From Caballeronia glebae (lineage in GTDB: Bacteria; Pseudomonadota; Gammaproteobacteria; Burkholderiales; Burkholderiaceae), in the NCBI RefSeq assembly GCF_001545035.1, contig NZ_FCOJ02000013.1:62001-126000 (forward strand): a DNA stretch of 64,000 nucleotides, given 5' to 3'. A program made the translations under genes and the position numbers. Below the pieces are notes generated by a model. That model had not been told where the DNA came from and did not search any database. It was given only the letters and a program-made list of their open reading frames with translations. Positions 1-64,000 of this stretch are shown one piece after another (position 1 is the stretch's first letter; each line of letters opens with the position of its first letter).

Positions 1-1171
1 CCGTGAAGAACGGGTTCGCAGCATCTTCAGCGATATTCACCACGTTGCCGAGTGCATCCTGCAACTGCTGGTAGTTCACCGCATCGCTGGCGGACGAGCC
101 GTTCGCGACGTTGTGAATGATCGTGCCGCCGGTTTGCGTCGTGGTGTTGTACGTGTCGCCGCCCAACGTAAGGCTGTTGTGCGTCGAGTCGTCGTACTGA
201 ACCGCATTCTTCGTCAGCGTGTTCACGCTGTTGGTGATGTTCGTGACCTCACCCTGCAGCGAATTCACCGCCGAGTTGGTCGCGTACAACTGCGAGCCGT
301 TCACAGCATCGGTCGAACCCGCCGAGACGCGTCCTGCCGCCACGTTCGTGATCGTGCGCTCAGCGCCCGGCGAACCGACGCTCACCGTACCGATCGGGGT
401 CGAGCCTGCATACCCGTAGTACTGTCCAGCAATCGAATCGCCAACGGTGCCGACAGCTTGGGTCGAAATCGAACCCGCGCCGAGAGCCACGTCGTTCTTG
501 TTGTTCGCAATGGCGCCCATACCGATTGCAACCGAGTCCTCACCCAACGCTTGCGAGTCCGCTCCCGTGCTGTTCGCATGGAAGTACTTCGTGCCCGAAC
601 CGTAGATGTTGTTGACCGAGTTGCTGATGTTCGTGACATTGCCCGCAACATTCGACAACTGCGAGTAGTTCACTGCGTCGCTATCGTTCGTGCCGTCAGC
701 GAGGTTCGTGATCTTCGTGCCGCCCGTGTGCGTCGTGCTGTTGTACGCCGGACCCGCCAGCGTCACGCTGTTGTAGTTCGACGTGTTGTCGTACTTCACA
801 GCGCCTTCACCCGACGCGTTGATCGCGTTCCCGAGCGCCTGATTCGTCGCGTACAGCTGCGAACCGTTGATCGCATCCGTCGAGTCGGCCGTGATCTGGC
901 CCGCTCCAACGTTCGTGATCGTGCGCTCTTGGCCCTTGCTACCGACCGACACCGTGCTCTGCGCGTTCGAACCCGCGAACGAGTAGTACTTGCCGTGGAG
1001 CGTCGCGCCCGGGGTGTTCACCACCGGCGCCGTCGTCGAGTTTGCACCCAGCGCTACGTCGTTCGTGAAGTTCGCAACCGCACCCGTACCGATTGCAACC
1101 GAGTCCGCACCCTTACCCACCGAGACCACGCCCGTCGCGTCCGAGCCTGCGTACGAGTAAGCCTTGCCGCC
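1..1171 (-). pseudogene. Trimeric autotransporter adhesin, body fragment (YadA-like head/neck repeats)
   Basis: The minus strand is open from 1171 to the window edge, about 390 codons, with neither a start nor a stop. It encodes repeating head and neck modules of a YadA-like trimeric autotransporter: short left-handed repeats of the type DSVAIGTGA and DVALGA, neck motifs such as STDAINGSQLYAT, and RTITNVGAG linkers. These modules form the surface-exposed fibre that mediates attachment. The membrane anchor should lie left of the window. At 1171 the frame (GGKAYSYAG) ends abruptly against a glycosyltransferase on the other strand, so the N-terminal part is missing here; it lies at 2851-3923 on the plus strand. 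The reading frame itself is clean. Called a fragment because of the inversion break, not because of decay. Confidence 0.85.
552..597 (-). repeat. 46-bp inverted repeat, left arm
   Basis: The reverse complement of this stretch is identical over 46 bases to 3725-3770. It encodes the adhesin head segment containing GTKYFHANSTGADSQ. The two copies are duplicated adhesin modules. They are inverted relative to each other only because the intervening DNA is inverted, and would be direct repeats within one gene in the restored order. Confidence 0.85.
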
Positions 1172-2342
1172 AAGCCGCCGCTTCGCGAAGCATTTCGAGA
1201 CGCCTTACCTCGCGCGCGAAGCGGTGTATCCGAACGACCGTTCTCCCGCGCGGCGACTGCGCGTAGGCTATGTCTCGCCCGATTTCCGCAACCACTGTCA
1301 GGCGCTGTTCATGCGCCCGCTGTTGAAGAGCCACGATCACGAAGCGGTCAAGGTGTATTGCTATTCGAGCGCTTCGACGCCGGATAACGTGACACAGGAG
1401 CTAAAGGGTTACGCCGACATCTGGCGCGACGTCCACAAGCTCGACGACGACGAGCTAGCCGCGCAAATCAGGGAAGACCGCATCGACATTCTGGTCGATC
1501 TGACCATGCACATGTCCACCGCGCGGCCGCTGCTTTTCGCGCGCCGTCCCGCGCCGGTGCAGGTGGCGTGGCTCGCGTATCCGGGCACGACGGGCCTGAG
1601 TTCCATTGGCTACCGCTTCACCGATTCATGGCTCGATCCGCTTGGCGACACCGCCGCGGACGCCCGCTACAGCGAAAAGTCGATTCGCCTCGCCGATACC
1701 TTCTGGTGCTACGAACCGCTGAACGGCGATATCGAACCCGGTCCGCTTCCCGCCGATTCGGCGGGCCACATCACCTTCGGCTGCCTGAACAACCCGTGCA
1801 AGCTGACCGATCACACGTTCGGCCTTTGGGCGGAGGTCTTGCGCGCGGTGCCGGATTCTCGGCTGAAACTCCTTCTCGGGCATGGCGGCGCGCGCGAGGC
1901 GGTGAGGGGCAAGTTCGCGGCGCTCGGCATTGATCCCGCACGGCTGGATTTTCTCGAATATCAGCAAAGAGAGCAGTACTTGCGCACGTATTGCGAGATC
2001 GATCTCGTGCTCGACACGTTCCCCTACAACGGCCACACCACGAGCCTGGACGCGCTCTGGATGGGCGTGCCGGTGGCCACAGCCATTGGCAAGACGCCGG
2101 CGGCCCGCGCCGGTTATTCGCTGCTTTCCAATCTCGGCCTCTCCGAACTGGCAGCGGCGAACGAACAGGGTTTTATCGAGACGGCGGTGGCGCTTTCGTT
2201 GAACCGGCCGCGTTTGCGCGAGCTTCGCGCGGAATTGCGTCAGCGCATGCGTGACTCCGCGCTCATGGATGGCGCTCGCTTTGCGCGCGCAATCGAACAC
2301 GGTTTTGTCACAGCGTGGAAAGACTGGCTAGCGACGGCCTGA
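1172..2342 (+). pseudogene. OGT/SPINDLY-type glycosyltransferase, C-terminal catalytic half (GT41-like)
   Basis: About 390 codons encode the catalytic half of a bacterial O-GlcNAc-transferase-like (GT41-type) enzyme, which moves a nucleotide-sugar glycosyl group onto protein. Visible family motifs are RLRVGYVSPDFRNH, the segment RPAPVQVAWLAYPGTTG, FGCLNNPCKLTD with its conserved lysine, and DTFPYNGHTTSLDALWMG near the C terminus. No plausible start codon or ribosome site precedes it; a TTG at 1164 opens the frame only by chance. The N-terminal TPR half sits on the opposite strand at 3924-5242, and the two join in frame if 1172-3923 is flipped. As the sequence stands the enzyme lacks its TPR domain and a promoter and is probably not made. 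Confidence 0.85.
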
Positions 2343-2850
2343 ATAAAAAACGTCTGTTTCGCACCACTCGGCGGTTTTTAATGAGCTTCAATTGCGATTG
2401 GGTCGGTGATTTAGGATAAATCCGAAATCACCGGTCGAATACCGCGTCAATCGAAAGAAAGAGTATTAAAAGGCCCTTTCTCGGCGTTTAAGAAGTTGTC
2501 ATCTGACAGATCTCATGCATGTGCGGGCAGGCATGGCGCGCATTTAGTCCTTTTCTCAAAAATTCTTAAAGCGAAGCCAGGCATTCGCTCGCACATCGTC
2601 GCAATTTTTAAGAGTTTTTCTATGTTATTGAGACGCCGGGAAAAGTATCGTGTGCGGTGAATTCTAAGACGCTTGTAATTTTTGAAAGCGTCGTGACTGA
2701 CAAGCAAGGTTATCTGTTAGGTCGGGCTTGAACGCCGATGTAAGTTCAGCGCCATTTCAGTTTTGCGTATCTAGGTTTTTTCCGATTGCGCGATCAACGC
2801 ACTCGTTGCTCGCCGTTGTTTTTCTATTTCGTGGTTACAGAGGTTCTTTA
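2343..2850. promoter_or_regulatory. AT-rich intergenic region, presumed adhesin promoter and leader
   Basis: About 508 bases without a convincing gene, clearly richer in A and T than its surroundings, between the glycosyltransferase end and the adhesin start. It must contain the adhesin promoter. A hairpin is possible from GGTGATTT (2405-2412) and AAATCACC (2425-2432). A good ribosome site (AGAGG, about 2839-2843) precedes the adhesin ATG at 2851. A 64-codon minus-strand frame here has no coding signature. Because the region lies inside the inverted block it moves with the adhesin start. Confidence 0.5.
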
Positions 2851-3923
2851 ATGAACAAGAATTATCGGGTTGTTTGGAACGAATCCACCGAGACGTGGGT
2901 TGCCGTCCCGGAAGTGGCGAAGGGACGTGGCAAGGGCAAGAGCAAAGCGGCGCGGAAGGCGGTCGCTGGGGGTGCGTTGGTCGCGGCTGGCCGGCATGTT
3001 CTCGTTTGCTCCGACCGCCATGGCGGGGTCGATTATCAACTGCGGCCCGACGAGCTACGCGAGTTTTTCGAGTGGACTCAATGGCTGGAATGGGCAGTGG
3101 TCCACAGGTGAGAACAATGGGGTTACAGGCTCGTGGCCTGCAACGTGTGTTGGGGGAAGCGCTAATAATACTGGCGTGACTCTGAGCGAGAACGGGAACT
3201 ATTTCAGTCCCGACTCCACGAATGCGGCCATTGTTGTCGGTGCAACCAATACGGGTACGCAAGGCGTTGTCTCGCTATATGGTCCGAAGGGCATCAACCT
3301 GATGAACCAGACGAGCCTGAACAGCAACAGGATCGTCAGCCTCGCAGCCGGCGTCAACGCCACAGATGCGGTCAACGTATCGCAGTTGGCGTGAACGCCG
3401 AGCGCACGATCACGAACGTGGGCGCGGGCCAGGTCACGTCCAACTCGACGGACGCGATCAACGGTTCGCAGCTGTTCGCGACGAATTCTGCGGTGAACAA
3501 CAACAGCAACTCGATCAACTCGATCAATGTGCTGGCGCAGAACTCGGTTCAGTACGACAACTCGACCCACAACAGCATCACGTTGGGCGGCACCACGTAC
3601 AACAGCTCGACGCACACGGGCGGCACGAAGATCATCAACGTGGCTGACGGCTCGAACGCCGGCGACGCGGTGAACTACTCGCAGTTGACCAACGTGAGCA
3701 ACTCGGTCAACAACATCTACACCACGGGCACGAAGTACTTCCATGCGAACAGCACGGGAGCGGACTCGCAGGCTACGCGACCGCAATCGGCGTGAACTCG
3801 AACGCCAACGCTGCGAACTCGACTGCAATCGGCAACTATGCGCAAGCCACGACGGCCAATTCGGTGGCACTGGGCGTGGCCTCGTCGACGGGCGCACTGA
3901 CGAACACCAAGACCGGGACGATT
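2851..3923 (+). pseudogene. Trimeric autotransporter adhesin, N-terminal fragment with frameshifts
   Basis: Begins at ATG 2851 with a typical extended signal peptide region (MNKNYRVVWNESTETWVAVP), then a basic stretch and a hydrophobic signal core ending near PTAMAG. Neck (GVNATDAVNVSQL) and head repeats follow. Three frame changes interrupt it. Near 2989 an extra G in GCTGGCC shifts the signal peptide. Near 3390 the frame stops right after NVSQLA while the next module restarts in another frame. Near 3768 the frame changes exactly at the end of the 46-bp repeat. The last frame runs to 3923, where the adhesin is cut by the inversion; beyond that it reads through antisense DNA to a stop at 3969-3971. 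The partner body lies at 1-1171. Either a pseudogene or a locally mis-assembled repeat. Confidence 0.8.
3725..3770 (+). repeat. 46-bp inverted repeat, right arm
   Basis: Identical over 46 bases to the reverse complement of 552-597. The third adhesin frame change occurs directly at its right end, as expected if sequence was lost or collapsed at a repeat boundary. Confidence 0.85.
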
Positions 3924-5242
3924 TCCTCGAACACGTCGCGGCCGTCAAAGGACACGAAGGTCAGCGCGTAGCAAAGGTTGGCGTGCGCCATCAGGCTGTC
4001 GGGGTCGAGCGCGATTGCTTTGCGGTACAGATTCAGCGCCTCGGAAAGGTCGCCCGACGCCTTGCCCACCAGAACGTTCGCCAGGCCGATATAGGAGTCG
4101 GCCGAGTTGGGCTTCAATGCGAGCGCGCGACGCGCGATGGCTTCGGCCTCGTCGAACCTGCGCACGTTGCGCAACAGATTGGTGAGATTGTGGGCGGCGA
4201 TCCAGTTGTCCGGCGCGAGTTCCAGGGCGGTGCGCAGGTGCGGCTCCGCCTCCGCGGGCCTGTTCGTGTCCTGCAGGAGGCTGCCGAGATTGGTGTGCGC
4301 AGCCGCAAAGCCAGGATTCAGCTCGACCGCGCGGCGCAACAGACCTTCAGCTTCGGTGAAGCTGCCCGCTTCGGCCAGCAGCGCGCCAAGCGCGTTCTGC
4401 GCGCCGGCTGCATCGGGCGTGAGTTTCACCGTGCGGCGATAGGCTTCGATGGCTTCTTCGCTGCGGCCGAGATGGTTCAGCGTCTTGCCCAGCGTGAAGC
4501 ACGCCGACGCGAAGTCCGGATTCACCTCCAAAGCCGCGCGCAAGACGGTTTGCGCCTCGTCGAAACGGCGCGAATCGAACAACAGTGTGCCGAGGTTGCA
4601 CAGCGCCTCGGCAAAGCGCGGACGAAGGGCGAGCGCACGGCGAAACGCGGTTTCGGCTTCGTCGCGCCGGTTCAGTTCGCCGAACGCGCTGCCCAGGCTG
4701 TTGGACGCTTCCGCCCACGACGGGTGCAGCGCGACCGCGCGTTCGAATGCGGCGAGCGCATCGGCATGACGCGCCTGCTGCGTCAGCATTCGGCCGAAGT
4801 GGAAATGCATTTCCGCGTCGTTCGGGTCGAGCGCCAGCGCCGCGCGAAACTCCGCTTCCGCGCCCGCGAGGTCGCCTCTTTCGGGCAGCAGGCGCGCGAG
4901 GCTCTTGCGGGCCAGCGCAAATTGCGGATCGAGCGCAATTGCGCGGCGCAGCGCGGCTTCGGCCTCGTCGAGCCGGTTTTGCCGGCGCAGCGCCAGCGAG
5001 AGGTCCGTTTCCGCCTCCGCGTTCGGCGTAACCGCAAGCGAAGCGCGGATGTGCGACTCGGCGCTCACGGGATCGCCATCGAGAAGCTGCACCACGCCAA
5101 GCAAGTGATTCGCGCCAGCGTGCGCGGCGGTTTTCGCGAGAATTCGACGGCAAATGCTCGCGGCCTGCACTCGATTGCCCGCGCGGAAATCCGCCATCGC
5201 GGCGGCAAAAAGGTCAGCGGGCTTTTCTTGCAGTTCTTGCAC
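3924..5242 (-). pseudogene. TPR half of an OGT/SPINDLY-type glycosyltransferase
   Basis: About 440 codons made almost entirely of 34-residue TPR repeats, roughly a dozen, with recurring patterns such as EAEAALRRAIALDPQFA. This is the superhelical substrate-binding arm found in front of OGT-type catalytic domains. The likely start is GTG at 5240-5242 (MQELQEKPADLF), preceded by AAGGA eight bases upstream; longer N-terminal extensions lack a ribosome site. The family portion ends at GRDVFEE (3924) and then runs through antisense adhesin sequence to a chance stop at 3836. The missing catalytic half is at 1172-2342. Rejoined, the protein has about 829 residues. Its position directly beside the adhesin suggests it could glycosylate that adhesin; this is inference. 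Confidence 0.85.
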
Positions 5243-5449
5243 GATGATGATCCTTGTTCGAGGGCTCGCCTGCGGAGCCCGATGGGTTTCGTTCAAACCC
5301 GACGGGTGTGCCAATAGTGAAAATCCGTTTCAAGCGATTCCGTCGAACAAATTGGATTCGAAATGCTCGCGTGCCCAATCGGATGGATCACGCGCGGGCT
5401 GGATGCGCGCGAATATTGGCCGGCCATTTAAAAGCCGCACTGAAATGTC

Positions 5450-5857
5450 TTACTGCTTGGTGACGTATGAATTCACGGCGCGCCACTGGCCGTCTTTCAT
5501 GGCAAACGAGTCGGTAAAAGCGAAGCGCATGACGACGCCGTTCGCGACCGTTACAACGTTCTCGCCCGAGACCGTGGCACGGTCGCCACTGCTCACCACG
5601 GTAAGGTTCTGCACGGATTGCGTGGCACCAGTAACGGGCCTGAGCATGTCCGCTTTCGAGTGCGTTCCGTATGGCGTATTAGCCTGATACGAATCGTCGA
5701 CGATGGCACTCAGCGTGTCGACGTCGCCTGCATTAGATGCGGCGATCCACTTTTGCTCCGGTTGAATCAACGTGTTCGTGTCTTCCTGCGTAGACGCAGA
5801 GGCTTTCAAAGAGGCAAAAGCCAAAAATGCCGACAAAATCAATAAGCGAATTCTCAT
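5450..5857 (-). CDS. Secreted NTF2-like (SnoaL/DUF4440-type) small protein
   Basis: 135 residues. The start is ATG 5857, chosen because GGAG lies six bases upstream. A Sec signal peptide (RLLILSAFLAFASLKASA) is followed by a mature domain of about 110 residues with the cone-like pattern of NTF2/DUF4440 proteins: EQKWIAASNAGDVDTLSAIV, then TPYGTHSKADML, and a C-terminal strand ending DGQWRAVNSYVTKQ. Such proteins bind small ligands or act as accessory domains, and no specific activity can be read from the sequence. It is divergent from the WYL regulator and shares its palindrome-bearing intergenic region. Probably periplasmic. Confidence 0.7.
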   Translation of the reverse strand: MRIRLLILSAFLAFASLKASASTQEDTNTLIQPEQKWIAASNAGDVDTLSAIVDDSYQANTPYGTHSKADMLRPVTGATQSVQNLTVVSSGDRATVSGENVVTVANGVVMRFAFTDSFAMKDGQWRAVNSYVTKQ

Positions 5858-5913
5858 TTCCCGCTCCACCCTAAAATACGAAGTTCATCCGGAGCGTATG
5901 TTTTCAAATTACC

Positions 5914-5933
5914 TGTCCTATCGATATAGGACA
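5914..5933. promoter_or_regulatory. Inverted repeat, candidate operator
   Basis: Perfect 8-bp arms TGTCCTAT and ATAGGACA around a 4-bp spacer, between the divergent NTF2-like gene and the WYL regulator. The symmetry suits a dimeric regulator. Binding by the adjacent WYL protein is inferred only. Confidence 0.45.
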
Positions 5934-5979
5934 AATGTGAAAATTAATGGAAAGAGCTTTCGATAGAGATCGTTGCTTC

Positions 5980-6011
5980 GAGACACAATCTGTCTCAATC
6001 GTCCTTATAAT
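5980..6011 (+). promoter_or_regulatory. WYL gene promoter with overlapping palindrome
   Basis: A perfect -10 hexamer TATAAT (6006-6011) lies 35 bases before the WYL start. Just upstream, where a -35 box would sit, is GAGACA-N5-TGTCTC (5980-5996), a symmetric site well placed for repression. No good -35 hexamer is present. Confidence 0.5.
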
Positions 6012-6046
6012 CAGGCGCACGACAACGCACGAAGGCTTCCGCCACC

Positions 6047-7150
6047 ATGACCTCCAGCCTCGACGAAGCCATCCTCCGCGTGCTGCCCACCGAGCGCGAC
6101 GCCACCGCGTGGCTCTCCACGCCCGAAATACGCCGCCGTCTCGAAGAGCGCGGGCATCGCGTGGGCTATACGAAAAAGGTGCAGCGTCATCTCACCGCGC
6201 TCGAAGCCGATGCGCGCGTCGTCTCCATAATCAACGGTCGTGAATTGATGTGGCAGCGCAAGCCGTGGCTGCACGGTTTGCAGGAAGGCGTCGGGTTGAT
6301 GAGCGCGTCGGAGGCGGTCGCGTTTCATATTCTTCAGCGCTTTGCGGGCAACAAGTTGCCGAACGCGGTGACGAAGGACATCGACCCGCTCTTCAAGGCG
6401 GCCGAGGCGCGGCTTTCACAGGAGAACGACAATCATCAGGACGACAGCCGCGTGTATCGCGCGTGGGGCGACAAGATCGATTCCGTGGATGGCGCGTTCA
6501 CGCTGATTCGCCCGAAGCTGCGTCCGGAAATTTTTCAGACCGTGGTAACGGCGACGTTCTTCGAGCGCGAACTGCTCGTGCAATATCGCGCGGCGTACAA
6601 GGGCGAACAGAAAGAACAAAAGGAACAGAAGGACGAGGAAAAAGGCGAGCCGCGCACGAAAACGCTCTGGCCGCTCGCGCTGGTCGAATCGGCGGGCGTG
6701 ATGTATATGGTCGCGCAGGACCCGAGCCATCCGCCGCGCCCCGAAAAAGGCGAAACGGAATGGAGGCGCGCGCTGTACCGGCTCGACCGCATTCGCTCGG
6801 TGAAGGAATCGGGCGAGTCGTTCAGTTATCCCGACGATTTCAAGCTGCGCAAGTACATCGAGACGCAGCAGGTGTTCGACTTCCTGCCCGAGCCGCCCGT
6901 GCTGCTCGAACTGGCGTTCGAAGGCAGCGCGGGCAATCAGCTACGTGAGTCGCCCATGTCGAAGGATCAGCAAATCGATACGCTTGCCGATGGCCGCATG
7001 AAAGTCACGGGCACGGTCACGCCGAGTCTCAAGTTGCGCTGGTGGCTGCGTGCGCTCGGCGCGGGCGTGGAGATTCTCGCGCCGCAAGGTTTGCGCGACG
7101 AGTTCGCGGAGGATTTCGCCAAGCTCGCGAACCGTTATCGCACGGCGTGA
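6047..7150 (+). CDS. WYL-domain transcriptional regulator
   Basis: 367 residues. The N-terminal part (about 1-75) looks like a winged helix ([30 protein letters not shown]). The middle carries the WYL ligand-binding core ([12 protein letters not shown], then [18 protein letters not shown] and [13 protein letters not shown]). The C-terminal part is a WCX-like dimerisation segment ([19 protein letters not shown]). A charged run of E, K and Q residues near 188-200 interrupts the WYL domain and may be a flexible loop. Proteins of this layout (BrxR, CapW and relatives) repress accessory and anti-phage operons and sense nucleic-acid or nucleotide ligands. It converges on the YhaN gene with only six bases between stops, and likely binds the palindromes upstream of itself. 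Its targets are unknown. Confidence 0.8.
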
Positions 7151-7156
7151 AGCGCG

Positions 7157-10100
7157 TCACCCCATGTAGCGCACGTTGACCTGCGGCCCGAACACCTCGC
7201 GCACGATATCCACCAGATGATCGTGGTGGCTCAGAAAAATGACCTGCGTGCGTTTCGCGATGTGCGCGAGCACGCGCAAGCCGGCGCGCGCCCGGCCATC
7301 GTCGAAATTGATGAAGAGATCGTCGGCCACGAACGGCAGCGCCGACGCTTTCTCGCCGTGTTCTTCCAGCGCCGCGAGCCGCAGCGCGAGATACAACTGG
7401 TCGCGCGTGCCCTCGCTCATGCCCGCGATATCGACATGCTCGCCGCTCGCGCGAATCGCCGAGAGCGCCATAGGCTGGCGGTCGTAATCGACGGCGAGCC
7501 GCGAGAACGTGCCGAGCGTGAGTTCCGCGAAAATGGTGCTCGCGCGCGAGAGCATCGGACCCTGGCGGCGCTCACGATAGCGGTCGATTGCCCACTTGAG
7601 CAGCGTAGATGCCGTCTCGACCTTCACGAAACGCTCGGCGGCGTCGGCCATCGTAGCGAGCGCTTCCTGGCGCTTCGCTTCGGCGCGCGCGGCGTTCGCT
7701 TCGCCTGAAATCGCGTCGAGTTCGCGGCGCGCGGCGTCGAGCGTCGTCGCCGTTTCGCTCGCGATCCGCACCGATTCGGACAGCGCCGCGCCAATGCGCG
7801 ACAGTTCCGCCTGCACGTTCGCCATGTCCGCGCCCTCCACTTCCGCGACGAGTTCGTCGAGCGTCAGACCGTCGCCGCCTTTGATGAGCGCGGCGCGCGC
7901 GTCGTCCACGGCGGCAATCAGCCCGCGCTTTTTCTGCGATTGCGCGATGAGCGCCTGAAGCACGTCCGGCATATCGACGCCCGCCAGATCGTAAAGTGGA
8001 CGCAGCGTGGCCTTCGCTTCTTCCACATCGGCGCGGGCGTGGCGCACGTGATCGCTCGCTAGCGCATGTTCCTTCTTCAAGCGCTCAAGTTCGGCATGAG
8101 CGGAAGACGCGCGTTCGAGGCGCGCCGAGAGTTCGGTCGCAATCGCGTTCGCACCGCGCGTTGCGAGCGATTCGTCGAATTCGCGCGCGAGTTGCGATGC
8201 ATCGGCGTCGAGCGTGGCAAGCGCCGCGCGCATCGCGTCGATCTGGCCGCCGCGCACGGTCTCGATCTGCGCGAGTTGCTCGCCGATCTTCTTCACGATA
8301 TCGATTGCTGCTTCCGCCGCCGCCTGCGAGAGCGCCGCGTTCGCGAGGCCCGCTTTCGCGATTGCCGCCGACCAGTCGCGTTGCCAGCGTTCGAATGCAT
8401 CGCCGGCCGCTTTCGCCGCGCCTTGCCTTGCGATGCGCTCGGTTTGCGCTTCGTCGAGCCGGGTCGAGACGTGACGCCGCGACACCGCCGCTTCGTCGAT
8501 TGCGCCGATGTGCGTCTCCGCCACATCGCACAGCGTATCGAGGCCGGACTGCGCGTCGATACGCGCGCCCGCTTCTTCGAGATACCGCGCGAGTTCATCG
8601 CGGCGCGTGCGGGAATCGGCGGCTTCGCGCGCGAGTTCTTCGGCGCGCGCATCGAGTGTCTGTGAGGCCGCCAGCGCCTTGTCGCGCGATGCGATCCACG
8701 CGGGCGCGTCGTCGAGCGGCATGTCCGCGATCTGCGATTGCGCGGCGAGCGCGCGCCACGTTTCGTCGAATGTCGTGAGCGCCGATTCGGCTTCGCGCAC
8801 GCTTTGTTCGCGTCGCGCGAGCGTGGATTCTTCGTTCGCGACGCGCCGCTTCAATGCCGCAAGCTGCGTCGCGTGACCCACCGAACCTAGCTGACGGTCG
8901 GCCAGACCGTCCGCCGCGTGCATCGCCGTTTCGAAACCGGACGCGCCATCGCCGGGCGCGACGTCGCCGGACTTGATCGCGCTCCACGCCGCATCGCGTG
9001 ACGCACGCGCGTCGCGAACCTGATCGCCCGTCACGACATCGTGCGCTTCGACCAGGCTGTCGAACTCGGATCGCGCGACGTGGAGCGTGTCGTGCGCTTC
9101 TTTCGCGCGATCCACGGCTAGCGTCAGCCGGGCCGACAGATCCTGCCGCTGCGCGCGCAATGCGGCGATGCGTTCGGCGGCCGGCAGTGTCATCGACTTC
9201 AGTTCGGAGATGGGCCGCGACCATCGGCCGAGCGACGCCATGCCCGCTTCGAGCGTTTGCTCCGCGTCGCGCTTCGCGTCTTCGAGGCGCTGCTTCGTCG
9301 CGCTCGCGTCGCGATACTTCTGCGCGGCACGCAATGCGGCGCGCAGACCCGGCGATACTTCGCCGTTCGCAATCGCCGCGAGTTTTGTTTGCAGCGTGTC
9401 GATTTGCGCGGCGCATTCGTCGGCTGCCTGCTGCGCATTGCGCGCGGCGAGTTCGAGTTCGCCACGCTCCAGCATCAGGCTCGTGACGGTCTGGAGCGCA
9501 AGCGCGCCGGGCATTGCGCGGCGCACGCCCGCTTCGTCTTGCGGCCAGCCGAGTTGCGCGCCGTCCTGCGCGATCTGGCGCAGGCGCATGGCGACTTCCT
9601 GTTCGAGCCTCGCGATTTCGCTCGCGTGATTCGCGCAGCGCTGCCGCGTGGTTTCGAGCAGGCGAATGCGGGCTTGCGCGGCGAGGATAGCTTCGTCGAT
9701 TCGAATCGCGCCGAGATCGGCCTGCAACTGCTCGGCCGCTTTCGCGTGTACGTCGAGTGCGCCTTGCGCGGTCGCGAGGCGTTCGAGCGCGTTTTGCAAG
9801 GTCGATTCGGCGTTCGCGGGCAGATCGACGGCATCGCCCAGTTCGCGCAATTCCGCCGCCTTCTCGCGCCACACGTTCAGATACGGCGCGACGCGTCGCA
9901 CGCGTTCCAGTTTGCCGCGCTGCGTTTCGAGTTCCGCGCGATGCGCGTCCTGCTCGCGGCGCTTCTCCTCGGCCTCTTCCACAGCGACATGCGCGCGACG
10001 CCACTGCGCCGTTCGCACGCTCGCCGTCTTTAGTTCGGCGGTCGCTTCGTCGTATTGCTTCAGGCCGATGTAATACGCGCGGTCGCCCGACTTGCGCTTC

Positions 10101-10630
10101 GCCCAGAGACGGTCGGCTTCATCCGCGAGACGCTGGCGCACGTCGCCGAGACTCGCAATGCCCGCCGCCGACTGAAACAGCACCTGTCCGACATCGCTCG
10201 ATGAATCGAGAATGGCTTCGCCGCCCCGGCGCAAGGCCTCGTGATTCAGGCAGTACATCTGCTCGAAGAAGCTCTTGTCGGACGCGCCTAGAAACGTGGC
10301 CAATGCGTCGGCGGGCAGCGCATCTCCGTTCGGCGCGCTGAGCGACGACTTGCGGCTCTTCGTGCGATGAAACGCGAACGCTTCACCGCCCTCCCCGCCG
10401 CCCGCTTCGATGGACGCGCCGAGGCGCAAGTCGCTTTGCGGATGCACGAACGCGAGCGGCGAACTGTGCGGCATGCCGAAGAGCAATTCAGAGATCGCGT
10501 TCTTGATGGTCGACTTGCCGGCCTCGTTCGGACCGACGACGAAGTGGAAGTCATGTTCCGCCGCCGGAAATTCGACGGCGTGATCGGTGAACTTGCCGTA
10601 GCGGATGAGTTCGAGCTTGCCGATGCGCAT
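7157..10630 (-). CDS. yhaN: Rad50/SbcC-like ATPase (YhaN family)
   Basis: 1,157 residues with SMC-like architecture. The N-terminal ATPase lobe has Walker A GPNEAGKST at about residues 33-41. A coiled-coil region of roughly 800 residues rich in A, E, R and D follows. The C-terminal lobe carries a signature-like SEGTRDQLYLALRLA and a Walker B region FVADDLFINFDDGRA followed by the switch histidines of IFLSHHDHLVD. There is no CxxC zinc hook between the coils, unlike Rad50 or SbcC, which fits the YhaN subfamily. With the YhaO nuclease three bases upstream it should form an ATP-gated DNA end-processing complex. Predicted cytoplasmic. Role in repair versus defence is not settled by sequence. Confidence 0.85.
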   Translation of the reverse strand: MRIGKLELIRYGKFTDHAVEFPAAEHDFHFVVGPNEAGKSTIKNAISELLFGMPHSSPLAFVHPQSDLRLGASIEAGGGEGGEAFAFHRTKSRKSSLSAPNGDALPADALATFLGASDKSFFEQMYCLNHEALRRGGEAILDSSSDVGQVLFQSAAGIASLGDVRQRLADEADRLWAKRKSGDRAYYIGLKQYDEATAELKTASVRTAQWRRAHVAVEEAEEKRREQDAHRAELETQRGKLERVRRVAPYLNVWREKAAELRELGDAVDLPANAESTLQNALERLATAQGALDVHAKAAEQLQADLGAIRIDEAILAAQARIRLLETTRQRCANHASEIARLEQEVAMRLRQIAQDGAQLGWPQDEAGVRRAMPGALALQTVTSLMLERGELELAARNAQQAADECAAQIDTLQTKLAAIANGEVSPGLRAALRAAQKYRDASATKQRLEDAKRDAEQTLEAGMASLGRWSRPISELKSMTLPAAERIAALRAQRQDLSARLTLAVDRAKEAHDTLHVARSEFDSLVEAHDVVTGDQVRDARASRDAAWSAIKSGDVAPGDGASGFETAMHAADGLADRQLGSVGHATQLAALKRRVANEESTLARREQSVREAESALTTFDETWRALAAQSQIADMPLDDAPAWIASRDKALAASQTLDARAEELAREAADSRTRRDELARYLEEAGARIDAQSGLDTLCDVAETHIGAIDEAAVSRRHVSTRLDEAQTERIARQGAAKAAGDAFERWQRDWSAAIAKAGLANAALSQAAAEAAIDIVKKIGEQLAQIETVRGGQIDAMRAALATLDADASQLAREFDESLATRGANAIATELSARLERASSAHAELERLKKEHALASDHVRHARADVEEAKATLRPLYDLAGVDMPDVLQALIAQSQKKRGLIAAVDDARAALIKGGDGLTLDELVAEVEGADMANVQAELSRIGAALSESVRIASETATTLDAARRELDAISGEANAARAEAKRQEALATMADAAERFVKVETASTLLKWAIDRYRERRQGPMLSRASTIFAELTLGTFSRLAVDYDRQPMALSAIRASGEHVDIAGMSEGTRDQLYLALRLAALEEHGEKASALPFVADDLFINFDDGRARAGLRVLAHIAKRTQVIFLSHHDHLVDIVREVFGPQVNVRYMG

Positions 10631-10633
10631 GGC

Positions 10634-11890
10634 TTACCCCGCGTCCGACAGTTGCGCGATCAGCCCGGAGCGCACTTCGGCGACCAGCTTCGCGAGTTCG
10701 CCGTTGCGCACGTGCTCCAGTTCCGGCACGCACTTCTGCAATTCGCTCGGCGCCTGCGATGCCAGCGCGATGAGTCTTTCCTTCAACATGCTCAGAAACT
10801 CCGGGTCGGACTCGGCTTCGATCAGAAGACCGTGAAGGTCGGCGAGCGCATCGGTGCGGCCGGTGGCGGGTTCGCTGTGCGCGAGCGGCTCGGTCGCGAT
10901 CTTCACTTTTTCGAGCCAGAGCCGGTCGTGGCTGATCGCCGCGATCTGCGCGAGAACTTCGGCGCGCAATTGCGCTTCCCGGCCGAAGAGTTCGCCGTGC
11001 GCCTTAGTCGCGCCGGAGATCGTCACGCGCACGGCGTGCGGCACCGGCGACGCCGAAGATTCGACGAGCGCTTCGAGCGCGCGTCCGGCCGCGAGCGCGA
11101 CCTCATCGAGCGTGCTTGCCTGCGATGCATCGACCGTGACGGCTTCCCAGCGCAACACGTCGATGAAAAGCCGCTCGACGCTCACCTCTTCCGTATCCGA
11201 AACGGTGACGATGACCGCACCGCGCCGCCCCGTCTCGCGAATATTGCGGCCTTGCAGATTGCCCGGAAACACGATGGTCGATGCGTCCTGCCAGATCGCG
11301 TAGTCGTGTACGTGGCCGAGCGCCCAGTAGTGATATTCCTTCGCGTGCAGTTCGGCGACCGAGCACGGCGCGTAGCTCGCGTGCATGGAGCCGCCTTCGA
11401 GCGCGGTGTGCAGCACGCCGATATTGAAATAGCCCGCGACCGGCGGCGGATACGCGGTGACGAGATTCGTCGTGACCGCTTTTTCCTTGAAGCTGTGGCC
11501 GTGCAACGCGACCTTCAGATCGTCGATGCGAAACGTCTGCGGCTTTCGTGTCGCGAACGTGTGGACGTTGTCGGGCAACTGAAGCTGGCTCGTCATTTCG
11601 CTTTCGGCGTCATGATTGCCGAACAGCACGTAGACCGGAATGCCCGCGCGACGCAGCCGCCCCATTTCGCGGCAAAAGAAGATGCCCGTGTTGTGATCGC
11701 GCCAGGTGCCGTCGTAGAGATCGCCGGCAATCACCATGAAATCGACTTGTTCGTCCACCGCCACGGACACGAGCTTCGAGAAGGCCTCGCGCGTGGCGCT
11801 GCGCAGCATGTCGGCGGGTGCGTCCGCGTAGGCGGAAAGGCCGTGCAACGGGCTGTCGAGATGAATATCCGCCGCGTGTATGAAGCGCAT
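10634..11890 (-). CDS. yhaO: Mre11/SbcD-like metallophosphoesterase nuclease (YhaO family)
   Basis: 418 residues. The calcineurin-like phosphoesterase motifs are intact and in order: DIHLDSPLHG near the N terminus (D-x-H), GDLYDG, GNHD, and later GHVH within ALGHVHDY. These bind the two metal ions used for DNA cleavage. The C-terminal part (about 270-418) is the family's capping and partner-binding region. Its stop lies three bases before the YhaN start, so the two are translated as an operon. It would cut DNA ends or hairpins under control of the YhaN ATPase. The promoter lies in 11891-12060, shared with the divergent small gene. Confidence 0.87.
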   Translation of the reverse strand: MRFIHAADIHLDSPLHGLSAYADAPADMLRSATREAFSKLVSVAVDEQVDFMVIAGDLYDGTWRDHNTGIFFCREMGRLRRAGIPVYVLFGNHDAESEMTSQLQLPDNVHTFATRKPQTFRIDDLKVALHGHSFKEKAVTTNLVTAYPPPVAGYFNIGVLHTALEGGSMHASYAPCSVAELHAKEYHYWALGHVHDYAIWQDASTIVFPGNLQGRNIRETGRRGAVIVTVSDTEEVSVERLFIDVLRWEAVTVDASQASTLDEVALAAGRALEALVESSASPVPHAVRVTISGATKAHGELFGREAQLRAEVLAQIAAISHDRLWLEKVKIATEPLAHSEPATGRTDALADLHGLLIEAESDPEFLSMLKERLIALASQAPSELQKCVPELEHVRNGELAKLVAEVRSGLIAQLSDAG

Positions 11891-12060
11891 GCTCTCTTCC
11901 CTTTAAGGATGTCTTGCTGCCCCGCGTTGATGGGGACGACGATCATAGCAGCCGATCCGGACACATTGCGTCCCGGTCGCGCGGGCGTATTCGGGACGCG
12001 GAATGTCTCGCCGCGCCAGCAGAATCGGTCGCTCGGATTCAACGCGACACGAGGACAGCG

Positions 12061-12315
12061 ATGAACGAAACACTCGAACGGCACGCCATGATCGTGAGCC
12101 CCTACACGCCGGGAAATGTCGATGCCGCCATCGGGCATCTGGAGCGCGTGCTGTCGGCGGAAAGCGCGAATTCGCTGTTCGGCCAGACCTATTGGCGTAC
12201 TCGCGTGCAGCAGGTAAGCGCGACGCGCGGCTTGCTTCGCGAGCAGCGCATGCGTCTGGAACGGCTGATGAGATTGCTGTCGGATGCCGGCTGGGTTCAG
12301 GCTTTCGAGCGCTGA
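12061..12315 (+). CDS. Small protein of unknown function
   Basis: 84 residues from ATG 12061, preceded by an AGGA ribosome site. It is predicted helical with many R, E and Q residues ([18 protein letters not shown]) and has no signal peptide or membrane segment. The last 19 bases overlap the end of rsmA on the opposite strand. I do not recognise a family. Position and composition fit a conserved Burkholderia small gene. Confidence 0.55.
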
Positions 12316-13112
12316 ACCGCTTGCGCCAGCGCGACGAATTCCGCGACCGGCACTTCTTCGGCGCGACGCGTGAGATCGAAGCCGAGTGCGTCGAAATCGA
12401 TCCTGTCGCGATACGCGCCCAGATTGTTGCGCAACACCTTGCGGCGCTGCGCGAACGCGGCCTTCACGACTTCGCTCAATACGCGTTCGTCCACTTCCGG
12501 CAACTCGTGCGGCGCGAGCGGAATCATGCGCACGATCGCGGAATTCACCTTCGGCGGCGGATTGAACGACTCCGGCGGCACGTCGATCAGCTTGTCCATC
12601 ACGTAGCGGTATTGCAGCATCACCGAAAGACGGCCGTAGTCCTTGCTCGCCGGCTCCGCGATCATGCGTTCGACCACTTCGTCCTGAAGCATGAAATGCT
12701 GATCGATGACCTTCGGCGCGAACGTCGTCAAATGAAACAGCAGCGGGCTGGAAATGTTGTACGGCAGATTCCCGACGATACGCAGGCTCGGCTTTTCGCC
12801 AACGAGGGCGAGCGACGCGAAATCGAAATCGAGCGCATCGGCGGAATGCACGACCAGTTTGTCGCCGAAGCGCTTTTCCAGACGGCCGATCAGATCGCGG
12901 TCCAGTTCCACCGCATGCAGCGGCGACTCGGGCGTGGCAAGACGCTCGATCAGCGGCTCGGTGATCGCCGCGAGGCCCGGCCCGATCTCGACCATGCGCT
13001 CGCCGCGCTTCGGCGCGATTACATCGACGATGGAATCGATCACGCCGCGATCGACGAGGAAGTTTTGCCCGAAGCGCTTGCGCGCGAAGTGGCCTTGATG
13101 TTTGGTGGTCAT
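12297..13112 (-). CDS. rsmA: 16S rRNA (adenine1518/1519-N6)-dimethyltransferase RsmA
   Basis: 271 residues from ATG 13112; longer upstream extension is not family-like. It dimethylates two adjacent adenines near the 3' end of 16S rRNA during ribosome assembly, using SAM. Visible motifs are FGQNFL at the N terminus, the SAM-binding [11 protein letters not shown], and the catalytic [11 protein letters not shown]. It is the last gene of the minus-strand run lptD-surA-pdxA-rsmA, the order also seen in enterobacteria. It starts 26 bases after the pdxA stop, so it is probably cotranscribed. Loss of this gene classically gives kasugamycin resistance. Confidence 0.95.
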
Positions 13113-13138
13113 ACTCGTTCGAATGAATGCGCGCGAAT

Positions 13139-14125
13139 TCAGGCGCGGCGCTTGTGGCGCGCCATGCTTACGGCGGCGTCGATGGCGGCGATCATGCTGC
13201 CCGGATCGGCGCGGCCCGTGCCGGCGAGATCGAGCGCGGTGCCGTGATCCACCGACGTGCGGATGATCGGCAAGCCGAGCGTCACGTTGATGCCCTCGCC
13301 AAAGGTCGCGTACTTCAGCACCGGCAAGCCCTGGTCGTGGAACATCGCGAGCACGCAATCGGCGTCTTTCAGATAGCGCGGCTGGAACAGGGTATCGGCG
13401 GGATACGGGCCGGGCGCGTCGATGCCGAGCGCGCGGGCGCGTTCGAGCGCTGGCGCGATGACGTCGATTTCCTCGCGGCCGAGATAACCGTTTTCGCCCG
13501 CGTGCGGGTTGAGTCCGGTCACGAGAATGCGCGGCGCGGGCAAGCCGAAATGCGCGCGTAGATCGTGATCGATGATCGTCAGCGTTTCAACGATTCCGTC
13601 GATACTGAGCGCGGCGGAGACGTCCTTGAGCGGCAGATGCGTGGTCGCAAGCGCCACGCGCAACGGACGCTCGCCCGAACCCGCCAGCATCATTACGACG
13701 CGCGGCGTGTGCGTGCGCTCGGCGAGATATTCGGTGTGGCCGGTGAAGGGCACGCCGGCATCGTTGATCGTGCTCTTTTGCAACGGCGCGGTGACGATGG
13801 CGTCGAAGCGGCCGGAGACCGCGCCGTCGATGGCGGCATCGAGCAGATCGAGCACATAGCGCCCGTTGGCCGCGTTCAGTTTGCCCGGCTCGGCGGGCGT
13901 AGCGAGCGCGTGATGCTCGATGTCCACCGCGTCGGGCCATGCGCCGCCCGCGCGTGAGCTCAGTAGATCGCGATCGCCGAGCACCGTGAAGTGCGCCGAT
14001 GGCCAGCGCTCGCGCGTCTGCCCGATTGTCTGTCTGAGCGCCGCCGCCGTCAGCTCCGGGCCGACGCCGGCCGGCTCGCCGGTCGTAATGGCGATGGCGA
14101 GCGGTCGGACGTCGGCGGCGCTCAT
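13139..14125 (-). CDS. pdxA: 4-hydroxythreonine-4-phosphate dehydrogenase PdxA
   Basis: 328 residues from ATG 14125, four bases after the surA stop. It oxidises 4-phosphohydroxy-threonine with NAD in de novo pyridoxal phosphate synthesis. The N-terminal [12 protein letters not shown], the phosphate and substrate motif GHTEYLA, and the metal-binding region [13 protein letters not shown] followed by [13 protein letters not shown] are all present. Length and motif order are normal. Confidence 0.95.
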
Positions 14126-14129
14126 GCGC

Positions 14130-15488
14130 TTACTCCTGCGGGGCAGCGATGCCCTTGTACTGCACGTAAGCGGTGTCGCGCAGTTCGCGCAGCCAGTCGG
14201 AATAGGCCTGCTCTGCCTTGCGCTGGCCGATCGCCTGCCGCGCGATGTCGAGCTGCTGCGACGCCGATCCTTCCGCGTCACGACGGGCGAGCACCTGAAT
14301 CAGGTGATAGCCGTACTCGCTTCGCACCGGATCGCTTACCTCGCCGTCCTGGAGGTTGTTCATCGCGCGCTCGAACTCGGGCACGGTCTCGCCCGGGCTG
14401 ATCCAGCCGAGATCGCCGCCTTGCGAGGCCGAACCGTCCTGCGAATACGTGCGCGCGAAGTTGGCGAAATCGCCGCCGTTCGCGACTTGCTGCTTGATTT
14501 CGAGAAGCCTCTGGCGCGCCGCCTGTTCCGACATGCCGTCCGACACGCGCAGCAGAATGTGGCGCACGTGCGTTTGCACGAGCTTGGGCGCATCGGCCGC
14601 GGTGCCCTGGCTTGCGCGGCGATCCACCAGCTTGATGATCTCGAAACCACCGCTGGTGCGCAGCAGCGACGGCACAACCTGGCCGGGACGCAGCGTCGAC
14701 ACCGCCGTTACGATGCCCGCCGGCAGCGAGGCGGGCGCGCGGAAACCGAGATCGCCGCCCTTGGCTGCGTCCGTGTCCTGCGAGTTCTGCTTCGCGAGCC
14801 TGGCGAAGTCATCGCCGCCTTGCGCCTGCTTGAGCACGGCCTCGGCCTGCGCCTGGACCTTCGCGACGTCGCTGTCCGGCGCGTCAGCGGGAACCTTGAA
14901 CATGATGTGCTGCAGATGCAGATCGCTCGTATTGCGTGCGCCCGGACCGCGCTGGCTGGCGATGTAGTTCGCCACTTCGCCGTCGGACACGGTGATCTTG
15001 CTATCCACTTCCTTTTCGCGCAGCTTCGAGAGCGTAAGCTCCGTGCGGGCGTCGCGCATGAAGGTGGACCAGGGCACGCCCTGCGCTTCGATGCGCGAGC
15101 GGTAGACGTCGAGCGTCATCTGGTTTTGCTGCGCGAGACGCGCGAGCGTGCGGTTCACGGTGGCGTCGTCGATGACGATGCCGTCGTCCTTCGCCTTCTG
15201 AAGCTGGATGCGCTCAAGCACCATCTGATCGAGCACTTGCCGCTGCATCTGGTCGCCGGGCGGCACCGGCGCGTTTTGCTGCTGGAGACGCTTGACGATG
15301 AGCGCGGTGCGTTCTTCCAGTTCGCGCCGCGTGATGACGCCATCGTTCACCACCGCGACGACGGAATCCACGACCTGCGCACGGCTATTCGACAACGCCT
15401 GCGCACCGGCCGGCGAACTCAGGATCAGTGCGCCGACGAGTACGCCCGCTGCAATTGCCGTCGATCGAAACATATTCATGTTTGCCAC
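14130..15488 (-). CDS. surA: Periplasmic chaperone and peptidyl-prolyl isomerase SurA
   Basis: About 452 residues. It escorts outer-membrane proteins, including the neighbouring LptD, across the periplasm. A signal peptide ([21 protein letters not shown]) is followed by the SurA N-domain and two parvulin domains: one around [11 protein letters not shown] to [12 protein letters not shown], and a second around [13 protein letters not shown] to [13 protein letters not shown]. The start is uncertain: GTG 15488 has GGAG five bases upstream, and ATG 15479 or 15473 would also give a good signal peptide. It follows lptD and precedes pdxA closely. Confidence 0.93.
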
Positions 15489-15608
15489 AGATACTCCATC
15501 AAATACGGACTTCACCCGTTCGTGTCCTGCTTGTGTGTGCGCTCCGCGCGGCCACCGACGCCGCTCTTCGCTGCTCGTCGCGAGATGCCGCGCGCGCCCG
15601 TTCCGTTC

Positions 15609-17999
15609 TCACTCGTAATCGCTGTACCGGGAGAGCGGCGCTGCCGCTGGCGGCGGCGGCTGATAACCCTGCACGCTCGCGCGGAACGCACTGACGAGCC
15701 CGTTGTCGACGTTCGACAAGCCCTTGAACGTCAGTTGCGCGAGCACGCGCGTGCCCGAGGACGGCTGGCCCTGCGTGTTCACGCCGTTGGCATAACGCTG
15801 CATGCCGAAGCCGAACGCCCAGCAGTCGGCATCGTACTGGAAGCCCAGAAGCCCGTCGACGAGACGATGGCTCGCGAGATCGTAATTCACGCGGCCGACC
15901 GCGTAGAGCCGGTTCGAGAGCGGCCACTCGGCCGACAACAGAACCTGGTTGATCGGCTCGTTCACCAGCGTCGTCTGATTCGAACGCGTGTAGCGATAAC
16001 CGACGTTGATCACCTTGCGTTCGCCGGGGCTGAACGCGAAACCGACGCTCGAACGCACGAGCTGGTTGTTGTCCACATTATATTGGAACGCAGTTTCCGA
16101 GGCGAAACCAGCGCCCAGCTTGATGGCCGCGCCGGCGATCAGGTCGGAGTGCTTCGCCTGATCGGGCAGTTGCCCCGGCGTGATCGTGACGCGCTGGCTC
16201 TGGAAATAATACTGCTGCGCGATGACGAAACGCGCGCGCTCGTCGCCCGTCGCCGGGTTGATGAAGCGCGTGGTCAGGCCCGCCGTGACGCGATTTGCGT
16301 CCGCGATGCGGTCGTTGCCGACGAACGTGTTCGGCGTGTAGATCTCCGCGAGGCCGAAGTCGGCTTCGGAGGTATCGAAGATCGGCGCGAAGTCCTGATT
16401 GTGATACGGCGTGTAGACGTAGTAGAGCCGTGGCTCCAGCGTCTGGATGTAATCTTGGCCGAAAAGCCGCACCGAGCGGTCGAACACGAGTCCCGTGTCG
16501 AAGCTGAGCGTCGGGATCGATTCGGTGAAATTCTTGGGCTGCCCCGCGACCGGCGGCGACGAACCCGCAACCTGACTCGTGGCGATGTGGTTCAGATCGT
16601 ACGACGCGAAGTGCCACTGCACTTTCGGCGTGACGAAATAACCCGGCGCATTGACGCCGTAGCTCAGGTACGGATTGAAGTACAGCCGGTTGCCGTCGGT
16701 GGCGCCGGTCTGCGTGATCGTAAAGCGCGTGGCGTCCAGTTCCGCGCCGTAGTCGAAACCGCCGACGTTGTACTTGTTGTACTGAACGTTGACCTGCGGC
16801 TCGCGGGCATACGGCGGCGTCGAGGGCGCCAGCGTCTGCCAGCGCTGTTCGCGCGCGAGCACCGTCCACGGGCCGTTGTTGTACGTGAGCCCCGCTTCCT
16901 GCTGATACAGCAACTGCGTGCCGTTCAGGAACTGGTTCGACGCGTTGCCCAGGTCTTCCGGATACTGATTGTCCGAAACCTTGTTGTAATTGACGTAGCC
17001 GCCGAAACCGCTGCCGAAATTCTGACGGTGCTGCCAGAAGATCGCGTAGCGGTTCGAGTGCGTTACGCGGTCGTCGGGCAGGTAGTTGACGTCGAGCGAG
17101 CCCGAGTACGTCGGCGACAGATAGCGGAACGTCGCCTCGCCCAGCACGCCGCGCTTGCTCATGATGCGCGGCGTGATGGTCAGATCGCGATTGGGCGCGA
17201 TGTTGATGTAGTACGGGATCGTCGCTTCGACGCCGGTTGTCGAGCCGACCGAAAAGGTCGGCGGCAACAGGCCGCTGCGACGATCGCCCGTCAGCGGAAA
17301 CGACAACCACGGGCTCGCGAAAACCGGCACGCCCTGGAAGAACAGCACACCGTTGTGCGCGATGCCCTCTTCGGCGCCGGTGTCGAAATCGAACGACGAG
17401 CCCTTGATGTACCACGCCGGATCGGACTCGCACTGGCAGGCCGTGTACGTGCCGTGATCGATCCGCGCCCGCTCGTCGTCGATCATGTCGGCGCGCGCGG
17501 CGCTGCCCGAGCCGCCCGTCAGGTTGAAGCGGTACTTCGGGTTCGTCATGAACCCTTCGTTCGCCTCCACCTTCAGATGCGCTTCCGGACCGACGAACGA
17601 CACGCCGTTGTTGATCAACCTGACATGGCCGAAAGCATCGGCCATGTCCGTGTCCTGATCGTAGTGCAGCGCGTCGCCCTTGATGACCGTGACCGTGCGC
17701 CGGATCTCCGCCGAGCCCTTCGCCGCCATGTCCTGGTCGGTCGTGCCCGTCGCCTTGTCGCCCAGAAGGAAGCTCGAAGGCTGCTGGCCGCCTTGCAGCG
17801 GACGTTCCTCAAGTTGCGGCGCGAGACGCAGGCTGCCCGGGCCGTCGAGCGGCTGAGCGTCGGCAGCGGAGCCGGCGAGCTGGGCGTGCGCAAGAGCGGG
17901 CATCAGGCCCGGAACGGATAGAAGCGCGGCGACGAGCCGCCGCCTGCGTGGCTGAGCGTTGCCTTTGAATTTCGAAACGGGAAACTGTCGTGGCGGCAT
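15609..17999 (-). CDS. lptD: LPS-assembly outer-membrane protein LptD
   Basis: 796 residues from ATG 17999 (MPPRQFP). With LptE it inserts lipopolysaccharide into the outer leaflet. A signal peptide ends near LAHAQ. The periplasmic OstA-type domain runs to about residue 230 ([20 protein letters not shown]), then a large beta barrel with alternating aromatic strands and a C-terminal strand ending RYSDYE. Cysteines sit in TACQCESDP and in DADCWAFGF. The adjacent cysteine pair and early N-terminal cysteine of E. coli LptD are not seen, so the disulfide scheme must differ. Partner lptE is at 30525-31118. Confidence 0.93.
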
Positions 18000-18170
18000 G
18001 TATGGGTGGCGGTTCGATCCCGTTCGCGTCTCACGCGCCCGATGCCGCCGGGCAGGCAGCCGCGCCTTTGCGCAGTCACGAACTTGACGGTCCGTTGCCA
18101 AGCAGGGACGAAACGCGCTCGAACGGTGACGCTCAAAGTCGTCGGGGCCTGGTGCCAGGCGTGAAACGGA

Positions 18171-18199
18171 TTGCTTAAAAAAGTCGTGGGGTATTATAT
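18171..18199 (+). promoter_or_regulatory. Candidate amgK promoter
   Basis: TTGCTT (18171-18176) and TTATAT (18194-18199) with 17 bases between, ending 26 bases before the amgK start. The rest of the lptD-amgK gap (18000-18225) must also hold the lptD promoter; I see no clear consensus for it. Confidence 0.5.
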
Positions 18200-18225
18200 G
18201 GCAAGATGTTTGGCCTCTCGAATTT

Positions 18226-19251
18226 ATGACCCACATTCCTTCCGACGCACGCCTCAATCAGCTTCGCTCCTGGCTCGAAAACGTCGCCGGACCGTACCGG
18301 CTGAACGTCGCGAGTCTCGCTCCCGCCTCCACCGATGCCAGCTTTCGCCGCTATTTCCGCGTGCAGAGCGATTCGCCGTTCGGCAAGACGCTCATCGCCG
18401 TCGACGCGCCGCCGCCCGAAAAGTGCCGCGAGTTCGCGCAAGTCGCCGGGCTGCTGGAAGCGGCGAACGTGCATGTGCCGAAAGTTCTGGAAACGGATTT
18501 CGACGCCGGTTTCATGCTGCTCACCGATCTCGGCACGACGACTTACATCTCGGTTCTCGACGAAAAGAACGCGCGACCGATGATGCGCGCCGCAATCGAC
18601 ACACTCATCCGCTTTCAGCAAACCGCGCGCGAAGGCGTGCTGCCGCCCTTCGACGAGGCGTTCCTGCGCCGCGAGATGGAACTCATGCCCGAGTGGTTCA
18701 TCGGCCGCCATCTGGGCCGCGAAGTCTCCGCCGAGGAACGCAAGACGCTCGACAGCACCTTCGCGCTGCTCGCGCAAAGCGCGCTCGCGCAGCCGCGCAC
18801 CTTCATGCTGCGCGATTACATGCCGCGCAATCTGATGGTGTGCGAGCCGAATCCGGGCGTGCTGGATTTTCAGGACGCGGTATACGGCCCGATCACCTAC
18901 GACATGGCCTCGCTCATGCGCGACGCGTTCATCAGCTGGGACGAAGAGTTTCAGCTCGATTGCGTCGCTTATTACTGGGAACGCGCGAGGAAGGCCGGAC
19001 TGCCCGTCGATGAGGATTTCGGCGAGTTCTATCGCCAGCTCGAATGGATGGGCCTGCAGCGGCACATCAAGGTGCTTGGCCTGTTCGCGCGCATTCATTA
19101 TCGCGATGGCAAGCCGCGTTATCTCGCCGACCTGCCGCGCTTCATCGGCTATGCGCGCAAGGTCGCGGAGCGTTACGCGCCGTTGTTTCCGTTCGCGCGT
19201 CTGCTCGATTCGCTCGAAGGCCGCGCGGCCGAAGTCGGCTACACCTTTTAA
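18226..19251 (+). CDS. amgK: N-acetylmuramate/N-acetylglucosamine 1-kinase AmgK
   Basis: 341 residues. It phosphorylates the anomeric position of MurNAc or GlcNAc released from peptidoglycan turnover. The fold is that of aminoglycoside phosphotransferases: a catalytic loop-like [11 protein letters not shown] at about 200 and the metal-binding [12 protein letters not shown] after it. It is followed six bases later by murU. This pair lets the cell rebuild UDP-MurNAc without the fosfomycin-sensitive MurA step. In Pseudomonas the pair also lies beside lptD, which supports the call. Confidence 0.88.
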
Positions 19252-19257
19252 TCCACG

Positions 19258-19959
19258 ATGACGCACGCTTTGAACACGGCGATGATCTTCGCCGCCGGAC
19301 GCGGCGAACGCATGCGCCCGCTCACCGACACCTGTCCGAAACCATTGCTCGCGGTCGGCGGCAAGCCGCTCATCGTGTGGCAGATCGAGCGCCTTGCGGC
19401 GGCGGGCGTCGAAACGGTCGTCATCAATCATGCGTGGCTCGGCGAGCAGATCGAAAGCGCGCTGGGCGACGGTTCGCGATGGCGCGTCGATTTGCGCTAT
19501 TCGGCCGAGACCGAAGCGCTCGAAACGGCGGGCGGTATCGCGCAGGCGCGACATCTGATCGGCGACGGCGTGTTCATCGCGGTGAGCGGCGACGTATTCT
19601 GCGATTTCGATTACGCGAGCTTGCGCGAGCGGGCCGCGAAACTCGCCTCGATGAACGCGCCCGGCATGCATCTCGTGATGGTGCCGAATCCGCCGTTTCA
19701 TCCGCGAGGCGACTTCGCGCTGAACGACGGCGCGCTCGCGCTCGACGGCGAGCCGCGCTACACCTTCGGCAACATCGGTCTCTACGACACGCGCATGTTC
19801 GACGATCTCGCGCCGGGCTCGCGCCGCGCGCTCACGCCGTACTATCGCGAAACCATCGCGGCCGGGCGCGCGAGCGGCGAACTCTACGAAGGCCGCTGGG
19901 AAAACGTCGGCACGCCCGCGCAGCTCCGGACGCTCGACGAGGAACTGCGCGCACGCTGA
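19258..19959 (+). CDS. murU: N-acetylmuramate alpha-1-phosphate uridylyltransferase MurU
   Basis: 233 residues. It converts MurNAc-1-phosphate and UTP to UDP-MurNAc in peptidoglycan recycling. The nucleotidyltransferase signature FAAGRGERMRPLTDTCPKPL lies at the N terminus, followed by the metal-site region VSGDVFCDFD and the C-terminal NIGLYDTRMF and WENVGTP motifs. It begins six bases after amgK and is presumably cotranscribed and translationally linked. Confidence 0.9.
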   Translation: MTHALNTAMIFAAGRGERMRPLTDTCPKPLLAVGGKPLIVWQIERLAAAGVETVVINHAWLGEQIESALGDGSRWRVDLRYSAETEALETAGGIAQARHLIGDGVFIAVSGDVFCDFDYASLRERAAKLASMNAPGMHLVMVPNPPFHPRGDFALNDGALALDGEPRYTFGNIGLYDTRMFDDLAPGSRRALTPYYRETIAAGRASGELYEGRWENVGTPAQLRTLDEELRAR

Positions 19960-21423
<1,464 letters not shown>

Positions 21424-21440
21424 GTCGGCTGGAAGTGAAA

Positions 21441-21467
21441 AGCCCCGGAAAATCCGGGGCTTTTTTT
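21441..21467 (+). terminator. Rho-independent terminator after purB
   Basis: Nine-base stem AGCCCCGGA / TCCGGGGCT with a three-base loop, followed by seven T on the plus strand. It ends at the gntK stop codon and may serve both convergent genes. Confidence 0.9.
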
Positions 21468-21964
21468 CATCCACGCGTCTTCAATTTCTCAAGCACGTTA
21501 TCGACGATCTGCTCGGGCGTGAGTTCGATGCTTTCCGTGATCGCCTCGTCGTCGCCGGGCTCTTCCAGCGTGTCCAGCTGGCTCTGCAACAGCGACGGAT
21601 CGAAGAAATGTCCGGTGCGCGAACCCAGACGCTCGCGCAGCACATCCATCGTGCCGTGCAGATAGACGAAGCACACGTCGCGGTCGCCGTCGCGCAGCAC
21701 GTCGCGATATGAGCGTTTCAGCGACGAGCACGTGAACACCGCCGTCTCGCCCGCGCGCTGCTTCTCCACAATCGCGGCGCGGATGGTTTTGAGCCACGGC
21801 CAGCGGTCGTCGTCGGTCAGAGGGATGCCCTTGTGCATCTTCTCCTTGTTCGCGGCGCTGTGGAACGCGTCGCCGTCGGTGAAGGCGCAGTGCAGCCGCT
21901 CCGCCAGCATCTCGCCGATGAGGGATTTGCCGGCGCCCGACACGCCCATTGCGATCAGAATCAT
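21467..21964 (-). CDS. gntK: Gluconokinase
   Basis: 165 residues. It phosphorylates gluconate to 6-phosphogluconate. Walker A GVSGAGKS lies at residues 7-14, followed by the family's FTDGDAFHSAANKEKM and a CSSLKRSYRDVLR segment. The gene begins ten bases after the stop of the gluconate permease, so import and phosphorylation are one transcription unit. Its product feeds directly into Edd. Confidence 0.93.
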   Translation of the reverse strand: MILIAMGVSGAGKSLIGEMLAERLHCAFTDGDAFHSAANKEKMHKGIPLTDDDRWPWLKTIRAAIVEKQRAGETAVFTCSSLKRSYRDVLRDGDRDVCFVYLHGTMDVLRERLGSRTGHFFDPSLLQSQLDTLEEPGDDEAITESIELTPEQIVDNVLEKLKTRG

Positions 21965-21974
21965 CGAAGTCTCC

Positions 21975-23339
21975 TTACACGACCGCCGCGAGCGCGAAGG
22001 TCAAACCCAGTCCCAACAGGGAAATGATCGTTTCGAGCAACGACCATGTCTTGAACGTCTGACCGACCGTCATCCCGAAATACTCTTTGATCAGCCAGAA
22101 GCCGCCATCGTTCACATGCGAGAAGATCAGCGAGCCGGAGCCGGTGGCGAGCACCAGCAGTTCGGGGCTCGTGTGACCGCCCGCAGCCGCGGCGATCGGC
22201 GCGACGATGCCGCAGGCCGTGGTCATGGCGACCGTAGCCGAACCGGTCGCGAGACGGATCAGCGCGGCGACGAACCAGCCGAGCAGCAGCGGCGACAAGC
22301 TCGCGGACGACGCGCTCGACACGATCTGCTGCGAGATTCCGCTATCGCGCAGAACCTGGCCGAAGCCGCCGCCCGCGCCCACGATCAGCGTGATGCCCGC
22401 GATCGGCGCGAGACATTCGCCGCAGAACTTCTGGATCTGCTCGCGGTTGAAGCCCTGCTTCGCGCCGAAGGTCCAGAAGCTGACCAGCACGGCGATCAGC
22501 AGCGCCATATCCGACTGGCCGATAAAGCGCAGCAGATCGTTCGGCAGCGTTTTCGGCGTGAAGACGAGATCCGCCCAGCTTCCGATCAGCATGAGGATGA
22601 CCGGCAGCAAAATGGTGAACAGCGTCACGCCGAAACTCGGCAGTTCGCGCTTCTTCGCGGTGTCGCCATGCTTTTGGGTGAACTGGTCGGCGAGCGCGTT
22701 GGCGTCCGGCAGCTTCACGTATTTGTGAATCAGCAGCGCGAACAGCGGACCCGCGACGATTGCCGTCGGCACGCCGACGATCAGACCGTAGGCGATCGTC
22801 TTGCCGATATCGGCGTGATACGCCTGCACCGCGAGCAACGCGGCCGGGTGCGGCGGAATCAGGCCGTGCACGACCGAAAGGCCGGCGACCATCGGCAGAC
22901 CGATCAGCAGCAGCGACTTGCCGGTGCGTTTCGCGACGTTGAACGCAATCGGAATCAGCAGCACGAAGCCGACCTCGAAGAACACCGGCAAGCCGACGAT
23001 GATCGCGACGACCATCATCGCCCAGTGAATGTTCTTTTCGCCGAACAGATTGATCAGCGTATTGGCGATACGCTCGGCGCCGCCCGATTCGGCCATCATC
23101 TTGCCAAGCATCGTGCCCAGACCGACGACCACGGCAATGTGGCCGAGCGTGTTGCCGTTGCCGGTTTCGAACGATTTGACGATCTTGTCCATCGGCATGC
23201 CGACCGCGAGGGCCAGCAAAACGGACACGATCATGAGAACGAGGAACGGGTAAACCTTATAGCGCGCGATCATCAGGATCAGAACTGCGATCGCGATCAC
23301 CGCGTAGAGCAAAAGCATGCTCCCGTGGACGGCTGGCAT
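21975..23339 (-). CDS. gntP: Gluconate:H+ symporter, GntP family
   Basis: 454 residues from ATG 23339, with a strong AGGAGG ribosome site seven bases upstream. A highly hydrophobic protein with about twelve to fourteen membrane segments and GntP family motifs such as GLPVFFEVGFVLLIPI, GLIPPHPAALL and the C-terminal SHVNDGGFWLIKEYFGM. It imports gluconate. The symbol follows the family; the exact paralogue (gntP, gntT or gntU) cannot be distinguished. Confidence 0.9.
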   Translation of the reverse strand: MPAVHGSMLLLYAVIAIAVLILMIARYKVYPFLVLMIVSVLLALAVGMPMDKIVKSFETGNGNTLGHIAVVVGLGTMLGKMMAESGGAERIANTLINLFGEKNIHWAMMVVAIIVGLPVFFEVGFVLLIPIAFNVAKRTGKSLLLIGLPMVAGLSVVHGLIPPHPAALLAVQAYHADIGKTIAYGLIVGVPTAIVAGPLFALLIHKYVKLPDANALADQFTQKHGDTAKKRELPSFGVTLFTILLPVILMLIGSWADLVFTPKTLPNDLLRFIGQSDMALLIAVLVSFWTFGAKQGFNREQIQKFCGECLAPIAGITLIVGAGGGFGQVLRDSGISQQIVSSASSASLSPLLLGWFVAALIRLATGSATVAMTTACGIVAPIAAAAGGHTSPELLVLATGSGSLIFSHVNDGGFWLIKEYFGMTVGQTFKTWSLLETIISLLGLGLTFALAAVV

Positions 23340-23764
23340 GACGCCTCCTTTGATTTCGTTGAGGTTGTTTTTCGCGCCATGGGCGCGTTTGCCGTCGCTG
23401 CGCTGCACACATCGGCAATGTCCGGCAAACGCGCACAAGGCGGTGGGCAACGGAATTTTACTTTGTAAGGCGGAGAATCGGGCGGCCGGTGTGCAAAAGC
23501 CGCTGGCGGGGCGGGCGGTGGCTGAAAGTCGATTGAGGCGGCGGGCGGAAAGCCGCGATTTCGCCGCACGAGCCGGGGCTTGCCACGGTCAGTCGCGCCG
23601 TCCAGATTGATAGGAGTACCAATCTATGTGATTCTGGCGAACGCTATTTGCGAACGCACGGTCGAAGAAATTCCGGCGTGCGGAAAATCGTCGTTTCGGA
23701 TTCGACGATCTCCAGAAGAAACGGGCGGCCGCATCGCCGCCCGCGCCGGCCACGAATGACCGTC
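23340..23764. promoter_or_regulatory. Region upstream of the gluconate permease, with a palindrome
   Basis: 425 bases without a gene, between eda and gntP. The notable element is an inverted repeat at 23604-23625 with six-base arms AGATTG and CAATCT, read on the minus strand as ATTGGTA-CTCC-TATCAAT with one mismatch. It is about 265 bases before gntP and could be an operator for a gluconate repressor. It does not match the HexR-type sites near edd. No clear promoter hexamers were found. Confidence 0.35.
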
Positions 23765-24397
23765 TTACTTGTGCGGAGCCAGCTCGCTCGCGGCACGCGC
23801 GAGACGCGTGACTTCTTCCCAGTTCTGCGCGGCGAGCGCGGCCTTCGGCGTGAGCCAAGAACCCCCCACGCACACCACGTTCGGTTGCGCGAGGAAGTGC
23901 GTCGCGGTTTCCGCCGTGATGCCGCCCGTCGGGCAGAACTTCAGGTTCGGGAACGGCCCGTAGAACGCTTGCAGCATCGGAATGCCGCCCGCCTGCTGCG
24001 CCGGGAAAAACTTGACGATCTCGTAACCCAGTTCCAGCGCCGTGATGATGTCGGAAGGGGTCATCACGCCCGGCAACAAGGGCAATCCGGCATCCTGCGC
24101 GGCCTTGTGCATGTCCTTCGTTAGGCCCGGCGACACGCCGAACTGCGCGCCCGCCTTTTTCGCCTGCGCGCAATGCTCGGGCTTCGTGATCGTGCCGACG
24201 CCGACGACGATATCGTCCGCCAGTTGGCTCGCGCGCTCGATCGCGCCGATGCCCGCCGGCGTGCGCAGCGTGATCTCCAGCACCTTCACGCCGCCCGCGT
24301 GAAGCGCACGCGACACATGCTCGCCCTGCTCGATCGTTTCGAAAGCGAGGACCGGAATCACCGGTCCCAGACGCACGATTTCGCTTACCGTTTTCAT
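23765..24397 (-). CDS. eda: KDPG aldolase (2-dehydro-3-deoxy-phosphogluconate aldolase)
   Basis: 210 residues from ATG 24397, with an AGGAG site upstream. It splits KDPG to pyruvate and glyceraldehyde-3-phosphate, the last step of the Entner-Doudoroff pathway. The catalytic glutamate sits in VKVLEITLRTP and the Schiff-base lysine in YEIVKFFPAQQAGG. It lies 78 bases after edd and is probably in the same transcript. Confidence 0.95.
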   Translation of the reverse strand: MKTVSEIVRLGPVIPVLAFETIEQGEHVSRALHAGGVKVLEITLRTPAGIGAIERASQLADDIVVGVGTITKPEHCAQAKKAGAQFGVSPGLTKDMHKAAQDAGLPLLPGVMTPSDIITALELGYEIVKFFPAQQAGGIPMLQAFYGPFPNLKFCPTGGITAETATHFLAQPNVVCVGGSWLTPKAALAAQNWEEVTRLARAASELAPHK

Positions 24398-24475
24398 TTG
24401 ATGCAACTCCTGGTTTTTGTGCGGCATCTCTTCGATTTGTCCGCGGGTTTCTCTCAGGCTCCAGCGGCCATTCGT

Positions 24476-26425
24476 TCAGTGATGCGTCGCATGCGCCTTG
24501 TTCAGCGCCGACGCCGCCGCGCGTGCATTGTCACGAAGCGGGTTTTTTCCGCGCGAGGCCGGGCCGTGCGTCTCGCTGCCATCGGCAGGCGCCGCGCCGA
24601 TCAACGCGCCGAACACCGAGGCGCCCTCTTCCGCCGGCAGCGCCGCGGCGCGGAACACGCCGAACAATTCGCGGCCGAAACCGGCTTCGTTCTCGGCCTG
24701 ATGCAGCGGCGCTTCGACTTCGCGCGCGTCCCATTCCTTCGCCTCGATTTCGATGTCGAGCACGCCCGCGGGCGCGTCGATCACGAGCATGTCACCGGTT
24801 CGCACCTTGCCGAGCGGCCCTTGCAACAGCGCCTCGGGCGACACGTGAATCACCGCCGGCACCTTGCCCGACGCACCCGACATGCGCCCGTCCGTGACCA
24901 GCGCGACATGAAAGCCCTGATCCTGCAGCACGCCCAGGAGCGGCGTCAACCGATGCAGTTCCGGCATGCCGTTCGCGCGCGCGCCCTGAAAGCGCACCAC
25001 GGCGACGAAATCGCGCTTCAGCTCGCCCTTGTCGAACGCTTCCTGCACTTCTTCCTGCGAATTGAAGACGATAGCCGGCGCCTTCACGACACGATGCTCC
25101 GGCGCGACCGCCGAAATCTTGATGACGCCGCGTCCGAGCTTGCCCTGCATCAGCCGCAAGCCGCCGTCCGGCTGGAACGGCTCGCCGATGCCGCGCAGCA
25201 CCTTCGTGTCGTGGCTTTCGGCGGCACCGTCGACCCATTGGAGTTTGCCGTCGATGAGCTTCGGCTCTTGGGTGTAGAGCGACAGCCCCTTGCCGACGAC
25301 CGTTTGCACGTCTTCGTGCAGCAGGCCGCCTTCGAGCAGATTGCGCACCAGGAACGCGACGCCGCCCGCCGCGTGGAAATGGTTCACGTCGGCCTTGCCG
25401 TTCGGGTAGATTTTCGCGAGCAGCGGCACGGCTTGCGAGAGCACGTCGAAATCGTTCCAGTCAATGATGATGCCCGCCGCCCGCGCGATCGCCACGAGGT
25501 GCAGCGTGTGATTGGTCGAGCCGCCGGTTGCGAGCAACGCGACGATGCCGTTCACAATGGCTTTCTCGTCCACAACGTGGCCGATCGGCGTGTAGTTGCC
25601 GCGTTCGAGCGTCAGATCGAGCACGCGGCGCGCCGCCTCGGCGGTGAGCGCATCGCGCAATTCCGTGTGCGGATGCACGAACGCCGCGCTCGGCAGATGC
25701 AGGCCCATCACTTCCATCAGCATCTGATTGCTGTTGGCCGTGCCATAGAACGTACAGGTGCCGTGGCCGTGGTACGCCGCCGCTTCGGCTTCGAGCAGCG
25801 CGCCGCGATCGCACTGACCGGTCGCGAATTCCTGACGCACCTTCGCCTTTTCGTCGTTGGTGAGGCCGCTCGTCATCGGACCGGCGGGGACGAAAATGGT
25901 CGGCAAATGGCCGAACTGCAGCGCGCCGATGGCGAGTCCCGGCACGATCTTGTCGCACACGCCGAGGCACAGCGCGGCGTCGAACATGTTGTGCGTGAGC
26001 GCGACCGCCGTGCTCATCGCGATGACTTCGCGCGAAAACAGCGACAGTTCCATGCCCGCATTGCCCTGCGTGATGCCGTCGCACATCGCCGGCACGCCGC
26101 CCGCGAACTGCGCAATGCCGCCATGCTCGCGCGCCGCCTGCTTGATGATGTCCGGGAAGCTCTTGTAGGGCGCGTGCGCCGACAGCATCTCGTTATAAGA
26201 CGAAACGATGCCGATGTTCGGCTCGCGCACCGCCTTGATCGCGAATTTCTCCTGCCCTTCGAGACCGGCGAAGCCGTGCGCCAGATTCGCACAGGACAGC
26301 GCGCCGCGCGCCGGGAACTTGCCGTGGGCGGCGTCGATTCGTGCAAGATAGGCCGCGCGCGTCGGCTTGCTACGCTCGATGATGCGGTCGGTGACTTTTT
26401 TGAGTTGCGAATGCGGGGAAACCAT
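24476..26425 (-). CDS. edd: 6-phosphogluconate dehydratase
   Basis: 649 residues. It dehydrates 6-phosphogluconate to KDPG. IlvD/Edd family features are clear: iron-sulfur cysteines in [11 protein letters not shown] and [12 protein letters not shown], the [16 protein letters not shown] segment, and [15 protein letters not shown] near the C terminus. Length is slightly above the E. coli enzyme because of a C-terminal tail. First gene of edd-eda, divergent from hexR across a region holding two HexR-like sites. Confidence 0.95.
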
Positions 26426-26533
26426 CGATGCTCCTTCGTCTCACTCCCGGCGCGCCTGCCGTCGAGGTTGGGTTGTGATATTGCGAGGAACGGCGTCTCG
26501 GATCGTTTTTCGTCGTGTAGCCGTGCGTTGCAA

Positions 26534-26552
26534 TGTTAGTAGAAAAACTACA
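26534..26552 (-). promoter_or_regulatory. Candidate HexR site 1
   Basis: Read on the minus strand as TGTAGTTTTTCTACTAACA, it contains a palindrome GTAG-N5-CTAC. It shares the pattern TGTAGTWTTTSTACWA with site 2. Its location before edd suits repression by the neighbouring HexR. Confidence 0.55.
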
Positions 26553-26657
26553 TGGATTCAACGTCGAATTTGCATTGTTTATTAAGCGATCACCTAGACC
26601 AAACACCTTTCCATCATGCTTTTCAGGGATTTCCCTAAGTCTCTCGAACACCGTCAT

Positions 26658-26673
26658 GTAGTATTTGTACAAG
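26658..26673 (+). promoter_or_regulatory. Candidate HexR site 2
   Basis: TGTAGTATTTGTACAA, about 54 bases before the hexR start. It resembles known HexR sites in having TGTA...TACA half-sites, and matches site 1 at most positions. Suggests autoregulation. Confidence 0.55.
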
Positions 26674-26725
26674 CTTGATGATCAGCTATAGTCCCAAGCA
26701 ATTTTCAGCATAGGCGAGATTTCCG

Positions 26726-27565
26726 ATGTTGCTGTCCCAAGTCGAAGCGATGCGCGAGCAACTGCGCCCGTCCGAGCGCAAGCTGGCGGATTACGTGCTG
26801 GAAGCGCCGCGCGAGGTGCTCGATCTGTCGATGACCGATTTCGCCGCGCGCGCGGGCGTGAGCCAGCCGACCATCGCGCGTTTTTGTCAGGCGCTCGGCT
26901 TTTCGGGTTTTCGCGAATTCAAGATCCGTCTTGCTCAAGGGGTAGCAGCGGACGTTCCCACCGTCTATCGCGACGTGCGCACCGACGAGCCGGCCGCCGG
27001 CGTGGCCGCCAAGGTGCTCGACCGGACCATCGGCGCGCTGATCCAGGTGCGCAACAGCCTGTCGTCGGACAGCGTGGCGGCCGCCATCGCGATTCTCGCG
27101 GAAGCTACCCGCATCGAGTTCTACGGCGCGGGCGGCTCGGGCATCGTCGCGCTCGACATGCAGCACAAATTCTTCAAGCTGGGCGTGCCGTCCGTCGCGT
27201 ACTCGGACCCGCACACGTACACGACGTCGGCGGCGCTATTGCGCGCGGGCGATGTCGTCGTGGCCATCTCGAACACCGGCCGCACCAAGGACATTCTCGA
27301 CGCGTGCAGATCGGCGCTGAACGGCGGCGCGAAAGTCATCGCGATCACGCACGGCAACTCGCCGCTCGCGCGCGCGGCGAGCGTCGGCCTGTTTGCGAAC
27401 GTCGACGAGGACACGGATATTTTTTCGCCGATGACATCGCGCGTTTCGCATCTCGCGATCGGCGACATTCTGGCGGTGGGACTGGCTTTGGCCCGCGGAC
27501 CCGAACTGGCGGAGAAGCTGGCGGAAGCGAAAGACGTGCTGGAGAGCCGGAGAGTGGGAACGTGA
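26726..27565 (+). CDS. hexR: HexR, RpiR-family regulator of central sugar catabolism
   Basis: 279 residues. An N-terminal RpiR-type HTH (residues about 1-75, with FAARAGVSQPTIARFCQALGF cut by the recognition helix) is followed by a SIS sugar-phosphate domain (about 120-250: FYGAGGSGIVALDMQHKFF, then VVVAISNTGRTKDILDA). HexR repressors respond to KDPG and control edd, eda and related genes. Divergence from edd and the two shared sites support this. Could be another RpiR paralogue, but context favours HexR. Confidence 0.87.
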   Translation: MLLSQVEAMREQLRPSERKLADYVLEAPREVLDLSMTDFAARAGVSQPTIARFCQALGFSGFREFKIRLAQGVAADVPTVYRDVRTDEPAAGVAAKVLDRTIGALIQVRNSLSSDSVAAAIAILAEATRIEFYGAGGSGIVALDMQHKFFKLGVPSVAYSDPHTYTTSAALLRAGDVVVAISNTGRTKDILDACRSALNGGAKVIAITHGNSPLARAASVGLFANVDEDTDIFSPMTSRVSHLAIGDILAVGLALARGPELAEKLAEAKDVLESRRVGT

Positions 27566-27592
27566 GCCGGCTGCGCGGCCCACGCGAAACGA

Positions 27593-28009
27593 TCAGAACG
27601 GCTTGACGACCGCGAGCAGCGTCGCGCCGAGAAGCCCGAGCACCGGCAGTTCATTGAACATGCGGTACCACTTGTCCGAGCGCTTGTTCTCGCCACGCTG
27701 AAACGTGTGCAGCAAGCGCCCGCAATACGCGTGATAGGCGATCAGCAAAACGACGATGGTCAATTTCGCGTGCAGCCAGCCCTGCCCCGCGCCGATGCCC
27801 ACGACGAGCCACAGCCACAGCCCGCAAGCGAGCGCGGGCACCGCGATGAACGTCATGAAGCGGAAAAGCTTGCGCGCCATGAGCAGCAGGCGCGCGGTGG
27901 CGGCAGGGTCGGTTTCCATCGCGAGGTTCACGAAAATACGCGGCAGATAAAACAGTCCCGCGAACCATGAAGCGATGAGCACGATATGCAGCGATTTGAT
28001 CCAGAGCAT
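27593..28009 (-). CDS. hemJ: HemJ-type protoporphyrinogen oxidase (CopD-like membrane protein)
   Basis: 138 residues with four predicted membrane segments. Opens with WIKSLHIVLIASWFAGLFYLPRIFV, which holds the conserved histidine of the HemJ family, and later has GWLHAKLTIVVLLIAYHAYCG. HemJ oxidises protoporphyrinogen IX in heme synthesis in bacteria lacking HemG or HemY. It ends the minus-strand run headed by leuS, 22 bases after proA. Confidence 0.8.
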   Translation of the reverse strand: MLWIKSLHIVLIASWFAGLFYLPRIFVNLAMETDPAATARLLLMARKLFRFMTFIAVPALACGLWLWLVVGIGAGQGWLHAKLTIVVLLIAYHAYCGRLLHTFQRGENKRSDKWYRMFNELPVLGLLGATLLAVVKPF

Positions 28010-28031
28010 CGTTCTTGTTGTAAGTTTTCGC

Positions 28032-29303
28032 TTATTGGCGCACTTCGCCGCGCCCGAGCACGACGTATTTGAGCGACGTCAGGCCTTCCAGCCCGACCGG
28101 TCCGCGCGCATGCAATTTGTCGTTCGAGATGCCGATTTCCGCACCGAGCCCGAACTCGAAGCCATCGGCGAAGCGCGTCGACGCGTTGACCATCACGCTC
28201 GCCGAATCCACTTCGCGCAGAAAGCGCATCGCGCGGTCGTGGTCTTCGGTGACGATCGCGTCCGTGTGATGCGAGCCGAAGTTGTTGATGTGCTCGATCG
28301 CCTCGTCGAGATCGGCGACGACCTTGATCGCCAGCACCGGCGCGAGATATTCCGTGCTCCAGTCCGCTTCGGTTGCATCGACGAGCCCGCCGATATTGGC
28401 CGCTTCGAGCACCGCCCGCGCCTGACCGTCCACGCGCAACTCGACGTCCTTCGCCTGGAAAGCGCGCGCCAGTTGCGGCAGCGCCTCGTTCGCGACGCCG
28501 CGCGCGACAAGCAACGTTTCCATCGTGTTGCAGGTGCCGTAGCGATGCGTCTTCGAGTTGTCGCAAATGACCGCGGCCTTTTCGAAATCGGCGCGGTCGT
28601 CGACGTAGACGTGACAGATGCCGTCGAGATGCTTGATCATCGGCACGCGCGCTTCTTCCATCAAACGCGCGATCAGGCTCTTGCCGCCGCGCGGCACGAT
28701 GACGTCGACGAATTCGGTCATGGTGATGAGCTTGCCGACCGCCGCGCGATCCGCCGTCTCGACGACCTGCACCGCGTCCTGCGGCAAGCCCGCCGCTTCG
28801 AGCCCGACGCCGATCAGTTTCGCGAGCGCCGTGTTGCATTCGAGCGCCTCGGAACCGCCGCGCAAAATGGTCGCGTTGCCGGATTTGAGACACAGCGCGG
28901 CGGCGTCGATGGTCACGTTCGGCCGCGATTCGTAGATGATGCCGATCACGCCGAGCGGCACGCGCATTTGCCCGACCTGAATGCCGCTCGGACGGAACTT
29001 GAGCCCGCTGATCTCGCCGATCGGATCGGCCAGCGCGGCCACCTGCCGCAAGCCTTCGACCATCGTGTGCAGCGCTTTGTCGGAGAGCGTCAGGCGGTCG
29101 ATGAACGCCGCGTCGTGGCCCTTCGCGCGCGCGCGGGCGAGATCGCGGGCATTCGCTTCCTTGAGCACTTCGCGCTCGCGCTCGATGGCGTCGGCCACCT
29201 TGATCAGCGCCGCATTTTTCGCCGCCGTCGACGCCCGCGCCATTGCGCGCGACGCCTTGCGTGCGCGGCGGCCGAGGTCGGTCATGTATTGATCGATGTT
29301 CAT
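28032..29303 (-). CDS. proA: Gamma-glutamyl phosphate reductase ProA
   Basis: 423 residues. Reduces gamma-glutamyl phosphate to the semialdehyde in proline synthesis, using NADPH. Aldehyde-dehydrogenase fold; the catalytic cysteine is in [13 protein letters not shown] at about 260, and the nucleotide region [17 protein letters not shown] precedes it. It starts 107 bases after the holA stop, so it may have its own promoter. Confidence 0.95.
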
Positions 29304-29410
29304 CGTGAGTCTCTTCCGTATGCGCTTTCCGGGCCGCTTTCATGGCCGAAGCGTCGATGCGCTCATTCTAAGCTGTCGCGAAGATTGCAACAGCGCGTGA
29401 CAGAAGCGTC

Positions 29411-30502
29411 CTAGCGACGAGGTCGTGGCGCCGGCGCGGATTGCGCTGGCTTGCCGCCGTGCGCGACCGCCATCGCCAGTTCGAACATGCCGGCCCACGG
29501 GTCCGGCGGCGGCTCGCTGCCACGCTTGCCCGTGCTGCCCGAAAGTCCCTTCACCTGCCGATCCAGTTGCGCCGCGAGCGACAGCGCCTTTTCCAGCGCT
29601 TCGTCCGTCACGCGCGAGAGCGCCGGGCCGATCAGCCGTTCGCGCGGTCCCCAGACACGGTTCTCGCGCATGAGCGTCGCGAGCGGCTTGCCCGATGCGA
29701 CGCCGCGCTTGATGCGCAGCAGCGTGCGCACTTCCTCGACGAGCGCCCAGAGCACGAGCACCGCGGCCTCGCCTTCGCCCTTGAGACCATCGAGCATGCG
29801 CGCGAGGCGGCCGACATCGCCCGTCAGCATCGCCTCGTTGAGCTTGAACACGTCGTAGCGCGCGACGTTCAGCACGGCGTCGTGAATCTGCTCGAAAGTC
29901 AGCACGCCCTCGGGATACAGCAGCCCGAGCTTCTGGATTTCCTGATGCGCGGCGAGCAGATTGCCTTCCACCCGTTCCGCGATGAACGACAGCGCGCGCC
30001 GTCCTTCCTCGTCTGGCGCCACGCGCTGGCCTTGTTGCGCGAGCCGCTGGCCGACCCACATCGGCAATTGCGCGCGCTCGACCGGATCGATCTTCATCGC
30101 GACGCCCGCGCCGAGCAACGCCGTGAACCAGCCCGACTTTTGCGTCGCGCTGTCGAGACGCGGCAGCGTGACGAGCGTCACGACGTCCGGATTGCCGGCA
30201 TCGGCGAGCGTCTTCAGCGCTTCGGCGCCTTCCTTGCCCGGCTTGCCCGTGGGAATGCGCAATTCGATCAGTTGACGGTCGCCGAACAGCGACATCGACT
30301 GCGTCGCCCCCATGAGCGCGCTCCAGTCGAAACCGCGCTCCACGGTGAATACCGAGCGATCCGTGAACCCGCCCGCGCGCGCGGCGGCCCGAATGCGGTC
30401 GCACGCTTCCTGCGCGAGCAGATGCTCGTCGCCGTAGACGACGTACAGCCCCTTCAGGCCTTTCGCGAGATGCGCTTCGAGCGCGTCGAGCTTCAGTTGC
30501 AT
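29411..30502 (-). CDS. holA: DNA polymerase III delta subunit HolA
   Basis: 363 residues. It opens the beta clamp as part of the clamp loader. The N-terminal segment GLYVVYGDEHLLAQEACDRIR is typical, the middle domain has LPMWVGQRLAQQG and AERVEGNLLAAHQEIQKLGLL, and the C-terminal collar domain is followed by a Pro/Arg-rich tail. It begins 22 bases after lptE, the usual neighbour. Confidence 0.93.
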   Translation of the reverse strand: MQLKLDALEAHLAKGLKGLYVVYGDEHLLAQEACDRIRAAARAGGFTDRSVFTVERGFDWSALMGATQSMSLFGDRQLIELRIPTGKPGKEGAEALKTLADAGNPDVVTLVTLPRLDSATQKSGWFTALLGAGVAMKIDPVERAQLPMWVGQRLAQQGQRVAPDEEGRRALSFIAERVEGNLLAAHQEIQKLGLLYPEGVLTFEQIHDAVLNVARYDVFKLNEAMLTGDVGRLARMLDGLKGEGEAAVLVLWALVEEVRTLLRIKRGVASGKPLATLMRENRVWGPRERLIGPALSRVTDEALEKALSLAAQLDRQVKGLSGSTGKRGSEPPPDPWAGMFELAMAVAHGGKPAQSAPAPRPRR

Positions 30503-30524
30503 GATGCCGGGCGAACGCGGACGA

Positions 30525-31117
30525 TCAAAGCGGCGGCACCGGCAGCGGCGCGCGCGGCGCGACGCCCGGTGTCTGCTCGCTCGGCGTCGGATGCAGCGAA
30601 CGCACTGTCGCGAGACGGCGCGTCAACTGGTCGACGGCGTCGTTGCGCATGTCGTTGTAGAGCAGTGTCGATTCCTGTGCCTTGGCGAGCGTGTACTGAT
30701 CGCTGTAGGTCATCGAACGATTCAGCGCGATCACGCTGGGCGGAATCAGCAAGGTGCCGTCGGCGCCGAGCAACATGTAGTTCAGCGTAAGGACGAGTTC
30801 GTATTCCTGGATGACGCCCTGCGCGTTCAGGCTCAGCGTGCGCAATCCTGTGCCTTCGGACAGGTTGAGCGTCGCGTCCGGCTTCTCGAACGGCTTGACG
30901 ATCACCGTGTCGCTGCCGCCCTGAACCATGCGCTCCAGGCGCGCGACCATCTGCGGCGTGCCGCCGCTGATCGCGAGCCGCTTGAACGCGTAGTCCTGCT
31001 GGCCGCGAAGCTGAAAGCCGCACGCGGACAGCATCGCCGCGCCGCCGAGCAGCGTGAGAAACGAGCGCCTGCTCGTGCTGACTTTGCCGGACACATCCAC
31101 TCCCTTGGTTTTGCGCA

Positions 31118-31118
<1 letters not shown>
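30525..31118 (-). CDS. lptE: LPS-assembly lipoprotein LptE
   Basis: 197 residues. It plugs the LptD barrel and helps insert LPS. A signal with lipobox LSAC (Cys at about 33) is followed by the family start GFQLRG. The signal carries SRRSFL before the hydrophobic core, resembling a twin-arginine motif. The C-terminal end is a Pro-rich tail. The start codon overlaps the leuS stop (TGATG). Partner LptD is at 15609-17999. Confidence 0.92.
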
Positions 31119-34038
<2,920 letters not shown>

Positions 34039-34467
34039 CTACGGTTTCGCCGCCGCGGCGGGCTGCGTGACGAAGCCGATGCGCGCGAGACCCGCTTGCT
34101 GCGCCGCGCCCATCACCTGCGCGATGACGTCATAGCGCGTCGCACTCGACGCGCGCAAATGCAGTTCCGGCTTCTGCGCGCCTTTGCCGGCGTCGGAGAA
34201 ACGCGCCCGCATCTGATCGAACGTGACGGGCGTCTCGTTCCAGAAAAGCTTGCCGGCGTCGTCGATGGACAGCGTGATGGTTTGCGGCGTCTCGCGCGCG
34301 GGTTGCGACGCGACTTTCGGCAGATCGAGCCGGATCGCGTGCGTGAAAAGCGGCGCGGTGATGATGAAGATGACGAGCAGAACGAGCATGACGTCGATGA
34401 GCGGCGTCATGTTGATCTCCGCCATCGGCGCGCCGTTGGATTGCTTGTCGAGTCCGCCGAAGGCCAT
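34039..34467 (-). CDS. exbD: ExbD/TolR-type biopolymer transport protein
   Basis: 142 residues from ATG 34467 (MAFGGLDKQ). One membrane helix (PLIDVMLVLLVIFIITAPLF) carrying the conserved proton-path aspartate, then a periplasmic domain. With ExbB it turns proton flow into energy for outer-membrane processes. It starts eight bases after exbB. Whether it serves TonB or Tol is not resolved by sequence; no tonB or tolA is adjacent. Confidence 0.88.
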   Translation of the reverse strand: MAFGGLDKQSNGAPMAEINMTPLIDVMLVLLVIFIITAPLFTHAIRLDLPKVASQPARETPQTITLSIDDAGKLFWNETPVTFDQMRARFSDAGKGAQKPELHLRASSATRYDVIAQVMGAAQQAGLARIGFVTQPAAAAKP

Positions 34468-34475
34468 CGCCGCGC

Positions 34476-35141
34476 CTATTCGGACGGACCGCACACGAAT
34501 GCATGCAGATCGTGCGCGAAGCCGTCGAGCTCCTCGGAAATCTGCCGCACGTAGCGACCGAGAATGTTGTACGCGAGCACGGCGGGAATCGCGACGACGA
34601 GCCCGAACGCCGTCATGATGAGCGCCTCGCCGACCGGTCCGGCGACGTTCTCGATCATCGCCTGCCCGCTCGCCGCGATGCTCGAAAGCGCGTGATAAAT
34701 GCCCCAGACCGTCCCGAGCAGGCCGACGAACGGCGCCGTGCTGCCCACCGATGCGAGCAGAACCTGACCGAATTCGAGCCTGCGTTGCGACCGCAGCAAT
34801 GCATGACGCAGCGCGCGCAGCACGCGCTCGCTGCGCTCGACGCGCGCGAGCAAGGCACCGGGCATTTCAGCTTCCGATGCGCGCCACGCAGCCTCGGCGA
34901 GCGGCAGAAACACACGCTCGCGATCCGCGCGCTGCAATGCGCCGATACCGTCTTTCAGACTCGGAGATTGCCAAAAACGCTGCAATGCGCGCGGACCTTG
35001 CCACTTGGCGCGCGCGAGAATCCACGCTTTCACGAGCAGGAAACACCAGCTCGCGAGCGACATCGCGAGCAGCAGCCCCGCGACCGCGTGCGTCACGGCA
35101 TCGCCGGATTGCAGATAGTGGAGAACGCCCGTTGCCGCCAT
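34476..35141 (-). CDS. exbB: ExbB/TolQ/MotA-type proton channel protein
   Basis: 221 residues with three membrane segments (about 16-38, 128-150 and 170-195). The family core FGQVLLASVGSTAPFVGLLGTVWGIYHALSSI is clear. Inner-membrane motor subunit paired with the ExbD gene that follows. It begins 13 bases after the dapB stop, in the same run. Confidence 0.9.
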   Translation of the reverse strand: MAATGVLHYLQSGDAVTHAVAGLLLAMSLASWCFLLVKAWILARAKWQGPRALQRFWQSPSLKDGIGALQRADRERVFLPLAEAAWRASEAEMPGALLARVERSERVLRALRHALLRSQRRLEFGQVLLASVGSTAPFVGLLGTVWGIYHALSSIAASGQAMIENVAGPVGEALIMTAFGLVVAIPAVLAYNILGRYVRQISEELDGFAHDLHAFVCGPSE

Positions 35142-35154
35142 CGTCGATAAATGA

Positions 35155-35952
35155 TCAGCGCAGGCCGAGCACGTCTTGCATGTCGAAGAAACCCTTGTCG
35201 TGTCCTTGCAGGAACCGCGCGGCGCGCAGTGCGCCTTGCGCGTAAGACAGGCGGCTCGCCGACTTGTGCGTGATCTCGACGCGCTCGCCGATGCCCGCGA
35301 AGAGCACCGTGTGATCGCCGACGATATCGCCGCCGCGAATCGCGGAAAAGCCGATGGTCGAGGGATCGCGCTCGCCCGTCACGCCTTCGCGCGCGTACAC
35401 GGCGCAGTCTTTCAGATCGCGGCCGAGCGCGCGGGCGATCACCTCGCCCATGCCGAGCGCGGTGCCCGACGGCGCATCCACCTTGTGACGATGATGCGCC
35501 TCGATGATCTCGATGTCGTAGCCGGTCGCGAAATGCTTCGCGGCGAATTCGAGCAGCTTCAGCGTGACGTTCACGCCGACGCTCATGTTCGGCGCGAACA
35601 CGACGCCGATCTTCTCGCCCGCCTGCTTCAGTTGCGCCTTCTGCTCGTCCGAAAAGCCGGTCGTGCCGACGATCATCTTCACGTCGTGGCGCAGCGCCGC
35701 TTCGAGATGCGCCATCGTGCCTTCGGGACGCGTGAAGTCGATGAGGTATTCGGCGTCGGTGAAAACGCGCTCGATGTCGTCCGTCAGCGCAACGCCCGTG
35801 GTCTTGCCGAGGAACGCGCCCGCGTCCTGCCCGAGTTGCGGCACGCCGGGGCGGTCGAGTGCGCCGACGAGTTGCGCTTCGGGATCGTTGAGAACGGTTT
35901 CGATCAGCATCCGGCCCATGCGGCCCGACGCGCCGGCAATGGCGATCTTCAT
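35155..35952 (-). CDS. dapB: 4-hydroxy-tetrahydrodipicolinate reductase DapB
   Basis: 265 residues from ATG 35952. NAD(P)H-dependent step of lysine and meso-diaminopimelate synthesis. N-terminal nucleotide motif [14 protein letters not shown], substrate motif [19 protein letters not shown] and the C-terminal [17 protein letters not shown] are intact. Confidence 0.96.
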
Positions 35953-36071
35953 GGCAGTCTCGTGTTGAACCGCGCGCGGCACGCGCGATGGATGATGCGA
36001 ATGGGCTGTGCGGTTGAAGCCGCGCCGGGTCGGCACGCCCGGCGCGGCTTCATCCTTTTTCGGCTAACTGC

Positions 36072-36869
36072 TTACTGGCTCGGCGGCGGCACATAGAACT
36101 GCGCCTGGCCGCTCGCGTTGGCGGGCGTCGGCGACGAACCCGCCGGGCCAACCGCGCTGCTGTCCGGAATGTTGATCGGCTGCGGGCGGCGATGCAGCTG
36201 GATCTGCGAGTTGGTGCCCGAACTGTTGGTGGAACCCGGCGCACCGCCCGAGCTCGTCGGCGCGCTGCTGAATGCCGAGGAGCGCTGACGCCCCTCCGGC
36301 ATCTCGACTTGCGCCGTAGCACGATTCGCGGCCTGCGCGGCCTCCTGGTTCGCATCGCCCGCAAATGCGGCCGCCGCGTTCGGCTGCGTAGACGGCTCGC
36401 CGACCGGCGCTCTCACTCCGGACGCCGACGCCACCGCCGATGCCGCCGCGGGTGTCGCGGCCTTCGCGACCTTGACGCCCTTGTCGCCGTCGATTTCCGC
36501 GAGCAATTCGAGATTCGACGGCAGATTCTCGCCGCCCGACCAGCTCACGACGCGATCGCTCGCGAAGTTCACGACGAAGTCACGCTGCTGAACGACGGAT
36601 GTCGACCCACGCTTGAAATAGAACACGTAGTCCCAGCGATCGGCGTGGAACATGTCGGACAACAGTGGCGTGCCGAGGATCTGTTTCACCTGGTCACGCG
36701 ACATGCCGACCTGCATCTGCGCCGCGGCTTCCGCCGAAACGAAGTTGCCTTGCACGACCGTGATTCGATACGGTGTGATGCTTTGCGCGATCTTCTGCGT
36801 GACGCTGTCGTACGTCGAGCAGCCGGCGAGCAATGCGACCAAGGTTGCTGCTATTACGGTTCCCCGCAT
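36072..36869 (-). CDS. bamE: Outer-membrane assembly lipoprotein BamE (SmpA/OmlA) with long tail
   Basis: 265 residues from ATG 36869, with GGAG upstream. Lipobox LLAGC at about 18. The SmpA/OmlA domain occupies about 20-125 (QGNFVSAEAAAQMQVGMSRDQV cut by the helix, then ILGTPLLSDMFHADRWDYVFYF). BamE is part of the BAM complex. About 140 further residues rich in A, S, P and N form a disordered tail not present in the 113-residue E. coli protein. It is divergent from fur, as in many betaproteobacteria. Confidence 0.92.
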   Translation of the reverse strand: MRGTVIAATLVALLAGCSTYDSVTQKIAQSITPYRITVVQGNFVSAEAAAQMQVGMSRDQVKQILGTPLLSDMFHADRWDYVFYFKRGSTSVVQQRDFVVNFASDRVVSWSGGENLPSNLELLAEIDGDKGVKVAKAATPAAASAVASASGVRAPVGEPSTQPNAAAAFAGDANQEAAQAANRATAQVEMPEGRQRSSAFSSAPTSSGGAPGSTNSSGTNSQIQLHRRPQPINIPDSSAVGPAGSSPTPANASGQAQFYVPPPSQ

Positions 36870-37044
36870 GCGACGGCTCTCCCTGCAATTCGATAAAGAT
36901 TCTGAAAACATTTCACCTTTCACGCGTGGCGCTCCCAGACCGCACTCTTTTCGTCCGATTCGCCTTGACGCCGCTTGGGATGTCAGGAATGGGCAAAACG
37001 CATTACTATGAGAACCTTGAATTGTACTCTAGGGATGCCTAGCC

Positions 37045-37473
37045 ATGACCAATCCCGCCGATCTCAAAAATATCGGGCTCAAGGCGACCCTGCCCCGCCT
37101 CAAGATTCTCGAAATCTTTCAGCACAGCACGGTGCGCCATCTGACCGCTGAAGACGTGTATCGAAGCCTTCTCAACGAAGAACTCGATATCGGTCTCGCG
37201 ACGGTTTATCGCGTGCTCACGCAGTTCGAGCAAGCCGGACTGCTGTCGCGGAGCAATTTCGAATCGGGCAAGGCCGTCTTCGAACTCAACGAGGGATCGC
37301 ACCACGATCACCTGGTGTGCATCGATTGCGGCCGCGTAGAAGAGTTCTTCGATGCCGAGATCGAACGCCGTCAGCAATCGATCGCGAGCGAACGCGGTTT
37401 CAAGATCCACGAGCATGCGCTCGCGCTGTACGGCGCATGCACGAAGGAAAACTGCCCGCACCGCAAGCATTGA
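37045..37473 (+). CDS. fur: Ferric uptake regulator Fur
   Basis: 142 residues. Winged-helix DNA-binding part with [13 protein letters not shown] and [18 protein letters not shown], then metal-binding [18 protein letters not shown] and a C-terminal [11 protein letters not shown]. Iron-dependent repressor of iron uptake. The upstream gap 36870-37044 is shared with bamE; I see no clear Fur box in it. Confidence 0.96.
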
Positions 37474-37508
37474 GGTTCGCGCGCCGGCCTTCGGCGAGCG
37501 GATGAAAA

Positions 37509-37540
37509 AACCGCCGTCCATCTCGCGATGGACGGCGGTT
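37509..37540. terminator. Convergent terminator between fur and allA
   Basis: Thirteen-base perfect stem AACCGCCGTCCAT / ATGGACGGCGGTT with a six-base loop. It has an A run before it and T-rich sequence after it, so it can act on both strands. Confidence 0.8.
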
Positions 37541-37613
37541 TCGTTTCGTCCGTACGTTTTGTGTTTTGCGTCTGCGATCGATTCGCAGTTGCATTTCGAT
37601 TAGCGTAGGTTGC

Positions 37614-38123
37614 TCACGCGGCGCGCGCCGCCGCTTCGATCAGCGTATAGCGTTCGGGCAAGTCGATTTCGTCGCAATTCGGCAAATCGCCGCCACGATC
37701 CACGACGATGAAATCGCCCGCCGCGTCGAGCACGATCAGCGGGTGATGCCACACGCCGCGCGCGTAGTTCACGCCTTGCCAGCCGCGCGCGTAAAACGCT
37801 CGCAGACCGGCGGCGTCGAACTCGCCCGCCGGCGCGACGACCACAAGATAGCGCACGTCCGCGAGCGGCACGAAGGCCTGACTGCCGAGCGGATGCCGCT
37901 CCATCATCGATATCGCGACGGGCTGCGGGCGCGGCTGGCCGCGAAACACATTGATGAGCGGACGCCCGCCGCTCTCGAAGCCGACGTCCACGTTCGCGAG
38001 ATCGTGGAAGCGCTCGGTCGTGCCCGCGTTGATCGGAAAATGACGCGCGCCTTCGAGCTCGATGACATCGCCGAACGGCGCGAAAGCTTCACGCGTGAGC
38101 GGTTCCAGCGTCAGCGTCTTCAT
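37614..38123 (-). CDS. allA: Ureidoglycolate lyase AllA
   Basis: 169 residues from ATG 38123, overlapping the alc stop (ATGA). Releases urea and glyoxylate from ureidoglycolate in allantoin breakdown. Family features: [17 protein letters not shown] at the N terminus, [16 protein letters not shown], and the metal region [10 protein letters not shown]. Coupled to alc. Confidence 0.92.
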
Positions 38124-39130
38124 TCGATTTCTCCGAAGACGCGCAGCCGCGATACGCCGCCGTCCGGGAAGATGTTCAGGCGCACGTGCGTCACCGGCCC
38201 GAGCGCCGCGATTTCCTTCTCGAAGCGATGCACGCTGTCCATCGAAAGCTTCTGTTCGTCGAGCGCGACGGGCCAGAACATCGCCTGCGTGACGAGCGAT
38301 TCGTCCGTGCCGCCCGCCACGCGCGCCGCCTGCACCGAGCACCGGTCCGGATAATTGCCCTTGAAATGCGCGGTGTCCACTTCGATCGCGCGGATCACGC
38401 CGGGATGCGCCAACGCGACGATCGCCCAGTCGTTGCCCGGCTCGCGTCGCCGGCGCGTTTCCCAGCCGTCGCCCATGTTCACGCCGCGCCCCGGCATCAG
38501 CATTTGCGACGCCGGACCGAAATGCTGATTGTTCGCCGCGACGAGATACGCGCCGTTCTCGATGGCCGCGAGATCAAGCAGCGTGCCACGCTCGACGCGC
38601 GAGAAGTCCGTCTTCGGCTGGCCATACACACGCAAACGCGCGATGCCGCCATCGGGATAAATGTTCACGCGCAGATGCGTGTAGGCGCGCGCATCGGCGA
38701 TGTCGAGATAGTGATGCCGATTGCCCTGCAGCGTCGTCGAAGGCACGATTTCGCGCCAGTCGCCATCTTCCCGAGGGTTGCCGCTTTCGCTGCTGCACGC
38801 TTCGATCGACGCCGCCGGCGGAAAATTGCCGGTGAAGTGACTCGTGTCGATGTCGATGCCGTGAATCACGCCCGCGCGCGCCAGCTTGACGATGCAGTAG
38901 TCGTAGCCGGTCGTGCGCTTGCGGCGCGTCTCCCAGCCGTCCATCCACTTGCCGTGTTCGTCGTATTTGCCGGGAATGAATACGGCCGGTTGCGGCTCCA
39001 GCATGCGCTCCTTCGGCGCGAAAAACTCGTCGGTGGCGAAGAGCGCCTGCGCGCCGAGGCGCGGGTCCGCGAGGTTCATGTAGCGGCGGGTGAAAGCGGG
39101 TGCGTCGGCGTCGAGAATCGGGTTGGCCAT
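38120..39130 (-). CDS. alc: Allantoicase
   Basis: 336 residues from ATG 39130. Splits allantoate into ureidoglycolate and urea. Two homologous allantoicase domains in tandem are visible: one with [23 protein letters not shown] and a second with [21 protein letters not shown], each followed by a [20 protein letters not shown]-like strand. The product goes directly to AllA, whose start overlaps this stop. Confidence 0.94.
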
Positions 39131-39183
39131 TTCAATGTCCTTCAGTTGCCTTAATTCAGTTGCGTTGATTCGGTTGCGTTGAT

Positions 39184-40512
39184 TCAAGCGTGTGCGTGTT
39201 CGTTGCCGTGCGAGGCGCTTTCGCCCGATTGAGGCGCGGCGGGCACGAAGCGATACTCGGCGTCCTGATCGAGCACGCGCTTGGCGCGCGCCCGGTCGAT
39301 GTCGTTCTCCCAAACCCCGACGACCACCGTCGCCACGCAGTTGCCGATCAGATTCGTCACGGCGCGCGCGATGCCGACGAACCAGTCCACCGGCAAAATC
39401 AACACGAGGCCGAGCACGGGAATCGCGGGAATGGCGGAGAGCGTCGCGGCGAGAATCACGATGGCCGAGCCGGGAATGCCGTGCGCGCCCTTCGACGTCA
39501 CCAGCGACACGAGCACCACGACGATCAGGTCATGCAGCGACAGCGGCGTGTTGGTCGCCTGCGCGATGAAAATCACCGCGAGCGTGAGATAGATCGAGAA
39601 GCCGTCGAGGTTGAACGAGTAGCCGGTCGGAATCACGAGACCAACGGTCGAATCCTTGATGCCCATCCATTCGAGCTTGCGCATGATTTGCGGCAGCACA
39701 GCGTCCGACGAGGCGGTGCCGAGCACGATCGACAGTTCTTCGCGCAAATAGCGCACGAGCTTGAAGATCGAGAAGCCCGCGAGACGCATCACGATGCCCA
39801 GCACGACGAACACGAACAGGAAGCAGCTCGCGTAGAACACGATCACGAGCAGACCGAGTTGCTTGAGCGACGCGACGCCGTACTGGCCGGTCGTGAACGC
39901 GATCGCGCCGAGCACGCCGAGCGGCGCGAGCTTGATGATGAACGCCATGATGCGGAAGAACACGTGCGACAACTCGTCGATGAAGACCGTCACGCGCTGC
40001 GCCTTCTCGCCGAGCATCGAGAGCGCCGAGCCGAACAGGATCGCGAACACGAGCACTTGCAGAATGTCGCCTTTCGCGAAGGCATCGATGGCGGTATCGG
40101 GGATGATCTTCAGCAGAAAGCCCGCGGTGTCCTTCAGGCTTTTCGCGTGCTCCGTGTAGGTCGCGAGCGAGGCGGCGTTGAGCGTGTGCAGATCGATATT
40201 CATGCCGACGCCCGGACGCGTGACCCACGCGAGAATCGCGCCGATCACCAGCGCGAGCGTCGTCATGATCTCGAAGTAGATGACCGCCTTCAGCCCGACG
40301 CGCCCCACTTTCTTCAGATCGCCCGCGCTCGCCATGCCGCTCACGACGACGCAGAACACGATCGGCCCGATCACCATCTTGATGAGCTTCAGGAAACCGT
40401 CGCCCAGAGGCCGCAACGACTGGCCGAAATGCGGAAATAGCGCGCCGACCACGACGCCGATGACCAGCGCGATCATCACCCTGCCGAACAACGAATTCAG
40501 AAATCTCGACAC
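39184..40512 (-). CDS. dctA: C4-dicarboxylate/cation symporter DctA-type
   Basis: 442 residues. The start is GTG 40512, chosen because GAGGAG lies six bases upstream. DAACS family: eight helices plus hairpins, serine-rich [16 protein letters not shown] and the helix-breaking TGYSFNLDG. Normally imports succinate, fumarate and malate. It sits 53 bases upstream of alc and would be cotranscribed with alc-allA, so transport of a ureide intermediate or of dicarboxylate is possible. The C-terminal tail is hydrophilic and His/Glu rich. Confidence 0.9.
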
Positions 40513-40557
40513 GACCGTCTCCTCGTGTAATGTCTCAGGACCCGAGCAACTGTTCCG

Positions 40558-40572
40558 ACTGGTCGGACCAGT
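40558..40572. promoter_or_regulatory. FadR/GntR-type operator near dctA
   Basis: ACTGGTCGGACCAGT is a perfect 15-bp palindrome whose core TGGTNNNACCA is the classic FadR-subfamily pattern. It lies 46 bases upstream of the dctA start, in the gap shared with the divergent GntR gene. Confidence 0.75.
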
Positions 40573-40710
40573 GCTGTGATGGGGAATATTAGAAAGCCGA
40601 TATAGCGCCGTCAAGAAAGCGTTCGTACCGGTTTACCCTGTTCGGCGCGGGCACGAAAAAGGCCGAAACACGGTCGTTCACACGCGGGTCCGGCACGCGC
40701 ATACAATGGC

Positions 40711-40719
40711 GGTCAGACC
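40711..40719. promoter_or_regulatory. Second operator-like palindrome before the GntR gene
   Basis: GGTCAGACC shares the GGTC-N-GACC core of the site at 40558-40572 and lies about 21 bases before the regulator start, suiting autoregulation. Confidence 0.5.
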
Positions 40720-40740
40720 GGCCAATACTGTTTTCTTCTT

Positions 40741-41433
40741 ATGAAAAACGTCCCGCATACCGTGACCGACGCCGCTATCGCGACGATTCGCGAACGCATC
40801 GAATCGAGCGTATATCCGGTTGGGAGTTTGCTGCCGGCGCAGCGGCAACTATCGGAGGAACTGTCGATCAGCCGGGCGTCGCTGCGCGAGGCGCTCTCGA
40901 CGCTCGAAGCGCTCGGCATGTTGCTTATCAGGCCGGGCAAGGGCGTGTATGTGAGCGGCGCGCAGGCGAGCAACGCGCATCCGTGGCGTTTCGCCGATCA
41001 GGCGTCGCTGCCCGACACGTATCAGATGCGCTTCGCGCTGGAAGGATTCGTCGCGCGGCTCGCGGCCTATTCGATCGGCGACGCGGACATCGACTGGCTC
41101 GACGACAACCTCGGCTCGCTGCACGCCGCCTTGACGGAATCCGCGCTGGAAGAAGCCGCGCAACTCGACTTCGCGTTCCACATGCGCATCGTGAATCTCG
41201 CGGGCAACGCGGCGATCGAATCGATCCTGCGCGGCAGCGCCGACATCATGAAGGAGAGCCAGCGTCTGCCGTTCTACCGGCGTGAACTGGTGCTGTCGAC
41301 GTATCACGAGCACGCGGTGATCATCGAGGCGTTGAAGGCGCGCGACGGCGAAAAGGCTGGCCGCGCGATCGAAGGCCACATCGTCAATGCGGCCCAGCGC
41401 GCGGGCGTGCATTTTCCGATCCCGCACAGGTAA
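40741..41433 (+). CDS. FadR-subfamily GntR transcriptional regulator
   Basis: 230 residues. Winged helix at about 10-75 (LLPAQRQLSEELSISRASLREALSTLE cut at the recognition helix, then GKGVYVSG) and an all-helical FCD ligand domain at about 95-220 with the metal-type histidines in FHMRIVNLAG and YHEHAVIIEAL. Divergent from dctA-alc-allA with palindromes between, so it most likely controls that operon. Ligand unknown: an allantoin pathway intermediate or a dicarboxylate. Confidence 0.85.
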   Translation: MKNVPHTVTDAAIATIRERIESSVYPVGSLLPAQRQLSEELSISRASLREALSTLEALGMLLIRPGKGVYVSGAQASNAHPWRFADQASLPDTYQMRFALEGFVARLAAYSIGDADIDWLDDNLGSLHAALTESALEEAAQLDFAFHMRIVNLAGNAAIESILRGSADIMKESQRLPFYRRELVLSTYHEHAVIIEALKARDGEKAGRAIEGHIVNAAQRAGVHFPIPHR

Positions 41434-41544
41434 AACGCGGCACTTCTCGAAGCGTTCGCAGTCTCAGCAAGGGCCGGGCGTGATGGAGTTTTCTATCCGC
41501 TTGCGCTGCCCTGCAATTAGCGAACATCAAGAGGAGCAGCGTCG

Positions 41545-41934
41545 ATGGACATGCAACAACTGGTATCGGAATTTCTGGCGTCGGAACACGGCGCGCAAGC
41601 CACGCAAGCACTGACCAATCAGGGCTTCAGCACCGAAGACAGCCAGCAGATGCTCGGCACCGCAGCGGAAACCGCGCATGCGCACGCCGAGGAACAGAAC
41701 GCGGGCCTGATGGGAAATCATCCCGGCAAGAGCTTTTTCGCCGCGTTCGCCGCCGGACTCGTGCGCGGCGACGGCTTTCTTAAATCGATGGAGGAAGGCG
41801 GCGAAGGCATCCTGACGGGACGCATCGCCGAATCGATCGCCGGGCGCATGGGCATCGATCCCGGCACGGCGTCGACGGTCGCGGCAGCGGCTACGCCTTA
41901 CGTCGTGGCGTTTCTGCGCGAGAAGCTTGCGTAA
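41545..41934 (+). CDS. Small helical protein of unknown function
   Basis: 129 residues, with AGGAG nine bases before ATG. Composition is rich in A, G, E and Q, with no signal peptide. The middle (GKSFFAAFAAGLVRGDGF) and end (GTASTVAAAATPYVVAFLREKLA) are amphipathic and hydrophobic enough to associate with membranes. It loosely recalls DUF937/YidB-like proteins, but I am not certain. Followed by a strong shared terminator. Confidence 0.6.
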   Translation: MDMQQLVSEFLASEHGAQATQALTNQGFSTEDSQQMLGTAAETAHAHAEEQNAGLMGNHPGKSFFAAFAAGLVRGDGFLKSMEEGGEGILTGRIAESIAGRMGIDPGTASTVAAAATPYVVAFLREKLA

Positions 41935-41955
41935 GACAACCTGTAGCACCAAAAA

Positions 41956-41981
41956 CAAAGCCGCTCCGAGGAGCGGCTTTG
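41956..41981. terminator. Convergent terminator between 41545 gene and gap
   Basis: Twelve-base stem CAAAGCCGCTCC / GGAGCGGCTTTG with a two-base loop, A-rich before and T-containing after. Confidence 0.8.
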
Positions 41982-42014
41982 TTCATTTCGAGAGGCGCTG
42001 AAGCTTATTTCGCC

Positions 42015-43025
42015 TTACTTGGCATTGGCGAGAGCCACGGCCGTATCCAGCATGCGGTTCGAGAAACCCCATTCGTTGTCGTACCAGCTCGACACCTTCA
42101 CGAGACGGCCCGACACCTTCGTGAGCGTCGAATCGAAAGTGGACGAAGCCGGATTGTGGTTGTAGTCGATCGAGACCAGCGGCGCATCGTTGTAGCCGAG
42201 CACGCCCTTCAGCTCGCCTTCCGACGCTTCCTTCATGATTTTGTTGATCTCTTCGACCGTCGTGTCGCGCGCGGCGATGAACGACAGATCGACGACCGAT
42301 ACGTTGATGGTCGGGACGCGGATCGCGTAACCGTCCAGCTTGCCGTTCAGTTCCGGCAGCACGAGGCCGACCGCGGACGCCGCGCCGGTCTTCGTCGGGA
42401 TCTGGCTGTGCGTGGCCGAGCGCGCGCGGCGCAGGTCTTCGTGATACACGTCCGTCAGAACCTGGTCGTTCGTGTACGCGTGGATCGTGGTCATCAGACC
42501 GTTCACCAGACCGATCTTGTCGTTCAGCGGCTTGACGAGCGGCGCGAGGCAGTTCGTCGTGCACGATGCATTCGAGATGACCGTGTCGGAAGCCTTCAGC
42601 ACTTTGTGGTTCACGCCGTACACGATGGTCGCGTCCACGTCCTTGCCGCCGGGCGCCGAGATGATGACCTTCTTCGCCCCGCCCTTGATGTGCGCGCTCG
42701 CCTTTTCCTTGGTCGTGAAGAAGCCCGTGCACTCCAGCACCACGTCGACCTTCAGCTCGCCCCACGGCAGTTCGGCCGGGTTGCGGTTCGCCAGCACGCG
42801 GATCTTGTCGCCGTTGACGACGAGGTAGTCGCCGTCGACCGACACCTGGCCCGGGAACTTGCCGTGCGCCGTGTCGTACTGCGTCAGGTGCGCGTTGGTC
42901 TTGGCGTCGCCGAGGTCGTTGATGGCGACGATCTCGATGTCGTGCTTCTTGCCGTTTTCATAGAGGGCGCGCAGCGTGTTGCGGCCGATACGGCCATAGC
43001 CGTTGATTGCAACGCGAATCGTCAT
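42015..43025 (-). CDS. gap: Glyceraldehyde-3-phosphate dehydrogenase, type I
   Basis: 336 residues. NAD-binding [14 protein letters not shown] at the N terminus and catalytic cysteine in [13 protein letters not shown] at about 155. It follows tkt by 47 bases on the same strand, so the two central-carbon enzymes are probably cotranscribed. Takes the glyceraldehyde-3-phosphate made by Eda, DgoA and transketolase. Confidence 0.96.
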
Positions 43026-43072
43026 GGTCTATCTCCTGATGGCTAAAAAAACCTGCTTCGCTGACCGCGATT

Positions 43073-45127
43073 TTACTGCGCGGCGAGGACGGCTTTCGCC
43101 GTCGCGACAACATGCTCCACCGTGAAGCCGAAATGCTTGAACAGCGCGCCGGCCGGCGCCGACTCGCCGAACGTGTCGATGCCGACCACGCCGCCTTCGA
43201 GGCCCACATATTTGCGCCAGAAATCCGTCACACCCGCCTCGATCGCCACGCGCGCCACGCCCTTCGGCAACACGCGCTCGCGATACTCGGCGTCCTGCTT
43301 GTCGAACACGTTCGTGCAGGGCATCGACACGATGCGTGCGCCGATGCCTTCCTTCGCCAGCGCTTCGACGGCTTCCATCGCGAGCTGCACTTCCGAGCCG
43401 GTCGCGAGGAGGATGATCTTGCGCGCGGGGATGTCGTCGTTCCAGTCGCGCAGCACGTAGCCGCCCTTCGCGATGTTGGCGATCTGGATGTCGTCGCGCG
43501 ACGAGAATTGCAGGTTCTGGCGGCTGAAAATGAGCGTCGACGGGCCGTGATGCGCGATCGCGTGCGTCCATGCGACTGCGGTTTCGACCGTATCCGCCGG
43601 ACGCCACGTTTGCAGATTCGGGATCAGTCGGAGGCTCGAAACATGTTCGATTGACTGGTGCGTCGGGCCGTCTTCACCGAGGCCGATGGAATCGTGCGTG
43701 AACACGAAGATCGAGCGGGATTTCATCAGCGCGGCGACGCGCAGCGCGTTGCGGCTGTAATCCGAGAACGTCAGGAACGTGCCGCCGAACGGACGATAGC
43801 CGCCGTGCAGCGCAATGCCGTTGATGGCCGTGCTCATGCCGAACTCGCGCACGCCGTAGTTGATGTGATTGCCCCACTGGATACCGGCGTGTTCCGGGTT
43901 CGCGTTTTCCGCGTCGCCCGCCGCGCGAACGGCTTTCGACGCCTTCCAGTTGGTGAGGTTCGAGCCAGTCAGGTCGGCCGAGCCGCCGAGCAGTTCGGGC
44001 AGCGCCGCCGCGAGACCTTCGATGGTGTTCTGCGATGCCTTGCGCGACGCGATGGTTTCGGCGCGCTGGTTCGCGTCCTCGATGATCTTCGCCGCTGCTT
44101 GCGCCCAGTCCGCGGGCAACTCACCGCTCATGCGGCGCGCGAATTCGGCGCCTTCGCTGGCGTACTTCGCCTTGTACGCGTCGAACGCCTTGTTCCACGC
44201 GGCTTCGGCGTGCGTGCCCTGTTCCTTGGCGTCCCACGCCGCGTACACTTCCTGCGGAATCTCGAACGGGCCATAGTTCCAGCCGATGGCCGCGCGCGTC
44301 GCCGCGATTTCCTTGTCGCCGAGCGGCGCGCCGTGCGCGTCGTGACCGCCCGCCTTGGTCGGCGCGCCCTTGCCGATAACCGTGCGGCAGCAGATCAGCG
44401 TCGGCTTGTCCGACTTCTTCGCTTGCGCGATGGCTGCGTCGACCGCTTCGACGTTGTGGCCGTCCACCGCGCGGATCACGTTCCAGCCGTAGGCTTCGAA
44501 GCGCTTCGGCGTGTCGTCGTGGAACCAGTGCTCGACGTGGCCGTCGATCGAAATGCCGTTATCGTCGTACAGCGCGATCAGCTTGTTCAGCTTGAGCGTG
44601 CCGGCGAGCGAGCAGGCTTCGTGCGAAATGCCTTCCATCAGGCAGCCGTCGCCGAGGAACACATACGTGTGGTGATCGACGATCTTCGCGTCCGCCTTGT
44701 TGAACTCGGCGGCGAGCAGCGCCTCGGCGAGCGCCATGCCGACCGCATTGCCGATGCCCTGTCCGAGCGGACCGGTGGTCGTCTCGACGCCCGGCGTCAT
44801 GCCGACTTCCGGATGGCCCGGCGTCTTCGAATGCAGTTGGCGGAAGTTCTTCAGTTCGCTCATCGGCAGGTCGTAGCCGGTGAGGTGCAGAAGCGAATAC
44901 AGCAACATCGAGCCGTGACCGTTCGACAACACGAAACGGTCGCGATCGAACCAGTGCGGGTTCGTCGGATTGTGCTTCAGATGGCGCGACCACAGCGCGA
45001 CGCCGATTTCCGCCATGCCCATCGGCATGCCGGGGTGGCCGGAGTTGGCTTGTTGAACGGCGTCCATGGCAAGCGCGCGGATTGCGTTGGCCATGAGGGC
45101 GGTCTGGCTGGAGGTCGGGATCGTCAT
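43073..45127 (-). CDS. tkt: Transketolase
   Basis: 684 residues from ATG 45127. Pentose phosphate pathway enzyme using thiamine diphosphate. Motifs: the N-terminal [13 protein letters not shown], the ThDP and metal segment [13 protein letters not shown], and [12 protein letters not shown] in the pyrimidine domain. Normal length. First gene of tkt-gap. Confidence 0.96.
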
Positions 45128-45606
45128 GTTGGGTCTGGGGCAGGTCCTGAAATGATCCGCGGTGCTTCTCTTGCAGTGCTTCTCACTCGAACCGGACCCG
45201 CAGGACACCGCGTTTTCAGGACCGGAACGACTTGAAACGACGAGAAACGACGAGGATCGGAAGGCCGTCATTCTAACAGACCGGTCCGATGGACACGCGC
45301 CGGGAAGGGCGCGAATCCGGTGCGGCCGGGCGTTACGGGACGCGGGCATGTTCCGTGCAAATCACGCCTCGGCGATTCACGGGAACCGCGCCGCGCCGCG
45401 TGCGTCGCAATCGATACAACACTGTCACGACATGATGACAACTCGTGACACTACACGGTAACGCGCGCCGCCGACGGACGTTCATCTGGCGAAATCGGTC
45501 CGACGCGCGGCGTGAAGTGCAAGTTCCTTGCCGGTCCATTGTTCGTACGGGTTCATGGCAAAATGTTTCTCACTGTGCCATAGCAAGGCTTCAAGGAGTG
45601 CTTTCG
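45128..45606. promoter_or_regulatory. Intergenic region between tkt and the VOC gene
   Basis: 479 bases without a gene, presumably holding the divergent tkt and VOC promoters. The clearest structure is an inverted repeat with eight-base arms TGTCACGA (45423-45430) and TCGTGACA (45443-45450) separated by 12 bases; it could be an operator or a leader hairpin. No convincing promoter hexamers were assigned. Confidence 0.4.
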
Positions 45607-46020
45607 ATGACCGACCCTCGCCCCGCCGACGTGCCCTGGCTGACTCCCTATCTCACCGTGCGTGACGCGCGCGTGAGCGTCGCGTTCTATGAAAAGGCGC
45701 TAGGCTTCGTGATGCGCGACAGCGTGCACGACGACGGAACGATCATCCATGTCGAGATGACGTATCGCGGGCAGTTGATCGTGATGTTCGCGCCCGAAGG
45801 CGCATATGGCTCGCAGGCGCGCACGCCGAAGAGCGCGGGACTCATGGCGCCGCAGTCCTTCTACCTTTATGTCGATGACGTCGACGCCACCTTCCAGCAC
45901 GCGCTCGCCGTCGGCGCGAAGGCGCTCATCGAGCCGCAGGACCAGTTCTGGGGCGACCGCTTCGCGCAGTTCGAAGACCCGGACGGCTATCGCTGGGCGA
46001 TCGCGCGGCATCTGCGCTGA
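45607..46020 (+). CDS. VOC-family (glyoxalase/bleomycin-resistance-like) protein
   Basis: 137 residues from ATG 45607, with AGGAG upstream. Two beta-alpha-beta-beta-beta units: VPWLTPYLTVRDARVSVAFYEKALGF first, then FYLYVDDVDATFQHALAVGAK and a C-terminal FEDPDGYRWAIARH. Resembles the PhnB/YdfO-type glyoxalase-like group. Substrate unknown; it is not a confirmed glyoxalase I. Confidence 0.8.
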   Translation: MTDPRPADVPWLTPYLTVRDARVSVAFYEKALGFVMRDSVHDDGTIIHVEMTYRGQLIVMFAPEGAYGSQARTPKSAGLMAPQSFYLYVDDVDATFQHALAVGAKALIEPQDQFWGDRFAQFEDPDGYRWAIARHLR

Positions 46021-46091
46021 AGAGCCGTATCGCCGTATCGCCGTCAGGCATCACCACTATCCGCGGACCGGACGTTCGCGATCGATCATTC

Positions 46092-46829
46092 ATGCCACGC
46101 TTTCATGTCGACGGCCCGCTTTGCGTGGGCCAAACCCTCACCCTTCCCGACGACGTCGTGCGTCACGTCCACGTCCTGCGCCTGCAAACGGGCGATGCAA
46201 TCACGCTCTTCGACGGCCGCGGCGGCGAATATCGCGGCGAACTCGTCGATATCGCCAAACGCGCGGCGACCGCGCGCATCGACGAGCACAACGATCGCGA
46301 AGCCGAGCCGCCGTATCGCGTGACGCTCGCGCAAGGCGTCGCGGGCGGCGACAAGATGGACTGGCTCGTCGAGAAGGCGGTGGAACTCGGTGTGTCGGGC
46401 ATTGCGCCGATCACGGCCGAACGCGGTGTCGTGCGTCTTGCCGGCGAGCGCGCGGCGCGTCGTCAGGCGCACTGGCAGGCGCTCACGCGCGCGGCATGCG
46501 AGCAATGCGGACGCAACCGCGTGCCCGATGTCGCGCCGCCGCGCAATCTCGACGCCTGGCTCGCAAGCCTCCCCGCCGCCGCCGATGGCGAACTGCGTCT
46601 CCTGCTCTCGCCGCGCGCCGAAGTCAGCTTCGCGTCGTTGCCCGCCGATCCGCCGGCGAGTCCCGTCACGTTGGTGATCGGACCCGAAGCGGGTTTCTCG
46701 CCCGCGGAAGAAAACACGATCATCGAGGCCGGATTTTCCGCGCTCGGGCTCGGCGCGCGCGTGTTGCGCACGGAGACGGCGGGCATCGCGGTGCTTGCGG
46801 CGCTGGCCGCGCGCTGGGGCGGCTGGTGA
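46092..46829 (+). CDS. rsmE: 16S rRNA (uracil1498-N3)-methyltransferase RsmE
   Basis: 245 residues. N-terminal PUA-like part (FHVDGPLCVGQTLTLPDDVVRH cut at the strand), then a SPOUT methyltransferase with the knot motifs TLVIGPEAGFSPAEE and LGLGARVLRTETA. Methylates U1498 using SAM. Followed by a hairpin terminator. Confidence 0.94.
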   Translation: MPRFHVDGPLCVGQTLTLPDDVVRHVHVLRLQTGDAITLFDGRGGEYRGELVDIAKRAATARIDEHNDREAEPPYRVTLAQGVAGGDKMDWLVEKAVELGVSGIAPITAERGVVRLAGERAARRQAHWQALTRAACEQCGRNRVPDVAPPRNLDAWLASLPAAADGELRLLLSPRAEVSFASLPADPPASPVTLVIGPEAGFSPAEENTIIEAGFSALGLGARVLRTETAGIAVLAALAARWGGW

Positions 46830-46862
46830 TCGCGCGCGGCTTTTTCGTCGCCGCAAACGAAA

Positions 46863-46893
46863 ACAGCCCGATGGACGCGCCATCGGGCTGTTG
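46863..46893. terminator. Convergent terminator between rsmE and the barstar gene
   Basis: Thirteen-base stem AACAGCCCGATGG / CCATCGGGCTGTT with a five-base loop; A-rich before and T-containing after. Confidence 0.75.
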
Positions 46894-46931
46894 TTTCCGC
46901 TGACCCGCGTGCTCGCGCGGGCCGCGCGCGT

Positions 46932-47495
46932 TCAGACGAATGAATAGAACACGCGGAAAGCCACCTTCCTCTCCGCCCAGAATTCCGCCGCGTCGCGGAA
47001 TACGTCGAGCAGCACTTCGCGGCCTTCCTTGTCGAACTTCTGCGCGATCGGCAGTTGTTCGAGCACGATCACGAAACCCGGTTGCGAGCCGGCCTTGTGA
47101 ACGAGATCGGTGAGCGAATCGTAAAGCGCGTCGTAGTTCTTGCCGAAGTGCTTCGGAAAGAGAAACGAAAGAGCGATGGTTTCGAGCACTTCCTGCTTGC
47201 TCTGCGCCTGACCGAGATACGCATACAGAAAATGCTGGCCGAGGCGGTTCGCTTCGTCCGCGAGCTCCTGCACACGGAACGCGCGGATCGACTGCACGAT
47301 GTTCGGCCGCACGGTGGCGAACAGCGCTTCGGGTTCCTCTTGCGGATGAAACTCCTCGGGCCTGGTCTCGTCGTCGGGTCTGTTGTCGTGTTCTGTCATG
47401 CGTAGCCGCAATACTCGCTGGAACAGGTTGCCATCGCCGGTGGCGAAAAGATCACCCGCGACGCTGTGGTCGTGCGCGTAGATGTTGTCGCTCAT
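46932..47495 (-). CDS. Barstar-family ribonuclease inhibitor
   Basis: 187 residues from ATG 47495, 16 bases after the RNase stop; a shorter start at MTEHDNRPDD is possible. The barstar core is at about 85-185, with the characteristic helix FPKHFGKNYDALYDSLTDLV that blocks the barnase active site. The N-terminal 70 residues are an acidic, probably flexible extension. No signal peptide, so it stays in the cytoplasm and protects the producer from the partner RNase before export. Confidence 0.87.
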   Translation of the reverse strand: MSDNIYAHDHSVAGDLFATGDGNLFQRVLRLRMTEHDNRPDDETRPEEFHPQEEPEALFATVRPNIVQSIRAFRVQELADEANRLGQHFLYAYLGQAQSKQEVLETIALSFLFPKHFGKNYDALYDSLTDLVHKAGSQPGFVIVLEQLPIAQKFDKEGREVLLDVFRDAAEFWAERKVAFRVFYSFV

Positions 47496-47511
47496 GCCGT
47501 TAATCCCGTAG

Positions 47512-47994
47512 TTAATCCGCAATGCGTTTGAAACTGGCGTAGTGGTCGTCCGAGTAGTAGCAATCGCCGAGCTGCTTCCTCGGGCCGCCGCACACGATCC
47601 GGCGCGCACCGCGATCCCGCGCGCGAGGCGTGGGAACGGTGTATTCGTGGTAGTAGCCGCGTGCTTGCCGCGGAAGCAAACGCTCGCGATTGCCGAACAC
47701 GACGCCGTCCTTCTCGAAAGGGAAAGGGCCGCCCGCTTCGATCAGCCGCAAGGTCGCGACCGCCTGCTTGGGCAACTGCGCAATGTGGACGGTGGCCAGC
47801 CCGTCGCGCTCCTGCTCGCCGGTCGCTTGCGGTTGCCGTACCTGCGCCTCACGGATCGGTTCGGCCGGTGGGACCGGCGCCCGACTCGCCGAAGCAACCG
47901 TATCCTGAACGCCGCTTCGAGGTTCATCCTTGCCGCACGCGCCCAGCAGGACGCACAAGGCGACGAAAAAGGAGAGCGTCCTCGCGCGTATCAC
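47512..47994 (-). CDS. Secreted barnase-type guanyl-specific ribonuclease
   Basis: 160 residues from GTG 47994. Signal ends in lipobox LLGAC, so a lipoprotein is predicted. A Pro/Gln-rich linker leads to the RNase domain (about 75-160). Catalytic residues match barnase: glutamate in YYHEYTV, arginine in ARRIVCGG and histidine in YYSDDHYASFKRI. GFP-like loop FGNRERLLP is also typical. With the following barstar gene it forms an RNase-inhibitor pair; roles include nutrient RNase or interbacterial toxin. The extra cysteines in IVCGG and GDCYY could form a disulfide. Confidence 0.86.
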   Translation of the reverse strand: MIRARTLSFFVALCVLLGACGKDEPRSGVQDTVASASRAPVPPAEPIREAQVRQPQATGEQERDGLATVHIAQLPKQAVATLRLIEAGGPFPFEKDGVVFGNRERLLPRQARGYYHEYTVPTPRARDRGARRIVCGGPRKQLGDCYYSDDHYASFKRIAD

Positions 47995-48197
47995 CAAACG
48001 GTTGTCCTCGCGTACACCAGAATTCGACGACCATGAAAGATGTAAGGGTATCGCTAATGACAGGGCGAAGCAACGTTCGGCGGAAAATCGGAAATTTTTT
48101 CTCAGATTGCCAGAAGCATGCAATTTCTGATGATGAAATCGTCCGAAGAATTAGCCTAACTCTGAGAGATTTTTATCCTGCTCAGGATAATAATTTG
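47995..48197. promoter_or_regulatory. AT-rich region upstream of the RNase gene, with a palindrome
   Basis: About 200 bases without a gene, relatively AT-rich, likely holding the RNase-barstar promoter on the minus strand. TATCCTGCTCAGGATA at 48174-48189 is an inverted repeat with seven-base arms, followed at once by the -10-like GATAAT on the plus strand. Confidence 0.4.
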
Positions 48198-48350
48198 CTC
48201 GTGGGATTTGGAAGCCGCTGGACGAGTCGCCTCACTCGTCGCCAGCTTCCCGGCATCGCGCTCCGCCGACGATCCCGCACTTTTGCGCTAAAGCAGACGC
48301 CCGTTTGCTTTTTCGCGGCGTGCCGTGGAGATACGGCACGCTTTTTTTTT
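48198..48350 (+). ncRNA. Candidate structured small RNA
   Basis: About 150 bases with no gene on the plus strand, ending in a strong rho-independent terminator: stem GCGTGCCGT (48318-48326) and ACGGCACGC (48333-48341) followed by nine T. No plus-strand protein gene precedes that terminator. Inside lies a long hairpin, 48210-48250, with outer stem GGAAGC/GCTTCC and inner stem GACGAGT/ACTCGTC. A -10-like GATAAT is at 48186-48191, but no good -35 is seen, so the 5' end is a guess. Could be a stand-alone sRNA or the tail of a longer antisense transcript over the RNase gene. Confidence 0.45.
48318..48350 (+). terminator. Rho-independent terminator with nine T
   Basis: Nine-base perfect stem, six-base loop and an uninterrupted T run on the plus strand. 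It is oriented away from both neighbouring minus-strand genes, so it must end some plus-strand transcript. Confidence 0.85.
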
Positions 48351-48362
48351 CGCCCAAACGAA

Positions 48363-48388
48363 AACGCGGCGGGAAAACCCGCCGCGTT
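48363..48388 (-). terminator. Terminator after maeB
   Basis: Eleven-base stem AACGCGGCGGG / CCCGCCGCGTT with a four-base loop, 22 bases past the maeB stop, T-rich on the minus strand. Confidence 0.75.
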
Positions 48389-48409
48389 GTGTGTCACATC
48401 GAACCGCGA

Positions 48410-50704
48410 TCAGCGCGCGGCCGTCGTGTCCGCCACCAGCAATGCCGTCATGTTCACGATACGGCGCACGGTCGCCGACGAAGTCAGCACATGAACCGGC
48501 TTCGCCGCGCCAAGCAGGATCGGCCCGATTGCAATGCCGCCTCCCGCCGCCGTCTTCAGCAGGTTGTACGAGATGTTCGCCGCGTCGATGTTCGGCAGGA
48601 TCAGCAGATTCGCGTCGCCTTCGAGCGTCGATTCGGGCAGCACTTCCTTGCGCAAGCGCGCGTCGAGCGCGACATCGCCGTGCATTTCGCCGTCCACGTC
48701 GAGATGGGGCGCGCGTTCGCGCAGGATCGCGAGCACATCGCGCATCTTCTGCGCGGTCGGCGCGTTGCTCGTGCCGAAGTTCGAATGCGACAACAGCGCG
48801 ATCTTCGGCGCGATGCCGAAGCGCTTCACTTCTTCCGCCGCCAGCATCGTGATTTCGGCGAGCTGCTCGGGCGTCGGATCGACGTTCACGTGCGTGTCGA
48901 CGATGAAAATCTGGCGGCCCGGCAACACGAGCGCGTTCATTGCCGCGTAGACCTTCGTGCCTTCCTTCTTGCCGATCACCTGATCGATGAAGTGCAGATG
49001 CCGATGCGTCGTGCTCACCGTGCCGCAGATCATGCCGTCGGCCTCGCCCTTTTGCACGAGCATCGCGCCGATGAGCGTCGTGCGGCGGCGCATTTCGAGC
49101 TTCGCCATCTGCTGGCTGATGCCTTTGCGCGCCATCATCTTCGCGTACGACTGCCAGAATTCGCGATAACGCTCGTCGTGATCCGTGTCGACGACGCTGA
49201 AATCGACACCCGGCGCGAGACGCAGGCCGAACTTCTGAATGCGCTGCTGGATGACCGCGGGACGGCCGATGAGAATCGGTTTCGCGATCTTTTCATCGAC
49301 GGCGATCTGCACCGCGCGCAGCACGCGCTCTTCCTCGCCTTCCGCGAACACGATGCGCTTTTTCTCCGACTCCACGCTGCGCGCGAGCTGGAACACGGGC
49401 TTCATCGTCGTGCCGCTGTGATACACGAACTGCTGCAGATGCTGCTCGTAGGCTTCCATGTCCTCGATCGGACGCGTCGCGACGCCGCAATCCATCGCGG
49501 CCTTCGCCACTGCCGGTGCGATCTTCACGATGAGACGCGGATCGAACGGCTTCGGAATCAGATATTCCGGACCGAACGACAAATCCTGGATGCCGTAAGC
49601 CGTGGCGACGATATCGCTCTGCTCCTGACGCGCCAGATCCGCGATCGCGTTCACGGCCGCGATTTCCATTTCCTTCGTGATGACGGTCGCGCCGACGTCG
49701 AGGGCGCCGCGGAAGATGAACGGGAAGCAGAGAACGTTGTTGACCTGGTTCGGATAATCGGTGCGGCCGGTGGCGAGCACGGCGTCCGGGCGCACTTCGA
49801 GCGCGAGCTCCGGCAGGATTTCCGGCGTCGGATTCGCGAGCGCGAGAATCAGCGGTTTCGCGGCCATCTGCTTGACCATGTCCTGCTTGAGCACGCCGCC
49901 CGCGGATAGGCCGAGGAACACGTCCGCGCCTTCCATGACTTCGGCGAGCGTGCGCGCGGCGGTTTCGCGCGCGAACAGTTCCTTGTCCGGGTCCATGAGT
50001 TCCGCGCGGCCCTTGTAGACCACGCCGGCCAGATCCGTCACGAAAATGTTCTCGCGCTTCATGCCGAGATCGACGAGCAGGTTCAGACACGCCAGCGCCG
50101 CCGCGCCCGCGCCCGACGCGACCAGTTTCACTTCGCCGATGCTCTTGCCGACGACCTTCAGACCATTGGAAACCGCCGCCGCGACGACGATGGCCGTGCC
50201 GTGCTGATCGTCGTGGAAGACCGGAATCTTCATGCGCTTGCGGCATTCGCGCTCGACGATGAAGCAGTCCGGCGCCTTGATGTCTTCCAGATTGATGCCG
50301 CCGAAGGTCGGTTCGAGCGCGGCGATCACCTCGACGAGCTTGTGCGGATCGGTCTCGTTCAGCTCGATATCGAACACGTCGATGCCGGCGAACTTCTTGA
50401 AGAGCACGGCCTTGCCTTCCATCACCGGCTTCGAGGCGAGCGGCCCGATGTTGCCGAGGCCAAGCACGGCCGTGCCGTTCGACACGACGCCCACGAGATT
50501 GCTGCGCGCGGTGAAGCGCGCGGCGTTGAGCGGATCTTCGACGATCGCTTCACACGCGAACGCGACGCCCGGCGAGTAAGCCAGCGCGAGGTCGCGCTGG
50601 TTGATCATCTGCTTGGTCGGCGCGATCGCGATCTTTCCGGGAACCGGAAATTCGTGATAGTCGAGCGCGGCTTCGCGCAACTTCGTATTGGCGTCAGTCG
50701 TCAT
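48410..50704 (-). CDS. maeB: NADP-dependent malic enzyme MaeB
   Basis: 764 residues from ATG 50704. Malic-enzyme part (about 1-430) with [23 protein letters not shown] and nucleotide region [14 protein letters not shown]; then a C-terminal phosphotransacetylase-like domain (about 440-764) that is regulatory in this class. Decarboxylates malate to pyruvate and NADPH, linking dicarboxylate use to central carbon. Confidence 0.95.
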
Positions 50705-50958
50705 AAGGCGGGCTAGCAGTGCGGGATTTAGAATGGAAGCTCGAACGCATTGTAGCGCCAATCAGACGCAGTTTCGGACCGCGCTCCATGCATTTCGGCT
50801 ACAAGTGCCATGACTGGAAAACGTCTGATCGCTCCGCCGCGCAAGGCTCGCGGCGTATCGCCCGATTTTTTCGAGACACGAGGCAGGCGTTTTGGCGGCC
50901 CTTTGCGCAGCACCGCTCGTTTATCTTGCAGCGCACAAAAACCTATCTATCGCCAACG

Positions 50959-51957
50959 ATGCTCTCCGAGTTTTCCCTGATCGACCGTTTCTTTGCACGC
51001 CGCGCGACGGCGCCCTCGCCACGTCTTGAAGACGCAGCCGCGACCCCGCTCGGCATCGGCGACGACTGCGCGCTGATCGCGCCGCCCGTCGGCCATCAAC
51101 TCGCCATTTCGACGGACATGCTGGTGGAAGGCCGCCACTTCTTTGCCGATGTCGATCCGTACGCGCTCGGTCACAAGGCGCTCGCGGTGAATCTTTCGGA
51201 CCTCGCCGCGATGGGCGCGGCGCCGCACGCGTTCACGCTCGCGCTCGCGTTGCCGCGCGCCGACGAAGCGTGGCTCCAGGCGTTCAGCGACGGCCTCTTC
51301 GCGCTCGCGGAACGTCACGACTGCGCGCTCGTCGGCGGCGATACGACGAGCGGGCCGCTCAACATCTGCATCACGGTGTTCGGCGACGTGCCGCAAGGTG
51401 CGGCATTGCGTCGCGACGCCGCGCGGCCCGGCGACGACATCTGGGTATCGGGCACGCTGGGCGACGCGCGCGCGGGCCTCGGCATGCTGCAGGGCGAATG
51501 GCGCGCGCCCGGCGACGCCGTTGCCGCCGACTGGCAACGCGCGCTGGAACGGCCCGAGCCGCGCGTCGCGCTGGGGCTCGCGCTGCGCCGCGTGGCGCAC
51601 GCGGCGCTCGATATCTCCGATGGTCTCGCGGGCGATCTCATGCATATCCTGAAGCGCTCGGGCATGCGCGCCGTCGTCGATGCCGATGCCGTGCCGTGCT
51701 CGGACGCCGTGCGCGCGCTGCCCGAAGCCGCGCGCCGTCAATGCACGCTCGCGGGCGGCGACGACTACGAGCTTTGCTTCACCGCGCCTGTCGATGCACG
51801 CGACGCGCTCGCCGCTATCGCCACGGCCGTGAAAGTGCCGCTGACCCGCATCGGTACAATCGAATTATCCGGCGCGCCCGCCATCGCCTGGCGCGATGCT
51901 TCGGGCGCCCCGCTCTCCCTGACGTTGCAAGGCTTCGATCATTTCCATGCAGAATGA
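50959..51957 (+). CDS. thiL: Thiamine-monophosphate kinase ThiL
   Basis: 332 residues from ATG 50959. Makes thiamine diphosphate, the cofactor of transketolase. Family motifs are MLSEFSLIDRFF at the start, LGIGDDCALI, the metal-binding STDMLVEGRHF and GDTTSGPL, then DISDGLAGDL and AGGDDYELCF. The last 11 bases overlap the pgpA start. The gap 50705-50958 lies between the divergent maeB and thiL starts and holds no gene. Confidence 0.95.
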   Translation: MLSEFSLIDRFFARRATAPSPRLEDAAATPLGIGDDCALIAPPVGHQLAISTDMLVEGRHFFADVDPYALGHKALAVNLSDLAAMGAAPHAFTLALALPRADEAWLQAFSDGLFALAERHDCALVGGDTTSGPLNICITVFGDVPQGAALRRDAARPGDDIWVSGTLGDARAGLGMLQGEWRAPGDAVAADWQRALERPEPRVALGLALRRVAHAALDISDGLAGDLMHILKRSGMRAVVDADAVPCSDAVRALPEAARRQCTLAGGDDYELCFTAPVDARDALAAIATAVKVPLTRIGTIELSGAPAIAWRDASGAPLSLTLQGFDHFHAE

Positions 51958-52480
51958 CCCCACGCTCGCGGGCGACTCGACCGCGCCGCGCAACAAGCCG
52001 CGTAAAGCGAGCGCGCGCTTCATGCTCAACCATCCGCTCCATATTCTTTCGCTCGGCTTCGGCAGCGGGCTCTCGCCCATCGCGCCGGGCACGGTCGGCA
52101 CGTTGTTCGCGTGGGCGTCGTTCGTCGTGTTCAATCCGCATCTGACGGTCGCGGAATGGGGCGCGCTAATCGTCGTCGGCTTCATCGCCGGATGCTGGTT
52201 CACCGGCTTCACCGCGAAGAAAATGGGCACCGATGACCCGTCGCCGGTCGTGTGGGACGAGATCGTCGCGTTCTGGCTCGTGCTGCTGGTGGTCACGCCC
52301 GCGACCTTCACCGGGCAGTTGTGGGCGTTCATCGTGTTCCGCTTCTTCGACATGGTGAAGCCGCAGCCCATTCGTTATTTCGATCGCCGGTTGAAAGGTG
52401 GTTTCGGCATCATGTTCGATGATCTCGTCGCGGCGTTCTTCACGCTGCTCGTGATCGCGCTCTGGCGCATGACCATCTGA
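51947..52480 (+). CDS. pgpA: Phosphatidylglycerophosphatase A
   Basis: 177 residues, starting inside the end of thiL. Inner-membrane enzyme that removes phosphate from phosphatidylglycerophosphate. Family core LGFGSGLSPIAPGTVGTL, then VVWDEIVAFW and the FRFFDMVKPQPI motif, with several membrane helices. Confidence 0.92.
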   Translation: MQNDPTLAGDSTAPRNKPRKASARFMLNHPLHILSLGFGSGLSPIAPGTVGTLFAWASFVVFNPHLTVAEWGALIVVGFIAGCWFTGFTAKKMGTDDPSPVVWDEIVAFWLVLLVVTPATFTGQLWAFIVFRFFDMVKPQPIRYFDRRLKGGFGIMFDDLVAAFFTLLVIALWRMTI

Positions 52481-52507
52481 GTCTTTTCCATTCTGCGAGA
52501 AACCGCC

Positions 52508-53008
52508 ATGCCAACCGACACCGTCGTTCACCAACTTGCGATTCGCGCCGGCAACAAGCTGCGCGACGAACGGCTGATGCTCGCAACCGCCGAGTCGTGC
52601 ACGGGCGGCATGGTCGCGGCCGCCATCACCGATATTTCCGGCAGCAGCGCGTGGTTCGAGCGCGGCTTCGTCACGTATTCGAATCTCGCGAAGATCGAGA
52701 TGATCGGCGTGCCCGCGACGCTGATCGAGCAGCACGGCGCGGTGAGCGAGCCGGTCGCGAAAGCGATGGCCGAGGGCGCGCTGCGCAACAGCCGCGCGCA
52801 GGTGTCGGTGTCGATCACGGGTGTCGCGGGGCCGGCGGGCGGCAGCGAGGCGAAGCCAGTCGGAACCGTGTGCTTCGGATTCAGCAATCGTCTGCATACG
52901 CAGATCGAGACGCAGCATTTCAAGGGCGACCGCGAACAGGTGAGAACGCAGGCCGCCGCGCATGCATTGCGCAAACTGCTGGAGTTTCTGGATCAGCGCG
53001 AGCGGTAA
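52508..53008 (+). CDS. pncC: Nicotinamide-nucleotide amidohydrolase PncC (CinA C-terminal type)
   Basis: 166 residues. Deamidates NMN to NaMN in NAD recycling. ATAESCTGGMVAAAI with its catalytic serine lies near residue 30, then VTYSNLAK and ITGVAGPAGGS. Only the CinA C-terminal domain is present, as in E. coli PncC. It starts 27 bases after pgpA and converges on pyrF with 16 bases between. Confidence 0.92.
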   Translation: MPTDTVVHQLAIRAGNKLRDERLMLATAESCTGGMVAAAITDISGSSAWFERGFVTYSNLAKIEMIGVPATLIEQHGAVSEPVAKAMAEGALRNSRAQVSVSITGVAGPAGGSEAKPVGTVCFGFSNRLHTQIETQHFKGDREQVRTQAAAHALRKLLEFLDQRER

Positions 53009-53024
53009 AGCCCGCGCTTTCGAA

Positions 53025-53837
53025 TTAACGATACCGATTGATCGTGTCGCGCGTTTTCTTCGCGGCTTCGGCTGCGGCTTGCGCGTAGTCATCGCCCTTG
53101 CCCGCGTAGATGATCGCGCGCGACGAGTTGATCAGCATGCCCGCGCCGCCCGCGGTGCGACCCGCGCGCACGGTCGCTTCGACATCGCCGCCTTGCGCGC
53201 CGATGCCCGGAATCAGCAGCGGCATGTCGCCGACGATCCCGCGCACCGTTTCGATTTCCTTCGGAAAAGTAGCGCCGACGACGAGTCCGAGCTGGCCGCT
53301 CGCGTTCCATTTGCCGGCCGCGAGCTGCGCGACGACCTGATACAGCGGCTTGCCATCGACAGTGAGAAATTGCAGATCCGAGCCGCCCGCGTTCGACGTG
53401 CGGCACAGCACGATCACGCCTTTGCCTTCATGCGCGAGATACGGCTCGATCGAATCGAATCCCATATACGGATTGACCGTGACGGCATCGGCCTGGTAGC
53501 GCTCGAACGCTTCCTTCGCGTACTGCTCCGCCGTGCTGCCGATATCGCCGCGCTTTGCATCGAGAATCACCGGAATGCCGGCGTGTTTCTCGCGGATATG
53601 CGCGATCAGCGCTTCGAGCTGATCTTCCGCACGATGCGCCGCGAAGTACGCGATCTGCGGCTTGAACGACGATGCATACGGCGCGGTCGCGTCGACGATG
53701 GTCTTGCAGAACTCGAAGATCGCGTCGGCGCGGCCGTTGAGCGCGCCGGGAAACTTCGCCGGCTCCGGGTCGAGGCCGACGCACAGAAGCGATTGAGTCC
53801 GCGACCACGCGGCATTGAGAGTCTGGATGAAGGACAT
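53025..53837 (-). CDS. pyrF: Orotidine-5'-phosphate decarboxylase, type 2
   Basis: 270 residues from ATG 53837. Last step of UMP synthesis. The longer PyrF type with [13 protein letters not shown] at the N terminus and catalytic [18 protein letters not shown]. It lies 90 bases downstream of the sugar operon on the same strand but is functionally separate. Confidence 0.95.
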
Positions 53838-53927
53838 GGCGGGATTTCGTTGAACGTCGATGCCACGCATTTTAACGTGCGTGGCGTCGTGTTCTTCGCT
53901 GTCTTGGTCGCTGTCTTCAGCGATGCC

Positions 53928-55031
53928 TCAGCGCGACGCGTCCCGTGCGCGCGCCTTCGCGCCGGCCCGCGTGCGCGGCCTCGTGCGCCGCGTCGCTTCT
54001 CCGGTGCGCTCGACCGTGAAGCGAAATTCCCGCGACAGCCGCTCGCCGGGCTCGAGCACGGTCATCCCGTTCGCTTCCCCGCCGCCGGGCAGATTCACCG
54101 CGTTGATCGGATGATCGACCGGCTCGAAGCAGAAAAAGCTCTCGCCGGGCGGCGCGTAGAGCACGTAGTAATCGGTGTCGGCGGAGATCGTCAGCGACAG
54201 GCGGCGCTTCGGCCACAGCACGCTCGTGCGACCGCTCCATCCGGTGAACGCGTTGTTGACCATTTCCGAGGGCATCGGATACGCGACGCCGAATTGCCAC
54301 GCCGGCGGCGCGGGAACGTGCCGCACCGGAAGCCAGTCGTCGCCGCAGAGCCACACGCCGCCCGCCGCCGCCGACAACTCGGTGTCCGCCTCGCGCATCA
54401 AAAACGGATGCAGCCCGAGGCCGAACGGCAGCGCTTTGTCGCCGGTATTTTCGACATCGAGCGTCACGGCGAGCGTTGCTTCCTCCAGCGCGTAAGTCTG
54501 CGCGGCGCGAAAGGCATAAGGCTTGCCGTCGCTGCGATCGAGCGTGAGCCGCACGCGCGTGGATTCCTGCTGCGCGAGTTCCCACGCGCCGAGCCAGCCA
54601 TCGCCATGCAGCGGCAGCGGTTCGCCCGCGCGATTGCACGGCACGTCGATCGAGCGCCCGGAAAACTGGAAGTGGCCGTTGCCGATGCGGTTCGAATACG
54701 GCAAAAGCGGATAGCACGCGAGCTGGTTCGGATCGGTGTCCGGTCCCGGCGCGGTGCACGGCCGGAAGATCGGCACGAGCGTGCCTTCGTGCCGCCAGTC
54801 GAAACGCGTGATCCCGCCGCCGAGCGACGGCGCGAGTTCGAGCCGCAAGTGCGCGTTGGCGAGTGTGATGCAGCCATTGATATCGGCGCCGCCCATTGCG
54901 ACGACCGCGGTGCTCGGGCCGGGACGGACCGGCGGTTCGGTGGCGGCGGCCAGTCGCGCACGGCGGGCGTTCGCCTGTGCCTTGGACGTCGATGCAGGAT
55001 TCGGTCTTTGCTCTGTGCGCGCAACAGCCAT
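53928..55031 (-). CDS. Aldose 1-epimerase (mutarotase) family protein
   Basis: 367 residues from ATG 55031. Interconverts alpha and beta sugar anomers. Catalytic region includes LLPYSNRIGNGHF, then LHGDGWLGAWE and FGLGLHPFLMRE with the expected histidines, and a glutamate in SFFCFEPVDHPINA. The first 60 and last 25 residues are Arg/Ala-rich extensions outside the fold. Last gene of the sugar operon, 110 bases after the lactonase. Confidence 0.85.
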   Translation of the reverse strand: MAVARTEQRPNPASTSKAQANARRARLAAATEPPVRPGPSTAVVAMGGADINGCITLANAHLRLELAPSLGGGITRFDWRHEGTLVPIFRPCTAPGPDTDPNQLACYPLLPYSNRIGNGHFQFSGRSIDVPCNRAGEPLPLHGDGWLGAWELAQQESTRVRLTLDRSDGKPYAFRAAQTYALEEATLAVTLDVENTGDKALPFGLGLHPFLMREADTELSAAAGGVWLCGDDWLPVRHVPAPPAWQFGVAYPMPSEMVNNAFTGWSGRTSVLWPKRRLSLTISADTDYYVLYAPPGESFFCFEPVDHPINAVNLPGGGEANGMTVLEPGERLSREFRFTVERTGEATRRTRPRTRAGAKARARDASR

Positions 55032-55141
55032 GACTCGTGCTCCATCGAGAGGCGAAGAACCCGGCATCGCCGGGGCGTGTCGGGCGGCGCGTCGATCGCG
55101 CGTCGCCTCGCTTCTTTTTCGTCTGTTTCCCTGTGCTCCGG

Positions 55142-56020
55142 TTACGCCTTGCCCGCGAATACGGCTTCCGCGATGCCGCGCGCGCCCGGCGTCGCGACGA
55201 ACACGCCGCCTGCCTGGGCGTCGCTCTTGAGCGCGTCATCGGAAAGACCGATGCGCGCGCTCGTCACATACAGCGTGCCGAAGTCCGCGCCGCCGAACGC
55301 GACGCAACTCGGCTGCGCGCTCGGCACGTCGATGCGCGCCGTCTCGCGGCCGTCGCGTCCGTAGCGCACGACGCGCGCGCCGCCCCACTGCGCGTTCCAC
55401 AAGCCGCCTTCGGCATCGACAATCGAGCCATCCGGCACGCCGGTCGGATCGCTGAGTTCGACGAACACGCGGTCGTTGGCGAACGTCGGATAGTCGCACA
55501 CGCGAATCTGGCGCGTGGGCGAATCGCAGTAGTACATCGTCGCGCCGTCGGGCGAAAAGCCGATGCTGTTCGAGATCGCGCAATCGCCGAGCGGCAGGCG
55601 CTCCAGCGACAAATCCCGGTTCAGCCGATAAAACCCGCCGAGCGCCTGAGCGTCGTCCACATCGTGCTTCGTGCCGAAGACGAAGCGCCCTTCGCGATCG
55701 CAGCGGCCGTCGTTGAGGCGCGTCGGCAGATCGGCTTCGACTTCCATGATGGTTTCGATCTGGCCCGTCGCGATCTCGTAGAACGCGAGCCGCGACGCGA
55801 GACCGAGCAGCAGGAAACGCGCATCGGCGCACGGCGTGAAGCACGCGAGCCGTTCGGGCATCGCGAACGATTCGCTCGCGCCGTCGCGCGGATCGTAGCG
55901 CCACAGCTTCTGGCCTTCGATATCGGTCCACCAGAAACGGCCGCTCGCGGCGCACCACGTCGCGCCTTCGCCGAGCGAACATTGGCTGTCGATCAACAGT
56001 TGCGCGCGAGTCGAGTTCAT
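55142..56020 (-). CDS. SMP-30/gluconolaconase-type sugar lactonase
   Basis: 292 residues from ATG 56020, overlapping the SDR stop. Six-bladed propeller that opens aldonolactones. Metal ligands are visible: glutamate in CSLGEGATWC, asparagine and aspartate in NSIGFSPDG and VPDGSIVDAEGGLW. Coupling to a sugar dehydrogenase predicts oxidation then hydrolysis, as in galactose or arabinose oxidation. Substrate not fixed by sequence. Confidence 0.87.
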   Translation of the reverse strand: MNSTRAQLLIDSQCSLGEGATWCAASGRFWWTDIEGQKLWRYDPRDGASESFAMPERLACFTPCADARFLLLGLASRLAFYEIATGQIETIMEVEADLPTRLNDGRCDREGRFVFGTKHDVDDAQALGGFYRLNRDLSLERLPLGDCAISNSIGFSPDGATMYYCDSPTRQIRVCDYPTFANDRVFVELSDPTGVPDGSIVDAEGGLWNAQWGGARVVRYGRDGRETARIDVPSAQPSCVAFGGADFGTLYVTSARIGLSDDALKSDAQAGGVFVATPGARGIAEAVFAGKA

Positions 56021-56808
56021 CAGGCCCATCCTCCGTCGACGATCATGTCCTGCGCCGTAATCATGCCGCTGTCGTCCGATGCGAGAAAGAGCGCCGCGCG
56101 CGCGAGATGCGCGGGCAGCACTTCTCCGTCGATGCACTGGCCCTGCTTGATCGCTTCCTTGCCGGCCTCGTCGAGCCACAGACGCTTTTGCTTCTCGGTC
56201 ATCACCCAGCCCGGCACGAGCGTATTCACGCGGATGCCGAATTTGCCGAGATCGCGCGCGAGGCCGCGCGTCATGCCCTGCACCGCCGATTTCGACGTCG
56301 TGTAGACGGGAAAGTTGCCTTGCTTGAGCATCCAGCTGATCGAGCCCAGATTGATGATCGAGCCGCCGCCCAGCCGCTTCATGTCGCCGATCACGGCCTG
56401 CGCCGCGAAAAACTGATGGCGGATGTTGACCGCGATGCCCGCATCGTACGATTCGGGCGTGACGTCTTCGATTGCGTGGCGTTTGTCGTTGGCGGCGTTG
56501 TTCACGAGCACGCCGATCGGACCGAACGCGCTTCTTACATCCGCGATGCCTTTTCTCAACGCGTCGATGTCGGTGAGATCGACGTTGAGGAACATCGGGC
56601 GCGTCTGGTCTTGCTGCAGGGCAGCACCGAGACGGTCGGCGAGCGCTTCGCCCGCGTCGGTGTCGATGTCGAAAAAGGCGACTTTCGCGCCCTGATCGAA
56701 GAAATGTTCGACGAAGCCTTCGCCGATGCCGGTCGCGCCGCCGGTGATGAGGACCGTTTTGCCTTGCAGGCTCGGATAGCGTGCGAGGTTCTGGTTGATC
56801 GTTGCCAT
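56020..56808 (-). CDS. SDR dehydrogenase, probable aldose 1-dehydrogenase
   Basis: 262 residues. Classical SDR with cofactor motif TGGATGIGEGF, NNAAND, catalytic serine in LGSISWM and YTTSK. It likely oxidises the imported sugar to its lactone for the next gene, whose start overlaps its stop. D-galactose, L-arabinose and L-fucose dehydrogenases are all SDRs of this kind, so the substrate is left open. Confidence 0.82.
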   Translation of the reverse strand: MATINQNLARYPSLQGKTVLITGGATGIGEGFVEHFFDQGAKVAFFDIDTDAGEALADRLGAALQQDQTRPMFLNVDLTDIDALRKGIADVRSAFGPIGVLVNNAANDKRHAIEDVTPESYDAGIAVNIRHQFFAAQAVIGDMKRLGGGSIINLGSISWMLKQGNFPVYTTSKSAVQGMTRGLARDLGKFGIRVNTLVPGWVMTEKQKRLWLDEAGKEAIKQGQCIDGEVLPAHLARAALFLASDDSGMITAQDMIVDGGWA

Positions 56809-56864
56809 GTCTCTCCGTCTCTCTTTTTGCGCTTTCGTGAAATCCCGCGAATGTCAAACCACCG

Positions 56865-57881
56865 TTAATCCCGCGATCCGCGATTCTTCAACTGATCCAG
56901 CAACACGGCGGCAAGCAGAATCGCCCCGCGCACGAGGTACTGATAGAACGCGTCGATATTGAGCAGGTTCATCACGTTCTCGACCGTGCCCATGATCAGC
57001 ACGCCGATCACGACGCCCGAGATCGTCGCACGCCCGCCCAGCAACGACACGCCACCCAGCACGCAAGCCGAAATGACATTCAGCTCGAAACCCTGAGCCG
57101 AGTTCGGCTGCCCCGAGGTGATCCGCGACGCGAGAATGACGCCCGCCAGCGCCGTCACCGCGCCTTGAATCAGGAAGATCCACACGCGCGTGCGCTCGAC
57201 ATTGATACCCGCGAGACGCGACGCCTCGGGATTGCCGCCGATCGCCAAGGTATTACGTCCATACACAGTCTGGTTGAGCAACACGCCAAATATGATGAAA
57301 CACGCGAGCGTGACCCAGATCGGCAGGGAAATCCCCAACATCGACAGACCGCCGAGCGCGATGAACGTATCCGATGAAACGCCCACCGCCTGTCCATGCG
57401 ACACGATGAAGCCGAGCCCGCGCACGATTTCCATCGTGGCGAGCGTGGTGATCAGCGCGTTGATGCGCAAATAGGCGATCACCGCGCCGTTCACGAAGCC
57501 GATCACCGCGCCCGCCGCCACCGCCGCGATAATCGCGATGAACGTGTTGTCGGTCGCGTTCAGGACCATCGCGCACAGCACGCCGGCGAAGGCGATCGTC
57601 GAGCCGACCGACAAGTCGAAATCGCGCGACGCCAGGCAGAACATCATCGTGCACGCGACCATGCCGATCTGCGAAATCGACAGCGCGAGGCCGAGCATGT
57701 TCTCGATCGAGAAGAAGTGATCGACGGTCAGCGACATCGTCAGGAACATCACGATGAAGATCACGATCAGGCTGTACTCCGTGATCTGCTGCCACCACTT
57801 CTGTTTGTCGTTCTTTTGCGGGATCAGCGCGTTCGCGACGGTTTCCGTCGCCTGACCCACGATGTTTTCTCTTGCTTCCAT
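56865..57881 (-). CDS. araH: Sugar ABC transporter permease, AraH-like
   Basis: 338 residues, about nine membrane helices. Family motifs include CLASRDFDLSVGSTIAFAGV and GRNTLAIGGNPEASRLAGINV. Strong GGAG ribosome site. It forms the channel with two copies of the ATPase encoded just upstream. Symbol from resemblance of the whole set to E. coli AraFGH. Confidence 0.87.
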   Translation of the reverse strand: MEARENIVGQATETVANALIPQKNDKQKWWQQITEYSLIVIFIVMFLTMSLTVDHFFSIENMLGLALSISQIGMVACTMMFCLASRDFDLSVGSTIAFAGVLCAMVLNATDNTFIAIIAAVAAGAVIGFVNGAVIAYLRINALITTLATMEIVRGLGFIVSHGQAVGVSSDTFIALGGLSMLGISLPIWVTLACFIIFGVLLNQTVYGRNTLAIGGNPEASRLAGINVERTRVWIFLIQGAVTALAGVILASRITSGQPNSAQGFELNVISACVLGGVSLLGGRATISGVVIGVLIMGTVENVMNLLNIDAFYQYLVRGAILLAAVLLDQLKNRGSRD

Positions 57882-57899
57882 GATTCGCTCCTCTCGTCT

Positions 57900-59414
57900 T
57901 TACGCCGCCTGCGCGACGGTCTCCGCCTGCGGCAGCGCAAGGCTCAACACTGATTGTTCGCTCGCGTTCTCGCGCAGCAATTCGCCCGCGATACGCCCCT
58001 GCCGCATCACGACGATCCGGTCGGACACGCCGAGCACTTCCGGCAACTCCGACGAAATCATCACGATCGCGCAGCCGCGCTCGGCAAGCTGATAGATCAC
58101 GTTATAGATCTCGTGCTTCGCGCCCACGTCGATGCCGCGCGTCGGCTCGTCGAGAATCACGACCCTGAGGTCCGGCTCCGCGAGCCAGCGCGACAAAATC
58201 GCCTTCTGCTGATTGCCGCCCGACAGAAAACGGATGCGCTGCTTGCGACTCGGCGTCTTGATCTTCAGCAACTGGATGAAGCGCTCGGCCGTCTGCGCTT
58301 CCTTCTTGCGATCGAGAAACAGCCCGGCTCGCAAATAGTGACGTCGGCACGAAATGTTGATGTTCTCGGCGACCGTCGCCATCGCGACGATGCCTTCTTC
58401 CTTGCGATCTTCGGGACACAGCACGATGCCGTGGCGAATCGCCTCGCCGGTGCTGCGCACGCGGATCGCCTGGCCGTCGAGCGTGATGTCGCCGCCCTTC
58501 TTCTTGTCCGCGCCGTAGACGAGATGCATCAGTTCGCTGCGTCCCGCGCCGACGAGCCCGAAGAATCCGACGATCTCGCCGCGCTTCACCTCGAAGCTCG
58601 CGGGGGCGCTCAATGCGTCGCCATCCACGTTCTTCACGGAGAAGCGCACCTCGCCCAATGCGCGCGCGCGATAGTCATAGATGTCGCTAATCTCGCGGCC
58701 GACCATTTCCTGCACGAGCGTGTCGCGCGGCACGTCCGCGAGCGACAGATGCGAGGCAATCTTGCGGCCGTCGCGAAAAATCGTGCACGCGTCGCACAGT
58801 TCGTAAATCTCGTCCATGCGATGCGAGATGTAGATCAGCGCGCGGTTGTCCGCCTTGAGATCGCGCACGAGCTTGAAGAGCACTTCCGTCTCGCGATGAG
58901 ACAGCGAACTCGTCGGTTCGTCCAGCGCGATCACGCGCGCGTTGCGCAAGAGCGCCTTGCAGATTTCGACCATTTGCCGCTGCGCGATCGAGAGCTTGCG
59001 CAGCTTCGCGTTCGGATCGAGATCGACGCCCATCGCCGTGAGCCGCTCGCGCACGTGAGCCTTCGCCGCGCGCTTGTTCACCCAGCCGAGCCGGTTCGGC
59101 AGCGCGCCGAGCAGCAGATTCTCGGACACGGTCAGATCCGGCACGTACTGCAATTCCTGGTGAATCACCGCGATGCCCGCGGCGATCGAAGCCGCCGCGC
59201 TCGCGAAATGCACTTCGTTGTCGTCGATGAGCACGCGCCCCGAATCGGGCTGATACTCGCCGCCGAGAATCTTGAGCAAGGTCGATTTGCCCGCGCCGTT
59301 CTCGCCCATCAGGCCGTGAACTTCGCCGGCGTTGACGTCGAACGACACGCCGTCGAGCGCGCGCACGCCTGGAAACACCTTGCCGATATTGTCAAAACGC
59401 AGCGTCGCTGACAC
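57900..59414 (-). CDS. araG: Sugar ABC transporter ATPase, AraG-like (two ATPase domains)
   Basis: 504 residues; start GTG 59414 with GGAGG four bases upstream. Two fused ATPase domains: first with Walker [10 protein letters not shown] and signature LSIAQRQ, second with degenerate GLVGAGRSE and signature LSGGNQQ. Typical of the CUT2 importer class. It lies 18 bases before the permease. Confidence 0.9.
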
Positions 59415-59481
59415 ATCGCCTCCTATTTACGTGCGGACCGCGCCCTACGGCTTTACGTCAGCGCGGCCCGCCGTTGCACTT

Positions 59482-60489
59482 TTAGTTCGACGCCAGTCCC
59501 ATCTGCTGGCGAACCGAGGCCACGTTTTCGCGCGTAGCCAGCATGCCGGTCGTGAGCGTGAGCGGCGGCGGCGCCTTGCCGTCCTTGATCCACGCGTACA
59601 TCAGCTCGGACGTCTCTTCGCCGTGGCGCTTCGGGCTGATGATCACGGTGCCGTAGAAGCCCGTGGGGTTCGGCTTCTTGAACTCGTTCAACGCCGAGTC
59701 CGATCCGCCAATGCCGATGCCGATCATGTTGTCCGCCTTGAAGCCGCGGCCTTCCGCTGCGCGCACCGCGCCGAGCACGCCTTCGTCGTTGAGCGCGTAG
59801 GCGACCCAGTGCTTGTATTGCGGGTTCTTCGTGAGCGCGATGTTCGCGGCGTTGAACGCGTTCTCGGTGTCGGTCTTCGCCTGCGGCGCGGCGACGATAT
59901 TCGCCTTCGGGAAACCAGCGGCGACGAGCGCATCGGTCGCGCCGGCGGTGCGGTCATGCGCGGTCGGCAATTGCTCGTAAGTGACGTCGATCGCGCCGAC
60001 ATCCTTCATGTCCCAGCCGCGCTTCTTGATTTCGGCGGCGATGCCGTCGCCCACTTGCTTACCGATGTTGTAGGCGGAAATGCCCATGTGCGGCACGGCT
60101 TCGATCGGCTTGCCCGAACCGTCGACGAGGCGGTCGTCCACGGTCATCATCTTGAGCTTGTCGGCCTTCGCCTTCGCGACGATGCCCGGCCCGAGCTTCA
60201 CGTCCGGCGTGCAGATGATGAAGCCCTGCGCCTTTTGCGCGGCGAGGTTGTCGATCGCGCTCATCACCTTTTCACCCGACGGCGCGCCGATCTTCACGAG
60301 CGTGAAGCCCTTCTCCTTGGCGGCCATTTCGGCGAACTTCCATTCGTCCTGGAACCACGGCTCTTCGGGCTGCTTGACGAGGAAGCCGATCTTGACCTCG
60401 TCGGCGGCCTGCGCGACCGGCGCCGCGATCATGGACGCGCTCGTTGCCGTGGCGGCGGCGATCAGCGTGAGGAACAGTCTGCGTTTCAT
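59482..60489 (-). CDS. araF: Periplasmic sugar-binding protein, AraF-like
   Basis: 335 residues with signal peptide ending PVAQA. The mature start VKIGFLVKQPEEPWFQDEW is closely like E. coli arabinose-binding protein AraF, as is FIICTPDVKLG. AraF binds L-arabinose and, more weakly, D-galactose, so either may be the substrate. It heads the importer genes, 119 bases after the first SDR. Confidence 0.9.
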   Translation of the reverse strand: MKRRLFLTLIAAATATSASMIAAPVAQAADEVKIGFLVKQPEEPWFQDEWKFAEMAAKEKGFTLVKIGAPSGEKVMSAIDNLAAQKAQGFIICTPDVKLGPGIVAKAKADKLKMMTVDDRLVDGSGKPIEAVPHMGISAYNIGKQVGDGIAAEIKKRGWDMKDVGAIDVTYEQLPTAHDRTAGATDALVAAGFPKANIVAAPQAKTDTENAFNAANIALTKNPQYKHWVAYALNDEGVLGAVRAAEGRGFKADNMIGIGIGGSDSALNEFKKPNPTGFYGTVIISPKRHGEETSELMYAWIKDGKAPPPLTLTTGMLATRENVASVRQQMGLASN

Positions 60490-60608
60490 TTTTTGTCTCC
60501 CGACTTTTTCCGATGTCGAAAATGCCCGCGCGCGGGCGCTACGAAGGTGTGTGGCCGTGTTTAGTTATGGTGATGCCGCACCGCGGCCAGTGCGTCATTC
60601 TTCTCATT

Positions 60609-61385
60609 TCAGTCGTGGTACAGCGCGCTGCGCCCGCCATCCACCGTGATGCAGCTCGCGTTGATGAACGGCGCCTCGTCCGACGCGAGGAACACCGCCG
60701 TCATCGCGACTTCCTGCGGCTCGCCGATGCGCTTCATCGGCTGAAGATCGAGCGTCGCCTGACGCGCGGCTTTCGGGTCGGCTTGCGAATTCCACCAGTC
60801 GAGCGTCAGTTGCGTTTCGATGTAACCCGGCGCGATCGCGTTCACGCGCACGTTCTTCGGCGCGTATTCGATGCCGAGCGCGCGCGTCAGGCCGATCACG
60901 CCGTGCTTCGCCACCGGATAAGGAAAGCAGCCCGGGATGATCTTGAAAGCGTGCGTCGACGCGATATTCACGATGCTGCCGCGCTCGCGCTCGACCATGC
61001 CCGGCAACACCGCGCGGCAACCGTTCCACACGCCGTCGAGATCGACGGCGAAACAGCGGCGCCAGTCGTCGTCGGTCATCGTGAGCGGATCGCAAAATAC
61101 GTTGATGCCGGCGTTGTTCACGAGCACGTCGAGCGGGCCGAGCGCGGCTTCGGTCCGCGCGACCGACTCCTTCACCGATGCGCTGTGCGTCACGTCGGTT
61201 TCGATCGCGATCACGTCCGCGCCGGTTTCCCGCCTGATGCGCTCCGCCGTCGCCGAGGCCGTCGCCACGTCCAGTTCCGCCAGCGCGACGCGTGCGCCCT
61301 CGCGCGCGAACGCCAGCGCGATCGCGGCGCCAATGCCGCGTCCCGCGCCCGTGATCATCGCGACTTTGCCGGCGAGACGATTCAT
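60609..61385 (-). CDS. SDR-family oxidoreductase
   Basis: 258 residues from ATG 61385, overlapping the dgoA stop. Cofactor motif TGAGRGIGAAIA, NNAGIN, serine in NIASTHA and YPVAKH. The FNFP-like end LYHD is short. Likely a sugar or sugar-acid dehydrogenase of the same pathway; could act on the aldonate rather than the aldose. No closer assignment is supported. Confidence 0.8.
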   Translation of the reverse strand: MNRLAGKVAMITGAGRGIGAAIALAFAREGARVALAELDVATASATAERIRRETGADVIAIETDVTHSASVKESVARTEAALGPLDVLVNNAGINVFCDPLTMTDDDWRRCFAVDLDGVWNGCRAVLPGMVERERGSIVNIASTHAFKIIPGCFPYPVAKHGVIGLTRALGIEYAPKNVRVNAIAPGYIETQLTLDWWNSQADPKAARQATLDLQPMKRIGEPQEVAMTAVFLASDEAPFINASCITVDGGRSALYHD

Positions 61386-62059
61386 TTGACTTCGCCTCGC
61401 GCGAGGGCGAGTCCGTCCACGAACGCCTTCGCGTGCCGCGCGGTCGTTTCCGCGCTCTGGCCCGGCCGGTACAGCGCGGAACCGAGACCGAAGCCGTTCG
61501 CGCCCGCGCTCAGAAACGGTCCCATGTTGTCCGGCGAGATGCCGCCGACCGGCACGAGCGGCACCTCGTTCGCGATCACCGCGCGCCATGCCTTCGTCAC
61601 CGTCGGGCCGAGTTGTTCGGCGGGGAACATTTTCAGCACGTCCGCGCCGTTCTTCAGCGCGAGAAACGCCTCGTTCGGCGTCGCGACGCCCGGCGCGCAT
61701 GCGAGACCGTGCGCCTTCGCGGCGCGCACGACGTCGGCGTCGCTGTGCGGCATCACGATGAGTTCGCCGCCCGCTGCCTTCACGCTGTCGACGTAACTCG
61801 GATGCAGCACCGTTCCCGCGCCGACGATCGCATCGCCGGGCAGCGCCTGACGGATCGCCGCGATGCTGTCGAACGGCTGCGGCGAATTCAGCGGCACTTC
61901 GACGATGCGAAAGCCCGCTTCGTAGAGCGCGCGGGCATGATCGGCGGCGTCGGCGGGCGTCACGCCACGCAGGATCGCGATCAGCGGACACGCGGCGAAC
62001 GCCTTCGCGAGACCGGCGTGCATGCCGTAGGGCGCGGGCAGATTGATGGGAGGCTGCAT
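61382..62059 (-). CDS. dgoA: 2-dehydro-3-deoxy-6-phosphogalactonate aldolase DgoA
   Basis: 225 residues; ATG 62059 chosen because AAGGAG lies eight bases upstream. KDPG-aldolase fold with glutamate in FRIVEVPLNSP and Schiff-base lysine in ADVLKMFPAEQLGP. Cleaves KDPGal to pyruvate and glyceraldehyde-3-phosphate. Sequence differs from Eda in this window, and the kinase beside it fixes the DgoA assignment. Confidence 0.9.
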   Translation of the reverse strand: MQPPINLPAPYGMHAGLAKAFAACPLIAILRGVTPADAADHARALYEAGFRIVEVPLNSPQPFDSIAAIRQALPGDAIVGAGTVLHPSYVDSVKAAGGELIVMPHSDADVVRAAKAHGLACAPGVATPNEAFLALKNGADVLKMFPAEQLGPTVTKAWRAVIANEVPLVPVGGISPDNMGPFLSAGANGFGLGSALYRPGQSAETTARHAKAFVDGLALARGEVK

Positions 62060-62074
62060 CGTTTTCACTCCTTC

Positions 62075-63049
62075 TCAGGCGGCGCGCACGGCGGCAACCA
62101 GCCCGGCCAGCGCGGCGATTTCATAAAGACCGTGCTCGGTGGCATGCGCGACCGTGGCGGCATCGTGACAACCGAAGCGCGCGAGCGCGGCGCGATAGCG
62201 ATCGCACAGCGCGTCGTTGCCGATCAGGCGCAGCGTCTTTCCGTCGAGCGCGGATTTTTCGCGCGCGAGCACTTCGTTCAGCCCGCGCAATTCGTGTCCG
62301 ATCAACAGTCCCGACAAGTAATCCGATTGCTGCTCCGCGCTCAACTCACCCGTCAGGCCGAGCGTGCGCGTGCTGAAGATCGTCGCGAGCACGCCGGGAT
62401 GACCGGCATCGCGCGCCGTATCGACGCCGCGCAGAAACGCGGGTTCGTCGTGCGTCGCGGCGGGGTGCATCGTGCGGCCGAGAATCGTGTGATCGCGCAG
62501 CGCGCCGAAGGTCTCGCCCGTCATGAAGGTGTAGAAGCGCTCGATGCGCTCATTGGCGACGAACGCCCATTTCGCGTGCGTGCCGGGTAGCCCGATCAGC
62601 GCGCCGCCCGCGTTTCCGAGCGACGGCTCGCTCGCCAGCGCGCCGAAGATCTGCGTTTCCTCGCCGCGCATCACGTTGGGCAACACACCGCGCTCCAGCA
62701 CGCCCGGCACGACATGCAGCGTGACGCCGCGCGCCGTCTTCACCTTGACGATGCCCGCGACGAGCGCATCGGCGTTCGCCGGCGTTTCGACATACGGCGC
62801 TTCCACCCAGCCCTGCGCGCTGCCAACCATGCCCGCCGCGATGACGGGCAGTTGCGCGTGCGCGTCGAGCCATGCGCCGCAGGTTTGCTCGAACGCCTGA
62901 TCGAAGCCGCCCGCGGGCAGATTCATGATGCCCGCCGACGACGCGCGCGTGTCGAGCGCGAGACCATCGGCGCCGAGCAGATAGGCGCGCAGCGAGGTCG
63001 TGCCCCAGTCGAGCGCGATGAGCGCGGGCGTGGAAACAGATGCGCTCAT
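62075..63049 (-). CDS. dgoK: 2-dehydro-3-deoxygalactonokinase DgoK
   Basis: 324 residues from ATG 63049, overlapping the IclR stop (ATGA). Phosphorylates KDGal to KDPGal. Sugar-kinase start IALDWGTTSLRAYLL, then VIAAGMVGSAQGWVEAPY and LIGLPGTHAKWAFV. Operates directly before DgoA in galactonate breakdown. Confidence 0.92.
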   Translation of the reverse strand: MSASVSTPALIALDWGTTSLRAYLLGADGLALDTRASSAGIMNLPAGGFDQAFEQTCGAWLDAHAQLPVIAAGMVGSAQGWVEAPYVETPANADALVAGIVKVKTARGVTLHVVPGVLERGVLPNVMRGEETQIFGALASEPSLGNAGGALIGLPGTHAKWAFVANERIERFYTFMTGETFGALRDHTILGRTMHPAATHDEPAFLRGVDTARDAGHPGVLATIFSTRTLGLTGELSAEQQSDYLSGLLIGHELRGLNEVLAREKSALDGKTLRLIGNDALCDRYRAALARFGCHDAATVAHATEHGLYEIAALAGLVAAVRAA

Positions 63050-63996
63050 CGCTTGATCCTGCGAGCGGCCTGCGGCGCGCGCCAGCCGAGTTCCTCGGAG
63101 ATCGCGTGCGCCTCGCGCTGCACGACCGGGATCAGCTCTTCCATGCGCTCGTGCGGCATATAGGGAATCGTGCTCGCCACCGACAACGCCGCGACGATCG
63201 CGCCCGACGCATCGCGCACCGGCGCGGCGACGCAGCGGATCGACGCCTCGTTCTCTTCGAGATCGAACGTGAAGCCGCCTTGCGAATAGCGCGTCATCCG
63301 CTGCAGGAACGTGTCGAAATCGGGGCGGTTGTCGGGCTTGAAGCTCGTTCTCGCGAGCACGCGATGCGACGCTTCGAGCAGCTTCCTCCACGCGTTCGCT
63401 TCGAGGTCGAGCATCATCGCCTTGCCGATTCCTGTCGATGCGAGCGGCATGCGGTGCCCGACGCGCGAGCGCATCTCCAGGCCGCGCGTGCCGGGAATCT
63501 TGTCGATGTAGAGAACGTCGTCGCCGTCGCGCACGCCGAGGTGAATCGTGTCGTGCGTATGCTCGGCGAGCGCCTGCAGATGCGCTCGCGCGACGGCCGT
63601 GAGCGGCATCTGTTCGAGCGCGATCGTGCCCAGTTCGATGAGCTTCGGTCCGAGCAGATAGCCGCCCTGCACCTGACGCAGATAGCGCGCCTGCACGAGC
63701 GAACTCACGAGCCGATGCGTCGTGCTGCGCGTCGTGCCGAGCGCCGCGCCGAACGCACGCAGATCGCGCGCGCCGTTCGCGGCGGCTTCGAGAATCGCGA
63801 GGCCGCGCAGCAGTGTCTGCGTGCCGGCCTGCTGCGGCGTGATATCGACGAGCGCGCTCGGCAGTGCGATCGCATCGGGATCGGGCGCGTGCTTCGTGCC
63901 GCTCGCGCCGTTCGGCTTTGCGCGCGAGCCGCTCGCGGGCGCGGATTGCGCTTCTGCGGCGTCGGCGTCGGCTTCGGAGTTCTGGAATTTGGTCAT
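63046..63996 (-). CDS. IclR-family regulator of the sugar operon
   Basis: 316 residues, ATG at 63996 just inside the window edge. The first 55 residues are low-complexity and charged. The HTH is at about 58-120 (LLRGLAILEAAANGARDLRAF, then TTRSTTHRLVSSLVQARYL) and the IclR effector domain at about 130-310 (GVRDGDDVLYIDKIPG, GIGKAMMLD). First gene of the operon; its stop overlaps dgoK. Likely senses a galactonate-type intermediate. Promoter lies outside the window. Confidence 0.88.
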   Translation of the reverse strand: MTKFQNSEADADAAEAQSAPASGSRAKPNGASGTKHAPDPDAIALPSALVDITPQQAGTQTLLRGLAILEAAANGARDLRAFGAALGTTRSTTHRLVSSLVQARYLRQVQGGYLLGPKLIELGTIALEQMPLTAVARAHLQALAEHTHDTIHLGVRDGDDVLYIDKIPGTRGLEMRSRVGHRMPLASTGIGKAMMLDLEANAWRKLLEASHRVLARTSFKPDNRPDFDTFLQRMTRYSQGGFTFDLEENEASIRCVAAPVRDASGAIVAALSVASTIPYMPHERMEELIPVVQREAHAISEELGWRAPQAARRIKR

Positions 63997-64000
63997 GGCG

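What the first reader, a model, noticed from the sequence alone, without database searches (positions are those of the whole stretch)
1172..3923. A single inversion breaks an adhesin gene and a glycosyltransferase gene, and reversing it repairs both in frame
Seen directly: TPR half on the minus strand ends at 3924 and its catalytic half lies on the plus strand from 1172; adhesin start and body are likewise on opposite strands. Flipping 1172-3923 gives an open TPR-glycosyltransferase of about 829 codons and joins adhesin GTI to GGKAYSYAG in frame. Two in-frame repairs from one operation are very unlikely by chance. A population switching this block would turn off both genes together, a coupled phase-variation idea. 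The edges share only 2 bp and no recombinase is near, so an assembly chimera or a one-off rearrangement is also plausible.
Basis: partly seen in the sequence, partly recalled or inferred. Interest (0 to 1): 0.75.

Follow-up and report, generated by a model that had tools for sequence, protein, structure and literature searches.

The report
Local DNA shuffle breaking two genes
In the draft genome of a soil bacterium, a small stretch of DNA lies back to front and partly out of order compared with its relatives, which cuts a sugar-transferring enzyme gene and a surface-adhesin gene in two; it looks like a one-off accident or an assembly error, not a genetic switch.

Summary
The inversion is confirmed in the assembly, which matches Caballeronia (Burkholderia) glebae LMG 29325T in length and contig number. 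In the related C. peredens the TPR-glycosyltransferase is one 829-codon gene, with the adhesin start about 0.5 kb later. The window's halves map to its bases 9999 and 10001 on opposite strands. Of 102 fetched locus rows holding both halves (at least 49 distinct groups), none has them on opposite strands.

That one flip repairs both genes holds only for the glycosyltransferase. The adhesin inside the block changes frame three times (near 2990, 3388, 3772), so it stays broken either way. A 387-bp piece (3388-3774) also seems displaced: relatives carry D-E-C, the window has B-C-D, the inversion edge, then E-F. That makes five abnormal junctions, not two.

No listed inverted repeat sits at the edges, no Resolvase match lies on the contig, and no second orientation was seen. 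Best reading: a one-off, nearly lossless, recent local rearrangement. An assembly artefact is the serious rival, since 386-bp inserts cannot span the block. Coupled phase variation is not supported.

The parts
1172..3923 (.). inverted block (left edge 1172/1173, right edge 3923/3924; AA/TT shared at the crossover)
   Evidence: blastn to L009: 1173 maps to 10001 (+), 3924 maps to 9999 (-); edge comparison 20 of 80
3924..5314 (-). N half of the glycosyltransferase: TPR repeats, open, cut at 3924
   Evidence: ORF; TPR_2 E 6.4e-55; 3924-5245 matches L009 9999-8678
1173..2342 (+). C half of the glycosyltransferase: GT41 / SPINDLY-like catalytic part, open to its stop
   Evidence: Glyco_transf_41 E 2.8e-56; best solved chains 5djs and SPINDLY 7y4i; 1173-2329 matches L009 10001-11157
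2343..2850 (+). spacer between the GT stop and the adhesin start
   Evidence: in relatives 502-711 bases from the end of the GT match to the ESPR match
2851..2991 (+). adhesin piece A: extended signal peptide (ESPR); a frame change follows near 2990
   Evidence: PF13018 E 1.4e-16; frames
2987..3388 (+). adhesin piece B: N-terminal passenger ending in a stalk neck
   Evidence: PF05662 E 1.2e-6; frame 1; homologues
3388..3774 (+). adhesin piece C (387 bp, neck/stalk), apparently displaced: relatives carry it after E
   Evidence: order in relatives; SQL followed by a neck in 0 of 70; spacing test
3771..3923 (+). adhesin piece D (YadA head repeats), ending at the right inversion edge
   Evidence: PF05658 E 7.9e-11; D followed by E in 6 of 6 copies with an E match
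1115..1171 (-). adhesin piece E (57 bp), from the left inversion edge; joined to F instead of to a neck
1..1114 (-). adhesin piece F: body, open, running on outside the window (L085 down to 18429) to a YadA anchor
   Evidence: YadA_stalk, YadA_head and YadA_anchor in separate pieces

Best explanation
A one-off, nearly lossless local rearrangement in the lineage or culture of C. glebae LMG 29325. About 2.8 kb covering the GT C half, the spacer and the adhesin N part was turned round. A 387-bp adhesin piece was cut out next to one edge and put back inside the turned block. There are five new junctions; where it can be read, about 1-3 bp are shared. This splits the GT over two strands and leaves the adhesin out of frame. 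Shown: the split, the altered order and strand against relatives, the frame changes. Inferred: that it is present in the cell's DNA, that C moved as a unit, and that it arose by joining of broken ends (the genome carries Ku) rather than by a dedicated recombinase. It is a recent loss-of-function change, not a switch.
For: C. peredens has the syntenic GT-adhesin pair with an open GT; the break is exact to about a base. 0 of 102 locus rows with both GT halves have them on opposite strands; 100 are directly colinear (at least 49 distinct groups). Order D-E-C in L009 (twice), L010 (twice), L091, L092. Adjacencies of the window that relatives lack: neck soon after SQL, 0 of 70; E without a neck, 0 of 9 rows (6 by pattern, 3 by eye; L123 and L149 overlap, so perhaps 8 places). 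Spacing: 5 residues between VSVG and the next neck in 24 of 29 matches, 7 between FHANST..DS and VAIG in 10 of 10; moving C as one unit gives 5 and 7. Both GT halves lack stops, and window-side changes are not in significant excess in 6 of 6 comparisons. Three Ku places. SPAdes used k up to 77; joins sharing 2-3 bp should therefore have been in reads (inference). GT-linked adhesins stop early in 3 of 5 relatives; the other 2 are open to the contig end, so loss of this adhesin is ordinary.
Against: No reads were available; the assembly is a 194-contig short-read draft and the adhesin is repetitive. Five tidy junctions with each piece used once would be unusual for end joining, and is also what an assembler would produce that uses each fragment once. 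Undecayed GT halves fit an artefact equally well. Against displacement of C: alignments of C with its flanks run on about 40-60 bases into D in own F, L009 and L010, so a head repeat after C is not foreign. I set the ends of C with the same motifs that the spacing test uses. The GT N half has dN/dS of about 0.27, above two neighbour genes (about 0.18 and 0.11), and more window-side than peredens-side changes in 3 of 3 comparisons, none significant (ratios are mine).
Confidence: 0.54

Rival explanations
1. Assembly artefact: the block and adhesin piece C were misplaced when short reads of a repetitive adhesin were assembled and polished; the real chromosome has the relatives' order.
For: Nextera 151-bp paired reads, average insert 386 bp, SPAdes then Pilon with default parameters, so no pair spans 2.75 kb. 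Each piece is used once. The C. peredens assembly of the same study has a contig end inside the same adhesin, which shows that the repeat is hard to assemble. GT halves undecayed. Four of 57 other ORFs on this contig match C. peredens in two frames, so further frame differences exist in one of the two assemblies.
Against: The GT break lies in sequence with no close copy in the genome (best other match 71%). The edges share 2 bp, far below any k-mer used. Five true joins would have to be missing and five false ones present. All aligned blocks of 300 bp or more over about 78 kb of the same contig (67981-145657) run in one orientation against C. peredens; smaller inversions were not looked for.
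Confidence: 0.38
2. Coupled phase variation: a reversible inversion turns GT and adhesin off together.
For: The inversion is base-exact in the GT, both genes are cut by it, and the GT halves are undecayed.
Against: Adhesin frame changes persist in either orientation. No inverted repeat at the edges among the 25 of 34 pairs shown. 0 of 8 Resolvase matches on the contig; its single Phage_integrase match, of 29 in the genome, is about 40 kb away. 0 of 102 locus rows with opposite-strand halves and no alternative contig among 8 matches.
Confidence: 0.03
3. Plain inversion plus unrelated small indels: the adhesin of this species naturally has the order C-D-E-F, and the three frame changes are ordinary short deletions in a decaying gene.
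For: The frame change between A and B looks like a small deletion (by eye). Alignments of C run on into D in own F, L009 and L010. Relatives' adhesins also carry stops or frame changes.
Against: It needs several separate events and leaves two adjacencies without precedent in the relatives examined (0 of 70 and 0 of 9 rows). It does not explain why E, C and F fit together with the usual 5 and 7 residues.
Confidence: 0.1

Closest known systems
GT-YadA-like adhesin pair of C. peredens LMG 29314 (L009)
   Same: same neighbours (1153-aa SMC-like ORF, regulator ORF, 136-aa ORF; first two named by eye), GT of 829 codons, adhesin start about 0.5 kb after the GT
   Different: colinear, GT open; adhesin runs off the contig end
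Invertible segments and shufflons (hin/gin/Rci type; recalled)
   Same: segment inverted and pieces reshuffled with almost no loss
   Different: no shared recombination sites seen, no recombinase beside it, frames not kept, no second state seen
Gene-disrupting inversion with microhomology (end-joining type; recalled)
   Same: 2-bp sharing at the inversion edges, no repeats at the edges, genome carries Ku
   Different: five junctions in 2.8 kb with almost nothing lost

Membership tests
Invertible-DNA phase-variation system | inverted repeats at the two edges | tested here: not met
   34 inverted pairs found, 25 longest shown, none with arms at 1172 and 3923; pairs of 71-75% lie near, e.g. 1089-1139 / 3782-3832; 20 of 80 positions agree
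Invertible-DNA phase-variation system | site-specific recombinase nearby | tested here: not met
   0 of 8 PF00239 matches on contig C144; one of 29 PF00589 matches is on it, at C144:22500-23018, about 40 kb away; other recombinase families not searched
Invertible-DNA phase-variation system | one orientation gives working genes | tested here: not met
   reading frame kept for the GT; not for the adhesin, which has three frame changes inside the block
Invertible-DNA phase-variation system | both orientations present in a population | not testable with these tools
   no raw reads; no alternative contig among 8 matches in the assembly
GT41 (OGT/SPINDLY-like) glycosyltransferase | TPR repeats plus GT41 catalytic domain | tested here: met
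   TPR_2 6.4e-55 in the N half, Glyco_transf_41 2.8e-56 in the C half; PDB matches to SPINDLY and OGT; activity untested
Trimeric autotransporter adhesin | ESPR, head/stalk repeats, YadA anchor | tested here: met
   PF13018, PF05658, PF05662 and PF03895, found in separate pieces
Gene-disrupting rearrangement by end joining | no or short homology at junctions in a Ku-bearing genome | tested here: inconclusive
   2 bp at the inversion edges, three Ku places; whether the DNA is real is untested

The most novel reading that the evidence does not exclude
A bacterial gene pair was broken into at least four fragments within 2.8 kb and rejoined in new order and orientation with almost nothing lost. 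This would be either a miniature shatter-and-rejoin event by Ku-dependent end joining, or repeated inversions at reused break points by an unknown shufflon-like activity that needs hardly any site sequence. Three nested inversions with one reused break point suffice (worked out by hand, in no call).
Probability: 0.12. Interest if true: 0.7.

Novelty: new member of a known kind. Interest (0 to 1): 0.3.

Why it matters
Mostly as a caution. A neat case for a coupled switch dissolves once the adhesin is read piece by piece against relatives, and this type-strain assembly should not be used to call the GT or the adhesin lost without checking reads. If the junctions prove real, it is a compact, readable example of a multi-break local rearrangement in a bacterium that carries Ku, with both halves of the glycosyltransferase still undecayed. 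A second strain of the species exists (LMG 22938), so the question can be answered cheaply.

Tried and rejected
Repeat-mediated inversion: rejected, no listed inverted repeat at the edges. The inverted adhesin repeats that exist now (about 549-928 against 3400-3773) do not reach the edges, and by the relatives' order they would have been direct repeats before the inversion (inference). Simple small deletions in the adhesin: kept as a rival; the spacing test speaks against it, the alignments partly for it. A close relative among plasmids: none (68 records match, 0 with one place covering 80% of the query). Finding what normally follows piece B (22 of 398 genomes match) gave mostly distant homologues and did not settle its natural neighbour. 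Paper listings seen only as listings: (none); in 38, 41 and 42 (GT-adhesin pair, inversion of such genes) no listed title concerns this locus, but 42 showed 8 of 28 papers and 39 showed 10 of 31. PMC4896955 was read as passages. A search for papers on bacterial shattering failed and was not repeated.

Controls and dropped rows. In the 100-kb comparison 48 of 57 C. peredens ORFs with a match of 55% identity or more are covered at least 85% in one frame; 9 are not: the adhesin, four that match in two frames (o5, o20, o42, o49) and four with shorter matches; stop positions of six of them were listed and not followed further. Dropped there: ORFs under 150 aa and matches under 55%. The GT is not among the 9; probably its top hit was the upstream paralogue below 55% (not checked). 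In one search, 106 locus rows were examined, 4 without both halves (L011, L034, L067, L103). Many rows are one place fetched two or three times or close relatives: by shared 100-mers there are 52 groups, 49 with both halves, a lower limit for distinct places. The two rows not directly colinear (L076, L093, one place) have both halves on one strand, 67 bases off the expected distance. Only 8 of the 102 rows (five places) have an ESPR start within 3 kb downstream; some loci are too short to show one. In one search the 29 VSVG matches include one chance hit outside adhesins (L018) and four of length 10 (L143, L144).

Full report
Identity and data. The window is part of contig C144 of a 7,842,312-bp, 194-contig genome. 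Those two numbers are given for Burkholderia (now Caballeronia) glebae LMG 29325T, a Belgian soil isolate, in PMC4896955 (passages read). That study used Nextera libraries, 151-bp paired reads with an average insert of 386 bp, SPAdes with k up to 77, and Pilon with default parameters. C. peredens LMG 29314 was sequenced in the same study. No read pair could span the 2.75-kb block, so its orientation rests only on the local joins.

The inversion. In C. peredens (L009) a single 829-codon ORF encodes the TPR-GT41 protein, and an ESPR-type adhesin starts about 0.5 kb later on the same strand. blastn places window 3924-5245 (minus) on L009 9999-8678 and window 1173-2329 (plus) on L009 10001-11157, so the break is exact to about a base. 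Of 106 fetched locus rows, 102 hold both GT halves. In 100 of these the halves are directly colinear; the other two are one place fetched twice, with both halves on one strand; none are on opposite strands. By shared 100-mers the rows form 52 groups, 49 with both halves.

The adhesin is not repaired by the flip. Read in three frames, the adhesin in the block is four pieces: A (2851-2991, ESPR), B (2987-3388), C (3388-3774) and D (3771-3923), in frames 0, 1, 0 and 2. Outside the block, E (1171-1115) and F (1114 onward, continuing in L085 to a YadA anchor) are open and in one frame. In relatives D is followed by E and E by C: twice in L009, twice in L010, once each in L091 and L092; in L089 (same place as L082) D is followed by C with no E match. 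The window has C before D, and E joined straight to F. In relatives the motif SQL is followed by a neck within 18 residues in 0 of 70 cases, while E-type motifs are followed by a neck in 9 of 9 rows (6 by the pattern, 3 by eye; two of the rows come from overlapping loci). The spacing from VSVG to the neck is 5 residues in 24 of 29 matches, and from FHANST..DS to VAIG 7 in 10 of 10. The window's own body shows 5 in 2 of 2 (one more in L085) and 7 in 1 of 1. The pieces E, C and F supply 5 and 7 if C belongs between E and F. I chose the ends of C with the same motifs, so this shows consistency rather than independent proof. On the other side, alignments of C with its flanks run on about 40-60 bases into D in own F, L009 and L010, because head repeats resemble each other. 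I read the whole as piece C having been moved, which makes five abnormal junctions.

Why not a switch. The edges share only AA/TT, with 20 of 80 positions alike in the inverted comparison. None of the 25 inverted pairs shown (of 34) has arms at the two edges, though weak pairs from adhesin repeats lie near. None of the 8 Resolvase matches lies on this contig, and the only Phage_integrase match on it is about 40 kb away (XerC/D-like by recall). No alternative contig is among the 8 matches in the assembly. Either orientation leaves the adhesin out of frame. Phase variation of both genes by this block is therefore unlikely.

Real or artefact. For a real event: the GT break lies in sequence whose best other match in the genome is 71%, the shared 2 bp is far below any k-mer length, five false joins would be needed, and all aligned blocks of 300 bp or more over about 78 kb of the same contig run in one orientation against C. 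peredens. The genome has three Ku places, so end joining is available. Of five relatives' GT-linked adhesins, three stop early (L010, L082, L164: first stops at residues 425, 80 and 185) and two are open to the contig end (L009, L092); loss of this adhesin is thus common. For an artefact: a short-read draft, a repetitive gene, each piece used once, and GT halves without decay. dN/dS against C. peredens is about 0.27 for the N half and 0.15 for the C half, against about 0.18 and 0.11 for two neighbour genes (ratios mine). Window-side amino-acid changes exceed peredens-side ones in 3 of 3 comparisons for the N half and in none of 3 for the C half; none of the 6 is significant. I put a real one-off event at 0.54 and an artefact at 0.38.

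Function. The glycosyltransferase is a TPR-GT41 protein whose catalytic half matches SPINDLY/OGT-type solved enzymes. Its position directly before an ESPR-type adhesin in 8 of 102 locus rows (five places) suggests that it glycosylates that adhesin (inference). A 748-aa open TPR-GT paralogue ends 4.3 kb before the window (L085 12446-14692), so the loss may be buffered.

Noticed in passing
L085:12446-14692 (+), ending 4.3 kb before the window start: An open 748-aa TPR-glycosyltransferase paralogue (71% nt to part of the C half) near the same adhesin; it could cover for the broken copy.
   Followed up: partly
L164 (G016) about 13800-14634 (-): In a 5-contig genome the GT-linked adhesin has a frame change and then, by eye, runs into what looks like the end of an OmpA-family gene, as if the adhesin body and anchor had been deleted; the GT is open (861 aa).
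   Followed up: partly
L010, L082, L164: Three of five GT-linked adhesins in relatives stop early (residues 425, 80, 185; the other two are open to the contig end): repeated loss, or repeated sequencing or assembly trouble in this adhesin.
   Followed up: partly
window 1180-1191: A perfect 12-bp palindrome (GCTTCGCGAAGC) lies 8 bases inside the left inversion edge and is not kept in C. peredens; a hairpin there might favour breakage.
   Followed up: no
L085:17646-18359 (-): An OmpA-family protein that, by eye, starts like a lipoprotein follows the adhesin; GT, adhesin and this gene may form one unit.
   Followed up: no
G000 C102:96678, C81:11419, C159:18936: Three Ku-family places in one genome.
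   Followed up: no
C144 74003-75924, 97494-98830, 125040-126256, 134295-136027: Four other ORFs of C. peredens match this contig in two frames: frame differences or gene splits in one of the two short-read assemblies.
   Followed up: partly
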